Shown here: positions 1-64,000 of the stretch, piece by piece
Position numbering within the stretch: position 1 is the first letter of the stretch
Layout: each line of letters begins with the position of its first letter
Assembly: GCF_002238045.1 (NCBI RefSeq)
Contig: NZ_NBYO01000001.1
Coordinates: forward strand, 992,001 to 1,056,000
Length of the DNA: 64,000 nt
DNA from: Notoacmeibacter marinus
GTDB taxonomy: Bacteria > Pseudomonadota > Alphaproteobacteria > Rhizobiales > Rhizobiaceae
Direction of reading: 5' to 3'
The notes under the pieces: model-generated
Databases searched by the model: none
What the model was told of the DNA's origin: nothing
What the model saw: the letters and a program-made list of their open reading frames with translations, nothing else
Made by a program: the position numbers and the translations under genes

Positions 1-18
1 GCTGAGATAGTGCGCCAT
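1..18 (-). CDS. Possible start of TRAP transporter large permease (DctM), cut by window edge
   Basis: An ATG at 18 reading leftwards is preceded by GAGGA seven bases upstream and follows the small TRAP permease gene by about 20 bases, which is where dctM usually begins. Only six codons are inside the window, so the identity rests on operon order alone. Confidence 0.3.
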
Positions 19-37
19 ACGAAGGTCCTCGTGATCG

Positions 38-601
38 TTATGTGGGCCGGGCGGTGGAGTTGGAGTGCCCGGACAGCACGAGCGTATTGCGTATCAAGCC
101 AACGATGCCCTGGAGGCCAAGAAGCAGGACGAAGATCAGAAGCGAGCCCTTGAGCAGATAAACCCCCGATAACCCGCCCGACTGTCCGGTCGTCTCTCCA
201 GTTGCCCAGGATGTTAGAACGAAAGGCCAGGCGGTAAGCGCTATGAATGCGATAAACGGGAACAGCAGAAAACAGATGCCCAATAGTTCCAGAGCGGCCC
301 TGGTTTTGTCGCTTCGGCTCTCCGTTATCAGATCGACCCGGATATGCTTGTCATGGGTCAAGGCAGGCCCTGAACCGAGAATGAAGAGTAGCGCATGCTG
401 CCAGACGTAAAGCTCCTGCATCCATATGACGCCGATACCGAAGGCGTAACGCAGGATCACCACCAGAAAGCAGAACAACGCACAGCCCAATGCGAGCCAG
501 CAAACCACATTGCCTATTTTGATATTGAAGCCTTCGAGCCATCTCAGGACAGCCACCGCAATGCAGACCCCGGCGTGGCGGTCGGATGTCTGTCTACCCA
601 T
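38..601 (-). CDS. TRAP transporter small permease (DctQ family)
   Basis: Small membrane subunit of a tripartite ATP-independent periplasmic transporter, which bridges the large permease and the periplasmic binding protein during sodium-driven solute uptake. The protein of about 187 residues has four hydrophobic stretches, and the second begins near a WMQELYVW segment typical of DctQ proteins (aromatic residues followed by a conserved E). The reading frame continues upstream, but the ATG at 601 overlaps the TAG of the upstream isomerase-like gene by 8 bases, which suggests translational coupling, so I chose it. It lies in an operon with the DctP gene and with the DsbA-fold gene placed between them. 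The substrate cannot be read from this subunit. Confidence 0.88.
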   Translation of the reverse strand: MGRQTSDRHAGVCIAVAVLRWLEGFNIKIGNVVCWLALGCALFCFLVVILRYAFGIGVIWMQELYVWQHALLFILGSGPALTHDKHIRVDLITESRSDKTRAALELLGICFLLFPFIAFIALTAWPFVLTSWATGETTGQSGGLSGVYLLKGSLLIFVLLLGLQGIVGLIRNTLVLSGHSNSTARPT

Positions 602-1211
602 CCTTCGCGGCCAGTTCTTCAAGAAAATCCAGTCTGTCCTGCCCCCAGAAACGGTGGCCGCGATAGATATAGAACGGCGATCCGAAGACCCCCTTGCCGA
701 TCGCATCGGCAGTTTTCTGGTCGAGTTCGGCGATTATCGACCGGTCGCGCGCCAGATCGAGTAGCGCATCGCCATCAAGCTCGTGCTCGCGACAGATATC
801 GGACAGCACAGCGGGGTCCGATATGTCTCGGCTCTCCGCCCACAGCGCTGCCATGATGCCAGCGCTCAGCTCGCCCACATCGCCACCGCGCGATTTGTGC
901 GCATAGACCAGGCAGGATGCCAGTTCATCGTTGGGCGGAAAGCCAGTGGGTTCCAGCACCAGCGGCATATTCAGCCTATCCCGCCACCGTCTCATTTCCT
1001 CGAAACGATACGTCTGGCGTTCGATCGAACGATCGGGCAGCGGGATACCGCCGGTTTTTGCATATACGTCGAGCAGTCGAACCGGATAATGATCGACCTC
1101 AAGGCGGTATTTGGCGGCCAGAGCGTTCAGTCGCTTTGACCCCAAATAAGCCCAATCGGATATGATCCAGTAGTAATGCTCGATACGGGCCTTGGACTGC
1201 ACCCTGGTCAT
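594..1211 (-). CDS. DsbA-fold 2-hydroxychromene-2-carboxylate isomerase family protein
   Basis: A 205-residue member of the GST-kappa/DsbA-like superfamily. The N-terminus (HYYWIISDWAYLG) matches the usual glutathione-binding strand, and the C-terminus has the family signature GVFGSPFYI followed by a FWGQDRL-type motif. Known members isomerise 2-hydroxychromene-2-carboxylate in naphthalene-type catabolism or act as glutathione-dependent isomerases. It starts 1 base past the dctP stop and overlaps dctQ, so it is an integral member of the TRAP operon. I infer that the imported compound, or a product of it, is isomerised. The exact substrate is unknown. The usual active-site Cys/Ser at the first helix appears to be replaced (S-D-W-A). 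Confidence 0.8.
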   Translation of the reverse strand: MTRVQSKARIEHYYWIISDWAYLGSKRLNALAAKYRLEVDHYPVRLLDVYAKTGGIPLPDRSIERQTYRFEEMRRWRDRLNMPLVLEPTGFPPNDELASCLVYAHKSRGGDVGELSAGIMAALWAESRDISDPAVLSDICREHELDGDALLDLARDRSIIAELDQKTADAIGKGVFGSPFYIYRGHRFWGQDRLDFLEELAAKDG

Positions 1212-1212
1212 G

Positions 1213-2301
1213 CTAACCTTGAACCAGCTTGCGGGCGTTCAAATAGGCCTGTTCGGCAAACGAGGTATATTCGCTTTGCTTGGTCAGGGATGCATCCCAG
1301 GAATCGAAGATCTTCACCGTGATGGGATCGGCGTTCGCACGCTCCTCTTCCAACACGTCGCGTGTGGCACGACCCAGGGCTTCGATCACCTCGCGTGGAG
1401 CCCGCCTCAGGCGGACGCCGTGCTCATTCTTCATCACCTGCAGGGCCGCAGCGCTACCGTTCTGATATTCGCCCCACATATCGACATAACCAGCCTGACA
1501 AGCGACCCGGACAATGTGCTGCAGATCTTTCGGAAGCTGATTGTACTGAGTTTTGTTGACGACACACTCCAGCGCGGTGCCAGAATCCTGGAAGCCGGGG
1601 GAATAATAATTCTTGGCGACCTGATGTAGTCCGAGGGCTATATCATTGTATGGGCCGATAAATTCCGCCGCATCGATGGCACCGGACTGGAGCGCAGGAA
1701 AAATCTCGCCTGCGGGCAGAAGGACAACGGTCGCGCCCACTTTTTCCAGAACCGCACCGCCCAGCCCTGGCATGCGCATCTTCAGTCCCTGCAGATCGTC
1801 GATTGACGACAGTTCGTGACGGAACCACCCCAGCATTTGGGTGCCGGTGGTGCCGGCCGCGAACGGTTGTAGATCGAAGGGCTCATAGAGTTCCTCCCAA
1901 AGGGCCTGTCCACCGCCATGGTCGATCCAGGCTGACGTTTCATTGGCGCTCATCCCGAAAGGAACTGCGGAAAAAAAGGCCGTCGCCTTGGATTTACCGA
2001 GATGATAAAAGGATGCGTCATGACCCATTTCCACGGAGCCCTGCGATACGGCGTCGAACACCTGCAGTGCTGGGACGATTTCACCGGCGGCATGCACTTT
2101 TACCGTCAGTTTTCCATTGCTCATCGCAGAAATGCGCTCTGCCAGCCGCTCGGCGCCAGTCCCCACCCCTGGCAGCCCCTTCGGCCATGCCGTCACCATT
2201 CGCCATTCGCGCAAACCCTGCGACAGGGCAGGTTTCGCCAGAGCCAAGCCTGCGGCCGAAGCCGAGGCAGCCATGAAGCTGCGTCGTCCAATATTCTTCA
2301 T
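1213..2301 (-). CDS. TRAP transporter substrate-binding protein, DctP/TakP type
   Basis: Periplasmic solute receptor of the TRAP system, about 362 residues. The start at 2301 is chosen because GGAGG lies just upstream; a longer frame from 2325 lacks this. The N-terminus carries a twin-arginine motif (RRSFMAA) and a hydrophobic segment ending near ALSQ, so Tat export is likely. The body has the LPGVGTGAERLA and GHDASFYHLGKS features seen in receptors of the 2-oxoacid/mannitol-chloroaromatic subgroup (TakP-like). It is the first gene of a leftward operon with the isomerase-like gene, dctQ and probably dctM. A LysR gene is transcribed divergently and probably controls it. Confidence 0.9.
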   Translation of the reverse strand: MKNIGRRSFMAASASAAGLALAKPALSQGLREWRMVTAWPKGLPGVGTGAERLAERISAMSNGKLTVKVHAAGEIVPALQVFDAVSQGSVEMGHDASFYHLGKSKATAFFSAVPFGMSANETSAWIDHGGGQALWEELYEPFDLQPFAAGTTGTQMLGWFRHELSSIDDLQGLKMRMPGLGGAVLEKVGATVVLLPAGEIFPALQSGAIDAAEFIGPYNDIALGLHQVAKNYYSPGFQDSGTALECVVNKTQYNQLPKDLQHIVRVACQAGYVDMWGEYQNGSAAALQVMKNEHGVRLRRAPREVIEALGRATRDVLEEERANADPITVKIFDSWDASLTKQSEYTSFAEQAYLNARKLVQG

Positions 2302-2374
2302 CTCGTCCTCCCATTGCAGTTCCATAAAAAGGGTACGGACGGCTTGAAACCATAGCGTCTACGATATAGCGGAA

Positions 2375-2389
2375 ATAACGACTAGTTAT
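2375..2389. promoter_or_regulatory. Candidate LysR-type operator
   Basis: ATAAC-GACTA-GTTAT is a perfect 15-bp interrupted palindrome containing the T-N11-A spacing typical of LysR boxes. It lies in the divergent gap between dctP and the lysR start, ending 4 bases before the GTG of lysR, so it fits autorepression plus dctP activation. Confidence 0.55.
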
Positions 2390-2393
2390 ATGA

Positions 2394-3314
2394 GTGGCGC
2401 CAGTGAACCGTGAACCAAGACTGAAGGTTTTCGTTGCCGCGGCCATTGCACGGTCCATCACGCGGGCCGCTGAGAAGCTTGAAATCAGCCAGCCAGCCGT
2501 TAGCCGACACATAAAACTTCTGGAAGAGGATGTGGGTTGCGCGCTGTTTCGCCGGAATGGTCGCGGGATTGAATTGACCGATAGCGGGCAGCAATTGTTC
2601 GAGGTCGTCAATCCTGCTTTCAACCGTATCGATGCTGTCGTCGGGCAGTTGCAACTGTCGGCGGAGGCGGTGGCGGGGCATCTGCGGATCGCCAGCGTTC
2701 ATACGCTGAATACATATTTTGTCGTTCCGCTGCTGCAGGAAATTATGACAGCATTCCCTAATCTGTCCCTGCAGATGTTCGAGCGAAGTTCGCTGGATGT
2801 GGGTGAACTGGTGGAACGAGGTTTGGCCGATGTCGGGCTGGCCTACGATACAATGATCTCTTCGGAAAAGTTGCAGGCTGTCCGGCTGCAAGAAGAGACC
2901 ATGCAGGTCTTTTACGGCAAAGCTAGCCAAGTGCAGATCGACGGTGCGACTGACCGCGCAGGCAAGGTGGAACTAACTGAAAATCTGAAGTTCGTCGCGC
3001 CCCCAGTCGGTTACGCACTACGGCAGCTGATGGATCAGCATCTGGGCCAAAAATTGCGGCATTCGATCGAGGTCGAGACGATCACCCTGATGTTGGACGC
3101 GGTGCATATCGGGCTAGGCGTTTGTATCCTGCCCGCCAATATGCCGAGATATCTTATCGAGGATCGCGGGCTGATGCGGAGAGATATCGTCTATCCGCAA
3201 ATGTCGCGGTCAGTCGTTTTGATCACACATCGCCATATGAAGTCCGTGCCCGTCGTCGCCCATATCATCGACAGGTTCGTACAGGCTGCAAAGCAGATCG
3301 GAGATAAAGAATAG
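2394..3314 (+). CDS. LysR-family transcriptional regulator
   Basis: A 306-residue LysR regulator. The N-terminal winged helix-turn-helix occupies roughly residues 8-65, with the signature AAEKLEISQPAVSRHIK and LFRRNGRGIELTDSG. The C-terminal part has the periplasmic-binding-protein-like effector fold, including a HIGLGVCILP motif. The start is GTG at 2394; a second GTG at 2403 is also possible. It is divergent from the TRAP operon and followed 81 bases later by a class II aldolase gene on the same strand. The arrangement implies that it senses the transported compound or an intermediate. The effector cannot be deduced. Confidence 0.92.
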   Translation: MAPVNREPRLKVFVAAAIARSITRAAEKLEISQPAVSRHIKLLEEDVGCALFRRNGRGIELTDSGQQLFEVVNPAFNRIDAVVGQLQLSAEAVAGHLRIASVHTLNTYFVVPLLQEIMTAFPNLSLQMFERSSLDVGELVERGLADVGLAYDTMISSEKLQAVRLQEETMQVFYGKASQVQIDGATDRAGKVELTENLKFVAPPVGYALRQLMDQHLGQKLRHSIEVETITLMLDAVHIGLGVCILPANMPRYLIEDRGLMRRDIVYPQMSRSVVLITHRHMKSVPVVAHIIDRFVQAAKQIGDKE

Positions 3315-3395
3315 TTATATCTGATAGTGGGCAATGGGACTAGCAGGACTATCGTCACGCAGGCAGGTTGCTTGCACATTCGATGGAGGTCCAAA

Positions 3396-4181
3396 GTGTC
3401 GACACGTGCAACTCACAGAGACAAGACATATTTTTCAGATCGCAGCGCACAGGAAATGAAGCAGTTTCTCAAGGGTCGCGATCTGACAGTGCAGCAGCAA
3501 CTGGCCGTGACGGCGCGAATGCTGGCCATGGACGGCCATGAGGCAGGTCTGGCCGGTCAGATTACTGCGCGGGCGGAACAACCCGGCTCCTACTGGACAT
3601 TGCGATTTGGCCTGGGATTCGACGAAGCAACGCCCGAAGATTTTATCAGGGTGGACGACGATTTACACACGGTGGAAGGGAGTGGGATGGCCAATCCCGC
3701 GACGCGGTTTCATCTTTGGGTTTATGATGGCCGTCCTGATGTGAATTCCATCGTCCATACCCATCCGCCCTTCACATCCGCCCTGACCATGCTCGAAGAA
3801 CCCCTCGTCATTGCGCATATGGATCAAACGCCATTTTACAACGACTGTGCGTTCTTGAAGGAATGGCCAGGCTTGCCCATCGCAGACGAGGAGGGCCGGA
3901 TCATAACCGAGGCGCTGCAGGACAAACACGCGATTATCCTTGCGCATCATGGCTATCTGGTTGCTGGCAAGTCGGTGCAGGAATCCTGTTATCTGGCAGT
4001 CTATCTTGAGCGCGCCGCCCGTATGCAGTTGCGCGCTTCGGCTACCGGGAAAATTCGTCCCGTGCCTGACGCGTTAGCGCAGGAAGCCGGCGCCTATCTC
4101 AGAAAGACCTCGATCGTGAATGCGACCTTCGATTACTACAGCAGACAGACCGAGAGATATTTCGGCAATTATCTTCAGTAA
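3396..4181 (+). CDS. Class II aldolase/adducin family protein
   Basis: A zinc-dependent aldolase or decarboxylase of the AraD/FucA fold, about 261 residues. Metal ligands are visible as the HTH of HTHPPFT near residue 120 and the HH of AHHGYLVAG near residue 190. The GTG at 3396 is preferred over an upstream start because GGAGGT lies 5 bases before it. Family members cleave sugar phosphates or decarboxylate hydroxylated aromatic or heterocyclic acids. Next to a TRAP importer and an HCCA-isomerase-like protein, catabolism of an imported organic acid is the most reasonable inference. It probably belongs to the LysR transcription unit. Confidence 0.85.
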   Translation: MSTRATHRDKTYFSDRSAQEMKQFLKGRDLTVQQQLAVTARMLAMDGHEAGLAGQITARAEQPGSYWTLRFGLGFDEATPEDFIRVDDDLHTVEGSGMANPATRFHLWVYDGRPDVNSIVHTHPPFTSALTMLEEPLVIAHMDQTPFYNDCAFLKEWPGLPIADEEGRIITEALQDKHAIILAHHGYLVAGKSVQESCYLAVYLERAARMQLRASATGKIRPVPDALAQEAGAYLRKTSIVNATFDYYSRQTERYFGNYLQ

Positions 4182-4345
4182 ATGGACCGCGTCAGGTCGC
4201 GGGCCAGCTCAGATCAAGATATTGCTCCCAACAGCGCTGCCGCCGACCTGTCCCGCCGGTACTATTGGACCAAGGGGGCTTCTAGGCCGCAAGCCCGGTG
4301 AATATCGCGGTAATTGAGTGCGAAGGGCATGTCTGATGCCACCTT

Positions 4346-4858
4346 TCAGGGCCTCGTCCAAGCGAGAATATTGACGGCGCGGCATAGATCGCCTCCATCC
4401 AGGCTCGCATAGCCGATCCGAAAGGCCTCAGGAGCGTTTTCCGTTTCCAGAACGAAAGGAGCCCCCGCGCAATGGCCAGACCGGCCTGGGTGGCCTTGTT
4501 CGCCCACGTTTCAACACTGAGCCCACCAGCACGGCGCAGCCATATCGCCAGCGGGCGTGTCGAAAGATACAGCGCTATTCAATCGGCGTCGGGGTTCATC
4601 GGCAAGGACTACGCGGCGCGATTCATGAATGCACCGCGACTTGCCGGCGTGGCGGTGCACTTCGCCATCATTGATCAGATTGCCGAGCGCCTGTTCCAGA
4701 GGGCTATTGCTCTGGCGATCAAATGCTACGCGCCGATCCGCCATTGGCCGAAGCGTAGTCGGATCGGCAACGGCATAGCCTAGCCCATAAATACGGTTGG
4801 GAGCGGTTCGCAAACGGTCTTGAGCGGGTAGCGTACCGCAATTAGATACGACTAGCAT
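4346..4858 (-). pseudogene. Remnant of MocR/GntR-type regulator with aminotransferase-like domain (3' part)
   Basis: Reading leftwards from 4858, one frame has LEQALGNLINDGEVHRH followed by an ESRRVVL segment. This matches the MocR C-terminal region, where leQaaL-dFi-eGhf-rH and Y-eRR-aL are conserved. That frame then runs into unrelated sequence. In a different frame, from about 4510 to the TGA at 4346, the expected C-terminus appears (AFRIGYASLDGGDLCRAV). At least one frameshift and loss of the whole N-terminal DNA-binding part therefore separate this from a working gene. It fills most of the 720-base gap between the aldolase and AAA genes; bases 4182-4345 hold nothing I recognise. Confidence 0.7.
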
Positions 4859-4903
4859 GTCGGCGTCGTAGCCTTGGCTATCGAAGTCAAAGCGACCGTA
4901 ACT

Positions 4904-6403
4904 TTATGGAGATGTGCATTCCGAACCTAAACGCCCGCCGCGGAAGCGCACTATCTCTTCGAAAAATTCGTTTGTGGAGATCGGATCTTCGTGTCGATCG
5001 ACGGCAAACCGTTCGAGCATGATATTGCTGCATATCTCCTTGATATCGGCAGGACTGAACCCTTCACTCTTGAGCGCAAGCTGTTCCGTATCCAGTAGTG
5101 CGGCATCGACGAACTTGGCCGAATACAATGCGAACAGCTTTTCCCTCTGCCGGAGGTTTGGCAGGGGAACCTCCACATGGATTGACAGACGCCCGGCGCG
5201 CACGAATGCCTTGTCGACTTGATCCGGCCTGTTCGTCGCGCCGATGACGAAAACGCCGTCAACACCCAATACGCCATCAATCTCCTGCAGAATTTGATTG
5301 AGAACCTTATCGCCGAACACATCCTGGCTTCCACGTTCACGGGCGAGGGAGTCGATCTCGTCGATGAAGATGATACACGGTATCTGCGAGCGCGCCTGCG
5401 AGAAGAGCTCTCGCACGTTCTTCTCCGAATTGCCGATCCATTTCGACAATATGTCCGAGGCCGAGATGTAGGCGAAGGCGCATTTGCTTTCGGTTGCCAG
5501 AACGCGTGCAAGTACCGTTTTCCCGGTCCCGGGAGGTCCATAAAGCAGCATACCTCTCGGCAACGTGACACCCGCGGCAATTGCCTTCTGCGGATCTCGC
5601 ATGATCTTCACGATCTTCTCAAGCCTGAGCCTCAAATTGTCGTCGATGGCAATCTTATCCCACTCGACAGCGCCGTTCTCCGAAACAGTGTCGAACCAGA
5701 TCGTATCGCTCTCCTTCTCAGAGTTCATGTTCCCCCGGTTCGCGGCCCAGAACGTTAACGTTCCCAGGGACGAGGTCAGGAGTATCACCGCAAGGAACTT
5801 GTCGGGATAGATGATGAAGCACAGGACCATTCCAGCAATCTGAATGCCGAACGCCCAGACGAACACCGCTTCGGACGATATCTTCTCGATCCGAAACCCT
5901 TTCTTCCTGAAGAGCCGATCGAAAAGCCCCGCGACCCACTTCCTGAACACGAACAGGCCAATGAAGAACAACGATACCGCCGCAATGCTTTTCCAGTACG
6001 CTTGCAGCGTAAAATACCATCGCCCTAACGTATCCATGTCATTGAGGTTGAGGCGGGACGAGGGGTCGATACCATCGGGCAGTTGGTCGGATGTTGCGGA
6101 ATAAAAGCGCAACGTTGCCTCGTCGGTGACAGGCTTGCCGGTTTTTTCCTCGATCAGAACGCGGCCGCCGAACTCGATCCTATTGGGCGCATTCACGCGA
6201 TAGAGATCGACGAAATAATACCCATCGACCGTTCGGTCTCCATCGAAGTACTGAACGACCGGCCTGAAGCTACTGTCCAGTTTCGCCGCTTCCGTCGCGA
6301 TCCTTTCAAGCTCGGGATTGCTTATGTCGGCGCGCGCCGGGTCGGCAAACAGGCCGATAGCCAGAACGTACACGATCAATAAGCAACGCAAGCAAACGTT
6401 CAT
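4904..6403 (-). CDS. Membrane-anchored AAA ATPase without protease domain
   Basis: A 499-residue protein. Residues 1-25 form a signal peptide with a possible cut after ARA. A periplasmic domain to about 130 follows, then a transmembrane segment near 135-152 and one or two more at about 178-225. The C-terminal half is an AAA module: Walker A GPPGTGKT near 288-295, Walker B IIFIDEID near 345-352, and a second region of homology GATNRPDQVDKAF with Arg residues after it. The AAA core resembles FtsH, but there is no HEXXH zinc-protease motif or following domain. It stands alone, with an IS remnant upstream and a pseudogene downstream. A membrane-extraction or remodelling role is an inference. Confidence 0.85.
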   Translation of the reverse strand: MNVCLRCLLIVYVLAIGLFADPARADISNPELERIATEAAKLDSSFRPVVQYFDGDRTVDGYYFVDLYRVNAPNRIEFGGRVLIEEKTGKPVTDEATLRFYSATSDQLPDGIDPSSRLNLNDMDTLGRWYFTLQAYWKSIAAVSLFFIGLFVFRKWVAGLFDRLFRKKGFRIEKISSEAVFVWAFGIQIAGMVLCFIIYPDKFLAVILLTSSLGTLTFWAANRGNMNSEKESDTIWFDTVSENGAVEWDKIAIDDNLRLRLEKIVKIMRDPQKAIAAGVTLPRGMLLYGPPGTGKTVLARVLATESKCAFAYISASDILSKWIGNSEKNVRELFSQARSQIPCIIFIDEIDSLARERGSQDVFGDKVLNQILQEIDGVLGVDGVFVIGATNRPDQVDKAFVRAGRLSIHVEVPLPNLRQREKLFALYSAKFVDAALLDTEQLALKSEGFSPADIKEICSNIMLERFAVDRHEDPISTNEFFEEIVRFRGGRLGSECTSP

Positions 6404-6458
6404 TTTCGTGCCTTCAATCCAGACCTCTACGTGGCAAGTTCATAGCATCCCAAGTTCG

Positions 6459-6669
6459 TGAAGTGGTCCCGCCTTTCCGGACAGTTTTGCAGCTTCGCCG
6501 AGGTGTATCGGGTTTGATGGTCATGCTGCTTGTTGCTGTTCGGTGCTTTCCCAATATGCGTCGTCGGGCGTGCGTCGATCAAGCGCGGAATGCGGGTGCG
6601 CCGTGTCGTAGAAGTGTCCGTCTTCAGAGTATTTCGGAGAGCAGAAGCTGTATCGTAACGGAGGCTCTG
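6459..6669 (-). mobile_element. 3'-end remnant of an IS3-family element
   Basis: Read leftwards, about 6520-6620 encodes the typical C-terminal end of an IS3-group OrfB transposase (GHFYDTAHPHSALDRRTP followed by YWES and a stop). Beyond the stop is an element end beginning TGAAGTGGTCCCGCC at 6459. The rest of the element is missing; the sequence runs directly into the left inverted repeat of the next IS at 6670. The later insertion probably landed in or replaced the older copy. Confidence 0.72.
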
Positions 6670-6728
6670 TGAGGTTCCCCTAGATTTGTAGACGCTTTGC
6701 TCCCTTACTTTGAGCCGAGGAGGCGACC

Positions 6729-7004
6729 ATGGGGACAAGCAACTACAGCGACGAGTTCAAGCGCGATGCGGTGCATCAGATCATGGTGCGTGGGTATCCG
6801 GTGCGGGAGGTGTCCCGGCGGTTGGGCGTCAGCACGCATTCTTTGTACAAGTGGATGAAGCTGTTCGGTGATCCCAAGGCAAAGGAGCCGGGCTTGGACC
6901 ATGCAGCCGAGAACCGGCGGCTGAAGCGCGAGTTGGCCAGGGTGACCGAAGAGCGCGACATCTTAAAAAAGGCAACGGCGTACTTCGCGCGAGAGTCCCA
7001 ATGA
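6729..7004 (+). CDS. IS3-family transposase OrfA
   Basis: A 91-residue helix-turn-helix protein that recognises the IS ends. It opens with NYSDEFKRDAV, followed by the HTH VSRRLGVSTHSLYKWMK. A leucine-zipper-like C-terminus (ENRRLKRELARV and RDILKKATAYF) would dimerise with the OrfAB fusion. An A6-G run around 6965-6971 (A AAA AAG in the orfA frame) is a canonical -1 slippery site, and orfB is in the -1 frame. A programmed OrfAB fusion is therefore expected. GAGGAGGCGACC precedes the ATG. Confidence 0.93.
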   Translation: MGTSNYSDEFKRDAVHQIMVRGYPVREVSRRLGVSTHSLYKWMKLFGDPKAKEPGLDHAAENRRLKRELARVTEERDILKKATAYFARESQ

Positions 7005-7879
7005 AGTACGCCTTCATCCGGGCACATCGCGAGGAGTTCGGCATCCGGGCCATGTGTCGGGTGCTACGGGTTCATTTCAGTGGCTTCTATGCATGGCTTA
7101 AAGAACCGTTAAGCCACCGTGCGCAGGAGGACGTGCGCCAGACCGAGCTGATCCGGCAGGCCTGGACCGACAGCGGCAAGGTCTACGGCTATCGCAAGCT
7201 GACCGACGATCTGCGCGATCAGGGCGAACAGATTTCCGAGATCCGTGTTGCCCGACTGGCGTCGCTGGCCGGGATCGCTGCGCAGATCGGCTACAGGCGC
7301 CGTCCCGGCCGATATGGTGGCAAGCCTGCGATAGTCGCCGAGAACAGGCTCGAGCAGCGCTTCGATGCGTCTCAACCCGATCGGGTCTGGGTGACCGACA
7401 TCACCTACATCAAGACCCATGAAGGCTGGCTGTCCCTGTGCGTCGTCATCGATCTGTTCTCGCGCCGGGTTGTCGGTTGGTCTACCCAGTCCCGCATGAC
7501 AACGGACCTGGCCTTGCAGGCCCTGCTGATGGCCGTGTGGCGGCGCAAACCTGCAGGTAAGGTCATGGTTCACTCAGACCAGGGCTCCCAATTCACCAGC
7601 TGGGAGTGGCAGACATTCCTGCGCCAGCATAATCTGGAACCCAGCATGAGCAGACGACGCAATTGTCACGACAACGCTGTCGCGGAGAGCTTCTTCCAAT
7701 TGCTGAAGCGCGAGCGGATCAGGCGTCGAACCTACCCGACCCGCGACGACGCAAGGGGGGACGTGTTCGAATACATCGAGCTGTTCTACAATCCGAAACG
7801 CAAGCACACGTACAACGGCATGCTATCGCCTGTTGATTTCGAGATCAGACAGCGGAAACTGAACGAGGCAGGTGTCTAG
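7001..7879 (+). CDS. IS3-family transposase OrfB (DDE integrase)
   Basis: A 292-residue catalytic subunit of the rve/IS3 integrase family. The DDE triad is intact: D in VWVTDITYI near residue 126, D in VHSDQGSQF near 190, and E in NCHDNAVAESFF near 227. The N-terminal HTH_21 region covers about residues 40-100. The frame overlaps orfA by 4 bases (ATGA) and can be joined to it through the A6G slippery run upstream. Nothing suggests decay, so this copy may be active. Confidence 0.93.
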   Translation: MKYAFIRAHREEFGIRAMCRVLRVHFSGFYAWLKEPLSHRAQEDVRQTELIRQAWTDSGKVYGYRKLTDDLRDQGEQISEIRVARLASLAGIAAQIGYRRRPGRYGGKPAIVAENRLEQRFDASQPDRVWVTDITYIKTHEGWLSLCVVIDLFSRRVVGWSTQSRMTTDLALQALLMAVWRRKPAGKVMVHSDQGSQFTSWEWQTFLRQHNLEPSMSRRRNCHDNAVAESFFQLLKRERIRRRTYPTRDDARGDVFEYIELFYNPKRKHTYNGMLSPVDFEIRQRKLNEAGV

Positions 7880-7897
7880 AAAACTGGGGCCACCTCA

Positions 7898-8003
7898 GTC
7901 CTCCGGGAGCGGCAGGTGGAAGCTGTTCTTCATTACGCTCTTTCAACCGGACACGAACTGTCTTGTTGGCGATGAGCTTTTTATCAAAGACGATCAGCTC
8001 CAT
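7898..8003 (-). pseudogene. N-terminal stub of a ferredoxin/phthalate-dioxygenase-reductase-like gene, truncated at IS
   Basis: From an ATG at 8003, ten bases after the stop of the FMN-binding gene, 35 codons read leftwards to the right end of the IS. The segment (KTVRVRLKERNEEQLPPAAPG) resembles the start of PDR-type oxidoreductases, where a strand rich in V/L is followed by LP---PGaHId. The gene stops abruptly at 7897 where the IS begins, and no continuation appears on the far side. The call rests on 35 residues and on the common pairing of FMN-binding PPOX proteins with such reductases. Confidence 0.55.
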
Positions 8004-8012
8004 CACACGATC

Positions 8013-8942
8013 TCATCGACGGATGGGTTGAACGGCGAAAAACTCAGGCGCATTCCACCTCCGTGCTTTCTCCGGGTTGGTGATAGTCCAAGCTTCTGGA
8101 GTAAAGGTCCACCACCGGTCGGTCCCGCCCGTTGGACCAGACGCGTTCCCTTCGGCAGGCCCCTCCACGTGGACTGACGCACTACCGGTCAGACTCAACT
8201 GCCGACCGGAAGTGAAATCAAGGAAGACCAAACCAGCCCGTGGGTCGAGATGGAAGTTGCCCAAGTTGTTGAACATAGAGTTTCCAGGATAGTCCGGCAC
8301 CCGCACCAGCCCGTCCACCACCTGAATAGAGCCAGGCTCACCACCCCTATGTGAAATGTCTAGCCGCCCTCCTTGCGGACCGGACGCCACGAACATCGTA
8401 TCGGCTTTTCCAATCCAAGACTTCAGTGGCTCTGTTAAGCTCGTCCCAGACTCGACGTGCCACGCTGCGGCGTTCTCGTCCGAGATCGGTTCCATTGTCC
8501 GGCGTTGGATGTACTTTGGGCAAGAAGGGTAAGCCTCCTCAATCAGAATTTGAATCCGATCTTCTTTCAAGTCTTCGACAGTTCCGTTTACACGCAGCCT
8601 TCGCCGGGTCGTCAACTCGATGAAAAGAGAACCCAGACGATCACCAACCTCGAGACCGTCGAGCGGAGCACCTCTTGCGATAGCTCCTCCCGTCGGTGCT
8701 ATCGTCAAACGTCGACGATCATCTGAAACCGATGCAAAGCCTTTCTGGCCGAAAACTATACCAGGCCACAGCCGACCTTCAGCATCTTCGCGCGAACATA
8801 TGGCAAGTTCCTGAGAGGCAACAAACGGCACGGCAGGTACAGGAACAGCATCAGCGATGATGCGGCCGTTCGCCAACGCTGCTTCCCGTTCTCCGGTTAT
8901 CTCTTGAATGGCGCGTTCGCCCTCGTGGAAAGGGTCAGGCAT
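8013..8942 (-). CDS. PPOX-class FMN-binding (pyridoxamine-phosphate-oxidase-like) protein
   Basis: A 309-residue flavin-binding split-barrel protein of the pyridoxamine 5'-phosphate oxidase-related group. Visible features are the N-terminal PDPFHEGERAIQ opening, QELAICSREDAEGRLWPGI, a YPSCPKYIQRR segment, and a second barrel strand region FNNLGNFHLDPRAGLVFLDF. Members bind FMN or F420 and are often associated or fused with 2Fe-2S reductases. Downstream lies the stub of such a reductase cut by the IS, so this protein has probably lost its electron-transfer partner. A broken DsrE gene precedes it in the same direction, and both probably came from a TetR-controlled unit. Confidence 0.82.
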   Translation of the reverse strand: MPDPFHEGERAIQEITGEREAALANGRIIADAVPVPAVPFVASQELAICSREDAEGRLWPGIVFGQKGFASVSDDRRRLTIAPTGGAIARGAPLDGLEVGDRLGSLFIELTTRRRLRVNGTVEDLKEDRIQILIEEAYPSCPKYIQRRTMEPISDENAAAWHVESGTSLTEPLKSWIGKADTMFVASGPQGGRLDISHRGGEPGSIQVVDGLVRVPDYPGNSMFNNLGNFHLDPRAGLVFLDFTSGRQLSLTGSASVHVEGPAEGNASGPTGGTDRWWTFTPEAWTITNPEKARRWNAPEFFAVQPIRR

Positions 8943-8999
8943 GAGAACCTCCGAACTCTTAGGTGACGGCGTCTTGAAGTCTCGACTGGAGGATCGACG

Positions 9000-9372
9000 T
9001 CAAAACGAAACAATCCGGGCGTCGTCAGCCAGATAACGACTGAGACCAACGACACCTGTAGTAACTGGAACATCGCTCACGAACGAGTGCGAGGCCGGAC
9101 GCTGACGCTCCATCAGTGGCTCCGAATACGTCAGCACACCCGCCACAGATAACAGCCCGGTCTTTTACAGCTTCATACAGCGCATAAGCAGGGTGTCCTT
9201 CATCACCCGCGACCTACGGCTATCGCGAACCAGCACCCTGAAAAATGAGATCGACGTCCTTTCCGTTCTCTTTGAGCTCGTGAGTCAAGATGAGAGCGTT
9301 GAACAGTCGCCCCAATGCTTCCTCGGAGGCAGCTTTAGGGTCAGAAAACACGACTATAGGGGTCTTGGTCAT
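9000..9372 (-). pseudogene. DsrE/DsrF-like family protein, frameshifted
   Basis: From the ATG at 9372 the frame reads TKTPIVVFSDPKAASEEALGR and then VDLIFQGAGSR, typical of DsrE-like proteins, but hits TAG at about 9220. A second frame then continues the family pattern (HPAYALYEAVKDRA, then CADVFGATDGA). A third frame supplies the expected end (DVPVTTGVVGLSRYLADDA) and stops at 9000. Two frameshifts and one in-frame stop make this a pseudogene, unless assembly errors are responsible. It is the first gene of a unit divergent from tetR. Confidence 0.78.
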
Positions 9373-9407
9373 GGAACAGCATCCTTGATTCTGTCGCATC
9401 AAGTTAT

Positions 9408-9425
9408 TTACCGATTGTTCGGTAA
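9408..9425. promoter_or_regulatory. TetR-type operator palindrome 1
   Basis: TTACCGATTGTTCGGTAA is an 18-bp palindrome with 7-bp perfect arms (TTACCGA/TCGGTAA), 35 bases upstream of the broken DsrE gene. It shares the TTACCG/CGGTAA half-sites with the second palindrome at 9469. Confidence 0.75.
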
Positions 9426-9468
9426 TAAATTTCTCTAGGCCCTTCCCGTCAGCGCTGTCAACTGTTAT

Positions 9469-9486
9469 TTACCGTACATTCGGTAA
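9469..9486. promoter_or_regulatory. TetR-type operator palindrome 2
   Basis: TTACCGTACATTCGGTAA has 6-bp perfect arms identical to those of the first palindrome. It ends 16 bases before the tetR ATG. One copy per divergent promoter fits a repressor controlling both directions. Confidence 0.75.
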
Positions 9487-9502
9487 CATATGAGACTCTT
9501 GG

Positions 9503-10075
9503 ATGCCGCGTCCCGCACTGGTGAACTCTGATGATTTGCTCGCTCGACTCAGCTTCACGTTTCGTGACGTTGGGTTTGAGGCAGCCAGCATGTCGGTTCT
9601 TTCGGAACGAACAGGTCTGAAACGTGCAAGCCTCTATCATCGCTTTCCGGGCGGTAAGCAGGAAATGGCTGAAAAAGTACTTTCGCGGGCGCATGAATGG
9701 ATGAGCGAAAACGTGATCGCATCATTGCGCTCGAGCCGAGATCCAGAAGAACGCCTCACGACGATGATGAGAGCACTGGAAGACTTTTACGAGAATGGAG
9801 CACGCGCTTGCTTACTCAATATGCTTGCGACAGATGCAGAAACAAAAAGCCCTTTTGCTGATGCAATTCGACAGACGTTAGAAGAGTGGATTGGCGCGCT
9901 TGCATTCTGCGCTCGCAGCGCAGGAATAAGCGAGGCAGCTTCCAAACAGCGCGCTTTACGTATTGTAACGATGATCCAAGGTGGGCTTGTTGTATCGCGC
10001 GGCCTAAGGACGAACGCGCCCTTCGGCGCTGTGATTGAAGACCTTCCTCGCGTTCTTCTGGAACGCGAAGCATGA
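9503..10075 (+). CDS. TetR-family transcriptional regulator
   Basis: A 190-residue TetR repressor. The N-terminal DNA-binding domain (residues about 5-60) has the helix-turn-helix MSVLSERTGLKRASLYHRFP, followed by GGKQEMAEKVL as in the LmrA/YxaF-type subgroup. The all-alpha C-terminal ligand domain is unremarkable. Paired palindromes upstream at 9408 and 9469 are its likely operators. Its stop overlaps the ATG of the EamA exporter (ATGA), so repressor and exporter are translationally coupled, a usual design for a drug- or metabolite-responsive efflux switch. Confidence 0.9.
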   Translation: MPRPALVNSDDLLARLSFTFRDVGFEAASMSVLSERTGLKRASLYHRFPGGKQEMAEKVLSRAHEWMSENVIASLRSSRDPEERLTTMMRALEDFYENGARACLLNMLATDAETKSPFADAIRQTLEEWIGALAFCARSAGISEAASKQRALRIVTMIQGGLVVSRGLRTNAPFGAVIEDLPRVLLEREA

Positions 10076-10935
10076 GCTCGTCGTCCGATACCGTCGAAAG
10101 CAGACGTTTCATTGTTGGCGCGGCGTGGGCCATCGCCGGGATCTCAATTTGGGCAAGTTGGATGGTTGTTACACGACTAGACCTTCTTACGTCCGGCCTT
10201 ATCGCCCAAAGAGTTGGCCTATCTGGAACACTCATTATGGCCAGCGGCTCTGGCCTGATTTACGTCCTTATCGGCTCAGGCGGGCTTTTGTTCGCGCCAG
10301 CCAATCACGCCGGCCCACTTATTCCCGGCACTATGCCGCTCTTTGCAGCACTTCTGAGCGTATTGATACTAGGGGAACGAATCGATCGGTCCCGACAACT
10401 GGGCTTGGCACTGATCCCATTCGGTGCGGCAACGATACTCGTTGGCTCATTCTTGACGTTTGAGACTGGTGAATGGCGCGGTGACCTTCTGTTTCTTTGT
10501 GCAGCTTTCCTATGGGCCAGCTATACTGTGACCCTACGACGCGCGCAGATTGGTCCGTTCCATGCTGCTGCACTTGTTGCAGTGTGGTCCGCAATGGTCT
10601 TCTTACCGGTTTATCTTTTTGTACTGCCCAAACAGATATTAGAGGTGCCGTGGTCCGCAATTCTGCAGCAGGTCGTTTTCCAGGGCATCCTTGTCAGTGT
10701 CGTTTCACTGATATGCTTCAATAGAGCAGTGACAATTATCGGCGCCTCGCGCGCCGCTGGCTTTGCTTCTTTGGTCCCAATTCTTACGGCACTCATGGCG
10801 CTCCCTGTTCTCGGCGAAGTGCCATCGGCATTTGAGATCGGAGCCCTACTAGCGGTTACCGCAGGTGTTCTTTTGGCCTCGGGCGCGGTGCGTGTATTCG
10901 GACGCAACACGCGACCAGCAACCGGAAAACTATGA
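10072..10935 (+). CDS. EamA/DMT-family transporter (probable metabolite exporter)
   Basis: A 287-residue inner-membrane protein with about ten hydrophobic segments in two EamA repeats. The first repeat ends near LGERIDRSRQLGLALIPFG and the second near LGEVPSAFEIGALLAVTAG, which are the duplicated LgE-p signatures of the family. Known members export amino acids, amines or toxic metabolites. The ATG overlaps the tetR stop by 4 bases, and its own stop overlaps the next small gene by 4 bases. With a PLP decarboxylase downstream, export of an amino acid or of the amine made from it is a reasonable inference. Confidence 0.88.
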   Translation: MSSSSDTVESRRFIVGAAWAIAGISIWASWMVVTRLDLLTSGLIAQRVGLSGTLIMASGSGLIYVLIGSGGLLFAPANHAGPLIPGTMPLFAALLSVLILGERIDRSRQLGLALIPFGAATILVGSFLTFETGEWRGDLLFLCAAFLWASYTVTLRRAQIGPFHAAALVAVWSAMVFLPVYLFVLPKQILEVPWSAILQQVVFQGILVSVVSLICFNRAVTIIGASRAAGFASLVPILTALMALPVLGEVPSAFEIGALLAVTAGVLLASGAVRVFGRNTRPATGKL

Positions 10936-11156
10936 CTAAGTGTGCTCCGGTGCCACATGAAATCGATCGAGCAAACCTTATGGCCGAGGAAGACGACCCG
11001 AGCACGGAGCAAATGCTCCGCCAACAAATCGAAGAACTTCAAGCCGCACTGTTGGCGCGAGACAGTCATATCCGAACCCTAGAAGCGGAGATTGCAACCT
11101 TAGAGCAGCAGCAGTGGCTGCGCGAAGGCTGCGCAGGAGCGGGCGACTTCGAATGA
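10932..11156 (+). CDS. Small coiled-coil protein of unknown function
   Basis: A 74-residue acidic protein that I do not recognise. The N-terminal 25 residues look disordered. From about residue 27 to 62 a continuous amphipathic helix (MLRQQIEELQAALLARDSH, then IRTLEAEIATLEQQQ) with heptad-spaced Leu/Ile predicts a short coiled coil similar in style to SlyX. It overlaps the exporter stop and the decarboxylase start by 4 bases each (ATGA in both cases), which argues for a real, stoichiometrically co-translated gene. It could be an oligomerisation or adaptor partner of the decarboxylase. Confidence 0.65.
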   Translation: MTKCAPVPHEIDRANLMAEEDDPSTEQMLRQQIEELQAALLARDSHIRTLEAEIATLEQQQWLREGCAGAGDFE

Positions 11157-12301
11157 ACCGAGATGGCACATCGGCTGGGTGGCTTCCCGACAACCTGCCC
11201 GATATAGGGCTCGGAGAGACGCGTGCCTATTCACAGGTTGCAGAGGTGATCGAGGCCCGGTCAACCCGCCTTGGCGCCCCTGATACCTTGGCGCACATGG
11301 ATCCACCTACGCCCGACGTTGCAGCTCGGCTCGTGGGCCTGAACGCAAAATATAATCAGAACTTGCTCCACCCCGATCTGTCGCCCTTTGCGAGCGAAGC
11401 CGAAGCTCGGGTGATTGCCTGGCTTGCCCCGGCGTTCGGGATGGCAACAGGCCATATCTGCGCCGGATCAACCGTAGCCAATCTGACAGCGCTCTGGGCG
11501 GCGCGCGAACACGGCGCGAGGAAAATCATCGCTTCGGCGGATGCACATCTGTCGGTACCAAAGGCGGCCCATATCCTAGGCTTGCCGTTTGAAGCTGTGC
11601 CGGTCGACGCGGTCGGGCGAATGGATCAGGCGTGCTTTCCAGATACCAACGATGCAGCGCTTGTTCTAACCGTGGGCACCACCGGACGCGGTGCTATCGA
11701 TCCGTTGTCGACCGCAGCCAGCGCCAGACAGGGCGGTGCGCGTTGGATTCATGTGGACGCCGCCTGGGCTGGACCACTCCGGTTGACCATGTATGCCGAC
11801 CGACTGGCCGGGGTCGAGCAAGCCGACAGCGTCGCCGTATCCGCTCACAAGTGGCTGTTCCAACCCAAGGACTCCGCCCTCGTCCTTTTTCGGCGCGCGG
11901 CCATGCAGGACGCCGTTTCCTTTGGGGGCGCTTATCTCGCCGTCCCGGACATCGGGGTACAAGGTTCTCGCGGCGCGGCAGGCGTGGCGCTCTTAGGGAC
12001 ACTCCTCGCCTGGGGACGGGAAGGTTTGGCAGAGCGAATTGAACACTGCATCGCTACGGTCGACGTTTTGGCTGAACGACTTGAGAATGACACTCGAACG
12101 AATTTGCTGAATCGTCCAGAAACAGCCGTGATCAACTGGCAGCCAAGCGATGCTGCCCGAACCGAAGCCATCATTGCGAAACTGGGTCACACCGCATCGC
12201 GTACAATCATCAACGGCTTGCCGTGGGTACGGCAGGTCGCCGCGAACTATTGTGCCGATGTTGATTTGATATGGAGGCGCATAGATCAAGCGCTTGACTG
12301 A
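11153..12301 (+). CDS. PLP-dependent group II decarboxylase-like protein
   Basis: A 382-residue fold-type I PLP enzyme of the glutamate/aromatic amino acid decarboxylase (DOPA decarboxylase) group. Key features are the pyridine-stacking His in SADAHLSVPKAAH, the PLP-binding Asp in HVDAAWAG, and the Schiff-base Lys in SVAVSAHKWLFQPK. At 382 residues it is shorter than the usual 450-550 because the N- and C-terminal extensions are brief. The ATG at 11153 is chosen because it overlaps the upstream stop (ATGA) and leaves out 13 residues that match nothing. It is the last gene of the tetR-exporter-coiled-coil-decarboxylase operon. The substrate is unknown; cysteine-sulfinate/aspartate or an aromatic amino acid are options. 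Confidence 0.83.
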   Translation: MNRDGTSAGWLPDNLPDIGLGETRAYSQVAEVIEARSTRLGAPDTLAHMDPPTPDVAARLVGLNAKYNQNLLHPDLSPFASEAEARVIAWLAPAFGMATGHICAGSTVANLTALWAAREHGARKIIASADAHLSVPKAAHILGLPFEAVPVDAVGRMDQACFPDTNDAALVLTVGTTGRGAIDPLSTAASARQGGARWIHVDAAWAGPLRLTMYADRLAGVEQADSVAVSAHKWLFQPKDSALVLFRRAAMQDAVSFGGAYLAVPDIGVQGSRGAAGVALLGTLLAWGREGLAERIEHCIATVDVLAERLENDTRTNLLNRPETAVINWQPSDAARTEAIIAKLGHTASRTIINGLPWVRQVAANYCADVDLIWRRIDQALD

Positions 12302-12537
12302 CACCCTGCAGCGCGGCGGAATGCTCCGTACGGAGCCATATGTGACAATGACCAATTCCGAGCCGCTGAAGCACCTGAGATTCAAACCCTCAAGCACCGT
12401 ATCAGTGAACAGGTCAACGTACGTTTAAGTGCGTCCGAATGAGCGGCTCGCTTCCGGAAAATGGCCACGTAAGCACCGCGTAAGCACTATTTCCGAGTGA
12501 GTGGAAATTTCTAAGGTGCTGATTTTATAAAGAAAAA
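12302..12537. other. Intergenic stretch, no gene seen
   Basis: This is the gap between the PLP-decarboxylase operon and the left junction of the integrated element. The only feature noticed is a short direct repeat (GTAAGCAC twice around 12468-12487). No ORF with family features or clear terminator was found. Confidence 0.6.
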
Positions 12538-12586
12538 TGGCGCGCCCGAGAGGATTCGAACCTCTGGCCTCCGCCTTCGGAGGGCG
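12538..12586. repeat. attL: duplicated 3' half of tRNA-Arg(CCG)
   Basis: These 49 bases match 25432-25480 with two substitutions. They comprise the tRNA 3' end, the T arm and the anticodon stem-loop up to the 5' side of the anticodon. The sequence after AGGGCG diverges from tRNA, so this copy is not a functional tRNA gene. Confidence 0.92.
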
Positions 12587-12710
12587 CGGGGATGGGCTTT
12601 TCTGAGCTTTCTCGGCTTTTCTCAGTCTTGCCTTTGGTATTGAAAAATAAGCGATTTTGTCTTATCTAACTTTCTACGCTCTACTTCGGCTTACCCCGGA
12701 TTGGCGCTTT

Positions 12711-12742
12711 GGTGTTAGCCCGGTGTTAGCCGGGTGTTAGCC
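12711..12742 (+). repeat. Tandem 11-bp repeats, probable integrase arm sites (left)
   Basis: GGTGTTAGCC occurs three times at 12711, 12722 and 12733 with an 11-bp period. The same motif occurs twice near the other end of the island (25364 and 25375). A position between att core and integrase start, at helical phasing, is typical of arm-type integrase-binding sites. Confidence 0.75.
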
Positions 12743-12755
12743 TGAGAGGGTAGGA

Positions 12756-14100
12756 ATGGATAATCGCAAGCTTACGAAGACCGTCGTCGATGCGCTTGAA
12801 CTGCAAACCGACCCGGCCAAGGATTACATTGCTTGGTGCGGCGAACTTCGCGGCTTCGGGTGCCGCGTTCGCAGTTCGGGCGCGAAGAGCTTCATCGTCA
12901 TGTACCGGGTCAAGGGAACCGGGCGCAGCGGCAAGCCGCGCATGGTGACAATCTGCAAGGTCGGGGAACTGACCCCTGATCAAGCGAGGGCCAAAGCGAA
13001 GGAAACACTGGCCAAGGCTGCGCTGGGTGAAGACGAAGCCGCTGAAAAGGCGCGGAAGCGGGCCGAACTGACCATAGCCCTACTTTGCGAAGAATACCTA
13101 GAAGAAGGCTGCGACGGCAAGAAAGCATCGACCATCGCAACCGACCGGGGGCGCATTGCGCGTCATATCAAACCCTTGTTGGGGAAGAAGCGCATCGGCG
13201 AAGTGAAACGCGGCGACGTAGAGCGCTTCATGCGAGACGTAGCAAACGGCAAGACGGCTGTCGAAGAAGGCGGACGCGCCGTTGTGACCGGTGGCAAAGG
13301 GACCGCCGCACGAACAGTTCGTTTGCTTGGCGGCATCTTCAGCTATGTCGTGGCGCCGGGGCTACATAGAAACCAATCCCCGCTTCGGCGTGAAGGTCTA
13401 TGCCGACGGCAAGGGCGAACGATTTCTGACCATGGACGAAATGCAACGATTGGGCGACGCGCTGCGTGAAGCGGAAACGGTCGGCCTGCCTTGGAACTTC
13501 AACGAGGGCAAAAAGGCGAAGCATCGTCCCGTGAAGGACGAAAACCGACGCGAAGTCATATCGCCCTTCGCCGTCGCAGCTATTCGGCTATTGATGCTGA
13601 CAGGTTGCCGCGCGGGAGAAATCCTTGCCCTTCGGTGGTCAGAAGTCGATTTCGAACGTGGCGTTCTCAACCTGCCTGATTCCAAGACCGGTGCAAAGAA
13701 GGTGCTGCTTGGCGCACCGGCGCTTGAGGTTCTTTCCGACTTGCCACGCATGGGCGACTATGTGATTGCCGGTGCGCTGCCCAACAAGCCGCGTTCAGAC
13801 CTGAAGCGCCCGTGGGAACGGATCACGCGCCACGCAGGGCTTAAGGACGTGCGCTTGCATGACCTTCGGCATTCTTTTGCGTCTGTCGGGGCCGGTGCGG
13901 GCATGGGCCTTGCCACCGTCGGGAAGTTGCTAGGCCACGCATCCCCCGCGATGACCGCACGATATGCCCATTTGGCCGACGACCCGTTGCGCCGCGCATC
14001 CGAAAGCATTTCCGGTACGATTGCGGCGGCGATGAACGGGGCAGCCACGAAGGAAACGAACGTAGCGGCGTTTCGAAAGGGTGCGAAGGGCAATGACTAG
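12756..14100 (+). pseudogene. int: Tyrosine recombinase (island integrase), frameshifted
   Basis: A P4-type integrase. The first frame (from ATG 12756, preceded by GGTAGGA) encodes the N-terminal DUF4102-like and SAM-like core-binding regions. At about 13353 the coding frame moves by one base: an extra G in the TGGCG context would need removal to join SYVV to RRGYIETNP. The second frame then encodes the catalytic domain with Arg in GCRAGEILALRW, H-L-R in LHDLRHSFAS, His in LLGHASP and the nucleophile Tyr in TARYAHL. All catalytic residues are present, so a single base restores a protein of about 447 residues. Either the island is immobilised or there is a sequence error. Confidence 0.88.
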
Positions 14101-14338
14101 CGAAAAGCACGGCTTCGAAATTGATGACGGACTTGCGGTCACGAAGAAGAAGCGACGCTTGAAGTATGATTGGGACACGCAAGTTATCGAAGACGTGAAA
14201 CGTCTTTTGCGAGATGATCCGTCGCAGTCCCGTCATGCTGCCCTGACAGAAGTCTTGAACCGAACGCTGAACGAAGATGAACGCGTAGACTTCGTATCCC
14301 ATCATCGGCGAATTTCGGACCGGATGAAACTTTTCTGA
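14093..14338 (+). CDS. Small hypothetical protein of the island
   Basis: An 81-residue basic/acidic protein without recognised domain. It begins TSEKHGFEIDDGLAVTKKKRR and has a central helix (VIEDVKRLLRDDPSQSRHAAL). The ATG at 14093 overlaps the integrase stop by 8 bases, so it is probably co-translated with the integrase. Size, charge and position would suit a recombination directionality or regulatory protein, but no motif proves that. Confidence 0.6.
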   Translation: MTSEKHGFEIDDGLAVTKKKRRLKYDWDTQVIEDVKRLLRDDPSQSRHAALTEVLNRTLNEDERVDFVSHHRRISDRMKLF

Positions 14339-14422
14339 CGTAGTATAAGCCGTATTTTGATCTTCCTATCAATGGCTTGGCTCTGATTCTATTTCTCTTG
14401 GGGTGATCTGAAAGGATACCCC

Positions 14423-14668
14423 ATGACTGAGCAAACCTATCTGCGCCGCGACAAGGCAGCGGCTTATCTCCAAGAGCGCTACGGCGCATATACAATCGAC
14501 ACCCTTGCCAAACTGGCCTGCGTGGGCGGCGGGCCGAAGTTTCGCAAGCTGGGGCCGTTCCCGGTCTACCTGCCTCGCGATCTAGATGACTGGGCACAGT
14601 CTCGCATGTCGCGAACGGTTTCAAGCACCTCGGAGCTTGGAGCGGGAAGCAAAGGGGCGAACAAATGA
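14423..14668 (+). CDS. AlpA-like/excisionase-like DNA-binding protein
   Basis: An 81-residue protein with the layout of short MerR-type excisionase/AlpA regulators: TYLRRDKAAAYLQERYG at the N-terminus (first helix pair), then TLAKLACVGGGPKFRKLG and a beta wing FPVYLPRDLDDWAQSR. Such proteins bind att or promoter DNA and regulate integrase genes in P4-like islands. An AAAGGATACCCC ribosome-binding region precedes the ATG. Its stop overlaps the primase-polymerase start (ATGA), so it heads the replication-module operon. Confidence 0.8.
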   Translation: MTEQTYLRRDKAAAYLQERYGAYTIDTLAKLACVGGGPKFRKLGPFPVYLPRDLDDWAQSRMSRTVSSTSELGAGSKGANK

Positions 14669-15546
14669 ACCCTTTGCCGCCCAACCTCTTGTTAGCGTTG
14701 ACCTACGCCGAAAACGGCGTGGCTGTATCTCCGTGCCGCGAACGTGATGACCAATTCGGCAAGTGCAAGTCGCCCTACATTTCCGGCGGCATGAACAGCG
14801 CTAGTAGCCATATCCAACAGGTGTACGCGTGGTGGGAGAACACGCCGGGCGCAATTATCGGCCTGCCATGCCGTGCGAACGGAATTGTCGTCATAGACGC
14901 CGACCGCCACGGGCAAGAAGACGGCGTTGAAATCCTGTCCGGTTGGTTTCGCGACAACGGGTTCAATCCGGCCCTTGTGCCATGCGTCGCAACACCGAAC
15001 GAAGGGTTTCACTTCATCTTTCGCCGCCCGGCGTCCCTGACTGACACGAAGGGAAAACTTGCACCCGCCGTCGATATTCGCGACCGCGCCTATGTGATTG
15101 CGGCGGGATCGCGTCTGGCCGATGGCCGCGAATACCGACTGTGGAACGCGACTCCTTTGCTCTTGGCGCAAGCTCTTCAGATGCAAGCGTTAGCCGAACC
15201 GCCGTCGTGGCTACTTGCCATGATGCAGAAAGCTTCAGTCATCGCGAAGCCCAAAAGCACGCAGTCTGAGTACGGCCTTGTTTCGGCGGAAGTGCTGACT
15301 TTGGCGCGGTTGAAAGGCATCACTCAAAAGGTCGCGATGGCCCCGGTTGGTCAGCGCAACAGTACACTTCATTGGGCTGCTTGCCGCCTAGGCGAGATGG
15401 TTGCTGATCGGCACATATGCCGCGACGTTGCGTTGGGCCTGATTGTCGCTTGCGGAAGGCAAATCGGTCTTTCGCAGAACGAAGCCACCAAGACGGCGCT
15501 AAGCGGGCTTGGCGACATGGCCTTGGGTGGCGTCGATGACTTCTGA
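14665..15546 (+). CDS. Bifunctional DNA primase/polymerase (Prim-Pol domain) protein
   Basis: A 293-residue archaeo-eukaryotic primase-like protein. The opening ALTYAENGVAVSPCRER, the IIGLPCRANGIVVIDADRHG stretch with the acidic DxD catalytic pair near residues 76-78, the PNEGFHFIFRRP strand with its His, and VDIRDRAYVIAAGS are the standard PF09250-type motifs. It would synthesise primers for element replication. It sits in an operon between the AlpA-like gene and the DUF3987 gene, an arrangement frequent in integrative elements and phage satellites. The helicase function expected in larger homologues is absent from this polypeptide. Confidence 0.88.
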   Translation: MNPLPPNLLLALTYAENGVAVSPCRERDDQFGKCKSPYISGGMNSASSHIQQVYAWWENTPGAIIGLPCRANGIVVIDADRHGQEDGVEILSGWFRDNGFNPALVPCVATPNEGFHFIFRRPASLTDTKGKLAPAVDIRDRAYVIAAGSRLADGREYRLWNATPLLLAQALQMQALAEPPSWLLAMMQKASVIAKPKSTQSEYGLVSAEVLTLARLKGITQKVAMAPVGQRNSTLHWAACRLGEMVADRHICRDVALGLIVACGRQIGLSQNEATKTALSGLGDMALGGVDDF

Positions 15547-17053
15547 CCCCGCCCGCTGGACACCACACGACGCGGCTTCCTTCGCGGAACGCACCATAGG
15601 CGAAGCCAAGACACCAGAAAAGCGCCCCCTTTTTCGGGAATTGCCCCCGGCTCCGGTCTTTCCAATTGAAGCGTTGGGGCCGCTGAAGGACGCCGCCTTG
15701 GCGGCTCACCAAATGACGCAGGCACCCATTGCGATTGCCGCTCAATCGGTGCTGGCAGCGGCGACGTTGGCCATTCAGGCGCAGCGGAATGTTCGTCTAC
15801 CAGCGGGCGGTTCCAAACCGCTGACAGGGCTGTTCGTATCCGTAGCAGAAAGTGGCGAACGAAAGTCTAGCATTGACCGTATCGCGCTTGATCCCATTCA
15901 CGCGGTCGAACAGGAATGGCGGCGGCAATCCGACGGTGAACGGCTGGCCTATATCAATGCCAAGGAAGCGTGGGACTTTGCCCGCGAACAGGCCAAACGC
16001 AACGCAAAGAACAACCCGGCGGGGCTTCGCAGCGCATTGGACGCAATCGGCCCTGAACCGAAAGCCCCGCCCCACCCAATGCTTCTTGTGTCCGATCCGA
16101 CACCCGAAGCCCTTACTATGCACCTTGCCGAAGGTCGGCCCTTCGCAGGCGTCTTCACCGCCGAAGGTGGAATGCTCATTGGTGGCGCGGCTTTCAGCGA
16201 CGAAAGCAAGATGCGTACGGCGGCGCTGTTGAACATTTTGTGGGACGGTGAACCGATCCGCCGCAAGCGCATAACCACGGGTTCGACCTACTTGCCCGGA
16301 CGGCGATGCAGCGCCCACATCATGCTTCAGCCGGTCGTCGCCGATGAACTATTCGGCAAGAGCCTCTTCGACGGTATCGGATTGACCGCGCGTATGCTCT
16401 TGGTCGCGCCTGAAAGCACGGCGGGAATGCGCCTTTTCCGTGCGCCGCCTGTGTCAGCGTCTAACGCCTTGGCCAACTATGGCGACCGATTACGCCACCT
16501 ACTTCTACGCCCGCCGGTGATGGCGGACGACATGCCCGACGCGCTCAATCCCCCGGCGCTTTCCTTATCCAATGACTCAGCGACGGCTTGGATTGCCTTC
16601 CACGACGAATGCGAACGCGCCATGCGGTCAGACGGGGCGCTGAATCGCATCCGGGCATTCGCCGGGAAACTTGCCGAACATGCGGGAAGATTGGCGGCTG
16701 TCCTGTCCGTCTACCACGACCCCGACACGATGGAAGTTTCGCTGCCTGCCATGCAATGCGGGATTCAGTTAGCATACCACTATGCCAACGAAATGCTTCG
16801 CTTGGCCGATGGCGCGTCCGTTCCCCGCGACCTTCGATCCGCTCAAAAACTGCTTTCATGGTGGCAGTCGTGGGAAAGCCCAATCGTTCATTTGGCGACG
16901 ATCTATCAGCGCGGCCCGTCTGACCTTCGAAATGCCAAGGCCGCAAGAGCAGCGGCACAGACACTTGAAGATCATGGATGGCTTGAACGCCTGTCCCCCG
17001 GAATAGAAGTGGAAGGCAAACCCCGTAAGGAAGCTTGGAGGTTGATACCGTGA
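15536..17053 (+). CDS. DUF3987 (YfjI-like) replication-associated protein
   Basis: A 505-residue protein of the DUF3987 family, a degenerate primase-helicase-like ATPase usually next to or fused with Prim-Pol domains in mobile elements. The P-loop position reads VSVAESGERKSSID, so the classical G-K-S/T is altered to R-K-S as is common in the family. A DEC-containing helix (IAFHDECERAM) lies in the C-terminal part. The ATG at 15536 overlaps the primase stop by 11 bases and is preferred to an upstream TTG/ATG at 15509. Its end overlaps the next gene (GTGA). Confidence 0.83.
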   Translation: MTSDPARWTPHDAASFAERTIGEAKTPEKRPLFRELPPAPVFPIEALGPLKDAALAAHQMTQAPIAIAAQSVLAAATLAIQAQRNVRLPAGGSKPLTGLFVSVAESGERKSSIDRIALDPIHAVEQEWRRQSDGERLAYINAKEAWDFAREQAKRNAKNNPAGLRSALDAIGPEPKAPPHPMLLVSDPTPEALTMHLAEGRPFAGVFTAEGGMLIGGAAFSDESKMRTAALLNILWDGEPIRRKRITTGSTYLPGRRCSAHIMLQPVVADELFGKSLFDGIGLTARMLLVAPESTAGMRLFRAPPVSASNALANYGDRLRHLLLRPPVMADDMPDALNPPALSLSNDSATAWIAFHDECERAMRSDGALNRIRAFAGKLAEHAGRLAAVLSVYHDPDTMEVSLPAMQCGIQLAYHYANEMLRLADGASVPRDLRSAQKLLSWWQSWESPIVHLATIYQRGPSDLRNAKAARAAAQTLEDHGWLERLSPGIEVEGKPRKEAWRLIP

Positions 17054-17514
17054 ACGACGACACGGACCCCGGCGCTAAAGGTGCTAAACCTGCTAACGAA
17101 TTAGCGCCATTAGCAGAATTAGCGGACCTGTCCGACCAACCCGAACGCGGACCGGATGGCCGTTTTCTAACGGGCAATAACGGCGGTAAGCGGCCCAAAG
17201 GCTCACGGAATAAGCTGTCTGAAGTGTTTCTGTCCGCGCTCGCAACCGACTTTCAGGAACACGGCGCAGACGCAATCGAAGCGCTGCGTCTAACCGACCC
17301 CAAGGCGTATCTGCAAATCATCGCGGTCGTGACGGCCAAGGTGCCGTTGGCCGAAGTCAACGTGCAGAACAATACACAGGTACACCAAAACAAGGTCATG
17401 GTGGTAGTTGACCATGGGTCCGATGAAGAATGGGAAGCGAAGCTGCTACGGCAGCAGCGCGCCTTGATGGAAGAAGCTGCTACGCCGAAGGGTAACGAAG
17501 CCTCCGAAACGTAG
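17050..17514 (+). CDS. DUF5681-like small protein
   Basis: A 154-residue protein. A low-complexity acidic N-terminus leads into PDGRFLTGNNGGKRPKGSRN, the conserved GNxGGrPkGsrnk box seen in DUF5681 proteins that accompany phage or island packaging genes, followed by a helical region with IEALRLTDPKAYLQIIAVV. GTG at 17050 is chosen because GGAGGT lies seven bases upstream and overlaps the DUF3987 stop. Such proteins can resemble small-terminase DNA-binding subunits; no large terminase is present here. Confidence 0.68.
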   Translation: MNDDTDPGAKGAKPANELAPLAELADLSDQPERGPDGRFLTGNNGGKRPKGSRNKLSEVFLSALATDFQEHGADAIEALRLTDPKAYLQIIAVVTAKVPLAEVNVQNNTQVHQNKVMVVVDHGSDEEWEAKLLRQQRALMEEAATPKGNEASET

Positions 17515-17800
17515 CGCCCCGCGCCCGTTCCCGTCGCATGATTTCTTCGCGGATACGACGCCAGCGCCCTTGTTCAAACTCTTCCGACCGATACCAAGCA
17601 GCGTGTTCCTCAATGCAGGCCCGTTCGAAAGCACGATCCCTGTCCTGCACCCAAAGCCTGTCAGCTTCGGTCAAGATTTCCTGTCGCGGTATCATGCGCG
17701 GGCGAACTGACCCTTCCCAGAAGCACCATGCGAACGCGCCCCAGATTGGAGATAGGCAAACAATCCAAATCGCGGTTTCAATCCAAGTTTTCAATCCCAT
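17480..17800 (-). CDS. Small membrane protein, hypothetical
   Basis: A 106-residue protein with one N-terminal transmembrane helix (about residues 7-28: IETAIWIVCLSPIWGAFAWC). A charged, Trp/Arg/Glu-rich cytoplasmic tail follows (YRSEEFEQGRWRRIREEIM). It is convergent with the DUF5681-like gene, overlapping its last 35 bases, and divergent from the XRE gene. No family was recognised. Composition and position inside the island support it as a real accessory gene. Confidence 0.55.
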   Translation of the reverse strand: MGLKTWIETAIWIVCLSPIWGAFAWCFWEGSVRPRMIPRQEILTEADRLWVQDRDRAFERACIEEHAAWYRSEEFEQGRWRRIREEIMRRERARGATFRRLRYPSA

Positions 17801-17885
17801 GGCTGCAACACACCAATGTACCTATTGACTACATTATGTTCGTGCAGCACTACGCAACGTACGTAGCAATATTTGTGTCGATAGA

Positions 17886-17898
17886 GAACAAAATGTTC
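17886..17898. promoter_or_regulatory. Palindrome before the XRE start, candidate operator
   Basis: GAAC-AAAAT-GTTC ends 2 bases before the ATG of the XRE regulator. A second imperfect palindrome (CTACG-N7-CGTAG) lies at 17850-17866. Both would suit autoregulation of the defence operon by the encoded repressor/controller protein. Confidence 0.5.
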
Positions 17899-17900
17899 CC

Positions 17901-18248
17901 ATGGATATATTCGCAAAACGGTTACGGGAACGCGCCAAGCAACTCGGCATTTCAAACGCTGAAGCTGCAAGACGTATTGGCTTGGAAGAGCGTAGATATG
18001 CTCACTACGCTTCGGGGCGTCGGGAACCAGACTTGGCAACTCTCAAGTCTATTTCTGAAGTTCTTGGAACAACACCAAACTGGTTGCTTGGCGTCGTCGA
18101 TGCACACGATCAGGAACCAAAGAAGGCGGAACTTGTAGGCCGCTTTGCAAACGCGGCTACTGGAATGGCCGTGGAAGAACTTGAACTATGCGTCATACAG
18201 GCCGAAGCGGTCGTAGCGGCGAAACACTCGAACGGGAATGATGAATAA
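17901..18248 (+). CDS. XRE-family regulator (controller of the restriction operon)
   Basis: A 115-residue protein with an N-terminal cro/cI helix-turn-helix: FAKRLRERAKQLGISNAEAA, the recognition helix around RIGLEERRYAHYASG, and TPNWLLGV. The C-terminal 45 residues are helical and may dimerise. Its stop and the methyltransferase start share one base (TAATG), so they are coupled. By position it plays the role of a C protein, timing expression of modification and restriction after entry of the island into a new cell. Confidence 0.85.
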   Translation: MDIFAKRLRERAKQLGISNAEAARRIGLEERRYAHYASGRREPDLATLKSISEVLGTTPNWLLGVVDAHDQEPKKAELVGRFANAATGMAVEELELCVIQAEAVVAAKHSNGNDE

Positions 18249-20539
18249 TGGCGTACGAAGAAAATCTGGACCGCTTCAAGCGCGAAAACGAAGCCGCGTT
18301 GCAGGGTGGCATCATCGCCTTAGATGAAGATGAGAAGAACGTCATCTATGTCGCCCTGAACAAAAAATACAGGCTAAGCGACCCTGAAGAGTTCGTCCGT
18401 GCAAGCGCCTACGTGTCGTTGGTACTCGACTACGGTTACTCCCAAGAACAAATCGATATCGAATTCACCGTCCCGCACCGTGTCCCAAACATTCATTCGG
18501 ATATCGTTGTCTTCAAGGACAAAGCTAAAAAGACGCCCTACATCGTTGTTGAATGCAAGCGTGAAGAGGCCAGCCAAGGTGAACTGGATCAGGCCGTCGA
18601 ACAGGGCTTCGGGTATGCCAATTCTCTGAAAGCCGATTTCATGTGGATGACGTCAGGCATCCGCAACGATTACTTCAAGGTATCCGGTTTTGGCGGCGCT
18701 GAACGCGTTGAAAACCGGATCGCTGACCTTCCCAAAGAGGGTAAGGAAGAGGCGTCGCGCGCCAAATACACCAAGGGCGGAAAGGACGGCTTTGAACTTG
18801 AGATCGTCGAAGAGAACGAACTTACGCGAAAGTTCAAACAAGCCCATGATGCGTTGTGGGCGGGTGGCAAGCGCAACCCGTCCGAAGCGTTCGACGAACT
18901 CGACAAACTTATCTTCTGCAAAATTTGGGACGAACGGACCAACCGCAAGCCGGGTGAGCCCTACGACTTTCAAGTCTTCACGGACGACAAAGGCGACGAC
19001 CTGAAAAGGCGTATTCAGGCGCTCTACCATAAAGGACGTGAAAAAGACCCCGAAGTTTTCAAGGAAGATATTCGGCTGTCAAATTCGGAGCTTCAAACCG
19101 TTGTTGGTTATCTTGCAGGCACAGACCTTGGCAAGACCGACTTGGACAGCAAAGGCCGCGCTTTCGAAACCTTCATGACCGGCTTTTTCCGAGGCGAGTT
19201 CGGGCAGTATTTTACCCCTCGCAACATCGTCAAGTTCATCGTCGACGCCTTGCCGATCAATCACGATTCTGTCGTGATCGACACATCATGCGGCAGCGGC
19301 GGATTCCTGCTACATGCGCTGGACAAGGTACGCCGTGAAGCCGACAAAATGGCGGAAGACGGCTACTTCGAACTGGCATCGGTCCAGCACCACAAGCATT
19401 GGCACGACTTCGCCGAAAACAATCTCTTCGGCATTGAGATTTCCGAAGGCATCGCCCGAACGGCAAAGATGAACATGATCATCCATGATGATGGTCATAC
19501 CAATGTTATTGCTTTCGACGGGCTTGAGTCTATCGACACAATGCGCGACCGGACGAAGAACCAAGGCTTCAAACCCAACAGTTTTGACTACATCATCACC
19601 AACCCGCCTTTTGGCGCGAAGGTGAAATTGAACGAAAAGCGTTATCTTGAAGACTATGACCTTGGCTGCAAGGACGTCGATTGGATCGATGCCAAGCTGA
19701 AGAACATCACGGTCAAACAGAAGAAGGTTGGCGAAAAAGACTTCATCCGCCGCACCCTCTTGGACAAGGCGCGCGACCAACAGACAACCGAGGTGCTATT
19801 TATCGAACAATGCCACCGCTTCCTGAAGCCGGGCGGTTACATGGCGATGGTCATCCCGGATAGCATCCTGACCAATTCCAGCATGCAGTATGTGCGCGAC
19901 TGGATCGAAGAGCATTGGCGCATTGTCAGCGTCGTTTCACTTCCCCAGTTTGCCTTCGCGGCCAACGGTGCCGGTGTGAAGAGTTCCGTTCTGTTCCTGC
20001 GCAAGCACGACGATGCAACCACCATCGCCATTCAGCGCGCCAAAGAAAAGGCGCAAGACGATATCCATGCCCGCAAGGACGGCGGCAAGGCACTGGAAAA
20101 GCTGATCAAGGAAAAGGCAGCGAAGCTGAAGAAGGGCGATGCCACCATTCAGCAAATCGACGAAGAGCTTGTGGCCAAACTGGGTGCATTGGACGCCCAA
20201 GGCAATCTAACCACGGATGCCAAGCGCAAGCTGAAGGCTGAAGCAGACAAGGCTAAGAAGGCGCATGAGGCCACCGAAGCCTATCAACAATGGAAAGCCG
20301 CAACATCGGAAGAATACAATGAGCGTATCGCTACCTTACGCGAAACGCTGAACGACGAATTCTTGGCCGAAGTGAAGGCGAAAGTTAATGACTATGAAAT
20401 CTTCATGGCGATTGCCGAAGACATTGGCTACGATGCAACCGGACGACCAACCGGCGCGAACGAACTTGATACTGTTTCGCGGGAACTGAGCCGTTTTATC
20501 CAACATGTCGAAAGCGGGGTGCCGCGCCCTTTTGCCTAA
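18248..20539 (+). CDS. Fused restriction-modification subunit: HsdR-type nuclease domain plus N6-adenine methyltransferase
   Basis: A 763-residue protein. Residues about 45-135 form a PD-(D/E)XK nuclease domain like that at the HsdR N-terminus: D85 (HSDIVVF), E102 and K104 (VVECKRE), then Q110. The HsdM part follows, with SAM motif I TSCGSGGF near 345 and catalytic NPPF near 452-455. The C-terminal third (about 600-720) is rich in Lys/Glu/Ala helices, probably coiled coil. No separate HsdR helicase gene exists here, so together with the specificity subunit downstream this resembles BcgI-like type IIB systems rather than classical type I. It should methylate and cleave the same target. Confidence 0.9.
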   Translation: MAYEENLDRFKRENEAALQGGIIALDEDEKNVIYVALNKKYRLSDPEEFVRASAYVSLVLDYGYSQEQIDIEFTVPHRVPNIHSDIVVFKDKAKKTPYIVVECKREEASQGELDQAVEQGFGYANSLKADFMWMTSGIRNDYFKVSGFGGAERVENRIADLPKEGKEEASRAKYTKGGKDGFELEIVEENELTRKFKQAHDALWAGGKRNPSEAFDELDKLIFCKIWDERTNRKPGEPYDFQVFTDDKGDDLKRRIQALYHKGREKDPEVFKEDIRLSNSELQTVVGYLAGTDLGKTDLDSKGRAFETFMTGFFRGEFGQYFTPRNIVKFIVDALPINHDSVVIDTSCGSGGFLLHALDKVRREADKMAEDGYFELASVQHHKHWHDFAENNLFGIEISEGIARTAKMNMIIHDDGHTNVIAFDGLESIDTMRDRTKNQGFKPNSFDYIITNPPFGAKVKLNEKRYLEDYDLGCKDVDWIDAKLKNITVKQKKVGEKDFIRRTLLDKARDQQTTEVLFIEQCHRFLKPGGYMAMVIPDSILTNSSMQYVRDWIEEHWRIVSVVSLPQFAFAANGAGVKSSVLFLRKHDDATTIAIQRAKEKAQDDIHARKDGGKALEKLIKEKAAKLKKGDATIQQIDEELVAKLGALDAQGNLTTDAKRKLKAEADKAKKAHEATEAYQQWKAATSEEYNERIATLRETLNDEFLAEVKAKVNDYEIFMAIAEDIGYDATGRPTGANELDTVSRELSRFIQHVESGVPRPFA

Positions 20540-20551
20540 GCCCCGGCGTCG

Positions 20552-20570
20552 ATGAAGAACGGTTCTTCAT
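20552..20570 (+). repeat. Perfect inverted repeat between the methyltransferase and specificity genes
   Basis: ATGAAGAAC-G-GTTCTTCAT has 9-bp perfect arms and, as RNA, an 8-bp stem with a CGG loop. It lies 12 bases after the methyltransferase stop and exactly where the specificity gene should start. It could be an operator, a translational control hairpin or a frameshift stimulator. Confidence 0.6.
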
Positions 20571-20628
20571 AGTCAGTTGGGGCAAACTTGAACGTAGGCA
20601 TGATGCCCGCTTCTACCTTCCGCACTTT

Positions 20629-21957
20629 GTGCGGTTGGAAGAAAAGGTGCGCTTAAAGACCAATAGAAAACTTCGGGATTTTTGCTTGGCGTTGGCGGGC
20701 GGGGCGACGCCCAAGGCGGAAGAGAAGGAACTGTACTACTCCGATGACCCTGAAACGGGCATTCCTTTCATCCGTGTACAGAACCTGAATACTAATGGTG
20801 ATCTTGATGCAAACGACGTCAAATTGATCAACGAGGCAACGCATAGCGGAATGCTTGCGCGTAGCCATGTTCAAGAAAATGACCTTTTGGTGAAGATCAC
20901 GGGCGTTGGCCGTATGGCCGTTTCGTCGGTGCCGCCCGTAGGTTTTGTGGGCAACATCAATCAGCATATTGCACGCGCAAAAACCCGAAGCAGGCTGGAA
21001 AGCCGGGCGCTTGCTGCGTTCCTTAACACCGACATTGGTGAAGCGTTGGCCACACGCCGAGCAACAGGGGGAACACGACCGGCACTCGACTATCCCGCCC
21101 TTCGATCCATCCCGATCATATACAACGAAGCAATATTGTCAGTCATGGACAACGGGAACACTCGTCGTAAAGTGGCCTTGGACAAGGCCGACGCGCTACT
21201 TGCGTCAATCGACGATTACCTGCTTTCCGAACTTGGCATCGTGCTTCCGCCTGAACAGGAAAACACCATAGCTAACCGCATGTTCCGGGTGTCTATGCAT
21301 GAAGTTCAGCTACGGCACGACCCTAACTTCTTTGGACGAAAATACGTTCATCTGACAGAAGCAATAACCGCCCACCCTTTCAAACTCTTGCGGGATATCT
21401 GCTCATTTTCTTCCGAGGCTTGGGATCAGAGAACCGGTTACGAAGGCACGTTCCCCTATTTGGAAATCTCGGCAATTGACTTGAAGACCGGAGATGTTAC
21501 TGAAATTTCGGACACATCAATTGAAGAAGCGCCAAGCCGTGCCCGAATGGTTGCGCGACCGCACGACATACTTGTTTCGACAACGCGACCTTCGCGTGGG
21601 GCAATAACACTCGTTCCGCAGGAACAATCCCCTTTCATCGCATCAACGGGGTTTGCGGTAATCCGCGATGTCGATACGAGCTTGATTGATCGCGAGTATT
21701 TATACCACCTCCTACGTTCAAAGTTGGGGCTGACGCAGATGGAACAGCGCTCAAGTGGTGGTAACTATCCTGCAATAACGCCATCTGAGTTAAAGCGCAT
21801 CGAAATCCCGCTTCCTGAATTGAATACGCAAACGCGCATTGTCGCGGAAATCCAGAAACGGAAATCGGCGGCCCTTTCGATGCGTCAAGAGGCAAACGCC
21901 GAACTGGAAAAAGCCAAGGCAGAGATCGAAGCAATCTTGTTGGGGGATGCCGCATGA
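20629..21957 (+). CDS. Restriction system specificity subunit (HsdS-like)
   Basis: A protein of at least 442 residues with two target-recognition domains: the first with GGATPK and PFIRVQNL, the second starting near residue 230 with PFIAS-TGFAVIRD and NYPAITPSELKRI. Helical conserved regions and a C-terminal helix follow. GTG at 20629 is the first canonical start, but family-like sequence (VSWGKLERRHDARFYLPHF) already begins about 50 bases upstream in the same open frame, which stays open back to 20470 without ATG, GTG or TTG. The true start is therefore uncertain: an ATA start, a one-base indel after the ATG at 20552, or a -1 frameshift from the methyltransferase gene are possible. Confidence 0.85.
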   Translation: MRLEEKVRLKTNRKLRDFCLALAGGATPKAEEKELYYSDDPETGIPFIRVQNLNTNGDLDANDVKLINEATHSGMLARSHVQENDLLVKITGVGRMAVSSVPPVGFVGNINQHIARAKTRSRLESRALAAFLNTDIGEALATRRATGGTRPALDYPALRSIPIIYNEAILSVMDNGNTRRKVALDKADALLASIDDYLLSELGIVLPPEQENTIANRMFRVSMHEVQLRHDPNFFGRKYVHLTEAITAHPFKLLRDICSFSSEAWDQRTGYEGTFPYLEISAIDLKTGDVTEISDTSIEEAPSRARMVARPHDILVSTTRPSRGAITLVPQEQSPFIASTGFAVIRDVDTSLIDREYLYHLLRSKLGLTQMEQRSSGGNYPAITPSELKRIEIPLPELNTQTRIVAEIQKRKSAALSMRQEANAELEKAKAEIEAILLGDAA

Positions 21958-23444
21958 GCACGGTTTTCAATGGTGCCTTTGCGACATCAATGGGTAGCTA
22001 CCTGACTATTCGGGGATACGCTCGTCTGAACGACATAGCCACCTGCTCTTTTGCCAATTCCGAGTACCAGCGTGATCTGAAGAAAGATCATGTTGAAGAA
22101 ATAGAGAGGTTCTTTCAAATCGGCGAAGACCTTTTCTTTCCAGAAATCGTGCTGTCCGTGCCCTTGGAAACTGAACTGGAGCAAGGTGAAAACTGGGCTG
22201 AAAAGATTGATCCGCTTAGGACACTTTTGGAAGGAAAGCGGTTTGCATCAAAAGAAGCCGGTATTGATATAAGGCCAAGGGCGCAAAAAGGAAGAAATGA
22301 CCTTCGACGCTATGACATATTTGTCGGTGATGAAAAGAAGCCGTTCAGGCGCATTGATGGAAACCATAGACTTGCTGCGTTCGAAGCTCTCACCGATCTT
22401 TCATCAGACTATTTGTCCCCTTTTTGCATCTTGCTTTTCAACCACGATAATGCTCGCCGAAATGAAAAGGCGTTGTTCCACAACATCAATTCTAAAGCAT
22501 GGCCGCTGACTTCAGAGGAAACGTATAAAGGCATTATTGATTTTAGAAACGACTTCCCAGACGATGTGCTTGAGGAGCGTTTCGGTCTAGAATACCTTCA
22601 ATGCCGCCAACTCAAAGACCGGCTGGACTTCACCTACCTGTCCAACCTAAAGAACGTTTTCGGCAAGAACAAAGGGCAAGACGAATGCGCCCGGTCTGTG
22701 CTCATCCAGTCCTTGCAGGACGTTCGCAAACAAACTGACCCGAAGGCCGCACTTGACCCCGAAGCCGTATTCGAAGCGATCAAACGCATTAATGACACCT
22801 ACGGCGACAAACGATTGCAGGCGTGCACCGCACAAGGGCTGTTCGCGGCGTGCCTGTTTTTCCAATTGAGTGGCGACCGTTCGCGCGGAACCTATGAGCA
22901 GTTCACCAATTGGGTATTGCGAACGCACCAATACGAACTGCAATCGATCCATGCGGCGGACCTGATAAAGATTTTCGGCAAGATTGCCCAATCGCGCAAA
23001 CGCCAAGTGTTTGTGTCTATGCAGTTCAGCGAAGACACCAAACCGAACTTCGATGCCATTAAAAGCGCGGTCGATGATCTGAACAAGGCTCACGAACTCG
23101 ACATCGAAATCCGGCCAATCCGTATCGACCAATTCGACACCGGCTATTCCTACGAAATCAACGCCGAAGTGTTACGTTTGATCGAAGATTCCGGCCTTCT
23201 GATTGCAGACCTCACGCACGGCAACAAAAACGTCTATCAGGAAATCGGCTACCTTATGGGCCTGAACCAAGGCAAAGGGCTTGCGCACGAGAACTTCCTT
23301 CTCATCCACAATGGTTCGATTGGTGATGCCAAGAAGGATATTGGATTCAACATTGCCGGGATCAAGCAATTGCGCCTGAACGACACCAACGCGCTTCGCG
23401 AAGCGGTGAAGGATCAGGTCTCGAAATTTTATGGTTTGGGGTGA
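21954..23444 (+). CDS. DGQHR/ParB-like domain protein fused to nucleoside-deoxyribosyltransferase/TIR-like domain
   Basis: A 496-residue two-domain protein. The N-terminal half carries a DGQHR-type motif, RRIDGNHRLAAFEAL (DGNHR at 135-139), and the downstream LFHNINSKAWPL element typical of the DndB/DGQHR group. From about residue 348 there is a Rossmann-like domain with FVSMQFSED, a mid strand ending SYEINAEVLRLIEDSG, LIADLTHGNKNVYQEIG and a final LLIHN strand. That pattern is shared by nucleoside 2-deoxyribosyltransferases and related TIR-like NAD-consuming effectors, with Glu in NVYQEIG as the probable catalytic acid. The ATG overlaps the specificity stop (ATGA). A DNA-state sensor joined to a nucleotide-degrading effector is an inference. 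Confidence 0.75.
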   Translation: MSTVFNGAFATSMGSYLTIRGYARLNDIATCSFANSEYQRDLKKDHVEEIERFFQIGEDLFFPEIVLSVPLETELEQGENWAEKIDPLRTLLEGKRFASKEAGIDIRPRAQKGRNDLRRYDIFVGDEKKPFRRIDGNHRLAAFEALTDLSSDYLSPFCILLFNHDNARRNEKALFHNINSKAWPLTSEETYKGIIDFRNDFPDDVLEERFGLEYLQCRQLKDRLDFTYLSNLKNVFGKNKGQDECARSVLIQSLQDVRKQTDPKAALDPEAVFEAIKRINDTYGDKRLQACTAQGLFAACLFFQLSGDRSRGTYEQFTNWVLRTHQYELQSIHAADLIKIFGKIAQSRKRQVFVSMQFSEDTKPNFDAIKSAVDDLNKAHELDIEIRPIRIDQFDTGYSYEINAEVLRLIEDSGLLIADLTHGNKNVYQEIGYLMGLNQGKGLAHENFLLIHNGSIGDAKKDIGFNIAGIKQLRLNDTNALREAVKDQVSKFYGLG

Positions 23445-23454
23445 GGGTTAGGAT

Positions 23455-25344
23455 ATGGACGCGAAGGCACATGATCTGAATTTTGTTCTTGGACAACGGC
23501 AACAATGGGTCGTGCCTGTCTATCAGCGCCATTATGAGTGGGAAACGGACGCTGACAAACAAATTCCAAAACTGTGGGATGATCTTCGCGACAAGGCCGT
23601 TGAACGGTTGGAGGAAGACCGCACTCCATTGCCGCACTATTTCGGTGCGATAATATACGCTGAACCAAGCAAGCAGGCATTTGGAGTGGTACCGCTTCGT
23701 TTTCTGGTAGATGGCCAACAACGAATAACGACGTTTCAGATCGTGCTTGCCGCAATTCGTGAGGCGGCTCGCAAACTCGATATCAAGCATCTAATCGAAG
23801 TTGCAAACACCTATCTGTTCAACGACGAAAACAAGGGCATGAAGGACGCCGAAAAGGAGCGCTTCAAGCTTTGGCCGTCGGCATATGACCGCGACTTGTT
23901 TCAGAAAATCGCCACCGAAGAATATGCGGAAGTAGTAGCGTCATTCACGCCAAGGTATTTTCACGGCACGGGGCGTGTCAAGAAGGGCGGCACGCCCAAG
24001 CTTTTGCTCGCCTACCACCATCTACACACCGAAATAGCTAGCTTCGTTGCTGATCGCGTAGAGGTGGGCGACGATGCCGAAGCCGTGCTTGGCGCACTGC
24101 TTGAAGGCTTTCTCGCCGGGTTTCAAATTGTAATAATTCAACTGGACGAGAACGACGACGCGCAAGAGATTTTCGCTTCACTGAACGGGCTGGGCAAGCC
24201 GCTAGCACCTTTCGACCTTATCCGAAACAGCGTCTTCCACCGTGCGCGCAAGCTTGGGGAAGACGATGAAAAGCTATTCGATGGTCGGTGGAAGTTATTC
24301 GAAGAGCCGTTTTGGTCAGACGAAGTACGGCAAGGGCGACTAAAACGGGCGCGGGCAGACCACCTTATCGCACATACAGTTGTCGCTGAGACCGCAAGGG
24401 ATGCCAATATCGGTAAAATCGCAACAGAATATCAGCATTATGCCCGCGACCGCGCCTTTCCGACAGTTGCGGAAGAATTGGATGTGCTTATCAGCCATGC
24501 CAAAAATTATCGGCTTCTTGAAGAGGCCAAGGAAGGCTCTAACGTTGGGCGCATTTCCAATGTTTTAAAGACTTGGGACTTATCGACCTTCCATCCCTTC
24601 GTTTTGTGGGTTCTCAGCTACGTTCCCGACGAAAGCGAACTACGAAAAATCCTTGAGCTTCTTGAAAGCTATCTGGTGCGCCGCGAGCTATGCGGACTGA
24701 CCACGAAGAACTACAACAAGGTCACAACAAGTTTCATCCGTGCCGCAAAATCCACACCGGATGCATTCAACGCTTTCAGCAAGCACATGGCGTCGATGAC
24801 AGGCGACATATCGAGAATGCCGACGGACGCCCAAGTGAAGGAAGCCGTGCTGCGTCGCAAAGCCTACGCATTGATCCCGACACCCCGACTCCGGTTCATC
24901 CTTCAAAACGTGGAATACGATCTTCGTGACAAATTCGACGAAGTGACCGTTTCGACCTCAAACCTGACCATCGAACATTTGATGCCCCGCAAGTGGGCTG
25001 AACATTGGCCCCTAAGTGACGGAAGCAATGCGTCCCACGAATCAAGTTTCGAAGCGATGATTGCGGGTGTGCCCATGGATGACGCTATGAAAGCTCTGGT
25101 CGAAACCCGCGCTCAAGCAGTGGACACGATAGGAAATCTCACGCTCATAACGGGTTCACTGAACCCAAGTTTGGGCAACGCCGGTTGGGTGAAAAAGCGC
25201 GAAAAGCTGTCCGGTTCGCTGCTCGCCCTAAACCGCATGGTCGCGAAGGTCGAAGACTGGACCGAAAAGAGCATCGAAGCGAGAGCCGGGGCAATTGGCG
25301 ACGTGATTGTCACTCGCTGGGACGCGCCAACAATCGACGAGTGA
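23455..25344 (+). CDS. GmrSD-like DUF262/DUF1524 nuclease (type IV restriction)
   Basis: A 629-residue protein with the single-chain GmrSD layout. The N-terminal DUF262 domain has VVPVYQRHYEW near residue 19 and the DGQQR motif (FLVDGQQRITTF, near 85) that binds or hydrolyses NTP in this family. A helical middle follows. The C-terminal DUF1524 His-Me/HNH nuclease has IEHLMPRKWAEHW near 505 and DTIGNLTLITGSLNPSLGN near 557. Known relatives cut DNA carrying modified cytosines. It starts 11 bases after the preceding gene, so it belongs to the same transcript as the restriction genes, an unusual pairing of modification-dependent and modification-sensitive restriction. Confidence 0.88.
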   Translation: MDAKAHDLNFVLGQRQQWVVPVYQRHYEWETDADKQIPKLWDDLRDKAVERLEEDRTPLPHYFGAIIYAEPSKQAFGVVPLRFLVDGQQRITTFQIVLAAIREAARKLDIKHLIEVANTYLFNDENKGMKDAEKERFKLWPSAYDRDLFQKIATEEYAEVVASFTPRYFHGTGRVKKGGTPKLLLAYHHLHTEIASFVADRVEVGDDAEAVLGALLEGFLAGFQIVIIQLDENDDAQEIFASLNGLGKPLAPFDLIRNSVFHRARKLGEDDEKLFDGRWKLFEEPFWSDEVRQGRLKRARADHLIAHTVVAETARDANIGKIATEYQHYARDRAFPTVAEELDVLISHAKNYRLLEEAKEGSNVGRISNVLKTWDLSTFHPFVLWVLSYVPDESELRKILELLESYLVRRELCGLTTKNYNKVTTSFIRAAKSTPDAFNAFSKHMASMTGDISRMPTDAQVKEAVLRRKAYALIPTPRLRFILQNVEYDLRDKFDEVTVSTSNLTIEHLMPRKWAEHWPLSDGSNASHESSFEAMIAGVPMDDAMKALVETRAQAVDTIGNLTLITGSLNPSLGNAGWVKKREKLSGSLLALNRMVAKVEDWTEKSIEARAGAIGDVIVTRWDAPTIDE

Positions 25345-25363
25345 TTGCTTGAATTTTCTTCGC

Positions 25364-25384
25364 GGTGTTAGCCGGATGTTAGCC
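25364..25384 (+). repeat. Tandem 11-bp repeats, probable integrase arm sites (right)
   Basis: GGTGTTAGCC at 25364 and GATGTTAGCC at 25375, with the same 11-bp period and orientation as the triplet at 12711. They lie 48 bases inside the right att core. Confidence 0.7.
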
Positions 25385-25431
25385 CAATCAATTTATGCGC
25401 AAGCGCGTTTTTGCTAACTCATTGAAATAAT

Positions 25432-25480
25432 TGGCGCACCCGAGAGGATTCGAACCTCTGGCTTCCGCCTTCGGAGGGCG
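25432..25480. repeat. attR within tRNA-Arg(CCG)
   Basis: The right copy of the 49-bp repeat. It covers the 3' half of the intact tRNA gene and differs from attL at two positions, one of them in the acceptor stem. Confidence 0.9.
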
Positions 25481-25508
25481 GCGCTCTATCCAGCTGAGCT
25501 ACGGGTGC
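25432..25508 (-). tRNA. tRNA-Arg (anticodon CCG)
   Basis: A 77-base gene with encoded CCA. The acceptor stem GCACCCG pairs with CGGGTGC, the D arm contains AGCTCAGCTGGATAGAGC, the anticodon stem CCGCC/GGCGG encloses loop CTCCGAA (anticodon CCG, reading CGG), and the T arm contains GGTTCGAATCC. It serves as the integration site of the island to its left and stays intact because the element carries the same 3' sequence. Confidence 0.96.
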
Positions 25509-25850
25509 CCAAATTCGGCGAAGCAGGCGCTCAACCGATAGCGCCTTCTAGCCGAAGCATAAGGCGGCATCAATCGGCGCGACAGCATTTTCTGACTACT
25601 GGGCCAAACGGCGGGTCTCACGGCCGCGAAGCGACCTTCCCAGCCCGAACTTCCCTCTATACAAGACTCTGCATTGGCGCGGCGGCAGTCAGTCAAAGAG
25701 AACGGATGCGTTGCCTGCATCCAACATTCGGTCCGGCCCGAACTTTCCTGCCTTCGAGACGGCATCGGCGCCATGGCGGCCAGCCAGAATCCCCAAGCGC
25801 CCCCGTCCCAGCTGCTCGTGAAAGCCGACTTCCCGCACAAGCGGCCGATG
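25509..25850. other. Intergenic stretch, no gene seen
   Basis: The region between tRNA-Arg and the end of coaA. Frames here have no recognisable family features, and no repeats or clear terminators stand out. Confidence 0.6.
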
Positions 25851-26849
25851 TCAGAGCTTTCTCAGCGAGACGCTCTCGACCAGATGGTTGGTGCCCTTGC
25901 GCAGGATCAGATCGGCGCGGGGGCGCGTTGGCAGGATATTCTCGATCAGATTGCGGCGATTGATGGTCTCCCACAGCGTTTCCGCCTTGCGGCGCGCCTC
26001 GGCGACGCCAAGTGTCGAATAGCGGTGGAAATAGCTCTTCGGATCGGTAAAGGCGGTCAGGCGCAGATCCATGAAACGATCGACATACCAGTTGCGGATC
26101 AGCGCTTCGTCGGCATCGATATAGATCGCGAAATCGAAGAAGTCCGACACGAAGGGAACGATGCGTCCTTCCGATGGCAGGTCGCGCGTCTGCAGGACAT
26201 TGATGCCTTCGAAAATCAGAATGTCAGGCGTTTCGATATCGACCACCCTATCCGGCACCACATCATAGGTCACATGCGAATAGACCGGCGCGGAGACATG
26301 GCGTTCGCCCGATTTGATGGCCGACAGGAAACGCAGCACCGCCGCGACATCGTAGCTTTCGGGAAAGCCCTTGCGGTCCATCAGCCCTTCGCGCTCCAGA
26401 ACGGCATTGGGCAACAGAAACCCGTCCGTGGTGACCAGATCGACCTTCGGGCTCGACGGCCAGCGCGCCAGCAATTCCTTCAGGATGCGCGCGGTGGTGC
26501 TTTTGCCGACCGCCACCGAGCCGGCAACGCCGATGATGAACGGGGTCTTCACAGCCTCGGTCGCGTTCAAAAACATGGCGCGCTGGGCAAAGAGCAGCTG
26601 CGTCGCCTCGACATGCGCGGACAATAACCGCGACAGGGACAGATAGATGCGGCGCACCTCGTCCATATCGATGGGATCGCCAAGAGAGCGAAGCCGCTCC
26701 AGCTCCTCGCGATTCAACGTCAGCGGTGTATCTGCCCGAAACGCCGACCATTGCTGGGCCGTGAAGGTGCGATAGGGCGATACGCCGGTCGCATGGCCAT
26801 CCGTCGGGCGCAGGTGATAACCGGCCTCCCCGCCGATCTGCAGTGTCAT
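25851..26849 (-). CDS. coaA: Pantothenate kinase type I
   Basis: Phosphorylates pantothenate with ATP, the first and regulated step of coenzyme A synthesis. The 332-residue protein has the CoaA opening [15 protein letters not shown], the P-loop [15 protein letters not shown] near residue 107, DLVTTDGFL, and [12 protein letters not shown], with length and order normal for the type I family. It is the last gene of a leftward run after hisE with a gap of 24 bases, the usual rhizobial his-coaA order. Confidence 0.96.
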
Positions 26850-26873
26850 ATCCTCAACCCCGCTCCCCGCTCC

Positions 26874-27200
26874 TCAGTCGGATTGCTTTCGCATCGCCTT
26901 CTCGTTCAGCCCCGATTGGCCCGTGCGCCTTTCCAGTTCGGCCATCACTTCCGACAAAGGCACATTGGCAAGGTTGAGAACGACAAGCCAGTGATAAAGA
27001 AGGTCGGCACTTTCGGCGACGAGCCCGTCCCGGTCGTCCGATACGGCCGCGATAACCGTTTCGACCGCTTCCTCGCCGAGCTTCTGGGCGGCCTTGCCCT
27101 GGCCCCTGGCGATCAGTTTCGCGGTCCAGCTTTCATCGGGCGATGCGGCCGCGCGCTCGGCGATCCGCGCCTCAAGATCGGCCAGGGTGAACCCACTCAT
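26874..27200 (-). CDS. hisE: Phosphoribosyl-ATP pyrophosphatase
   Basis: Hydrolyses phosphoribosyl-ATP to phosphoribosyl-AMP, step 2 of histidine synthesis. The 108-residue MazG-fold protein has [13 protein letters not shown] with metal-binding Glu residues and [16 protein letters not shown] at 27200 overlaps the hisF stop (ATGA); the frame remains open far upstream but that part is antisense-like noise within hisF. Translationally coupled to hisF. Confidence 0.96.
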
Positions 27201-27997
27201 GCCGCTGCCTCCGCTTGCAGGCCGTCCATGCGCATGGCAAGGCCCGCCGCGGCCATGTGGCGCTTGGCCTGCGGAATCGAATAGGTGCCGAAATGGAAGA
27301 TTGAGGCGGCCAGCACGGCGGTTGCGTGACCGTCCCTGATGCCCTCGACCAGATGATTGAGCGTGCCGACGCCGCCCGACGCGATGACCGGCGCCGTCAC
27401 CGCATCGGCGACGGCGCGGGTCAATTCCACGTCGAAACCGGATTTGGTGCCGTCCCGGTCCATGGAGGTCAGCAGGATCTCGCCGGCGCCCAGATCGACC
27501 ACCTTGCGGGCGAACTCCACCGCATCGATACCGGTTTCCGTTCGCCCGCCATGGGTGAAGATTTCCCAGCGCGGCGTCTCGTCCGGCTTGGAGACGCGCC
27601 GCGCGTCGATGGCGATGACGATGCATTGATTGCCGAATTTGTCGGCGGCTTCGGCCACGAAGTCCGGATTAAGAACGGCGGCGGTGTTGATCGACACCTT
27701 GTCGGCACCCGCCAGCAGCAATTTTCGAATATCCGCATTGGTCCGCACGCCGCCGCCGACCGTGAGCGGCATGAAGCAGTGCTCGGCCGTTCGCGCGACC
27801 ACATCGAAGATCGTGGCGCGGTCTTCATGGCTTGCCGTAATATCCAGAAAGCAGAGTTCATCGGCCCCTGCCGCATCATAGGCGCGCGCGGCCTCCACGG
27901 GGTCGCCCGCGTCAATCAGATCGACGAAATTAACGCCCTTGACGACGCGGCCATCCTTGACGTCCAGGCAGGGAATCACTCGGGCTTTCAGGGTCAT
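27197..27997 (-). CDS. hisF: Imidazole glycerol phosphate synthase cyclase subunit
   Basis: With HisH it makes imidazole glycerol phosphate and AICAR from PRFAR and the ammonia released from glutamine. The 266-residue TIM barrel has catalytic D11 in [15 protein letters not shown] and D in [11 protein letters not shown], plus the phosphate-binding GGGVRT and ASGGVG loops. The gap to hisA upstream is about 97 bases, and hisE overlaps downstream. Confidence 0.97.
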
Positions 27998-28094
27998 GGT
28001 CGCAATTTCCGATCCCTCATCGTTCAGCAGAAAGCACGGCGCGTATTGGGGATCAAGGCTCGGCGCGTTTTTCGAAATCGGCGGGGCGCGATGA

Positions 28095-28844
28095 TTACGC
28101 CTGGCCCGACGCGCTGTTCAGCACTTTGAGCGCTTCGGTCGGATCGAGCCGGCCATCATAAAGCGCGCGCCCGGAAATGGCGCCTTCCAGCCGTTCGGCA
28201 TCCGGCATCGTCATCCGCACCACATCGGCCAGCGAAGCAAGACCGCCCGAGGCGATCACAGGGATCGACACCGCATTGGCCAGGTCGATGGTCGATTCCC
28301 AATTGATGCCGGTCAGCACGCCGTCGCGGTCGATATCGGTGTAGATGATCGCCGCAACGCCCGCGCCCTCGAAGCGCCTGGCCAGTTCGATGACGCCGAG
28401 TTCGGAGGCTTCGGCCCAGCCCTCGACCGCCACCTTGCCGCCCTTGGCGTCGATGCCGACCGCGATCTTGCCGGGAAAGGCCCTGCAGGCCTCTTTCACC
28501 AGATCCGGATCGCGCACGGCAACGGTGCCGAGAATGACCCGCGCCAGCCCCTTGTTCAGCCAGCTTTCCATATGCGCCAGAGTGCGGATGCCGCCACCGA
28601 GCTGCACCGGATTGTTCGTCGCGGAGAGGATAGCCTCGACTGCCGCGCCATTGACGCTTTCGCCTTCGAAGGCGCCGTTCAGATCGACGACATGCAGCCA
28701 GTCGAAACCCTGCTCCTCGAAGGCCCTCGCCTGCGCCGCCGGATCGTCATTGTAGACGGTTGCGCTGTCCATTTCGCCGAGCTTCAGCCGGACGCACTGG
28801 CCATCCTTCAGATCGATGGCGGGGAAGAGGATTTTGTGGGTCAT
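28095..28844 (-). CDS. hisA: ProFAR isomerase
   Basis: Amadori isomerisation of ProFAR to PRFAR in histidine synthesis. The 249-residue TIM barrel has the N-terminal catalytic Asp in [14 protein letters not shown] and the second Asp in [12 protein letters not shown], with phosphate loops GGGIRT and ASGGLAS. The ATG at 28844 shares one base with the hisH stop (TGATG); a TTG one codon earlier is less likely. Confidence 0.97.
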
Positions 28845-29497
28845 CAAGGCGTCCAGCGCAGGAAGTTGGCGATTAGGGCCAAGCCGAGGGTCTGGCTCTT
28901 TTCCGGGTGAAACTGGGTGCCGGCCCGGTTGCCGTCGGCGACGATGGCGGTGACCGGCCCGCCATAATCGGTTGTGGCGATGAGTTGCTCCGGCCTGTCA
29001 CAGGCGAGTTGGTAGGAATGGACGTAATAGGCGTGCAGCCCGGCCGGCCCGGCCGCGATGCCCTCCAGCAGAGCGTGAGGCTGTTTCACGTGAATCGTGT
29101 TCCAGCCGATCTGCGGGATTTTCAGGTTGTGGTCCAACGGCTCGATGTGCTTCACATCGCCGGCGATCCAGCCGAAGCCGGGCGTCGTCACCTTCTCCAG
29201 ACCGCGATCGGCCATCAATTGCATGCCGACGCAGATGCCGAGGAATGGCCGGCCCCTTATCACCACCGCCTCGTCCAGCGCTTCGTGCATGCCCGGCACG
29301 GCGTCGAGCCCCGCGCGACAATCGGCAAAGGCGCCGACGCCCGGCAGGACGATGCGGTCGGCGGTGCGGACGCGCTCGGCCTGGTCGGTCAGTTCGATCT
29401 TGTGATCGTCGAGGCCCGCCTCGCGCGCGGCCCGTTCGAACGCTTTCGTCGCGCTCTTCAGATTGCCGGAGCCGTAATCGATGATCGCCGTGCGCAT
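28844..29497 (-). CDS. hisH: Imidazole glycerol phosphate synthase glutamine amidotransferase subunit
   Basis: Supplies ammonia to HisF. The 217-residue class I amidotransferase has the nucleophile Cys in [11 protein letters not shown] and the His-Glu pair in [10 protein letters not shown] near the C-terminus, plus the N-terminal YGSGNLKS. It overlaps hisA and the preceding DUF2628 gene by single bases. A parS-like sequence with two mismatches falls inside the gene at 29082-29097. Confidence 0.97.
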
Positions 29498-29913
29498 CAG
29501 ACCGGCGCTCCGGCCAGCAGGGAATGATCAGCCGGATTCGTTTCCCGGCTTCGTCCGGCGAACCAGCGCGTTTCGGCGTCCTCTATCGTATCGCCCGTCG
29601 CCGCGCCGATCTCTCGCCAGCCGCGCTTTTCCAGCCCACTGACGATCAGACCGGTGGACTCCAGGCCGACGATCAGGCCCAGCGCCAACCCGCATATCAG
29701 CACGTAGCCTTCCCCGAAACCGAGACGCGGCAGGGCGAGACCCAACGCGAAACCCAGCGTCAGAACGAGGAACGCCGTCAGCCACAGCCGCCGAAACAGC
29801 AGCCAGACGACCGGCAGTAGAAAGGCCAGCCAGCGGAAACGCTCGGCAATGAAGCGCGTTTCAACCGGCTCGTCGGCGGAGACCTGCCGCTCCATCACAC
29901 GGTAAACCCTCAT
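29497..29913 (-). CDS. DUF2628 membrane protein in the his operon
   Basis: A 138-residue protein with a cytoplasmic N-terminus ([15 protein letters not shown]), hydrophobic segments at about 36-95, and a short soluble tail. The R-Y-R-V-opening and the [19 protein letters not shown] segment are typical of the DUF2628 family, which recurs between hisB and hisH in Rhizobiales. The ATG at 29913 is preceded by GGAG seven bases upstream; a longer frame to 30009 overlaps hisB and is not supported. Function unknown. Confidence 0.85.
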
Positions 29914-29923
29914 CGCGGTCTCC

Positions 29924-30520
29924 TCAGCCGGCAAGCGTGCCCTTGGTGGACGGCACGGCATCACCGACCCGCGGATCCGGCTCGAAAGCGGTGCGCAGCA
30001 CCTGCGCAACGGCCTTGAAGCAGGTCTCGGCGATATGGTGGCTGTTCACCGCATAATGGTTCTTCACATGAAGGGTGATGCCTGCATTGCCGGCGAACGC
30101 CTGGAAGAACTCACGCACCAGCTCGGTGTCGAACGTGCCGATCTTCGGCGCGGTGAACGCCACGTTCCAGACGAGGAAGGGCCGGCCGGAGACATCGACC
30201 GCCGCCAGCGTCATCGCTTCGTCCATGACGAGATCGAGCGAGGCATAGCGGCGGATGCCGCGTCGTTCGCCGAGCGCCTTGCTGACGGCCTGCCCGAGCG
30301 CGATGCCGACATCCTCGACCGTGTGGTGGTCGTCGATATGCAGATCGCCCTTGGCGCGCACTTCGATATCCATCAGCGAATGGCGGGCGAGCTGTTCCAG
30401 CATGTGGTCGAAGAAGCCGATACCGGTTTCGACATCGTATCGGCCCGTCCCGTCTATGGCGACGGTGACGGCGATCTCGGTTTCGCTGGTCTTGCGTTCG
30501 ATGGTTGCCTTGCGCGCCAT
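29924..30520 (-). CDS. hisB: Imidazoleglycerol-phosphate dehydratase
   Basis: Removes water from imidazole glycerol phosphate to form imidazole acetol phosphate. The 198-residue monofunctional enzyme has the metal-binding HxxxH-type motifs: [22 protein letters not shown], and NSHHIAE. ATG at 30520 follows GGGGAA; a GTG one codon upstream is the alternative. It is the first gene of the leftward his-coaA run and is divergent from hslV. Confidence 0.96.
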
Positions 30521-30598
30521 CACATCGTTCCCCGTTGAAAGTCAGCGCTGATTTATCGCAATCGCCGGCAAAGCGAAACCACCCTGCCCCGGCAAATG

Positions 30599-30628
30599 CT
30601 TGGCAGCCTCGTCGACAATGCCTATCTG
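30599..30628 (+). promoter_or_regulatory. Candidate heat-shock sigma-32 (RpoH) promoter for hslV
   Basis: CTTGG at 30599 and CCTATCTG at 30621 are separated by 18 bases from CTTG to CCTAT. This agrees with the alphaproteobacterial RpoH pattern CTTG-N17/18-CYTATNT. It lies about 50 bases upstream of the hslV start at 30681. Confidence 0.55.
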
Positions 30629-30680
30629 CCGAGGCGAATGGAACAAGCTGGGCCATATGCGGCCCATGAAAGGACGAACA

Positions 30681-31238
30681 ATGAGCGAGACCGTCATGCA
30701 TGGCACGACAATCGTGACGATCCGCAAGGGCGGCAAGGCCGTGATCGCGGGCGACGGCCAGGTGTCGCTTGGCCAGACGGTGATGAAGGGCAATGCCCGC
30801 AAGGTTCGCCGGATCGGCAAGGAGGGCAAGGTGATTGCCGGTTTCGCCGGTGCGACCGCCGATGCCTTCACCCTGCTGGAACGGCTGGAGACCAAGCTGG
30901 AGCAATATTCCGACCAGCTCACGCGCGCCTGCGTGGAACTGGCCAAGGACTGGCGGACCGACAAATATCTGCGTCAGCTGGAAGCGATGATGCTGGTGGC
31001 CGACAAGGACGTCACGCTCGCCATCACCGGCAATGGCGATGTGCTGGAGCCGCAGCACGGCGTGATGGCCATCGGCTCGGGCGGCAATTACGCGCTCGCC
31101 GCCGCCCGCGCGCTCTATGATACCGAGACCGATGCCGAGGAGATCGCCAGGAAGGCGATGGCCATCGCCGCCGAGATCTGCGTCTACACCAATGACAGCG
31201 TGATCGTGGAGACCATCGAGGACGCAGCCGAAGGCTGA
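30681..31238 (+). CDS. hslV: ATP-dependent protease subunit HslV
   Basis: Peptidase subunit of the HslUV (ClpQY) protease, a T1-family N-terminal threonine hydrolase of 185 residues. The start at 30681 gives [19 protein letters not shown], with the mature active-site Thr in HGTT after propeptide removal, as in most alphaproteobacteria; an AGGA precedes it. A frame start at 30600 would lie inside the promoter. The hslU gene is about 4.8 kb away, separated by five unrelated genes rather than adjacent. Confidence 0.96.
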
Positions 31239-31249
31239 CGGCGAAGCGC

Positions 31250-32866
31250 TTACGCCGCTCGGATCATATCGGCTGCCTTCTCGGCGATCATCATGGTCGG
31301 CGCATTGGTGTTGCCGCTGATCAGCGTCGGCATGATCGACGCATCCACCACGCGCAGCCCTTCCAGCCCGCGCACGCGCAATTGCGGGTCGACCACGGCC
31401 ATCTCATCGGCACCCATTTTGCATGTGCCGACCGGATGATAGATCGTGTCGGACCGGGCGCGGATATGCTGCTCCCAGTCCTCATCGCTCATCGTGTCCG
31501 TAACACCGAACAGTTCCTGATGGCGGTATTTCGCCAGCGGTTCGGCCAACATTATGCGGCGGGTGATCTTGGCGCCCTCGATCAGCGTCTCCAGATCGCG
31601 CTCGTCGGAGAGATAATTCGGGTCGATGGCGGGATCGACCATCGGATCGGCGGAGTTCAGAAAGACGCGGCCGCGCGAATAGGGCCGCAGCGCACAGACA
31701 TGGCAAGAGAAACCGTAACCCGGATGAAGCTTGCGACCGTGATCGTCGACAATGCTGATGACGAAATGCAGCTGAATATCCGGGCGATCCATGGACGGAT
31801 CGGTTTTCAGGAACGCCGCGCCCTCGGCAAAGGGCGTCGTGATCATGCCCGTGCCGTCCTTGCGCCATTGTCGCATATGGCCGAGCAGCGCCCAGCTGCC
31901 CTTCAGGCCGATGCCGAAATTGTCGGTGTCCTTCGATTTGAAGGCCTGCGTGAAATCCAGATGGTCCTGCAGGTTCTGACCGACACCCGGCAGTTCATGA
32001 ACCATATCGATGCCGTGCGGCGTGATATCCTCGGGCCGGCCGATGCCCGAAAGCTGCAAGAGCTGCGGGGAGCCGAATGCGCCACCGGCCACGATCACCT
32101 CGCGCCGGGCGCGGACGGTGTGCGTCGTACCTCGTTTACGGTAGTCGACACCCACCGCCCGGCGGCCTTCGAGCAGGATGCGGCTGGCCCGCACGCCCGT
32201 CACTACCTCCAGATTGTCGCGTTTTTCCATGACGGGATGCAGATAGGCGGCCGCTGCCGAACAGCGCTCACCCTTGCGCGGGCCTTCATGAAACTGCGTG
32301 ACCTCGTAGAGGCCAATGCCCTCATTGTCGCCAGTGTTGAAGTCGTCCCGCCGCCGGTATTGCAGGCTCTCGCCGGCCTCGACAAAGGCTTGCGAGATCG
32401 GACGCGGGCTGAATTGCGGCGCGACCTGCAGCGGGCCATCCCGGCCATGAAGGTCGCCCTCGCCCGACCCATGGCGATTTTCCGAGCGTTTGAAATAGGG
32501 AAGGACCGTATCCCAGTCCCAGCCGTCGCAGCCGAGATCGGCCCAACCGTCGTAATCCTGCCGTTGGCCGCGAATATAAAGCATCGCATTGATGGCGGAG
32601 GAACCGCCGAGCGCCCTGCCCCGCGGCTGGTAGCCGCGCCGCCCGTTCAGCCCCTCCTGCGGTACGGTCTTGAACGCCCAGTTCGAAATCTTGCCGTGGC
32701 CTGGCAGCATGGCGACGATGCCGGCAGGCGCGCGGGTCAGGATGCCGCGTCCCTCACCGCCCGCTTCCAAAAGGCAAACGGTGACGTTCTTGTCTTCCGA
32801 CAACCGATTGGCCAGAACGCAACCGGCCGAACCGCCACCTGCAATCACATAGTCATACTCTTTCAC
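31250..32866 (-). CDS. GMC-family oxidoreductase (choline dehydrogenase-like)
   Basis: A 538-residue FAD enzyme oxidising an alcohol substrate. It has the dinucleotide-binding YVIAGGGSAGCVLANRLS at the N-terminus, GRALGGSSAINAMLYIRG, the GMC signature 2 GAFGSPQLLQLSGIG, the active-site His region YHPVGTCKMG, and the C-terminal SGNTNAPTMMIAEKAADM. Resemblance is to BetA and to alcohol dehydrogenases of this family, but no bet genes adjoin it. An XRE regulator lies upstream on the same strand. The substrate is undetermined. Confidence 0.92.
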   Translation of the reverse strand: MKEYDYVIAGGGSAGCVLANRLSEDKNVTVCLLEAGGEGRGILTRAPAGIVAMLPGHGKISNWAFKTVPQEGLNGRRGYQPRGRALGGSSAINAMLYIRGQRQDYDGWADLGCDGWDWDTVLPYFKRSENRHGSGEGDLHGRDGPLQVAPQFSPRPISQAFVEAGESLQYRRRDDFNTGDNEGIGLYEVTQFHEGPRKGERCSAAAAYLHPVMEKRDNLEVVTGVRASRILLEGRRAVGVDYRKRGTTHTVRARREVIVAGGAFGSPQLLQLSGIGRPEDITPHGIDMVHELPGVGQNLQDHLDFTQAFKSKDTDNFGIGLKGSWALLGHMRQWRKDGTGMITTPFAEGAAFLKTDPSMDRPDIQLHFVISIVDDHGRKLHPGYGFSCHVCALRPYSRGRVFLNSADPMVDPAIDPNYLSDERDLETLIEGAKITRRIMLAEPLAKYRHQELFGVTDTMSDEDWEQHIRARSDTIYHPVGTCKMGADEMAVVDPQLRVRGLEGLRVVDASIMPTLISGNTNAPTMMIAEKAADMIRAA

Positions 32867-32899
32867 GAACTGCTCTCCCCCAAGGTCCCGAGGGCGAGG

Positions 32900-33757
32900 C
32901 TATGCGTTCTGCCGCAGCCTTTCCAGCCGCTCGGCGACAAAATCCGGCATTCGCCGCGCTTCGAACAGGGCCGCGCGCACAAGGCCGTCGAAATGACGCG
33001 TCAGTTCCAGGATTTGCCGGCGCTCGCTCAGCACGAAATAGACCCGGCCGATATAGATGGTGGCCTGAAAGGTGCCGTAGACGGTGATCGGCGCGGAGAA
33101 AATCTTCTTTCGGTCGAACAGATAGAGTCGCAGCGACGGATAAAGCTCTTCGGTCAGCCGTTTCAGATGTTCGAGCTGCTCAATGCGCAGTTCGACCGGC
33201 AGGTCCGCCCAATAGCTGTCGCCGTGGGCGAACCCGTCCAGCGCATCGACGGGCATCGCGATCTCATAATCGGTATCGGGCGCGCGCAGATAGGCCAACC
33301 GGTCGCGCATGTCGGTTACCGCCTGGTCGGAGGTGCGGCCCAGCGTATCTCCATATTCGAAGCGCAGCACCGATTCGGTTTTCAGCATATCCGGCAGGGT
33401 CGCGGGCACATGCCGCACCTTCATGCCGCGCGACTGTTCGTGCCACCGATAGATTGCATCGTCGGACGGCGCGCGCTCGGCCGTTTCCATCCGAACCGCG
33501 ACTTCCAGAATGTCGGCGCCCTTTTCGCGCCGGTCGGTCAGACCGAGAAGCCAGTCGGTCGAAACGCCGAGTTCGAAGGCGCATTCCGCCGCCAGCTGGG
33601 CATTCGGCAAACGCGCCGCATCGCTGGTCAGAAGAATCGAAACGGTCGATCGGTCGGCATGAATCGCCCGAGCCAACGCGCTTTTGGAGATGGCGCGCTC
33701 CGCCATGACCGATGCCAGTCGCTCTTGAAACAGCCGTGCTCGTTCTCTTTTATCCAT
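32900..33757 (-). CDS. XRE-family transcriptional regulator with C-terminal sensor domain
   Basis: A 285-residue protein. Residues about 8-70 form a cro/cI HTH (LASVMAERAISKSALARAIH, then STVSILLTSDAARLPN and STDWLLGL). The C-terminal 200 residues form a domain I do not name. The protein is of the type found across Rhizobiales upstream of metabolic genes. It lies 33 bases upstream of the GMC oxidoreductase gene in the same direction, so it probably regulates that gene and itself. Palindromes near its start (for example TTTCGCGAAA at 33797) could be operators. Confidence 0.85.
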   Translation of the reverse strand: MDKRERARLFQERLASVMAERAISKSALARAIHADRSTVSILLTSDAARLPNAQLAAECAFELGVSTDWLLGLTDRREKGADILEVAVRMETAERAPSDDAIYRWHEQSRGMKVRHVPATLPDMLKTESVLRFEYGDTLGRTSDQAVTDMRDRLAYLRAPDTDYEIAMPVDALDGFAHGDSYWADLPVELRIEQLEHLKRLTEELYPSLRLYLFDRKKIFSAPITVYGTFQATIYIGRVYFVLSERRQILELTRHFDGLVRAALFEARRMPDFVAERLERLRQNA

Positions 33758-33928
33758 GATCGATAGTTATTATCACGTCTGATGAGAAATATCTTATTTC
33801 GCGAAAATCGGCGCGATAATTTGCACGATACCGCGAACCGATGTGCACTGGTAGAAGGGCTTATTGGGAGCCGCGCACATCAAGAAGCTGGTTCTGCTAT
33901 CGATAATCGATCCGATTTGGAGTGAGTG

Positions 33929-34147
33929 ATGGAAACGCGCAAGCGGAGCCTGGTGAAGGCCGTGTCATGGCAGGTCTGGGGGCTGGTGACGATGGCCATG
34001 CTCGGCTTCATGATGACCGGCTCGATCCGTACCGGTGGCCAACTGGCGCTTCTTTCGGCGCTGATTGGCTTTCTATGCTACCTGCTGCACGAGCGCATCT
34101 GGTCGGCAATCCGCTGGGGCATCGATTTCAACCGCACCAGCGCCTGA
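33929..34147 (+). CDS. DUF2061 small membrane protein
   Basis: A 72-residue protein with two transmembrane helices and the family pattern KRSLVKAVSWQVWGLVTM and LLHERIWSAIRWG. GGAG six bases before ATG 33929 supports that start. DUF2061 domains occur alone or fused to kinases and sulfate-assimilation proteins; function unknown. Convergent with the BrkB-family gene. Confidence 0.85.
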   Translation: METRKRSLVKAVSWQVWGLVTMAMLGFMMTGSIRTGGQLALLSALIGFLCYLLHERIWSAIRWGIDFNRTSA

Positions 34148-34163
34148 CACGAAAGCAGGACGT

Positions 34164-35285
34164 TCAGCCCTTCTTTTCCCGGCGACGTTGCAGCACGTAT
34201 AGCGTCAACATGGCCGGCGCGGTCCACCACAAGGACGAGGCAGAGGGGCGGCGCGACGATGCTTTGCGACCCGTTTCATGGCCCGATTGCGTATTGCTGT
34301 CCGACGAGGTTTCAGAACGCGACCGGCCCCCTGTCCGATCCGGACCACCGGCTACGCGATCGGCGACCACGGCGCCCCGTTCGCCCATCGGTTCGCGTGG
34401 CGATGTCGTCGTGTCGCGCCGGGTCTGATGCTCCAGTTCGGCATTCAGTTCCGCACCGATCATCAAAATGGCGACAGCCAGCCAGATCCACGTCATGAAG
34501 CCGATAAGGGCGCCGAGCGAACCGTAGGTTTCGTTGTAGGAGCCGAAATTGGCCGCATACCAGGTGAAGATCACGCTCATGACGACGAGAACGATCAGCG
34601 ACACGATCATGCCGGGAGTGATCCATTCCCAGCGCGCATTGGCGCGGCTAGGGCCCCAGCGGTAGATCGCGGCAATGCCCAGCGACACCGCCACCGCCAA
34701 AAGAATATAACCCGCGATCTGTGCGATCCAGCTCCAGCTATCCGGCAGGTTGAACAATGCGATCAGCGCCGGAAGCGCAAGAACCAGGGCCAGCACGGCG
34801 ACGATCGAAACCAAGAAGCAGACGGTGAAGAGCAGCGAAACGAGGGTAAGCTTGATGAAGCCGCGTTCTTCGACTTCGTCATAGGCAACGTTCATGCCTT
34901 CGAAGATCGACTTCATGCCGGCATTGGCGCTCCATAGCGCCAGACCGAGAGAGATCGCGAAAGTCAGTCCCAGCGTGGTCTTGCCCTGGCTTGCTAGCCG
35001 GCTCATCTGCTGTTCCAGGATTTCCATGCCGCCACCCGGAATGAAGCCGGACAGCATGGCGATCTGCTCCTGTATCTGCGTCGGATCGGTGAAAAGGCCG
35101 TAGACCGAGACCAGCGCCGACAGCGCCGGCACCATCGCCAGCAGCAAATAGAAGGTGACGCCCGCCGCGACCAGAAGCACGCGGTCGTCGGTGATTTCCT
35201 GATAGACGCGCAGCAGAACGTCTTTCCACCCCGCGGCCGGAATGTCCGTCACGCTCCTGGCCTGTCGGCCACGCCCATCCGCCAT
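34164..35285 (-). CDS. YihY/BrkB-family inner membrane protein
   Basis: A 373-residue protein with six membrane segments between about residues 30 and 275, including TFYLLLAMVPALSALVSVYG, ILLAVAVSLGIAAIYRW and FMTWIWLAVAILMIGAELNAELE, which are the family hallmarks. The ATG at 35285 is preferred because AGGGTGGGA precedes it. The last 90 residues are polar, Ser/Arg-rich and end in a short hydrophobic stretch before RRREKKG, longer than typical. Despite the old ribonuclease BN name, the family's role is unresolved; it is not an RNase. Confidence 0.9.
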   Translation of the reverse strand: MADGRGRQARSVTDIPAAGWKDVLLRVYQEITDDRVLLVAAGVTFYLLLAMVPALSALVSVYGLFTDPTQIQEQIAMLSGFIPGGGMEILEQQMSRLASQGKTTLGLTFAISLGLALWSANAGMKSIFEGMNVAYDEVEERGFIKLTLVSLLFTVCFLVSIVAVLALVLALPALIALFNLPDSWSWIAQIAGYILLAVAVSLGIAAIYRWGPSRANARWEWITPGMIVSLIVLVVMSVIFTWYAANFGSYNETYGSLGALIGFMTWIWLAVAILMIGAELNAELEHQTRRDTTTSPREPMGERGAVVADRVAGGPDRTGGRSRSETSSDSNTQSGHETGRKASSRRPSASSLWWTAPAMLTLYVLQRRREKKG

Positions 35286-35455
35286 AATCGTCCCACCCTT
35301 CGATATGCAGCCTTGCCGCATCTTCCAACGGCAATGCGCTAACGTGCAAAGATGTTCCCCGCCTTATCCGACATCCGGACGCTCGCAGGCGCCGTTTGTC
35401 GAAACGGTCGAACCGTCATTCGCAATTTCAGTTGGTGCCGCCTATCTAGAGGCGC

Positions 35456-36016
35456 ATGAACAATCCGGACATCGCTTTCAGACCTGCAAGAGCCGAAGAT
35501 CTGCCAATATTGGCAGTCTGGCTTGCTCGTCCGCATTGGCGGGAATGGTGGGGCGCCCCGGAGGACGAACTGAGCATGATTCGCGACATGATCGAAGGCC
35601 GGGACCCGGCCGAACCCTATCTGATCGAGATGGATGGCGAACCGGTCGGCTACATTCAAAGCTGTCGGGTCGCCGACATTCTGGATTCAGGCCTCGGCGA
35701 AGATCATCCCTGGCTTTCCTCCCTACCACCCGAAGCGGTCGGCATCGACCTCTCGCTGGCTGATGGGGAAACACTAGGCAGGGGTCTCGGTTCGGCTGCC
35801 CTGACGCTTTTCCTCGATCACCTATATGCGCAGGGCCACCGGATCATCGTCATCGATCCGGCGGCGGACAATCATCGCGCCATCGGCGCCTATCGAAAGG
35901 CCGGCTTCGTTGCCGTGCCCCGTGTGAAAGACTGTCCAAACGACATACACATCATGGTCCACGGACCCAGCAATCACCATCTCATCCCGACAGACAACAA
36001 GACCAGGCTTGCATGA
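35456..36016 (+). CDS. GNAT acetyltransferase, AAC(6')-like
   Basis: A 186-residue acetyl-CoA-dependent N-acetyltransferase. The motif-A region [20 protein letters not shown] and the following [18 protein letters not shown] place it in the GNAT_8/aminoglycoside-6'-acetyltransferase-like group. The same group includes siderophore-linked and housekeeping enzymes, so resistance is not implied. Its stop overlaps the hslU ATG by 4 bases, a common placement upstream of hslU in rhizobia. Confidence 0.88.
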
Positions 36017-37314
36017 CCCACTTCTCTCCCCGCGAGATCGTTTCCGAACTCGACCGCTTCATCATCGGCCAGAAGGACGCCAAGCGCGCCGTCGCCATCG
36101 CCCTGCGCAACCGCTGGCGCCGCCAGCAGCTGGAAAGCCCGATGCGTGAAGAAGTGATGCCGAAGAACATTCTGATGATCGGGCCGACCGGCGTCGGCAA
36201 GACCGAAATCTCCCGCCGCCTGGCGAAGCTGGCAGGCGCGCCCTTCGTCAAGGTCGAAGCGACCAAGTTCACCGAGGTCGGCTATGTCGGCCGCGATGTC
36301 GAGCAGATCGTCCGCGATCTCGTGGAAGACGCCATCCGAATCGTCCGCGACAAGAAGCGCGAGGCGGTGCGGACCAAGGCGCACGCCAATGCGGAAGAAC
36401 GCGTCCTCGACGCCCTCGTCGGCAAGAATGCCAGCCCCGCGACGCGCTCCTCTTTTCGCCAGAAGCTGCGCGACAACGAGTTGGACGACAAGGAAATCGA
36501 GATCGAGGTCGCCGATGCGGGCGGCCAGCAGTTCGACGTGCCCGGCATGCCGGGCCAGATTGGCATGATCAACCTGTCCGACATGATGAGCAAGGCGCTC
36601 GGCCAACAGAAGACGAAGACCCGGCGGACGAGCGTGCTGGAAAGCTATGAGTTTCTGATCGACGATGAATCGGACAAGCTGCTGGACGATGATGAAATCA
36701 TTGCCGAGGCGCTGCGCAGCGCGCAGGAAGACGGCATCGTCTTCGTCGACGAGATCGACAAGATCGCCGCCGGCAATCAGGGTGTGCAGGGCGGCGTCTC
36801 CCGCGAAGGCGTGCAGCGCGATCTGCTGCCGCTGGTCGAGGGCACCACGGTCGCCACGAAGCACGGTCCGGTGAAGACCGATCACATTCTCTTTATCGCC
36901 TCAGGCGCATTCCATGTCGCCAAGCCGTCCGATCTTCTGCCGGAATTGCAAGGCCGCCTGCCGATCCGCGTGGAACTGCGGGCGCTGACCAAGGACGATT
37001 TCCGCCGCATTCTCACCGAGCCAGAAGCCAGCCTCATCCGCCAATATGTGGCGCTGATGAAGACCGAAGGCGTCGATCTGGACTTCACCGACGATGCCAT
37101 CGACACGTTGGCCGATGTCGCAGTGAAGCTGAACTCGGAGGTGGAGAATATCGGCGCGCGTCGGCTACAGACGGTCATGGAGCGCGTCCTGGACGATATC
37201 TCCTTTACCGCAGCCGACAAGGATGGCGAGACGATCACCATCGACGCAGACTATGTGAACGCCAATGTCGCCGACATCGCCAAGGATACCGATCTCAGCC
37301 GGTTCATCCTCTGA
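36013..37314 (+). CDS. hslU: ATP-dependent protease ATPase subunit HslU
   Basis: AAA+ unfoldase that feeds substrates to HslV. The 433-residue protein begins with [20 protein letters not shown]. Walker [10 protein letters not shown] is near residues 57-65, the family-specific I domain follows (with [15 protein letters not shown]), Walker B is in [12 protein letters not shown] near 240, and the gripping C-terminus ends SRFIL. Length and ends are normal. Coupled to the upstream GNAT gene. Confidence 0.97.
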
Positions 37315-37402
37315 GGCAGCAGCGCCACATATGCGATACAATGTCGCCGCCAGGGCATCGGCGGCGATGACATTGCGGCGACAATCGCTTATCGGACGTC
37401 TT

Positions 37403-38341
37403 ATGCGACGTCTCACGCCTCTTTCGCTGTTTCTGGCGCTGTCCGTCTGCACGGTCGCACCATCCCTTGCGGCCGGGCTGACGATCATGCCGGCCGGCAA
37501 TCAGTCCGCCACCCAGCCGCCCATTCCCGGAGCCTCTGCGAACCGGACTGCGCAGCTGGATACGACCTTCCAGGCAAAATACGAGAAGATCCGGGATCTG
37601 ATCGCAGGTGACCGGAAACTGCAGAAGAAGATCAAGGCCGCCGCGGCGGCCTATGAGATCGACCCGATCCACATCGTCGGGGCACTCGTCGGCGAGCACA
37701 CCTTCAATGTCAACGCCTACGATCATTTCCAAACCTATTACGTCAAGGCGATGTCCTATGCGGGCTCGGCGATCCGCTTCGCCTATGATGGCGAAAAGGT
37801 CACGGATTTCGTCGAGCGGCCCGAATTTTCGCCCTGCGAGCGACAGACCGACAGTTACGGCCTCTGGACATGCCGCGAGAGCGTCTGGAACGAGACATTC
37901 CGCGGCAAAACGGTGGATGGCACAAATTGGCCTGACAACCGCTTTTCGGCGGTCTTCTTCCAGCCCTTCTATGCCGGCCAGACCTTCGGTCTCGGTCAGC
38001 TCAACCCGCTGACGGCGCTCGAGACCTCCGATCTCGTCAACCGTGTCTCCGGTTTTCCGAAGCTGTCCGCCGACCGGCCCAAGCAGGTTTATGCGACCAT
38101 CATGGATCCGGATAAGACGCTGCCTTACGTCGCCGCAGCCATCCGTCTGAGCATCGACGCCTATCGGGACATTGCCGGCATCGATATCAGCGGCAATCCC
38201 GGCATAACGGCGACGCTCTACAATCTCGGCAATCCCGAGGAACGAGCCGAGGCGCTCAAGGCGCGCGGGGGGCTGCCGAAAGAGAATTTCTATGGTTGGT
38301 TCGTCAATGACCGACTCGACGAGCTACAAAAGCTCCTCTGA
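37403..38341 (+). CDS. DUF1402 periplasmic protein
   Basis: A 312-residue exported protein. The ATG at 37403 gives a standard signal peptide (RRLTPLSLFLALSVCTVAPSL with a cut near LAA-G); the frame continues upstream but overlaps hslU. The mature part contains YEIDPIHIVGALVGEHTFNVN, with a Glu placed as in lysozyme-like transglycosylases, and GLGQLNPLTAL, reminiscent of the SLT GLMQ motif. DUF1402 is a rhizobial family commonly found just after hslU. A muralytic role is only an inference. Confidence 0.85.
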   Translation: MRRLTPLSLFLALSVCTVAPSLAAGLTIMPAGNQSATQPPIPGASANRTAQLDTTFQAKYEKIRDLIAGDRKLQKKIKAAAAAYEIDPIHIVGALVGEHTFNVNAYDHFQTYYVKAMSYAGSAIRFAYDGEKVTDFVERPEFSPCERQTDSYGLWTCRESVWNETFRGKTVDGTNWPDNRFSAVFFQPFYAGQTFGLGQLNPLTALETSDLVNRVSGFPKLSADRPKQVYATIMDPDKTLPYVAAAIRLSIDAYRDIAGIDISGNPGITATLYNLGNPEERAEALKARGGLPKENFYGWFVNDRLDELQKLL

Positions 38342-38370
38342 ATCCTCAGCCGGATTCCCAATGGTATGAT

Positions 38371-38961
38371 TTACCGTGCCATGCGTCTCAGGCGAACGTA
38401 GATTGCGCCCGAACCGCCGTGATGCCGCGCCGCTGGCTCGTGCGCTGAAACCAGCGCCCGAAAGGCCGGCGTCTTCAGCCATTGCGGCACCATGCGCGCC
38501 AGGACGCCCTGGCTCTGCGGGGACGACCCCTTTCCGGTAATGACGAGAACGTGGCGCACGCCACGAAGCGAAGCGGCGGAAAGGAACGCGAGCAGCCGGT
38601 CATGCGCCTCGGCCTGAAACATTCCGTGCAGGTCGATCCGCGCCTCGATCGGCAGCCTTCCCTTGGCGAGTTTTCGTTTGTGAACCCGATCGATCGTATG
38701 TTGGGGCGGCCCGCCATCATGACGGGCCGGGCGTTTATCAGCCGGATTCGTAGACGATCCCGTCAAGGACGACGCCCCGCGCGTCACCCTTGCCGGCTTG
38801 TCCGCGCCAGTCTGTTCCGTCTCCGCCATAAGCGCCGATAGGGACGATGTGCCGTGAAGCGGCTGCGTTGTCCTGGCCACGGCATGCCACAGAATGCGAT
38901 CCTCCTCGGTCAGCGTCTTGACCGACCGGTGAACCGGGCCATGAGTCGGCCGGCGTTTCAA
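38371..38961 (-). CDS. Smr-domain protein
   Basis: A 196-residue protein with a disordered basic N-terminal half and a C-terminal Smr (MutS2-related) nuclease-like domain: IEARIDLHGMFQAEAHDRLLAFL, VLVITGKGSSPQSQGVL, and GGSGAIYVRLRR. The start is TTG at 38961, which overlaps the mltA stop by 4 bases; no ATG in frame lies near. Placement directly after mltA and the Tim44-like gene is the conserved rhizobial order. Confidence 0.9.
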   Translation of the reverse strand: MKRRPTHGPVHRSVKTLTEEDRILWHAVARTTQPLHGTSSLSALMAETEQTGADKPARVTRGASSLTGSSTNPADKRPARHDGGPPQHTIDRVHKRKLAKGRLPIEARIDLHGMFQAEAHDRLLAFLSAASLRGVRHVLVITGKGSSPQSQGVLARMVPQWLKTPAFRALVSAHEPAARHHGGSGAIYVRLRRMAR

Positions 38962-40070
38962 CCCATCTTCCCCGGTCGCGTCGCACCTTTCGGCCAGAAG
39001 ACCCAGAACCGCGCATCTTCCTTGACGCCGCCGGCCATTTCGCCCGCCCGGTCGCCGGAGCCGAAGAAGAGGTCAGCCCGCGCCGCGCCCGTGATCGCGC
39101 TGCCCGTATCCTGCGCGATCATCAATCGCCGGAATGGTTTGCCGAAGCCGCGCACGCCCGGCGCATCGATGAAGAAGGGCGTACCATAGCGCCAAAGCGT
39201 CTTATCGACCGCGATGGACCGACCTGTCGTGAGCTGGCACCCTTCCGCGCCGAACGGCCCGCGTTTCGGATCGCTTTCGGTAATCTCCTGAAAGAAGATA
39301 TAGGACCGGTTGCGGGCCAAAACCTCGCGGTGACGGTGCGGATTGGCATTCAGCCAGGCGCGCGTGCCTTGCATGGAAAGGCCCGAGCGGTCGATCGCGC
39401 CCTCCCTGAGAAGGCCCATGGAAATACCGGAAAAGCGATGGCCGCTCTTGCCGGCATAACCGACGCGCGTCGTCGTTCCATCGGCGAAACGCACGCGCGC
39501 CGAACCCTGTATATGGATGTAGAAGGCATCGACGGGTTTCAGCCAGACCAGTTCGAGCCCGCGCCCGTCAAGAGCGCCGTCCATGATCGCGCCGCGATCG
39601 AAAAATTCAGTGATGCCGCCGGCGGTCTGACGCCCGAAACGGAAATAGGGATCCATGCCTTCCGGCCGGTTCTCGTCGTCCAGATCGACCAGATCGGCCG
39701 GGCGCCGATGAAGAGGGGTGGAAAAGATGGCGGTTCGCTGGCGGGATGCATCCACTTCCGGCTCATAATAAGCGGTGACAAGGCCCGGCCGGTCATCGGT
39801 GCGGCGGACCTGCCAGGCATCGAAGTGGTCGGCGAAATAATCGCGCGCTACGGCCGCCGTTTCGAGCGAGTGGCAGAGCGTCCCGCCAAGGGCGGCGGAC
39901 AAGGATGTTTCGGACGGATCGTACCGGCGGTTTTCGATCGTGCGAACCGGCATCAACGCGCTCTGGCGCGCCGCTTCGGCGGCCAGGTGCTGCTCATCAT
40001 CGCGCCAACCGGGCAGATCGGTCAGCCGAACCGGGCCGGTAAAGCGCGCATCGGCTGGAGTCGCCGCCAT
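38958..40070 (-). CDS. mltA: Membrane-bound lytic murein transglycosylase A family protein
   Basis: A 370-residue peptidoglycan lytic transglycosylase of the MltA/3D-domain type. It has TAYYEPEVDASRQRT, FYIHIQGSARVRF, and the 3D region with IAVDKTLWRYGTPFFI and RLMIAQDTGSAITGAARADLFF; the catalytic Asp is in AQDTG or DLFFG. No signal peptide or lipobox is evident at the annotated start. An extension would overlap the Tim44-like gene 10 bases upstream, so the export route is unclear. It sits in an operon with the Tim44-like and Smr genes. Confidence 0.92.
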   Translation of the reverse strand: MAATPADARFTGPVRLTDLPGWRDDEQHLAAEAARQSALMPVRTIENRRYDPSETSLSAALGGTLCHSLETAAVARDYFADHFDAWQVRRTDDRPGLVTAYYEPEVDASRQRTAIFSTPLHRRPADLVDLDDENRPEGMDPYFRFGRQTAGGITEFFDRGAIMDGALDGRGLELVWLKPVDAFYIHIQGSARVRFADGTTTRVGYAGKSGHRFSGISMGLLREGAIDRSGLSMQGTRAWLNANPHRHREVLARNRSYIFFQEITESDPKRGPFGAEGCQLTTGRSIAVDKTLWRYGTPFFIDAPGVRGFGKPFRRLMIAQDTGSAITGAARADLFFGSGDRAGEMAGGVKEDARFWVFWPKGATRPGKMG

Positions 40071-40080
40071 GCCGGCCGGC

Positions 40081-40785
40081 TCAGGATTCGCCGGTTGCGA
40101 TCAGCAGCCAGTTCGGATCGGACGAATCCACATTGCGTGCGAAGGTCCAGACATCGACGCCTTCGGTCACCTGCTCCGGATCGCCATCGACAAGGGTTCG
40201 AGCCTCATCGTAAGTGGCCGTGATCATCTGCGAGACGAAACGGAGGCTGACGCTGGCCTCTCGTCCGCTCAGACCGGCCGACCGGATATCCGCCTTCTCC
40301 AGGCCGACATAAGTGCTCTCGACAGTGTGGCCGGCCTTTTCGCGTTCGGCGAGCGCCGCCTCGAAATCCGCCATCACCTCTGGAGAAAGCAGACTTTGCA
40401 GCGTTTTGCGATCGCCTTCGGCAAAAGCTTGAACGATCATTTCGTGAGCGGCGCGCGCGCCGTCCACAAAGCGCCGGGGTTCGAAGGACGGATCGGCCCG
40501 GACAATTGCTTTCAAGCCTTCATTGGCCGGCGTATCGGCAGGCGCAACCTGATCGGCTTGCCGCAAGCGCTCCTCGGTATCGTCTTCGGTAATTTCCGGC
40601 ACTGGCTGCCCGTCGCGTCGCGGCAGTGCCACAACCTTGTCGTCACGACCATCCTCCGGCGTGCGGAACACATCGGTCGGCGGGCGCTCGCGACCGGTCC
40701 GGCGGCCCAGCACACTTCGAAGCTGGAAGGCGATCACGACGGCCAGCACGAGAAAAAAGAGTGTACTCAAATCGACAAATTCCAT
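40081..40785 (-). CDS. Tim44/TimA-family membrane-anchored protein
   Basis: A 234-residue protein with one N-terminal transmembrane helix (about 4-22: VDLSTLFFLVLAVVIAFQL). A charged linker with DKVVALPRRDG follows, then a C-terminal Tim44-like domain from about residue 95, with FVDGARAAHEMIVQAFAEGD and VDVWTFARNVDSSDPNW. ATG 40785 is preferred over 40803. In alphaproteobacteria TimA relatives are membrane proteins of uncertain role in protein export or assembly. Divergent from fxsA and secB. Confidence 0.88.
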   Translation of the reverse strand: MEFVDLSTLFFLVLAVVIAFQLRSVLGRRTGRERPPTDVFRTPEDGRDDKVVALPRRDGQPVPEITEDDTEERLRQADQVAPADTPANEGLKAIVRADPSFEPRRFVDGARAAHEMIVQAFAEGDRKTLQSLLSPEVMADFEAALAEREKAGHTVESTYVGLEKADIRSAGLSGREASVSLRFVSQMITATYDEARTLVDGDPEQVTEGVDVWTFARNVDSSDPNWLLIATGES

Positions 40786-40940
40786 GACCGGTTCGGGATC
40801 CATGTCTTAAAGGCGCCTGTGGCGACGTTTCTTCCTAACGGGATATAGACCCAAAACCCAGCCGTTCAAATGGCAGGTCATCGTGCCCATATAGCAAAAA
40901 GCATTATATTCGAGCTTTGGAAAAGAGAAGGATCGTTCCT

Positions 40941-41447
40941 TTGCGCTTCGGCATTATCCCGTTTCTCCTTTTGGTCATACCGATCACGGAGATCGCGGCC
41001 TTCATTCTCGTCGGGCAGTGGATTGGTGTTCTGCCAACCCTTCTGGGCATCGTCGTGACGGCGGTCCTCGGATCGATCCTCCTTCGCCGGCAGGGTATGG
41101 CGACACTGACGGCGATCCGCAGCGAGATCGACGCGGGAAACGTTCCGGGCCGCGAACTCGTGCATGGGCTGATGATCGCGCTGGCGGGCGTGCTTCTGAT
41201 GACGCCCGGTTATGTCACCGATGCACTTGGCCTGCTGCTTTTCGTGCCATCGCTACGCGACGCGGCCTGGCGTGTCCTGAGCCGTCATGTCGTGATGGTG
41301 AGCAGCGCCAGCGTCTTTTCAAATCGGCCGAGCGGTGACGACGGTCCCCGGCCCGGTCCATCACGGGCTGGCGCACGGCGCGGCGGCCCGCGCATCGTCG
41401 ATCTGGATAGCGACGATTACAGCGTGCATCGCGAAGAGCGACATTAG
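40941..41447 (+). CDS. fxsA: FxsA-family membrane protein
   Basis: A 168-residue inner membrane protein with four hydrophobic segments. It opens with RFGIIPFLLLVIPITEIAAF and has the VLGSILLRRQGMATL and LLMTPGYVTDALGLLLFVP family motifs. A polar Gly/Arg-rich tail ends it. TTG at 40941 is chosen because AGAAGGA lies 8 bases upstream and because FxsA proteins start exactly at RFG; a TTG at 40917 is possible. In E. coli FxsA suppresses phage F exclusion. Precedes secB. Confidence 0.88.
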   Translation: MRFGIIPFLLLVIPITEIAAFILVGQWIGVLPTLLGIVVTAVLGSILLRRQGMATLTAIRSEIDAGNVPGRELVHGLMIALAGVLLMTPGYVTDALGLLLFVPSLRDAAWRVLSRHVVMVSSASVFSNRPSGDDGPRPGPSRAGARRGGPRIVDLDSDDYSVHREERH

Positions 41448-41552
41448 GATGCGGCGAACTTGTTCGCCCCCCAATCCCATGATAGCCCTCGCCGCAATTC
41501 AAATGGCCCGCCCCGGCGCCGCCAGTGATATCGATGAAAGGATATTTGCCCC

Positions 41553-42065
41553 ATGGCCGAGAACGAAACGCCACAGCCCGCCGCTGCCGACAGTGAGCAG
41601 AAGGCGACGCCGCAGATCAATGCCCTTGCCCAATACATGAAGGACCTGTCCTTCGAGGCCCCCGGCGCCCCTGGCATCCTGCGGGAGCTCAAGAGCAATC
41701 CAGCCATCAATGTCAATGTAGCGGTTAATGCGAATGCGGTTGGCGAAGACACGTTCGATGTCGTTCTGAAACTGGAAGCCAAGGCATTGATGGACGAAAA
41801 AGTCGTCTTCGCTACCGAACTGGAATATGGCGGCGTCTTTCGCGTCACCGGTTTTCCGAAGGAGCATGTGACGCCGGTCATCTATATTGAGTGCCCGCGC
41901 CTTCTCTTCCCGTTTGCCCGACAGATCATCGCCAATACGGTTCAAGCTGGCGGCTTCCCACCCTTGATGCTTGAACCAATTGATTTCGCACAACTTTTCG
42001 CTCGGTCCGCAGCAGAAGCCAAGGCACGCGAGGCCGTCTCGAACAATTCGCAGACAGTCAACTAA
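41553..42065 (+). CDS. secB: Protein-export chaperone SecB
   Basis: A tetrameric cytoplasmic chaperone that delivers preproteins to SecA. The 170-residue protein has the core [30 protein letters not shown], a [12 protein letters not shown] strand, and [21 protein letters not shown] followed by [15 protein letters not shown]. Standard alphaproteobacterial length. A parS-like site and an intrinsic terminator follow its stop. Confidence 0.96.
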
Positions 42066-42075
42066 ACGCGCTACA

Positions 42076-42091
42076 AGTTTCACGTGAAACA
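42076..42091. promoter_or_regulatory. parS site (one mismatch) downstream of secB
   Basis: AGTTTCACGTGAAACA differs from the parS consensus TGTTTCACGTGAAACA only at the first base. It lies between the secB stop and its terminator, about 10 kb from parAB. Confidence 0.85.
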
Positions 42092-42092
42092 G

Positions 42093-42119
42093 CCCGGCCG
42101 TTCGCGCGGTCGGGTTTTT
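42093..42119 (+). terminator. Intrinsic terminator after secB
   Basis: CCCGGCCG-TTCGCG-CGGTCGGG forms an 8-bp stem with one G-U pair, followed by TTTTTA. It ends at the converging dnaQ stop. Confidence 0.85.
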
Positions 42120-42846
42120 ATTCGGTCGTCTCAAGAAGTTCGGTCGGCCGGTAGGCGGGATCGCAGCGCTGCCAGAGCGCATCGGTCCCCAGCGCTTGCA
42201 CCATCTGATAGTGGCGCGCCTTTTCTTCGGCACTCAGGCGCGTCTGTAGCGAACGCGCGCGAACTGGCAATGGCAGGGCCTGTCCAGAAGAATCAACGCC
42301 TCCGCTACCGCGTGAATCGAGGCTGAGCGATGTCTGGCGACCACCGGTTAGTTCGAGATACACATCGAGCAGCAATTCGCTGTCGAGAAGAGCACCGTGA
42401 AAGGTCCGGCGCGAGCTGTCGATGCTATAGCGCCGACAGAGCGCATCCAGGCTGTTGGGTCCCATCGGATGACGGCGCTTGGCCAGTTCGAGCGTATCGA
42501 CGATCATATGCGGCGGCAGAGGGTCTCTCTGAAGCCGTGCCAGTTCCGCGTTGATCATGCGAACATCGAAACTGGCATTGTGCGCGACCAGTTTTGCGTC
42601 GGCGAAGAATTCCAGGAACTCGCCACAAACATCCCGAAAGAACGGCTTTCCAGCCAGCTTGTCCATTCCGATTCCGTGAATGGCCAGCGCATCGGGGTGG
42701 ACATCCCGATCTTCCGGATGAATCAGCATATGAAAAGTCTGACCGGTCGGAATGCGGTCGACCATTTCCACGCCGCCGATCTCGATCACCCGGTCCAGCG
42801 CAAAATCCAGGCCGGTTGTTTCGGTATCGAAAATGATCTCGCGCAT
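42118..42846 (-). CDS. dnaQ: DNA polymerase III epsilon subunit
   Basis: The 3'-5' proofreading exonuclease of the replicative polymerase, 242 residues. It has Exo I FDTETTGLDF with the catalytic D-E pair, Exo II LVAHNASFDVRMIN, and Exo III with HGALLDSELLLDVYLEL. A C-terminal tail that would bind the alpha subunit follows. Conserved position near coaE and secB in alphaproteobacteria. Confidence 0.95.
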   Translation of the reverse strand: MREIIFDTETTGLDFALDRVIEIGGVEMVDRIPTGQTFHMLIHPEDRDVHPDALAIHGIGMDKLAGKPFFRDVCGEFLEFFADAKLVAHNASFDVRMINAELARLQRDPLPPHMIVDTLELAKRRHPMGPNSLDALCRRYSIDSSRRTFHGALLDSELLLDVYLELTGGRQTSLSLDSRGSGGVDSSGQALPLPVRARSLQTRLSAEEKARHYQMVQALGTDALWQRCDPAYRPTELLETTE

Positions 42847-42943
42847 CGTATCCGCTCTCCAACTGCAACCCGTATTGAATCAGGGATGAATCCCTTGCGG
42901 TAGTGAACGCTTAGAGAACACCCCGCGCATCAACATGAAGCGG

Positions 42944-43540
42944 TCAACCAGCGGTGCTTTCGATCTCCCCGACGATCCGTCGAACCTGGCGGCGGGCCGC
43001 ATCCATACCGTTCCCCGTATCGACGATGAACCGGGCCCGGCGGCGCTTTTCCGCGTCCGGCACCTGACGCGCGAGGATCGTCTCGAATTCGGCTTCGCTC
43101 ATCGTGCCGCGCTCGAGCACCCGGCGTCGCTGTTCGTCGGCCGGCGCCGTCACAACGACAACCGCGTCCATGCGGCTATCGCCGCCCGTCTCGTAGAGGA
43201 GCGGAATATCGAAGAGAACGAATGGGGCGCCATCGATCTGCGCCTGCTGCAGGAATGCCTCCTCTTCAGCCCGAACCAGGGGATGGACGATCGCTTCCAA
43301 GCGTTTCATTGCGGCATCGTCACCGACCACTTGGGCGCGGAGCGCGGCACGATCGATAGCGCCGTCCCTGACCGTTCCGGGAAAGGCCGCGCCGACCGGT
43401 TCGACCGCCGCGCCACCTTTACCATAGAGCCGATGAACGACCGCGTCGGCATCGTGGACGGGAACGCCTTGCGCGGCGAACATTTTAGCGGTGGTGCTTT
43501 TGCCCATCCCGATGGAGCCGGTCAGGCCAATTCTCTTCAC
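42944..43540 (-). CDS. coaE: Dephospho-CoA kinase
   Basis: Final step of coenzyme A synthesis. The 198-residue P-loop kinase starts [16 protein letters not shown], with [12 protein letters not shown], a [13 protein letters not shown] strand and [12 protein letters not shown] at 43540 is chosen because AGGGGG lies five bases upstream and the P-loop then begins at the usual place. The ATG at 43576, which overlaps the aroE stop, would add 12 residues. Translationally close to aroE and maf. Confidence 0.94.
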
Positions 43541-43568
43541 CGCAGCCCCCTGCCCTTTTTCCGCTGAT

Positions 43569-44417
43569 TCACGCATGGCGATCGAGATCCGCGACGAGCT
43601 GTTCACGCAGGGCCGGCGTAACTGCCGGACGGACACCGAACCAGCGTTCAAAACCCGGAACGGCTTGATGCAGCAACATTCCGAGCCCATCCACCGTTCG
43701 AAAACCTTGTCGTTCCGCGGCATTGAGGAGCGAGGTTTTCAGCGGCGTATAGACAATGTCGGTCACGGTCGCGCCATCGGCCAAACGTTCAAGACCCGGC
43801 CATGGCCGTTCATCCATCTGTTCGCCCATCGTCAGCGACGTCGTGTTCACCACGAGATTGGCATCGCGATAAAGATCCGGATCATCGAGCGCGACCGCAC
43901 GGCAAGGTCCGCCAAACCGATCGGCCAGGCGCTGCGCGCGATCCGGTGTCCGGTTGGCGATATTGACGGCGGCGAACCCCCTTTCGATCAGTGCGTGAAC
44001 GATGGCAAGTGCAGCGCCGCCGGCACCAAGAACAAGGGCGCGGCCACCAGCGCGATCCCAGTCGGGCGCGTGTTCGTCCAGATTGGCGGCAAAGCCATAC
44101 GTATCGGTATTGTCGCCGATCAGGCGATCTCCTTCCCGCCACACCGTATTGACGGCGCCGATGGTTCTGGCTGTATCGGTTAGGCGATCCAGATGGGCAA
44201 GAACCGTCTCCTTGTGCGGGATCGTGACATTGCATCCGGCCATCGCGCCATCACGCATGGCGGCGACGAACGATATAAGATCAGCCGGCGAAATATCATG
44301 GGCGTCGTATCGCCCGTCGATCCGATGCCGCGCCAACCAGCTTCTGTGAATCAGGGGCGACCGGCTATGGCCGATGGGATGGCCGATCACGCCGGCCCGA
44401 ATGATCGTCTCAGTCAT
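43569..44417 (-). CDS. aroE: Shikimate dehydrogenase
   Basis: NADPH-dependent reduction of 3-dehydroshikimate in aromatic amino acid synthesis. The 282-residue protein has [20 protein letters not shown], catalytic Lys-Asp in [10 protein letters not shown] and GDNTDTYGF, and a nucleotide-binding [17 protein letters not shown]. Its ATG overlaps the maf stop by 8 bases; coaE follows at once. Confidence 0.96.
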
Positions 44418-45009
44418 CGATCGCTCCCATGGCGCGAAGCTGCGTCAGCAATGGCAAAAGGGGCAGGCCGACAATCGTCCAGTAATCGCCGTCGATCCGC
44501 TCGAAAAGCTGAATGCCGGGCCCCTCGATCTGGTAGGCGCCGACGCTGCCGAGAACCGCTTGACCGGCAAGGGCGAGATAACGGCCGATAAAACCGGGAT
44601 CGAGATCGCGCATGGTCATCTCGGCGACACTCACATGACGCCAAAGGGTTTTGCCACCGCGGCATAGGGCGAGCCCGCTATTGAGCCGGTGCGTCTTTCC
44701 GGACAGTTGCAGAAGCCGGCGGCGCGCCTCCTCGAAATCACGGGACTTGTGCAGGGTCTCCCCTTCAAGGGAGAGGACCTGATCGGCGCCGAGAACCAGC
44801 GCGTCCGGATGGCGTTCCGAAACCGCCATGGCCTTGGCCTCGGCCAGAATGAGCGCCAGATCGTCCGGCCCGGTTCCCGGTCCTTCTAATGCGGTATCGA
44901 TGGCCCGCTCGTCGATGTTGGCCGGCTCCGCCAGGACCGACAGCCCAGCCTGTTCGAGCATGGCGCATCGCCAGGGGCTTGCGGAAGCGAGGATCAGCGT
45001 TTTTTTCAT
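44410..45009 (-). CDS. maf: Maf-family nucleoside triphosphate pyrophosphatase
   Basis: A house-cleaning pyrophosphatase for non-canonical or modified nucleotides. The 199-residue protein has [16 protein letters not shown] (the family SxSxRR-type loop with R to W-R variation), [12 protein letters not shown] with the catalytic Asp, and [20 protein letters not shown]. It heads the leftward maf-aroE-coaE run and abuts the putative origin region. Confidence 0.94.
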
Positions 45010-45350
45010 TCGACGGGCCTCTTATCGGCTTTCGCGACGGTTAGCCGGCGAACCGAATCGCCGCAAGACCGGGCGGATCGAAAAGGAAAGCGGGAGTCCA
45101 GACGGGTTGGTAAGGATTTGTTAACTTCTCCCCGCTGCAATGGGCTGCATGTGAATCGCTGGGGGCAGCGGTCGAGGGCGAGAGCGGCTCGCCCGACCCG
45201 CATGAATAACCCTCAGCTTTCTCCACAATCAGCCCCAGGATGGATGCGTTTTCCCTGCGTGTGGAACTCCGGGGAAAGAAGCCTTGCCCTCCACAATATC
45301 TCCGACCTGTATGCGAGCGCGTCGGTCCAACGACAACCCCATTCAAATGA

Positions 45351-45365
45351 TTAAGAAAGTCTTAA
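45351..45365. promoter_or_regulatory. CtrA-binding motif TTAA-N7-TTAA
   Basis: TTAAGAAAGTCTTAA matches the full CtrA consensus exactly and is also a near palindrome. In the maf-hemE gap it could block initiation of replication, as in Caulobacter, or regulate hemE. Confidence 0.7.
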
Positions 45366-45491
45366 TGCGGCGAGCCCTTGTCCCCGCTCCTCGTTCCACG
45401 ATATGGCCTTTCTCCAGAATATCCGATTTTCGGCGGACCGTTGGGGACAAACGATAATCCCAGACACTCACCGACTCATAGAATCAACAAT

Positions 45492-45512
45492 CTCCCTTCG
45501 GGAGTTTTCTTT
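45492..45512 (+). terminator. Intrinsic terminator-like hairpin upstream of hemE
   Basis: CTCCC-TTC-GGGAG followed by TTTTCTTT, 45 bases before the hemE GTG. It could end transcripts leaving the origin region or act as an attenuator for hemE; no leader peptide is evident. Confidence 0.65.
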
Positions 45513-45557
45513 AGAGATTTGGGTGGGATAGTCATCCATGTCAGAGCGAGGATCAAA

Positions 45558-46607
45558 GTGACGAAGACAGATCGTATCGTGCTCGACGTGTTGAAGGGTC
45601 AAACCGCCCCGACACCGCCGATCTGGATCATGCGCCAAGCCGGACGTTATCTGCCGGAATATCGGCAGACCCGGCAGACAGCCGGTTCTTTTCTCGATCT
45701 CTGTTACAATCCGGAACTGGCAAGCGAAGTCACGCTGCAGCCGATCCGGCGGTTCGGATTCGATGCGTCGATCCTGTTCTCCGATATTCTGACCGTGCCG
45801 CATGCGCTCGGACGCGACCTGCGCTTCGAGGAAGGCAGAGGGCCGCTCATGACGCCGATCGAGCCGGAAGAGATCGACGGGCTTTCGAACATTGGCGGAT
45901 TTCACGACAAGCTCGCGCCAGTTTACCAGACTGTCGGTAGGCTTCGTACCGAGTTGCCTGCAGAGACGACGCTACTCGGCTTTTGCGGCGCGCCGTGGAC
46001 TGTCGCCACCTATATGATCGCTGGCCATGGTACGCCCGACCAGGCCCCTGCCCGGTTGTTCCTCTATCGGCATCCGGAGCGGATGGATGCGCTTCTGACC
46101 CTTCTTGCGGCGCGTTCGGCCGAATATCTGATCCGGCAGATCGAAGCTGGTGCGGATGCCGTCCAGATCTTCGACTCCTGGAGCGGTGTTCTGGATGAAG
46201 CCAGCTTCGAACGCTGCTGCGTTCGGCCCGTGCGCTCCATTGTCGAAGCCATTCGAAAGCGCTTTCCCGATGTTCCGATCATCGGGTTTCCAAAGGGCGC
46301 TGGTGCCGCCTATGACGATTATCGGCAGAAGACGGGCGTCGATGCGCTCGGTCTCGACTGGTCCGTTCCCTTGTCGCAGGCACAGCGCCTGCAGAAGGAT
46401 GGGCCCGTGCAGGGCAATCTCGATCCGTTGCGGCTCGTTGCCGGCGGAACGGCGCTGGATGAAGGTGTCGACGCGATCTTGAACGCGCTGGCCGACGGGC
46501 CGTTTATCTTCAATCTGGGTCATGGGATCACACCGCAAACGCCGATTGAGAATGTGCAGCGGATGATCGATCGTGTACGGGCATGGCCATCAAGCGCAAA
46601 CGGGTAA
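45558..46607 (+). CDS. hemE: Uroporphyrinogen decarboxylase
   Basis: Decarboxylates uroporphyrinogen III to coproporphyrinogen III in heme synthesis. The 349-residue protein has the N-terminal signature [16 protein letters not shown], the catalytic Asp in [27 protein letters not shown], and [12 protein letters not shown] with the conserved His near the end. GTG at 45558 preceded by GAGG is the start; the frame is open upstream through the origin region but carries no family sequence. Followed after 3 bases by hemJ. Confidence 0.97.
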
Positions 46608-46610
46608 GCT

Positions 46611-47144
46611 ATGCAGCCGGCTGAACGATCATTGAGGGAGAAGCCCGCCTTCCGGGCGCTGGTCGCGATTGTGGCGACGGGCGCGCTGCTGGCGGCGCTG
46701 CTTGTTTTTGCCGCAGACGGTTTCTACCTATGGGCCAAGGCCCTGCATGTCATGGCGATCATCAGTTGGATGGCCGCTATGTTCTATCTGCCGCGGCTTT
46801 TCGTCTACCATACCCAGGTGGAGCCCGGTTCGGCGCAAAGCGAACTGTTCAAGATCATGGAACGGCGTCTGCTGCGGGCCATCATGAACCCGGCCATGAT
46901 CGTCGCGTGGGTTCTCGGTCTCTATCTCGCCATTGAGAGCGGCGCCTTTACCGAGGGCTGGTTTCACATCAAGTTTCTGGCGGTTTTTCTTCTGTCCGGC
47001 GTGCACGGCTATCTTTCGGCCGCTACCCGCCGTTTTGCCGAGGACCGCAACGAAAAGCCCGAACGCCACTGGCGTATCGTCAACGAGGCGCCGACCCTTC
47101 TGATGATCGTGATTGTCATCATGGTGATCGTCAAACCGTTCTGA
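46611..47144 (+). CDS. hemJ: Protoporphyrinogen oxidase HemJ
   Basis: An oxygen-independent-type membrane protoporphyrinogen IX oxidase of the UPF0093 family, 177 residues. It has four or five transmembrane helices and the conserved His in WAKALHVMAIISWMAAMFYLP and VYHTQVEPGS, WFHIKFLAVFLLSGVHGYL, and a NEAPTLLMIVIVIMVI end. It partners hemE in the same transcript, as in many alphaproteobacteria that lack HemG and HemY. Confidence 0.95.
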   Translation: MQPAERSLREKPAFRALVAIVATGALLAALLVFAADGFYLWAKALHVMAIISWMAAMFYLPRLFVYHTQVEPGSAQSELFKIMERRLLRAIMNPAMIVAWVLGLYLAIESGAFTEGWFHIKFLAVFLLSGVHGYLSAATRRFAEDRNEKPERHWRIVNEAPTLLMIVIVIMVIVKPF

Positions 47145-47340
47145 ACGTACGGGCGCGATGCGTCGTCGCACGGTCTCTTGAACAAGCGCGAACAGTTCGC
47201 TATGGAGCGCTCACCCACCTTTCGCGCGGTCGCTGCCCGTTGCCCTTATCGAAGCCCCATACCGCAGCTTTAACCGCGCTCTTCCCCGACGTTTTGGCCT
47301 TGCCGGCGAACCATAGCCGAAACGCGGGCCGCCCATTTGG

Positions 47341-48615
47341 ATGATTCACATGAAACAGATGAAGCTCCAGGAGCTGAAAAGTAAAAGCCCGACCGATCTG
47401 ATCGCGTTCGCCGAGGAGCATGAGGTCGAGAATGCTTCGGTCCTGCGTAAGCAGGAACTGATGTTCGCAATCCTCAAGCGCCTTTCCGACCAGGACGTCG
47501 AGATCATCGGCGAAGGCGTCGTCGAAATTCTGCAGGACGGGTTCGGGTTCCTGCGATCCGCATCGGCCAATTATCTGCCGGGACCGGACGATATCTATAT
47601 TTCGCCGTCGCAGATCCGCCGTTTCCAACTGAAGACGGGCGACACAGTCGAAGGGCCCATTCGCAGCCCGAAGGAAGGCGAGCGATACTTCGCTCTTCTG
47701 AAGGTCAATACGATCAATTTCGACGATCCGGAGAAGATCCGCCATAAGATCCACTTCGACAATCTGACGCCGCTTTATCCCGACGAGCGGATCAAGATGG
47801 AAATCGAGACGCCGGACAAGAAGGATCTGTCGGCACGCGTGATCGATCTGGTCGCGCCTCTCGGCAAGGGTCAGCGCGCGCTGATCGTTGCGCCGCCGCG
47901 GACGGGTAAGACGGTTCTTCTGCAGAATATCGCGCATTCCATTACGTCCAATCACCCCGAATGCTACCTTATCGTGCTGCTGATCGATGAGCGGCCGGAA
48001 GAGGTGACGGATATGCAGCGTAGCGTCGATGGCGAGGTCGTCTCGTCGACCTTCGATGAGCCGGCGACACGCCATGTGGCGGTGGCCGAGATGGTCATCG
48101 AAAAGGCCAAGCGCCTGGTCGAACATGGCCGCGATGTCGTCATTCTTCTGGATTCGATCACTCGCCTCGGCCGCGCCTACAATACGGTCGTGCCGTCCTC
48201 CGGCAAGGTTCTGACAGGCGGCGTGGATGCCAATGCGCTGCAACGGCCGAAGCGCTTTTTCGGCGCGGCGCGCAATATCGAAGAAGGGGGCTCGCTCACC
48301 ATCGTCGCGACGGCGCTGATCGATACCGGCAGCCGCATGGACGAGGTCATCTTCGAAGAGTTCAAGGGTACCGGTAACAGCGAGATCGTGCTCGACCGGA
48401 AAGTCGCCGACAAGCGGACATTCCCGTCGATGGATATTCTCAAATCCGGCACCCGCAAGGAGGATCTTCTGGTTCCGCAGAAGGATCTGAAGAAGATCTA
48501 CGTTCTGCGCCGCATCCTGTCTCCGATGGGAACGACCGACGCGATCGAGTTCCTGATCGATAAATTGAAACAGACGAAGAGCAATGACGAGTTCTTCGAC
48601 AGTATGAACACGTAA
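47341..48615 (+). CDS. rho: Transcription termination factor Rho
   Basis: RNA-dependent hexameric ATPase, about 420 residues. It has the Rho-N helical start [20 protein letters not shown], the OSB RNA-binding fold with GFGFLRS, Walker A APPRTGKT near 187, the Q-loop/R-loop region and [12 protein letters not shown]. ATGs at 47341, 47350 and 47359 are all possible; homologues favour the second or third. A degenerate parS-like sequence (TGATTCACATGAAACA) spans the first two. Confidence 0.97.
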
Positions 48616-48666
48616 AGGCGGCGCGGCGCGGCATAACCGCATCGTCCATACGGGGAGGGCGCTCTC

Positions 48667-49971
48667 ATGGATACCATCTTTGCGCTCTCTTCCGGCGCTC
48701 TGCCGAGCGGTGTTGCCATTGTCCGCATGAGCGGAGAGGGCGTGGACCAGGCTTTCCCGGCGTTTGGTCTTCACCGTCCGGAACCCCGCTCGGCGTCACT
48801 GCAGACATTCCTGATCGGAACGGAGGCGATCGATCGGGCCTTGGTGCTGTTCTTTCCTGCGCCACGCAGCTTCACAGGCGAAGATTGCGCGGAATTTCAC
48901 CTGCATGGCAGCCCGGCCATTCTCGCCGCCGTGCTGGGGCATCTCTCGACACTCGCGCACTTTCGGCCAGCCGAGCCCGGCGAGTTCACCCGTCGGGCCT
49001 TCGCCAATGGCCGAATGGATCTGACGGAAGCCGAAGCGCTCTCTCAACTGATCGATTCGGAAACCGAAGCGCAGCGCCGGTTGGCGATGTCGGGCGCTGC
49101 TGGCCGTCAACTGGCCATGATCTCTACGTGGCAGCGCAGTTTGACGGGGCTTCGGGCCCGGCTCGAAGCCGAGATGGATTTTTCCGATGAGGGCGATGTA
49201 CCGGCCAACGTTTCGGACGCAGCACGCCAATCGCTGTGTGACCTGATCGATGTGATGAACCGCCACAACCGGGCTTTTGCGGGTGCGGAGATCGTTCGCC
49301 GTGGCTTTCGGGTCGCCCTTACCGGCCGTCCAAATGCTGGAAAATCGAGCCTGCTAAACCGGTTGGCTGGTCGTGATGTCGCGCTCGTAACGGAAATTCC
49401 CGGTACGACTCGCGACCGCCTTGAGGTCGCTCTCGATCTCCAAGGGTATAAGGTGATCCTGGCCGACTTGGCTGGTTTGCGCGATACGGACGACAGAGTT
49501 GAGCGCATGGGCGTGGATCTGGCGAAGAAGACGGCTGGTGATGCGGACCTGGTTCTGTGGATGGACGATAATGAGAACGAGCCGGACGATCCGGGTTTTG
49601 CCGATGGGGCAATTCTTGTTCGCAGCAAGGCCGATACGGGGGCTCAGACCGCACATGGCGAGAACTGGATCGCCGTGTCGAGCCGAACCGGGGAGGGGAT
49701 CGAAGCGCTGCTATCAGCGATTGCAGGCCGGCTGCGGGACCATCTCCCGAAGGAGGATGCTTTACCGCCGGCGACAGAACGCCAGCGCCATCATCTCGCC
49801 GCTGCCATCGAGCACTGTGAGAGCGCCGTTCAACAATGGGAACATGCGCCGCTCGAGATCATTGCCGAGGATCTCCGCGCTGCGAGTTTCGCGTTGGGTC
49901 GCCTCGTTGGACAGGTCGACGCTGAAAACGTATTGGATGATGTCTTCGGGCGATTTTGCATTGGAAAGTGA
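48667..49971 (+). CDS. mnmE: tRNA modification GTPase MnmE (TrmE)
   Basis: With MnmG it forms 5-carboxymethylaminomethyluridine at tRNA wobble U34. The 434-residue protein has the N-terminal folate-binding domain, FTGEDCAEFHLHGSPAI, a G domain with GRPNAGKSSLLNRLAGRDVAL, GTTRDRLE and a DLAGLRDT switch, and the terminal FCIGK cysteine motif. Its stop codon lies inside the first of three parS sites, and mnmG follows. Confidence 0.97.
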   Translation: MDTIFALSSGALPSGVAIVRMSGEGVDQAFPAFGLHRPEPRSASLQTFLIGTEAIDRALVLFFPAPRSFTGEDCAEFHLHGSPAILAAVLGHLSTLAHFRPAEPGEFTRRAFANGRMDLTEAEALSQLIDSETEAQRRLAMSGAAGRQLAMISTWQRSLTGLRARLEAEMDFSDEGDVPANVSDAARQSLCDLIDVMNRHNRAFAGAEIVRRGFRVALTGRPNAGKSSLLNRLAGRDVALVTEIPGTTRDRLEVALDLQGYKVILADLAGLRDTDDRVERMGVDLAKKTAGDADLVLWMDDNENEPDDPGFADGAILVRSKADTGAQTAHGENWIAVSSRTGEGIEALLSAIAGRLRDHLPKEDALPPATERQRHHLAAAIEHCESAVQQWEHAPLEIIAEDLRAASFALGRLVGQVDAENVLDDVFGRFCIGK

Positions 49972-50043
49972 TTCACGTGAAACACGTCCCAGAATGATTC
50001 ACGTGAAACAATATGGAACTTGATGGCTGATTCACGTGAAACA
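49969..50043. promoter_or_regulatory. Cluster of three parS sites between mnmE and mnmG
   Basis: TGATTCACGTGAAACA occurs at 49969-49984, 49995-50010 and 50028-50043, identical copies one mismatch from the consensus parS. The first overlaps the mnmE stop and the third ends at the base before the codon preceding the mnmG ATG. They lie 2.5 kb from parA and should load ParB. Confidence 0.9.
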
Positions 50044-50044
50044 G

Positions 50045-51916
50045 ATGGATAACACACGCCCGTTCGACGTGATTGTGGTTGGCGGTGGTCACGCTGGCTG
50101 CGAGGCTGCGAGCGCAAGCGCGCGTATCGGGGCGGCGACCGCGCTCGTTACGATGGCCGCGAGCAATCCCGGCACCATGAGTTGCAATCCGGCCATAGGC
50201 GGTCTTGGCAAAGGCCATCTCGTTCGCGAAATCGATGCGCTGGGCGGTTTGATGGGACGAGCGGCGGACGAATCGGGCATCCAGTTCCGCATGCTGAACC
50301 GTCGCAAGGGTGCGGCTGTCCGCGGACCACGAACCCAGGCCGATCGGAAACTCTATCGCGAAGCGATTGGGCGTCTCATTGATGCGCAATCCGGGCTTTT
50401 GGTGATTGAAGGCGAAGTCGTCGATCTATTGGTCGAAGAGGGAACCTGTCGTGGCCTGATCCTTGCGGATGGTACCCATCTCCGGGCCGCGTCGGTCGTG
50501 CTGACGACGGGAACATTTCTGGGCGGCGTGATCCATATCGGCGACCAGTGTTACCCGGCCGGTCGGGCAGGCGAGGCGGCGTCGAACGAATTGGCGAAGC
50601 GCCTGCGCGCGCTCGGTCTCGCCACAGGGCGTCTAAAGACGGGAACACCCGCCCGTTTGGATGGCCGAACCATCAATTGGGACGCCGTCGGACGGCAGGA
50701 GGCCGATCCGGAGCCTGTGCCGTTTTCATTGATGACGGACCGAATCGATGTTCCGCAAATCGCCTGCGGGGTCACGCGGACCACGATGGCGACGCATCGG
50801 ATCATTCGCGACAATCTCAGGCGATCCGCGCTTTTCGGAGGTCATATCGAAGGCGTGGGACCACGCTACTGCCCTTCCATCGAGGATAAAATCGAACGGT
50901 TCGGTGACCGTGACGGCCATCAAATTTTCCTCGAACCGGAGGGACTGGATGACGATACCGTCTATCCGAACGGTCTTTCCACCTCTTTGCCGGAAGAGGT
51001 GCAGGCGGAGTTGATCGCGACCATACCGGGTCTGGAAAACGCGCGCATTTTGCAGCCGGGCTACGCAATTGAATATGACTATCTCGACCCGCGCGGGCTG
51101 GAAGAAACGCTGCAAAGCCGCGCGATGGGGGGACTCTTCCTAGCCGGACAGATTAACGGCACAACTGGCTATGAGGAGGCCGCGGGGCAGGGGCTTGTCG
51201 CGGGTATCAACGCCGCGCATCGCGCGCTCGGCCGATCGTCGCAGACATTCGGTCGAGGTGACGCCTATCTCGGTGTCATGATCGATGATCTTGTGACACG
51301 CGGCGTTTCCGAGCCCTATCGGCTGTTCACAAGCCGGGCCGAGTTCCGTCTGTCGCTGCGTGCCGACAATGCCGATCTTCGCCTGACGCCGTTGGCGGAC
51401 CGGCTTGGTTTGATCGATGCGGACCGACGCGACCGGTTCACGAAACTGAAGACCGAGCTCGATCAGGCACGGGCCCTTCTGATGGAGCGAAATCTGACGC
51501 CCAATGAAGCGAACCGGCACGGTCTGACACTCAATGCCGATGGCAGACGCCGCAGCGCCTATGAGCTTCTATCGCGCCCGACGATCGATCTGCAGATACT
51601 GTCGACTGTCTGGCCAGAGTTGAGGGCGATCGACAGGAAGGCGGCCGAATTGGTGGATATCGAAGCTGCCTATGCCGTGTACACCGAACGCCAGAAATCG
51701 GACATCGCCTCCCTCGATCGGGATAAGGCCATTTCTCTTCCGGAAGAGATCGATTTCCAGACAATTGCCGGTCTGTCGACTGAACTCGTTGAAAAACTTA
51801 AGAATTTCAAGCCACGTTCAATTGCCGAAGCTGCGAAGATCGAAGGCATGACGCCAGCCGCGCTCGGCCTTCTCATTGCTTTTACTCGCCGCCACGGCAA
51901 GAAGCGTGCGGCTTGA
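50045..51916 (+). CDS. mnmG: tRNA uridine-5-carboxymethylaminomethyl modification enzyme MnmG (GidA)
   Basis: FAD/NADH partner of MnmE in wobble uridine modification. The 623-residue protein starts [21 protein letters not shown] and carries the GidA signatures [34 protein letters not shown] and a C-terminal helical domain ending with [11 protein letters not shown] 50045 is chosen; the GTG at 50036 lies inside a parS site. The stop shares one base with the rsmG start. Confidence 0.97.
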
Positions 51917-52509
51917 TGGCTGTTTCACGTGAAACAGAAGCGTATCTGACGCAGTATGAAACTTTGTTCCGGACCTGGAATGCGCGAATCAATCTGGCAT
52001 CGTCCGCGACGTTGAGTGATTTTCGCGCTCGACATATCGAAGACAGTCTTCAGTTGCTCCATTTGGCGAAGGCGGGAAGGCAATGGATCGACCTTGGATC
52101 CGGAGGCGGCCTGCCGGGCATTCCACTCGGGATCGCGCTCGCGGAGCAAGACGGCGCTCACATCCATCTGGTCGAGAGCAATCGCAAAAAGACGGCATTT
52201 CTCCTTAGTTGCGTGGCGCAGTGTCGCGCCGCCGCGAGCGTTCATCCCGTGCGGATCGAGGTGGCGTCAGAGCAGGTGACGAAGGTCGACTACGTCACGG
52301 CTCGCGCTCTGGCTCCGCTTACCGATCTTCTGTCGCTTGCTGAGCCTTGGCTTTCGAACGGCGCAGTCGGTCTCTTTCACAAGGGGCGCAGCCATGAAGG
52401 GGAGATTGCTGACGCCAAAAGCCGCTATTCTTTCGAAATGACTGTGCATCAGAGCCTCATTGATCAAGAAAGCGTCATTCTGCGGATTCAAAATCCCGTT
52501 CGTTTGTGA
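51916..52509 (+). CDS. rsmG: 16S rRNA (guanine-527 N7) methyltransferase RsmG (GidB)
   Basis: Methylates G527 of 16S rRNA using SAM. The 197-residue Rossmann protein has WIDLGSGGGLPGIPLGIALA and IHLVESNRKKTAFL, then YVTARALAPLTDLL. ATG 51916 overlaps the mnmG stop (TGATG). Codons 3-8 (VSRETE) are encoded by a perfect parS site, so the protein N-terminus is dictated by the centromere sequence. Confidence 0.95.
   Translation: MAVSRETEAYLTQYETLFRTWNARINLASSATLSDFRARHIEDSLQLLHLAKAGRQWIDLGSGGGLPGIPLGIALAEQDGAHIHLVESNRKKTAFLLSCVAQCRAAASVHPVRIEVASEQVTKVDYVTARALAPLTDLLSLAEPWLSNGAVGLFHKGRSHEGEIADAKSRYSFEMTVHQSLIDQESVILRIQNPVRL
51921..51936. promoter_or_regulatory. Perfect parS site inside rsmG
   Basis: TGTTTCACGTGAAACA, the full 16-bp consensus palindrome, within the first codons of rsmG and 617 bases before parA. 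Confidence 0.95.
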
Positions 52510-52553
52510 TTTAACCAAAACTGAACAATTTGACGTCCGATGCGGAGGCAAGC

Positions 52554-53339
52554 ATGCGCATCATTACGATCGCCAATCAAAAGGGCGGGGTCGGCAAGAC
52601 AACGACGGCCATCAATCTCGGCACCGCCTTGGCTGCAACCGGGCAACGCGTCCTGCTTGTCGATGTCGATCCGCAGGGCAACGCCAGTACCGGGCTCGGC
52701 ATCGAACGCGAGGAGCGGCTGATCAGCGCTTATGATGTGCTGCTCGGTAACCATGGCATAGCGGAAGCGGCCATACCGACAGCCGTGCCGGGCCTCCATG
52801 TCGTCGCTTCGACCATGGATCTGCTTGGTGTCGAGATGGAAATTTCCGGCGACAAGGACCGCGCGATGAAGCTGAAGCATGCTTTGCGCGCGGCGCGGAT
52901 CACCGGGGTCAACTACGATTATGTTCTGGTCGACTGTCCGCCCTCGCTCAACCTGCTGACGCTCAACGCCATGGCCGCGGCGGATTCCGTCCTCGTTCCG
53001 CTGCAGTGTGAGTTCTTCGCCTTAGAAGGCCTGAGCCAGCTTCTGCGAACCGTGGAGCAGGTTCGCCAGACGATTAATCCGAGCCTGAGTATTCAGGGCA
53101 TTGTTCTGACGATGTTCGACCGGCGCAACAATTTGTCCAATCAGGTGGTTGAAGATGTCCGGGAACATATGGGCGAGAAGGTCTACAATACCGTTATTCC
53201 GCGAAATGTCCGGGTTTCCGAGGCGCCATCGCATGGCAAGCCGGCCATTCTCTACGATCTGAAATGCACGGGCAGCCAGGCCTATCTTCAACTGGCGTCC
53301 GAGGTGATCCGCCGCGAACGCCAGCTGCAGGCAGCATAG
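52554..53339 (+). CDS. parA: Chromosome-partitioning ATPase ParA
   Basis: A DNA-bound Walker-type ATPase that moves ParB-parS complexes. The 261-residue protein starts with RIITIANQKGGVGKTTTAIN (deviant Walker A), with LLVDVDPQGNASTGLG and YVLVDCPPSLNLLTLNA. ATG 52554 is preferred because GGAGG lies six bases upstream; the frame start at 52530 would add eight residues. Four bases separate it from parB. Confidence 0.97.
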   Translation: MRIITIANQKGGVGKTTTAINLGTALAATGQRVLLVDVDPQGNASTGLGIEREERLISAYDVLLGNHGIAEAAIPTAVPGLHVVASTMDLLGVEMEISGDKDRAMKLKHALRAARITGVNYDYVLVDCPPSLNLLTLNAMAAADSVLVPLQCEFFALEGLSQLLRTVEQVRQTINPSLSIQGIVLTMFDRRNNLSNQVVEDVREHMGEKVYNTVIPRNVRVSEAPSHGKPAILYDLKCTGSQAYLQLASEVIRRERQLQAA

Positions 53340-53342
53340 GAG

Positions 53343-54236
53343 ATGTCGATGATGAATGATGATGCTCCGAGAAAGCGGCTCGGCCGTGGTCTGGCCGCGT
53401 TGATCGGCGAGATCGACCCGCCGGCGAATGAGACGCCCGCGCCCGTGGCCGCGCCACCTGCCGATGGACGAATGGCCATCGATCGCATCGTTCCGAACAG
53501 TCGCAATCCGCGCCGTCATTTCAACGAAGATGAGATTGCCGACCTTGCGCAATCGATCCGCGCGCACGGTCTTGTTCAGCCTGTCGTCGTTCGTCGCCAA
53601 CGTGGAAATTCCGACCGGTTCGAGCTGATCGCCGGCGAGCGCCGCTGGCGCGCTAGCAAGATGGCGGGTCTGACGGAGGTGCCGTATCTGCTTCGGGACG
53701 TCGACGACCGAACCGCACTGGAACTTGCGATCATCGAAAATGTGCAGCGGGCCGATCTCGATCCGATCGAAGAAGGGCATGGCTATCAGGCTCTGATCGC
53801 GGAGCATGGCTACTCGCAGAACGATCTTGCAGGCGTGATCGGCAAAAGCCGCAGCCATGTCGCCAACACACTGCGCCTCCTGCGCCTGCCGGAGAGCGTA
53901 CAGGCCATGCTGAGCGATGGCCGTCTCTCCGCCGGTCATGCGCGGACGTTGATCACCGCTGCGGAGCCGGAAGCCCTGGCGAAACGGATCGTCGATCAGG
54001 GTCTGACCGTTCGCCAAGCCGAAGCAATCGCCCAGGGCGAGGCGGAAGAAGGCGTCAAGCCGCGTAAGGAGCGGCTCGAAAAGGACGATGCCGTGGCAGC
54101 ACTCGAGCAGCGATTGGCGCAAAGCCTTGGTCTGAAGACCCGTATCACCCCATCGAAAAAGGGTGGCGAGGTACGGCTGAAATATCGCAGCCAGGATGAA
54201 CTCGACCAGTTACTCAGCCGGCTGTTTAGTGAATAG
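53343..54236 (+). CDS. parB: Chromosome-partitioning protein ParB
   Basis: A parS-binding CTPase clamp. The 297-residue protein has the N-terminal ParA-stimulating segment KRLGRGLAALIGE, the CTP-binding ELIAGERRWRASKMAG and ALIENVQRADL-type motif (here ELAIIENVQRADLDPIE), the helix-turn-helix YSQNDLAGVIGKSRSHVANTL, and a C-terminal dimerisation domain ending with DQLLSRLFSE. All elements are present. Confidence 0.97.
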   Translation: MSMMNDDAPRKRLGRGLAALIGEIDPPANETPAPVAAPPADGRMAIDRIVPNSRNPRRHFNEDEIADLAQSIRAHGLVQPVVVRRQRGNSDRFELIAGERRWRASKMAGLTEVPYLLRDVDDRTALELAIIENVQRADLDPIEEGHGYQALIAEHGYSQNDLAGVIGKSRSHVANTLRLLRLPESVQAMLSDGRLSAGHARTLITAAEPEALAKRIVDQGLTVRQAEAIAQGEAEEGVKPRKERLEKDDAVAALEQRLAQSLGLKTRITPSKKGGEVRLKYRSQDELDQLLSRLFSE

Positions 54237-54257
54237 GAAGTTGCATCGGGCCTGATC

Positions 54258-55307
54258 TCAGGCGGCGCGGTGCCGCCGCCGCGCTTCGATAGCCAGCGCC
54301 AGAAGTGTGTGACGCAGCGTCTGAATCTCCAGCCGTCCCGTTTTCCGGATTGTCAGAACCGTTTCGTGGATTCGGTCCTCGGCCGCTGCGATACGGTCGC
54401 TCGACCAAGCCGAGAGCGCGTCCGTCACAGCCTGCTTTCGCGTGAAGAAAACTGGGGGGCGGGCCTGCTGTACCGCTGCGCTGGCCGATAAATTGCGCTT
54501 TTCCATCGCCAGCCGCAGTTCGTGCAATTGCCCGATGGCGCGGATCAGCGTGGCAAGGATCGCGTTGGCATCGGTGCCCGCCTGAACCAGACGGCCGAGT
54601 TCGCGATCCAGGGTCGTCAGATTGCCGGTCAGAGCCGCATCGACCAGCGTATCGGCCGAAAGCGCGGCGACATCGCCGATGCTGGCGATCACGTCGTCGA
54701 CGGTGATTTCCGCCTGGCCTTCGGCGTAGAGCGCCAGTTTCTCGAGCTCGCCGCGCGATGCGAGGCGATCGCCGCCGAGCGCGTTTGTCAGAAGGCTTCG
54801 CGCTTCGGCCCGCAGCGTCAGGCCCGCACCGCCGAGGACGTCCTGAATCAGCTTCTCCAGGTCGCGCGCCTTGTCGGCATAGCAGGGCAGGGCGATGGCC
54901 GACTCGGCCTTTTCGCACAGGCCGCGCAGGTTACCGGCGGCGCGTTTCAGATCGCCGGCCTCGATCAGAATGCGGGCATCGGCGGGTGGGGCGGTCAGAA
55001 GATCGGAAACCACCGTCAGAAAGGCCTTCGACGCACCCGCATTGCGCAACCAGATCAGCCGCTCGCCGCCAAACATGGAAACGGTTCGCGCTTCGTCCGC
55101 CAGGCGGGCCGGATCGGCCTCGACTTCGGGCCCTTCGAGGCGGATGACGGCGAAGGGATCGTTCGGATCTAGCCCGGTCTGCCGAGCGAACGCCTTGGCC
55201 CGTTCGGAAACGAGGCCGCGATCGGGGCCATAGATCAGCACTGTCCGGATACGCGGGTCCGGGCGTGCGATCCAGCTATCCACCTCATGCGCTTTTCTCA
55301 TTGCCAT
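54258..55307 (-). CDS. holA: DNA polymerase III delta subunit
   Basis: Clamp-loader wrench subunit, 349 residues. It has VLIYGPDRGLVSERAKAFA at the N-terminus (P-loop-like but lacking GKT, as expected for delta), DEARTVSMFGGERLIWLRN, and the helical collar domain with VDAALTGNLTTLDRELGRL and QLHELRLAMEK. An alternative start six bases in (RKAHEVDSW) is possible. Convergent with parB, a conserved arrangement. Confidence 0.93.
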   Translation of the reverse strand: MAMRKAHEVDSWIARPDPRIRTVLIYGPDRGLVSERAKAFARQTGLDPNDPFAVIRLEGPEVEADPARLADEARTVSMFGGERLIWLRNAGASKAFLTVVSDLLTAPPADARILIEAGDLKRAAGNLRGLCEKAESAIALPCYADKARDLEKLIQDVLGGAGLTLRAEARSLLTNALGGDRLASRGELEKLALYAEGQAEITVDDVIASIGDVAALSADTLVDAALTGNLTTLDRELGRLVQAGTDANAILATLIRAIGQLHELRLAMEKRNLSASAAVQQARPPVFFTRKQAVTDALSAWSSDRIAAAEDRIHETVLTIRKTGRLEIQTLRHTLLALAIEARRRHRAA

Positions 55308-55405
55308 GGCGGTGGCCTAGCATGGGTATCAAGGAATCGGGAGCCCCATATGCGATGGCGACGACCGGGTTCGCGAACATCCACGCTTCCGTTGCGCCAA
55401 GGCGT

Positions 55406-56464
55406 TCAGGGGGTGACGGGAAAGGCGGCCCGCCAGCGTTGGCGGAACAGGCCGCGCTTGTGCTTGTCGAGCGCAACAAGCAGCGCCGGGGTCAAGGCGA
55501 TGGGCCGCTGGATGGTCTGGGCATCGGGCGGCGATTCCAACAACGCGCCTTCCTCTCCATCGAGGCGAACGAGAAGAAGAGCGTCTTCCAGCGCCTTGCG
55601 GCCCGCTGGCGACAGGAGATAATCCAGATAAGCCGCAGCTTCCCGCCGAGCGGGTCCGTTATTCGGGATCATCGCGCCACGCGACAGGATCAGCGTATAG
55701 TCCGCCGGAGCGACGATCCCGAGACGGGCTTCTCCTTCGGCGCGGGCCAGAGCGTAAGAGCCGAGGACATTATAGGCCAGAAGGTATCGGCCTTCGATGA
55801 CCGCATCGATGATTTCCGCCGAGCAGCAGGTGGCCACCGCGCCGCTGCGCCCGAAGGATTCCATCAGCCCGCCAAAGGTGGAAGCCTCCAGCGAGTCGGC
55901 GAAGGCCAGCAGATAGCCGAGCCCGGAGGTTTCAATGTCGTATGTGGCCACCCGGCCGCGATAGGGGCTGTCTTCCGGCCGCAGGAGATCGAGCAGATCG
56001 AAGCGGGAGCGCGGCACTTCACTGGCCGGCACGCGCTCGCGATTATAGACGATGACGGCCGGTTCGCGCGAAATGCCCCACAATTCGTCGCGCCATCGCA
56101 GTTGCGCCGGTAGCGCGGCGGTAAAATCCGACCGGTGCGTCGCCGCGCAGCCATCATTGACGAGACGAACCATCTGGTGAACGGCGGAGCTGACCACGAT
56201 GTCCGCGCCGGCCTCTTCGTTCCGACAGTCCAACGCCGTCAATTCGTAGAGATCGTTCGACCCCCATTGCTCGTAATCGATCCGCAAATCCGGCCTGCCG
56301 GTCAGATAGCTGGCGATGACCGGCGCCATGACCGCCAGATCGGTGGTGGAACGGATTGTCAGCGTCCGGTCCGCACTGGGCAGGCCGAACGAACCCGTCA
56401 GTTCCTGCGCTGCGGCTACTGTTGGAGCGAGTGCTGCGAAGATCACGAACAGCAGACCGATCAT
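55406..56464 (-). CDS. Periplasmic solute-binding protein linked to TctDE (possible co-sensor)
   Basis: A 352-residue exported protein of the FbpA/PgtC-like binding-protein fold. It has a signal peptide (residues 1-19, ending AAAQ), TIRSTTDLAVMAPVIASYL, the hinge region ISREPAVIVYNRE, and a C-terminal DYLLSPAGRKALED segment typical of iron/phosphosugar ABC receptors. No ABC permease or ATPase adjoins it. Its ATG overlaps the tctE stop (ATGA), so it is the third gene of tctD-tctE-sbp. By analogy with PgtC, it may present ligand to the sensor kinase. Confidence 0.8.
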   Translation of the reverse strand: MIGLLFVIFAALAPTVAAAQELTGSFGLPSADRTLTIRSTTDLAVMAPVIASYLTGRPDLRIDYEQWGSNDLYELTALDCRNEEAGADIVVSSAVHQMVRLVNDGCAATHRSDFTAALPAQLRWRDELWGISREPAVIVYNRERVPASEVPRSRFDLLDLLRPEDSPYRGRVATYDIETSGLGYLLAFADSLEASTFGGLMESFGRSGAVATCCSAEIIDAVIEGRYLLAYNVLGSYALARAEGEARLGIVAPADYTLILSRGAMIPNNGPARREAAAYLDYLLSPAGRKALEDALLLVRLDGEEGALLESPPDAQTIQRPIALTPALLVALDKHKRGLFRQRWRAAFPVTP

Positions 56465-57831
56465 GGCGTATCCTTCGGCAGGGTCATGGCGATCTCGAAA
56501 CCCTCGTCATCTGTCGTCATGCGGATCGCTCCGCCATGGCTGTCCGCCACGGCGTGCGCGATCGCCAGTCCGAGACCGCTGCCTCCGCCGGCGCGGTCGC
56601 CGGCAAACCGAACGGCGGGATCGATTCGGATCGACGCAGGCGGGCCTTCGCCGCAATCACGCACCCAGAGTTCGGCCTGGCCGCTATTGCGTATTCCAAT
56701 GCGAACCGGCGGCCGGCCATGCGACAGGGCGTTGGCGAGCAGGTTCTTGGCCGCTTCGGCCAGAGAGAGCATATCGCCGCGAATCGCTACCGGCTCATCC
56801 GGCAGCACGAGCGACACCGCATTGGGTGACGCCAGAACGTTCGGCTCGTTCGCTTCGAAGGCTTCCACGGCGACATCGCGCAGATCGACGGGATCGCGCG
56901 GCGCGGTGTCGGCCCGGTGTATGATCATCGCGTGGTTCAGCATCTGGTCGAGGAGATGACTGAGATCAACGGCCCGTTCGTGAATGCGCTGGACCATTTT
57001 CGCACGCCGCTCGAAGTCCGGCTCCTCGGCAGCGAGCTGGGCATGTGCGCGGATCGCCGCGACGGGTGTGCGAAGCTGATGGGCCGCATCGCCGATCAAA
57101 TGGCGATTGGAGGTCATCTGTCGGTCGAGGCGCGTCATGAAGCCGTTCAGGGACTGGATCAGGGCCGCGATCTCCGCCGGGGCCGGCTGATCGATGGGTG
57201 TCAGATCGGTCGGGTCGCGCCGTCTCAGCGCCTCGCCTATGCGGGGGAGGGGACGAAGCGCCGACTGCATGACGAGCCAGGCGAAAAGCGCCATCGCCGC
57301 ACCGGCGGCGCCGAGGACAAGCAGCACATTCTGGGCGATGTCGCGGGCAAGCTGGCGGCGGGCCTGCACCGTCTGGCCGACGATCACTTGCACGGAGCCG
57401 GAAAAGCTGCGCTCGGCGAAGCGGCGCGTCAGGCTGACATAGCGCGCGGCTTCGCCGCTGAATTCGCTGTCGTAGAAGCTGATCGCGCCGGCTTTCTCCG
57501 GTCGGGGCGCGGTGTCGTATCCGGTGAGCGTCTCGCCATCGGGGCCGAGCACGCGATAGACGATGCGGTCGTCAGGCGCGAGTGCCAGCAGTTCGAAGGC
57601 CGATACGGGCACGTCCACCAGAGCCGCGCTGCCCTGAATGGTGATCGACTCGGCGATGTCGGTGGCCGCGCCGACGAGAAGTCGGTCATAGGCTTCGCGG
57701 GCGGCCTGCCGGCCATAAGCCAGCGCCGCCACCAGCACCACGGCCCCGCCGACGAGCAGAACCGTCGCCATTGCCAGTGCGACACGGCTCTTCAGCGACA
57801 GGGTTCGGGACTGACGGAACAGTCTAGCCAT
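56461..57831 (-). CDS. tctE: Sensor histidine kinase, TctE-like
   Basis: A 456-residue membrane kinase. It has an N-terminal transmembrane helix (ALAMATVLLVGGAVVLVAALAYG), a periplasmic TctE sensor domain to about residue 155, a second helix (NVLLVLGAAGAAMALFAWLVM), HAMP, phospho-acceptor His in HLIGDAAHQLRTPVAAIRAH, N box in AKNLLANALSHG, and G boxes GGGSGLGLAIAHAVA. ATG 57831 overlaps the tctD stop by 8 bases; a longer frame upstream overlaps tctD and is not real. It probably senses a carboxylate and controls tctCBA. Confidence 0.93.
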   Translation of the reverse strand: MARLFRQSRTLSLKSRVALAMATVLLVGGAVVLVAALAYGRQAAREAYDRLLVGAATDIAESITIQGSAALVDVPVSAFELLALAPDDRIVYRVLGPDGETLTGYDTAPRPEKAGAISFYDSEFSGEAARYVSLTRRFAERSFSGSVQVIVGQTVQARRQLARDIAQNVLLVLGAAGAAMALFAWLVMQSALRPLPRIGEALRRRDPTDLTPIDQPAPAEIAALIQSLNGFMTRLDRQMTSNRHLIGDAAHQLRTPVAAIRAHAQLAAEEPDFERRAKMVQRIHERAVDLSHLLDQMLNHAMIIHRADTAPRDPVDLRDVAVEAFEANEPNVLASPNAVSLVLPDEPVAIRGDMLSLAEAAKNLLANALSHGRPPVRIGIRNSGQAELWVRDCGEGPPASIRIDPAVRFAGDRAGGGSGLGLAIAHAVADSHGGAIRMTTDDEGFEIAMTLPKDTP

Positions 57832-58498
57832 CAGCGAGATCCAGCCGGTAGCCCAGGCCGCGATGGGTCTCGATGGCGATACCCGCTCCGGCCAGCCTCT
57901 TGCGCAGGCGGGCGATGTAAAGCTCCACGGTGTTAAGGCCGACATCGGCGCTGTCGAAGGAGAAAAGCCCCTCGAAGAGCCGCTCCTTGGACATGATCTG
58001 CCCGCGATGCGCGACAAGCAGGTTGAGGAGCGCGGTCTCCCGGCGTGTCATGGGTACCAGCGCGCCATCGCAATGGACCGTCTGGCCTGCCGTGTCGATG
58101 GTCAAGCGGCCAAGAGTGATCTGGCTTTCAGCCATGCCGTGATGACGCCGTGTCAGAACCCTGATGCGGGCTTCCAACTCGCGCAGATCGAACGGTTTGA
58201 CCAGATAATCGTCGGCGCCCTCATTCAGCGCATCCACGCGGGCCGCGACCTCAAAGCGGGCCGTCAGCATGAGCACGGGTGTCAGGTTGCCGTCGCGGCG
58301 CAGCCGCCGCAGGAAGTCGCGCCCGTCACCGTCAGGCAGATTGATATCGAGCACCAGCGCGTCGAAGGTCTGAATTGCGATGAAGCCCGCCGCCTCGTTG
58401 AGGTTGGCTGCAATATCACAGGCAAAACCGGCGCGCCCGAGGCTGGCGGCCACAGCTTCGGCGACATCCGCCGCATCTTCCACGATCAGAACGCGCAT
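57824..58498 (-). CDS. tctD: OmpR-family response regulator, TctD-like
   Basis: A 224-residue regulator. The receiver domain has D-D (VEDAADVAEAVAASLG), the phosphorylated Asp in ALVLDINLPDGDG near residue 51 and Lys in DYLVKPFDLRELEAR. The C-terminal winged helix has MTRRETALLNLLVAHRG, VELYIARLRKRL and a RGLGYRLD end. First gene of tctD-tctE-sbp, divergent from tctCBA; tandem repeats at 58573 are its likely target. Confidence 0.94.
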   Translation of the reverse strand: MRVLIVEDAADVAEAVAASLGRAGFACDIAANLNEAAGFIAIQTFDALVLDINLPDGDGRDFLRRLRRDGNLTPVLMLTARFEVAARVDALNEGADDYLVKPFDLRELEARIRVLTRRHHGMAESQITLGRLTIDTAGQTVHCDGALVPMTRRETALLNLLVAHRGQIMSKERLFEGLFSFDSADVGLNTVELYIARLRKRLAGAGIAIETHRGLGYRLDLADG

Positions 58499-58572
58499 GC
58501 GCTTTCGTCACTCCTCCCTGCCGCAGACATTATGTCGACCGCCAAACGGGCGAAAGTGCGAAGCGGCCCATC

Positions 58573-58590
58573 ATGACAGGTTGATGACAG
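58573..58590 (-). promoter_or_regulatory. Direct repeat CTGTCAT-N4-CTGTCAT (response-regulator/Pho-box-like site)
   Basis: On the minus strand CTGTCAT-CAAC-CTGTCAT has an 11-bp period, the layout bound by OmpR/PhoB-type dimers, and matches the PhoB box halves closely. It lies between divergent tctD and tctC, 69 bases before the tctC ATG. Confidence 0.7.
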
Positions 58591-58658
58591 GGTGCGGTGA
58601 TAGCCTTCCTCATCCGGGCTGTGAAAACAGCTATCCGGACTTGTTTGGAGGAGAAATC

Positions 58659-59651
58659 ATGCGCTTTTCGATCACGGGGCGCGGCCTTCTGGCTGCCGCT
58701 GCCCTTCTACTCACGCCCATGGCCGCTTCGGCCCAGGATTTTACGCCAGAAAATCCTGAATGCATCGCGCCGGCCAATCCTGGCGGCGGCTGGGACTTCA
58801 CCTGCCGACAAGTCGGCAAATCTCTCCAGGATCTCGACATTATTCCGTCCACCATGCAGGTGGTGAACCTGTCGGGTGGCGGCGGCGGCGTGGCTTTCGC
58901 CGAAGTCGTCAACAAACGCAATGACGACAATGATCTGATCGTCGCGGCATCGTCGGCCACCGCGACCCGTCTTGCGCAGAACGCCTATCCCGGCAACACG
59001 ATGGATCAGGTGCGCTGGCTTGGGGCCATCGGCGCCGATTACGGCGTCATTGCCGTCGCGGCCGACAGTGAAATCGACACGCTGCCGGCGTTGATGGATC
59101 AGATCAAGGCCGATCCGAGCGCGATTTCCATCGGTGGCGGTTCGGCCGTTGGCGGCTGGGACCATCTGAAGGTTCTGATCGCAGCGCAGAAGGCCGGCAT
59201 CGAAGATGTCCGCCAGGTCAAATACATCGCCTTTGCGGGTGGCGGCGAAGCGGTGACGCAGCTGCTGGCCGGTTCGCTCCAGGCCTTCACGGGCGATCTG
59301 TCAGAAGCCAAGGGTTTCGTCGATTCCGGCGACATCAAAGTGATCGCCGTTCTGGCGCCGGAGCGTCTGGAGGGCGAATTTTCAGAGTTCCAGACCGCCA
59401 AGGAGCAGGGGATCGACGCGATCGGCGCCAATTGGCGCGGCTTCTACGCGCCGGGTGGGATGAGCGATGACGCCTATGATTATTGGGTCAAGGCTATCGG
59501 CACGCTCTACGCCTCCGACGAATGGAAGGCGATCATGGAAGCCAACGGTCTGGCGCCGCTCGATCTGCAGGGCGAGGCGTTCCAGTCCTTCGTGTCGGAT
59601 TCGGTGCAGGAGATCACGGATCTGTCCAAGGAGATCGGCATTCTGCAGTAA
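58659..59651 (+). CDS. tctC: Tripartite tricarboxylate transporter receptor TctC
   Basis: A 330-residue periplasmic receptor. Signal peptide residues 1-25 end ASAQ. The mature part has CIAPANPGGGWDFTCR (the PaGGgwD signature contacting the ligand carboxylate), NLSGGGGGVAF, and IGGGSAVGGWDHLK. GGAGGAG precedes ATG 58659. First gene of tctCBA; a strong hairpin follows the stop. Confidence 0.95.
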   Translation: MRFSITGRGLLAAAALLLTPMAASAQDFTPENPECIAPANPGGGWDFTCRQVGKSLQDLDIIPSTMQVVNLSGGGGGVAFAEVVNKRNDDNDLIVAASSATATRLAQNAYPGNTMDQVRWLGAIGADYGVIAVAADSEIDTLPALMDQIKADPSAISIGGGSAVGGWDHLKVLIAAQKAGIEDVRQVKYIAFAGGGEAVTQLLAGSLQAFTGDLSEAKGFVDSGDIKVIAVLAPERLEGEFSEFQTAKEQGIDAIGANWRGFYAPGGMSDDAYDYWVKAIGTLYASDEWKAIMEANGLAPLDLQGEAFQSFVSDSVQEITDLSKEIGILQ

Positions 59652-59667
59652 GCCGATCGATCAGAAA

Positions 59668-59699
59668 GCGGACCTTCGCAATGCTTTGCGGAGGTCCGC
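59668..59699 (+). repeat. Stem-loop between tctC and tctB, probable mRNA stabiliser
   Basis: A 13-bp stem (one G-U pair) from GCGGACCTTCGCA to its complement with a 6-base loop and no T tract after it. Position after a receptor gene suggests a processing or stabilising element giving more TctC than TctBA. Confidence 0.75.
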
Positions 59700-59728
59700 A
59701 TCTATCATCGCTCGATCGGGAGGATCGG

Positions 59729-60160
59729 ATGAGTGACCGGATTTTTGGCGGGATCGGCCTGATTCTCGCTCTCTTCTATGGCTGGCAGGCGGCCATCATT
59801 CAGGAAAGCTTCCTGACCGACACGGTCGGCCCCAAAATGTTTCCTTTCATCATCGCCGCGATGATGGGGCTGTCATCGGTATATTTCCTGCTCAAGCCCG
59901 ATCCAGAGCCGCATTGGCCGCGCGCCGGACGGCTGGCCGAGATCGGCCTCGCCGCTTTGGTCCTCGCCGCCTATGCCGAGCTTCTGCCGGTCGCCGGTTT
60001 TCTCATCTCGACCGCCATCGCCGCCGCCTATCTCACCTGGCGGCTCGGCTCCGGGCTCATCGAAAGCCTGATCATCGGCGTCGGTACTTCCGTCGGCATC
60101 TACGTCATCTTCCGCCTGGTGCTCGGCCTGTCGCTGGCCCGCGGCCCGTTCGGTTTCTAG
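59729..60160 (+). CDS. tctB: Tripartite tricarboxylate transporter small membrane subunit TctB
   Basis: A 143-residue inner-membrane protein with four hydrophobic segments (IFGGIGLILALFYGWQAAII, FPFIIAAMMGLSSVYFLL, IGLAALVLAAYAELLPVAGF, SLIIGVGTSVGIYVIFRLVL) as in TctB. GGGAGGATCGG precedes ATG 59729. It starts 77 bases after tctC and 12 bases before tctA. Confidence 0.92.
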   Translation: MSDRIFGGIGLILALFYGWQAAIIQESFLTDTVGPKMFPFIIAAMMGLSSVYFLLKPDPEPHWPRAGRLAEIGLAALVLAAYAELLPVAGFLISTAIAAAYLTWRLGSGLIESLIIGVGTSVGIYVIFRLVLGLSLARGPFGF

Positions 60161-60172
60161 AGGGGACAGACG

Positions 60173-61714
60173 ATGGAACTTCTTTCTTCGCTCGCGGACG
60201 GTTTCGCAGTCGCGTTGACCTGGCAGAATATCGGCCTGGCGCTCCTCGGATGCTTTCTCGGCACCATTATGGGCGCGCTGCCGGGTCTCGGTCCCTCGAA
60301 CGGTGTTGCGATCCTCATTCCGCTCGCCTTCACGCTGGGCCTTGGCGCCACGCCCTCGCTTATTTTGCTGACCTCGGTCTATTACGGGGCGATGTATGGG
60401 GGGCGGATCTCGTCGATCCTGCTGAACATTCCCGGCGACGAGCCGGCCATGATGACCTGCCTCGATGGCTATCCGATGGCGCAGCAGGGCCGCGCGGGCG
60501 AAGCGCTCGCGCTGTCGGGCGTCGCCTCCTTCGTCGGAGCGTTTTTCGCAACATGGGGCCTGGTCTTCCTTGCCCCCCAGCTCGTGAAGGTCGCGCTTCT
60601 CTTTGGTCCAGCGGAGTATTTCGCTCTCTTTGCGCTCGCCTTCGCGACCCTTGGCGGCATTTCCTCCACCAATCAGGCAAAATCGGCCTTTGCCGCGGCG
60701 CTCGGCCTCGGTCTTGCGATGATCGGCGTCGATACGCAGACCGGTGTGCCGCGCTTCACCTTCGGCGAAGTGCATCTTTATGACGGTATCGACTTTCTCG
60801 TCGCCATTGTCGGCCTGTTCGCATTGTCTGAGGTTTTCATCTTCCTCGAACATCGCGGGACCGATCGCGACATTTCCGATAAGCCGCGCATGAAGATCGG
60901 CAAGATCATTCCGTCCTGGAAACTGATCCGCTATTGCACGCCGACCATGCTGCGGACGACCGGGCTGGGCTTCCTCGCCGGCGTTCTGCCGGGAGCGGGG
61001 GCTTCGCTCGGCTCGTTCATCTCCTATTCCATGGAAAAAAGGCTGGTCGACCGGAAAGGTACGTTCGGCAAAGGCGATCCGCGGGGCGTCGCCGCGCCGG
61101 AAGCCGGCAACAATGCCGCCGCCGGCGGTGCGCTCGTGCCGATGCTGGCGCTCGGCGTGCCGGGATCGGGCACCACGGCCGTGCTGCTTGCCGTGCTGCT
61201 GGCGCTCAATATCACGCCCGGCCCGCTCCTGTTCTCGCAGAACCCGGATGTCGTCTGGGGCCTGATCGCCGCGCTCTTCATCGGCAACATCATGCTGCTC
61301 GCCATGAACATTCCGATGGTCGGCCTCTTCACGCGGGTGCTGATGGTGCCGCCGCGCATTCTCATGCCCATCGTCGCGATGGTCTCCTTCGTCGGCATTT
61401 ACGGCATTTCGGGATCGAGCTTCGATCTCTTGGTCATGGTCGGGTTCGGCGTCATGGGCTGGGTGCTGCGAAAGCTCGACGTTCCGCTCGTGCCGGTGAT
61501 TCTCGGCACGCTGCTCGGCAATGAGATGGAGGTGAATTTCCGCCGCGCGGTGAACATTTCCAATGGCGATTACTGGACGCTGGTCGGATCGCCGCTGGCG
61601 ATCACGCTTTGGGCCATCGCCATTGCCGGGTTCGTGCTGCCGATCCTTGTCGGCGGTGTGATCCGCAAGCGCATGCGGATGCCGAAGGACAATGAAGGCG
61701 CAGTGACGGACTGA
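60173..61714 (+). CDS. tctA: Tripartite tricarboxylate transporter large permease TctA
   Basis: A 513-residue permease with about 12 membrane helices. The conserved GALPGLGPSNGVAILIPLAF near the N-terminus and its duplicated counterpart LAGVLPGAGASLGSFISYSM in the middle, plus ALGVPGSGTTAVLL, are the TctA signatures. It transports a carboxylate with the sodium or proton gradient. Last gene of the operon, followed by an intrinsic terminator at 61750. Confidence 0.95.
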   Translation: MELLSSLADGFAVALTWQNIGLALLGCFLGTIMGALPGLGPSNGVAILIPLAFTLGLGATPSLILLTSVYYGAMYGGRISSILLNIPGDEPAMMTCLDGYPMAQQGRAGEALALSGVASFVGAFFATWGLVFLAPQLVKVALLFGPAEYFALFALAFATLGGISSTNQAKSAFAAALGLGLAMIGVDTQTGVPRFTFGEVHLYDGIDFLVAIVGLFALSEVFIFLEHRGTDRDISDKPRMKIGKIIPSWKLIRYCTPTMLRTTGLGFLAGVLPGAGASLGSFISYSMEKRLVDRKGTFGKGDPRGVAAPEAGNNAAAGGALVPMLALGVPGSGTTAVLLAVLLALNITPGPLLFSQNPDVVWGLIAALFIGNIMLLAMNIPMVGLFTRVLMVPPRILMPIVAMVSFVGIYGISGSSFDLLVMVGFGVMGWVLRKLDVPLVPVILGTLLGNEMEVNFRRAVNISNGDYWTLVGSPLAITLWAIAIAGFVLPILVGGVIRKRMRMPKDNEGAVTD

Positions 61715-61749
61715 CGCGAAAGCGGCACGCGAAATGTAAGAAGCGAGAA

Positions 61750-61776
61750 GGGTGGAGCGTGTCTCCGCCCTTTTTT
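61750..61776 (+). terminator. Intrinsic terminator of tctCBA
   Basis: GGGTGGAG-CGTGT-CTCCGCCC forms an 8-bp stem followed by six T residues, 36 bases after the tctA stop. Confidence 0.9.
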
Positions 61777-61792
61777 GGCTTGCCCGATCCAA

Positions 61793-61823
61793 AACGACAA
61801 AAGCCGCGGCGATCCGCGGCTTT
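61793..61823 (-). terminator. Intrinsic terminator of tRNA-Gly
   Basis: On the minus strand GCCGCGG-ATCG-CCGCGGC is followed by TTTTGTCGTTTT, 18 bases past the tRNA 3' end. Confidence 0.85.
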
Positions 61824-61840
61824 CAGCATGTTCGGCGAAA

Positions 61841-61915
61841 TGGAGCGGGCGATGGGATTCGAACCCACGACCCCAACCTTGGCAAGGTTGTGCTCTACCC
61901 CTGAGCTACACCCGC
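61841..61915 (-). tRNA. tRNA-Gly (anticodon GCC)
   Basis: A 75-base gene with encoded CCA. Acceptor GCGGGTG pairs with CGCCCGC with a wobble, the D arm is TAGCTCAGGGGTAGAGCA, the anticodon stem CAACC/GGTTG encloses loop TTGCCAA (anticodon GCC), and the T arm holds GGGTTCGAATCCC. No duplicated 3' end is visible within this window. Confidence 0.96.
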
Positions 61916-62111
61916 TCGTCATGTCGCGCGCCAATCTCGACTGGCGTGAACGCGCGCTATATCGCCGAACCGACCGACGATTGCAACAGGAAAAATCACC
62001 AATGGCGCCTTCCGGTGTCGAATGACGGCCCACCGCCTCCGCCGGCTTGACGTGGGTCCATGGCTGGGCGATCCCGAAAGCCGCGAACGAACTATTGGAA
62101 GACGGACGGAT

Positions 62112-62645
62112 ATGACGGCTATCGAACCATCGGCGGAGGCGCGCCAGCTGGCCGAGCCGCTTCTTCAGCGGCTGGCAGCACTCGGGATCGCCGAGAAGAC
62201 GCATTGGCACCGGCCTCATTTCACGGTCGAGGAAAGCCGCAAAGATCGCGGCGAAGCGAGTGGTCATACGAAAAATCTCTTCCTTAAAGACAAGAAGAGC
62301 CGCTATTTCCTGGTCACCGTACGCGACGATGCCGAACTCGATCTGAAAGGGCTTCACCGCCATATCGGCGCGCAGGGCCGTCTGTCCTTCGGGTCGGCCG
62401 AAAAGATGGAAGCGCTTCTGGGCGTCAGTCCCGGTTCGGTCACGGCGCTGGCGGCGTTGAATGCGAAAGCCGATGCGGTCCGGTTCGTCGTCGAGGAAGC
62501 ACTTCTCGCCTCCGATCTGGTACATTGTCACCCGCTGACCAATGAGGCGACAACGAGCCTTCGGCCAGCCGATCTGCTGAGCTTCATGCGAGCATGCGGC
62601 CACGATCCTCTGATCTTGAATGTCGATGGCACCAACCCTCTATAA
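62112..62645 (+). CDS. Prolyl-tRNA editing (YbaK/ProX-type) protein
   Basis: A 177-residue protein of the YbaK/aminoacyl-tRNA deacylase fold, the ProX/PrdX group that hydrolyses mischarged Ala-tRNA(Pro). It has THWHRPHFTVEES, TKNLFLKDKKSRYFLVTV with the conserved Lys of the family, RLSFGSAEKMEALLGVSPGS and HCHPLTNEATTSLR. ATG 62112 is chosen; the frame upstream to 62022 has no homology-like sequence. It stands alone between tRNA-Gly and the thioredoxin gene. Confidence 0.88.
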   Translation: MTAIEPSAEARQLAEPLLQRLAALGIAEKTHWHRPHFTVEESRKDRGEASGHTKNLFLKDKKSRYFLVTVRDDAELDLKGLHRHIGAQGRLSFGSAEKMEALLGVSPGSVTALAALNAKADAVRFVVEEALLASDLVHCHPLTNEATTSLRPADLLSFMRACGHDPLILNVDGTNPL

Positions 62646-62680
62646 GGGAACGATTCATCGAAGGCCGCGGGAGTTTGATC

Positions 62681-63616
62681 ATGAGTGCGAGCGAAGGATT
62701 TCTGGACCTTTCGGGGGCCGGCGCAGAATCGAATGAGGCAGCGGGCGATCTCATCGCCGACACAACGACGGCGAGCTTTGCGCAAGACGTCATCGAGCCG
62801 TCCAGGCAGGTTCCCGTTCTGGTCGATTTCTGGGCGCCGTGGTGCGGTCCCTGCCGGCAGCTCGGTCCGGTGCTTGAAAAGGTCGTGCGCGAAGCCAAAG
62901 GTGCGCTTCGACTGGTCAAAATGAATATTGACGAGCATCCCGCCGTAGCCGGCCAGCTCGGGGTCCAGTCGATCCCGGCGGTGTTCGCTTTCGTCGGCGG
63001 TCGGCCCGTGGACGCCTTCATGGGCGCGCTGCCGGAAAGTGAAATCAAGGCCTTCATCGCCAAGCTTCCAAAGGCCGATGGCGCGCCGGTCGATCCTATC
63101 GCGCAGGCCATGGATATGGCGCGCGAGGCTGAAATGAGCGGCGGGACCGAACGGGCCATGCAGGTCTATTCCGCCATATTGCAGCGCAAACCGGATCATG
63201 GCGAGGCGCTGGTGGCGTTGGCGGGTCTGCTTTGGGATGTCGGGCAGAAGGATGAAGCGAGCGCCATGATCGCCGAACTTCCGGCCGATAGCGATCTGGA
63301 AGGGCTCGCCATGCTTCGCAAGCGCATTGCGCTGGAGGAGGAGGTCGCAGCTCTTGGCGATCCGGCTTCGCTGGCCGCGCGGCTAGAGAAGGATCCGAAC
63401 GACCATCAGGCCCGCTACGATATGGCGGCCATCGAAAATGCCCGCGGCGACAAGCAGGCGGCGGCGGATCATCTTCTGGACATTATTCGCCGCGACCGCG
63501 ACTGGCGCGACGGCGAAGCGCGCGCGAAGCTTCTGTCGTTTTTCGAAGCCTGGGGGCCGAAGGAACCGGTTGTGGCGCAGGCGCGCCGCAAGCTCTCCTC
63601 CATGCTGTTCGCCTGA
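62681..63616 (+). CDS. cnoX: CnoX-like thioredoxin with C-terminal tetratricopeptide domain
   Basis: A 311-residue protein. Residues about 25-130 form a thioredoxin domain with active site WAPWCGPC near 53-60, followed by QSIPAVFAFVGGRP with the cis-Pro. The remainder is TPR-like helices (AMQVYSAILQRKPDHGEAL, then a second set). This is the architecture of CnoX, a co-chaperone that protects proteins from hypochlorite and hands them to GroEL. Unlike E. coli CnoX it keeps both active-site cysteines, as in Caulobacter, so it can also reduce disulfides. The usual neighbour, a LON-domain gene, follows. Confidence 0.9.
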   Translation: MSASEGFLDLSGAGAESNEAAGDLIADTTTASFAQDVIEPSRQVPVLVDFWAPWCGPCRQLGPVLEKVVREAKGALRLVKMNIDEHPAVAGQLGVQSIPAVFAFVGGRPVDAFMGALPESEIKAFIAKLPKADGAPVDPIAQAMDMAREAEMSGGTERAMQVYSAILQRKPDHGEALVALAGLLWDVGQKDEASAMIAELPADSDLEGLAMLRKRIALEEEVAALGDPASLAARLEKDPNDHQARYDMAAIENARGDKQAAADHLLDIIRRDRDWRDGEARAKLLSFFEAWGPKEPVVAQARRKLSSMLFA

Positions 63617-63709
63617 TCGCCGTTCGGTTCATGCTTGAGAAGATGGCGGCCTGCGCCACATGCTGCTTTGGGCCGCATTTTCGGCCCGGTGGCATGGAGC
63701 AGCGATAAT

Positions 63710-64000
63710 ATGCAGGCCGGCAATCGGAATTATCGCAGCGCGGACGAACTGCCTGAATCGGTTCCGATCTTTCCGCTTTCCGGCGCACTTCTTCTGCCGG
63801 GCGGACGGATGCCGCTCAATATTTTCGAACCGCGCTATCTGGAAATGGTCGAAGCGGCGATGGCTGGCGAGCGGCTGATCGGCATGATTCAGCCCTCCCT
63901 GGATGGGAGCCGACGCGCCGATGACGAGCCGATGCTCGCGCCGGTCGGTTGTCTTGGGCGGATCATCTCCTTTGCTGAAAGCGGCGACGGCCGTTACCTC
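63710..64000 (+). CDS. LON N-terminal-domain protein (partial, runs off window)
   Basis: 97 codons to the window end. ESVPIFPLSGALLLPGGRMPLNIFEPRYLEM is cut into the standard start of the LON substrate-binding (PUA-like) domain: VPIFPL, then LPLNIFEPRY, then IGMIQP. In alphaproteobacteria a stand-alone gene of about 220 residues follows the trxA/cnoX gene, so this is very probably not the Lon protease. ATG 63710 follows GGAG. Confidence 0.88.
   Translation, partial: MQAGNRNYRSADELPESVPIFPLSGALLLPGGRMPLNIFEPRYLEMVEAAMAGERLIGMIQPSLDGSRRADDEPMLAPVGCLGRIISFAESGDGRYL

Follow-up and report, generated by a model that had tools for sequence, protein, structure and literature searches.

The maf-hemE gap of Notoacmeibacter marinus as the probable chromosomal origin of replication, with a CtrA box and a family-wide sequence element

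The window analyzed here is a stretch of 64,000 nucleotides of Notoacmeibacter marinus DNA (C1:992,001-1,056,000; genome of 3.29 Mb in three contigs). It contains a 548-bp intergenic gap at 45,010-45,557, with maf on one side and hemE directly on the other. These flanks had been named in an earlier note made from the sequence alone, and the coordinates and Pfam (Maf, 5.5e-45; URO-D, 2.9e-114) agreed with it. The gene order runs through an mltA-like gene, Smr, Tim44, fxsA, secB, dnaQ, coaE, aroE, and maf to the gap and continues with hemE, hemJ, rho, mnmE, mnmG, rsmG, parA, and parB; Smr, Tim44, FxsA, Maf, HemE, HemJ, ParA, and ParB were named by Pfam, and the remaining neighbors by inspecting their translations. 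The host belongs to the Hyphomicrobiales, in a GTDB family that, according to the names of related loci, also contains Rhizobium, Mesorhizobium, and Brucella, and the nearest named relative of its HemE is that of a Notoacmeibacter MAG (78% identical). An Rfam search of the 64-kb window returned tRNAs only. At 17,001-25,000, a segment of lowered GC content (0.49-0.54) and strong AT skew reaches near a tRNA-Arg (25,432-25,508) and looks like a possible acquired island. The gap and the genes and partition sites around it are the following.

42,076-42,091, plus strand: parS-like site, one mismatch
44,410-45,009, minus strand: maf
45,010-45,557, no strand: the entire maf-hemE gap, probable oriC (skew minimum, skew switch, conserved sites)
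45,558-46,607, plus strand: hemE, GTG start at 45,558
49,969-50,043, plus strand: three parS-like sites (49,969; 49,995; 50,028), one mismatch each
51,921-51,936, plus strand: perfect parS, TGTTTCACGTGAAACA
52,530-53,339, plus strand: parA (AAA_31, 1.8e-62)
53,343-54,236, plus strand: parB (ParB_N, HTH_ParB, ParB_C)

The hemE side is an established site of alphaproteobacterial origins (PMC1914354). Cumulative GC skew of the window reached its minimum at 45,499, within the gap, and keto skew at 45,496. When genome-wide skew was calculated from 56 sampled stretches (1.09 Mb, one third of the genome, from a draft assembly), nearly all samples on C1 were negative from 1 to 980 kb and nearly all were positive from 1,040 to 1,695 kb (the contig end), while nearly all samples on C2 and C3 were negative. 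The window thus held the sole sustained negative-to-positive switch among the sampled stretches, with a weak amplitude (1-4%), some samples of opposite sign, and the three contigs not joined. GC skew was among the checks that the earlier note had put forward for its reading of the gap as a putative oriC, and the extremum was found in the gap itself and not far from it. The distance from the gap to the parS sites and parAB is 3-9 kb. The dnaA gene is at C1:515,673, 521 kb away, which indicates that the origin is not located at dnaA; such a distance is usual for the hemE-type alphaproteobacterial class.

The gene ppsR, which the earlier note had described as absent beside the gap, is indeed lacking there and from the entire genome. 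The domain PF03618 was found in 165 of 199 genomes of the order, 46 of 61 relatives, and 0 of 3 genus members. Its place next to the gap, as the ppsR/COG1806 neighbor, is a usual but not obligatory mark of a hemE-type origin. Since maf directly adjoins the gap, with ppsR missing, in 25 of the 105 family origins, the absence is a recurrent gene loss that left the origin in place and is not an anomaly of this origin. In a more distant relative (L002), maf is still followed by ppsR and then a gap of about 390 bp. Disappearance of the usual target enzyme as the reason for the loss was rejected, because pyruvate phosphate dikinase is still encoded. A maf-ppsR-oriC-hemE locus of Rhizobiaceae type is also held by a sequence titled Bacillus subtilis (L014, JAHREI010000001.1), probably a mislabelled or contaminated assembly.

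Exact matches to the strict DnaA box TTATCCACA were found neither in the gap nor in the 64-kb window, as the earlier note had stated for the gap, and the TCCACA cores it described were located at 45,222, 45,290, and, on the minus strand, 45,260. Allowing up to two mismatches, the gap contains three DnaA-box-like 9-mers, all weak sites, against 0.62 expected (P = 0.023). This count was matched by 0.8% of genome tiles, and all three motif counts of the gap together were reached by 0 of 1,966 tiles. When the window species was aligned with the two other genus members (G199 and G200), the fixed sequence comprised the CtrA half-sites, TTTCTCCACA/TTTGTCCACA, TTGTCCCC, TTGGGGA, the block around TTTGTTAACTTCTCCCCGCTG, four of the five GANTC sites, and most of 45,464-45,539, and much of the intervening sequence was variable. 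The DnaA-like sites, the CtrA box, and a further conserved block are arranged as follows.

45,118-45,136, plus strand: conserved block around TTTGTTAACTTCTCCCCGC, nearly invariant in the three genus members
45,219-45,227, plus strand: DnaA-box-like TTCTCCACA, one mismatch; kept in G200, TTGTCCACA in G199
45,260-45,265, minus strand: DnaA-box-like core (TGTGGA on the plus strand), conserved in part across the genus
45,290-45,295, plus strand: TCCACA core, not conserved in the genus
45,351-45,365, plus strand: perfect CtrA box TTAAGAAAGTCTTAA (TTAA-N7-TTAA), 204 nt upstream of the hemE reference point (45,555)
45,378-45,385, plus strand: TTGTCCCC, weak DnaA-box-like, invariant in the genus; similar to the Caulobacter W-box TCCCCA
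45,394-45,399, plus strand: TTCCAC, the start of the conserved TCCACGATATGGC block
45,442-45,450, minus strand: TTGTCCCCA, weak DnaA-box-like, two mismatches

The perfect CtrA box is thus present in the gap as claimed. The pattern occurs 23 times in the 3.29-Mb genome, giving an expectation of about 0.003 boxes in the gap; it is just 1.5 times commoner than its reversed control (15 matches), so that a single match is weak by itself. All eight TTAA letters are kept in the three genus members, and the genome encodes CtrA (81% identity to a Caulobacter query). Among 27 origins from other families of the Hyphomicrobiales, one or two per family, 13 carry a perfect box (0.36 expected by shuffling; two with the reversed pattern), and seven of these boxes stand 190-254 nt from hemE. 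The box at -204 in the window occupies this same place, and it recurs at -204 in G291. Within the family but outside the genus, perfect boxes were found in 6 of 102 origins (0.87 expected), and the difference from 13 of 27 has a Fisher P of 1e-6, which is overstated because the sequences are related. This distribution fits a CtrA box that was seemingly common across the order, disappeared from most of this family, including S. meliloti and Brucella, and was kept in this genus, with regain possible. Such a loss agrees with the S. meliloti oriC, where the CtrA motif is absent and CtrA is not bound (PMC4433202), and with B. abortus, where CtrA is reportedly not bound to the origin (PMC2877005). 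CtrA is an established repressor at the Caulobacter origin (PMC4285127), and in Hyphomonas neptunium CtrA binds near the origin (PMC7200025). The family may therefore offer a testable natural experiment in the rewiring of CtrA control of replication.

The same S. meliloti and B. abortus reports, together with the single box and its weak genome-wide enrichment, lend some plausibility to another reading, in which the gap serves as oriC with an inactive CtrA box, and CtrA influences replication solely by an indirect route, as it does in S. meliloti. We regard this as a serious possibility that falls short of even chances; the conservation of the box in the genus, its position in G291, and the excess of perfect boxes in other families of the order argue against it. 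A link between ppsR loss and the CtrA box, which the first 81 loci had suggested, was dropped in the larger set, in which the box was found outside the genus in 3 of 22 ppsR-less origins and 3 of 80 origins with ppsR; two of the three ppsR-less origins with a box are AT-rich. An Aurantimonas origin without ppsR (L042) has a perfect CtrA box, TTAAGGAAGCGTTAA, about 382 nt upstream of hemE.

The hemE-proximal part of the gap contains an element shared by nearly the whole family, which overlaps the least stable DNA of the gap and two of five GANTC sites.

45,055-45,059, no strand: GANTC site 1 (GAATC), kept in 3 of 3 genus members
45,094-45,098, no strand: GANTC site 2 (GAGTC), kept in 3 of 3 genus members
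45,153-45,157, no strand: GANTC site 3 (GAATC), kept in 3 of 3 genus members
45,469-45,489, plus strand: family element CACCGACTCATAGAATCAACA (consensus ACMGASTCNNAGAANNANAA), score 16/21, proposed start of strand opening
45,473-45,477, no strand: GANTC site 4 (GACTC), within the element; GA[C/G]TC in 99 of 102 family gaps
45,481-45,485, no strand: GANTC site 5 (GAATC), within the element; kept in 70 of 102 family gaps
45,473-45,522, no strand: 50-mer with the lowest stability in the gap, a candidate duplex unwinding element (nearest-neighbor dG -61.7 kcal/mol)
45,492-45,504, plus strand: short hairpin CTCCCTTCGGGAG with a T tract, within the genus-conserved block 45,464-45,539

Matches of at least 15 of 21 positions to CACAGACTCTAAGAATCAGAA were present in 102 of 105 family gaps (those bounded by maf or ppsR), compared with two for the reversed control and none for the reverse complement, mostly 46-106 nt upstream of the hemE reference point; the consensus was derived from the first 80 loci, whose species overlap with the later set, so the test is not fully independent. 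A stricter pattern, ACNGANTCNNAGAANNANAA, matched 27 of 61 relatives, in single copy in nearly all (control pattern, two matches), and the matches that were compared lay a few hundred nucleotides away from ppsR or immediately upstream of hemE. Outside the family, it was found in one genome only; in the window genus, where the copies differ at the end, it has no match. Positions A1, C2, G4, A5, T7, C8, A11, A13, A14, A17, and A20 are fixed or nearly fixed, and position 6 is C or G only, which accounts for a GANTC site in 99 of the 102 elements. The element serves as a simple sequence tag marking oriC throughout the GTDB Rhizobiaceae. Two loci without it, L212 (G277) and L237 (G353), have a hemE that does not adjoin maf or ppsR, suggesting that either hemE or the origin has moved.

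Within the gap, duplex stability is lowest over the element and the AT-rich tract that follows; the 50-mer listed above is less stable than 99.7% of the 50-mers of the window, and the skew minimum is adjacent. We consider the element the likely site of strand opening. A more specific reading is put forward only tentatively: ACMGASTCNNAGAANNANAA and the T-rich downstream tract would be a hitherto undescribed element, common to the whole GTDB family, at which the origin opens and which DnaA or a different protein recognizes, and its near-fixed CcrM site might correspond to the Dam sites within the unwinding repeats of E. coli. The restriction of the N in its GANTC to C or G is tighter than CcrM needs and counts against the methylation half of this reading. 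It is unlikely that the element is mainly a promoter or leader of hemE, with the opening site elsewhere in the gap. Its AT-richness, its position 40-110 nt upstream of hemE, a weak -10-like TAGAAT, and the downstream hairpin with a T tract in the genus would suit such a role. However, a sigma-70-type promoter was not found in a search there, the first and last T that define a -10 vary across the family while other bases are fixed, and both the skew minimum and the lowest stability fall at the element. An RNA fold of the conserved leader before hemE was no better than shuffles.

GANTC methylation sites are present as the earlier note described, although there are five and not the four it counted. 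Their density in the gap is about six times that of the genome, and at least five sites occur in just 0.1% of 545-bp tiles. The composition of the gap predicts 3.8 of the five, which indicates that the gap merely escapes a genome-wide GANTC depletion, and enrichment was rejected as stand-alone evidence for this reason. The genome encodes a CcrM (71% identical to a Caulobacter query). A methylation role for the GANTC in the family element is possible but not favored, because Caulobacter controls initiation without needing CcrM (PMC3973325), and in Agrobacterium the DnaA-dependent ori1 was not significantly affected when CcrM was depleted (PMC11514494). The sole three family elements lacking a GANTC site are those of L270 (G226), L277 (G322), and L267 (G330).

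Skew, synteny, parS and parAB, the family element, and the conserved CtrA and DnaA-like sites converge on the gap. Together, these independent lines of evidence make it very probable that the gap is the oriC of the chromosome, as the earlier note proposed. That the origin lies elsewhere and the gap is merely a hemE/maf promoter region close to a skew inflection is, despite the weak skew, the draft assembly, and the missing strict DnaA box, very improbable given this convergence. We hold with high confidence that the gap would act as the single DnaA-dependent origin of the chromosome. DnaA would bind the loose cluster of weak sites at 45,219-45,450, and the duplex would open at the hemE-proximal unstable segment containing the family element, from 45,469 to about 45,530. 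Replication would then proceed bidirectionally, and ParB at the parS sites 3-7 kb away would segregate the new origins. Phosphorylated CtrA on the box at 45,351, within the DnaA cluster, probably reduces initiation in non-replicating cells, as in Caulobacter.

Compared with known systems, an ordinary hemE-type alphaproteobacterial oriC is a well-supported assignment, whose modest new points are the apparently retained CtrA box and the family-wide element. Like the Caulobacter crescentus Cori, the gap lies beside hemE and away from dnaA, and it combines several GANTC sites and weak boxes of the TCCCC type with a TTAA-N7-TTAA box placed among putative DnaA sites. However, it has one perfect CtrA box where Cori has several, the ppsR/COG1806 neighbor is gone, the G-box TGATCCACA was not seen in the gap, and the sequence of the unwinding region differs. 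With the hemE origins of Sinorhizobium meliloti and other Rhizobiaceae it shares the neighborhood and the ACMGASTC..AGAA element upstream of hemE, whereas the S. meliloti origin is without CtrA motif or binding and most relatives retain ppsR. The origins of Anaplasmataceae (Wolbachia, Ehrlichia) have likewise kept the hemE neighbor and not COG1806; their other neighbor is COG1253 after rearrangement, whereas here it is maf, after ppsR loss. As in the DnaA-trio/BUS origins of Bacillus subtilis and others, an unstable element with A spaced at 3 nt on one strand stands beside weak DnaA-like sites. Under the published BUS rule (PMC8287927), a DnaA box must have, no more than 16 bp away and on the correct strand, three or more 3'-NAN-5' trios in a row. 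On the polarity-correct strand the window has a run of two, so that membership was rejected; at least three consecutive trios occur in only 3 of 102 family elements. At the same place, other families of the order have TAATCCAC followed by A-rich, sometimes AAC/AAT-repeated sequence, and its T-rich opposite strand recalls, by analogy only, the E. coli unwinding element, which is bound by DnaA as a T-rich single strand (PMC5742627). In three loci from other Hyphomicrobiales families (L309, L310, and L313), the last 95 nt before hemE contain AAC/AAT trinucleotide runs immediately after a TAATCCA-like or a CCACAG box.
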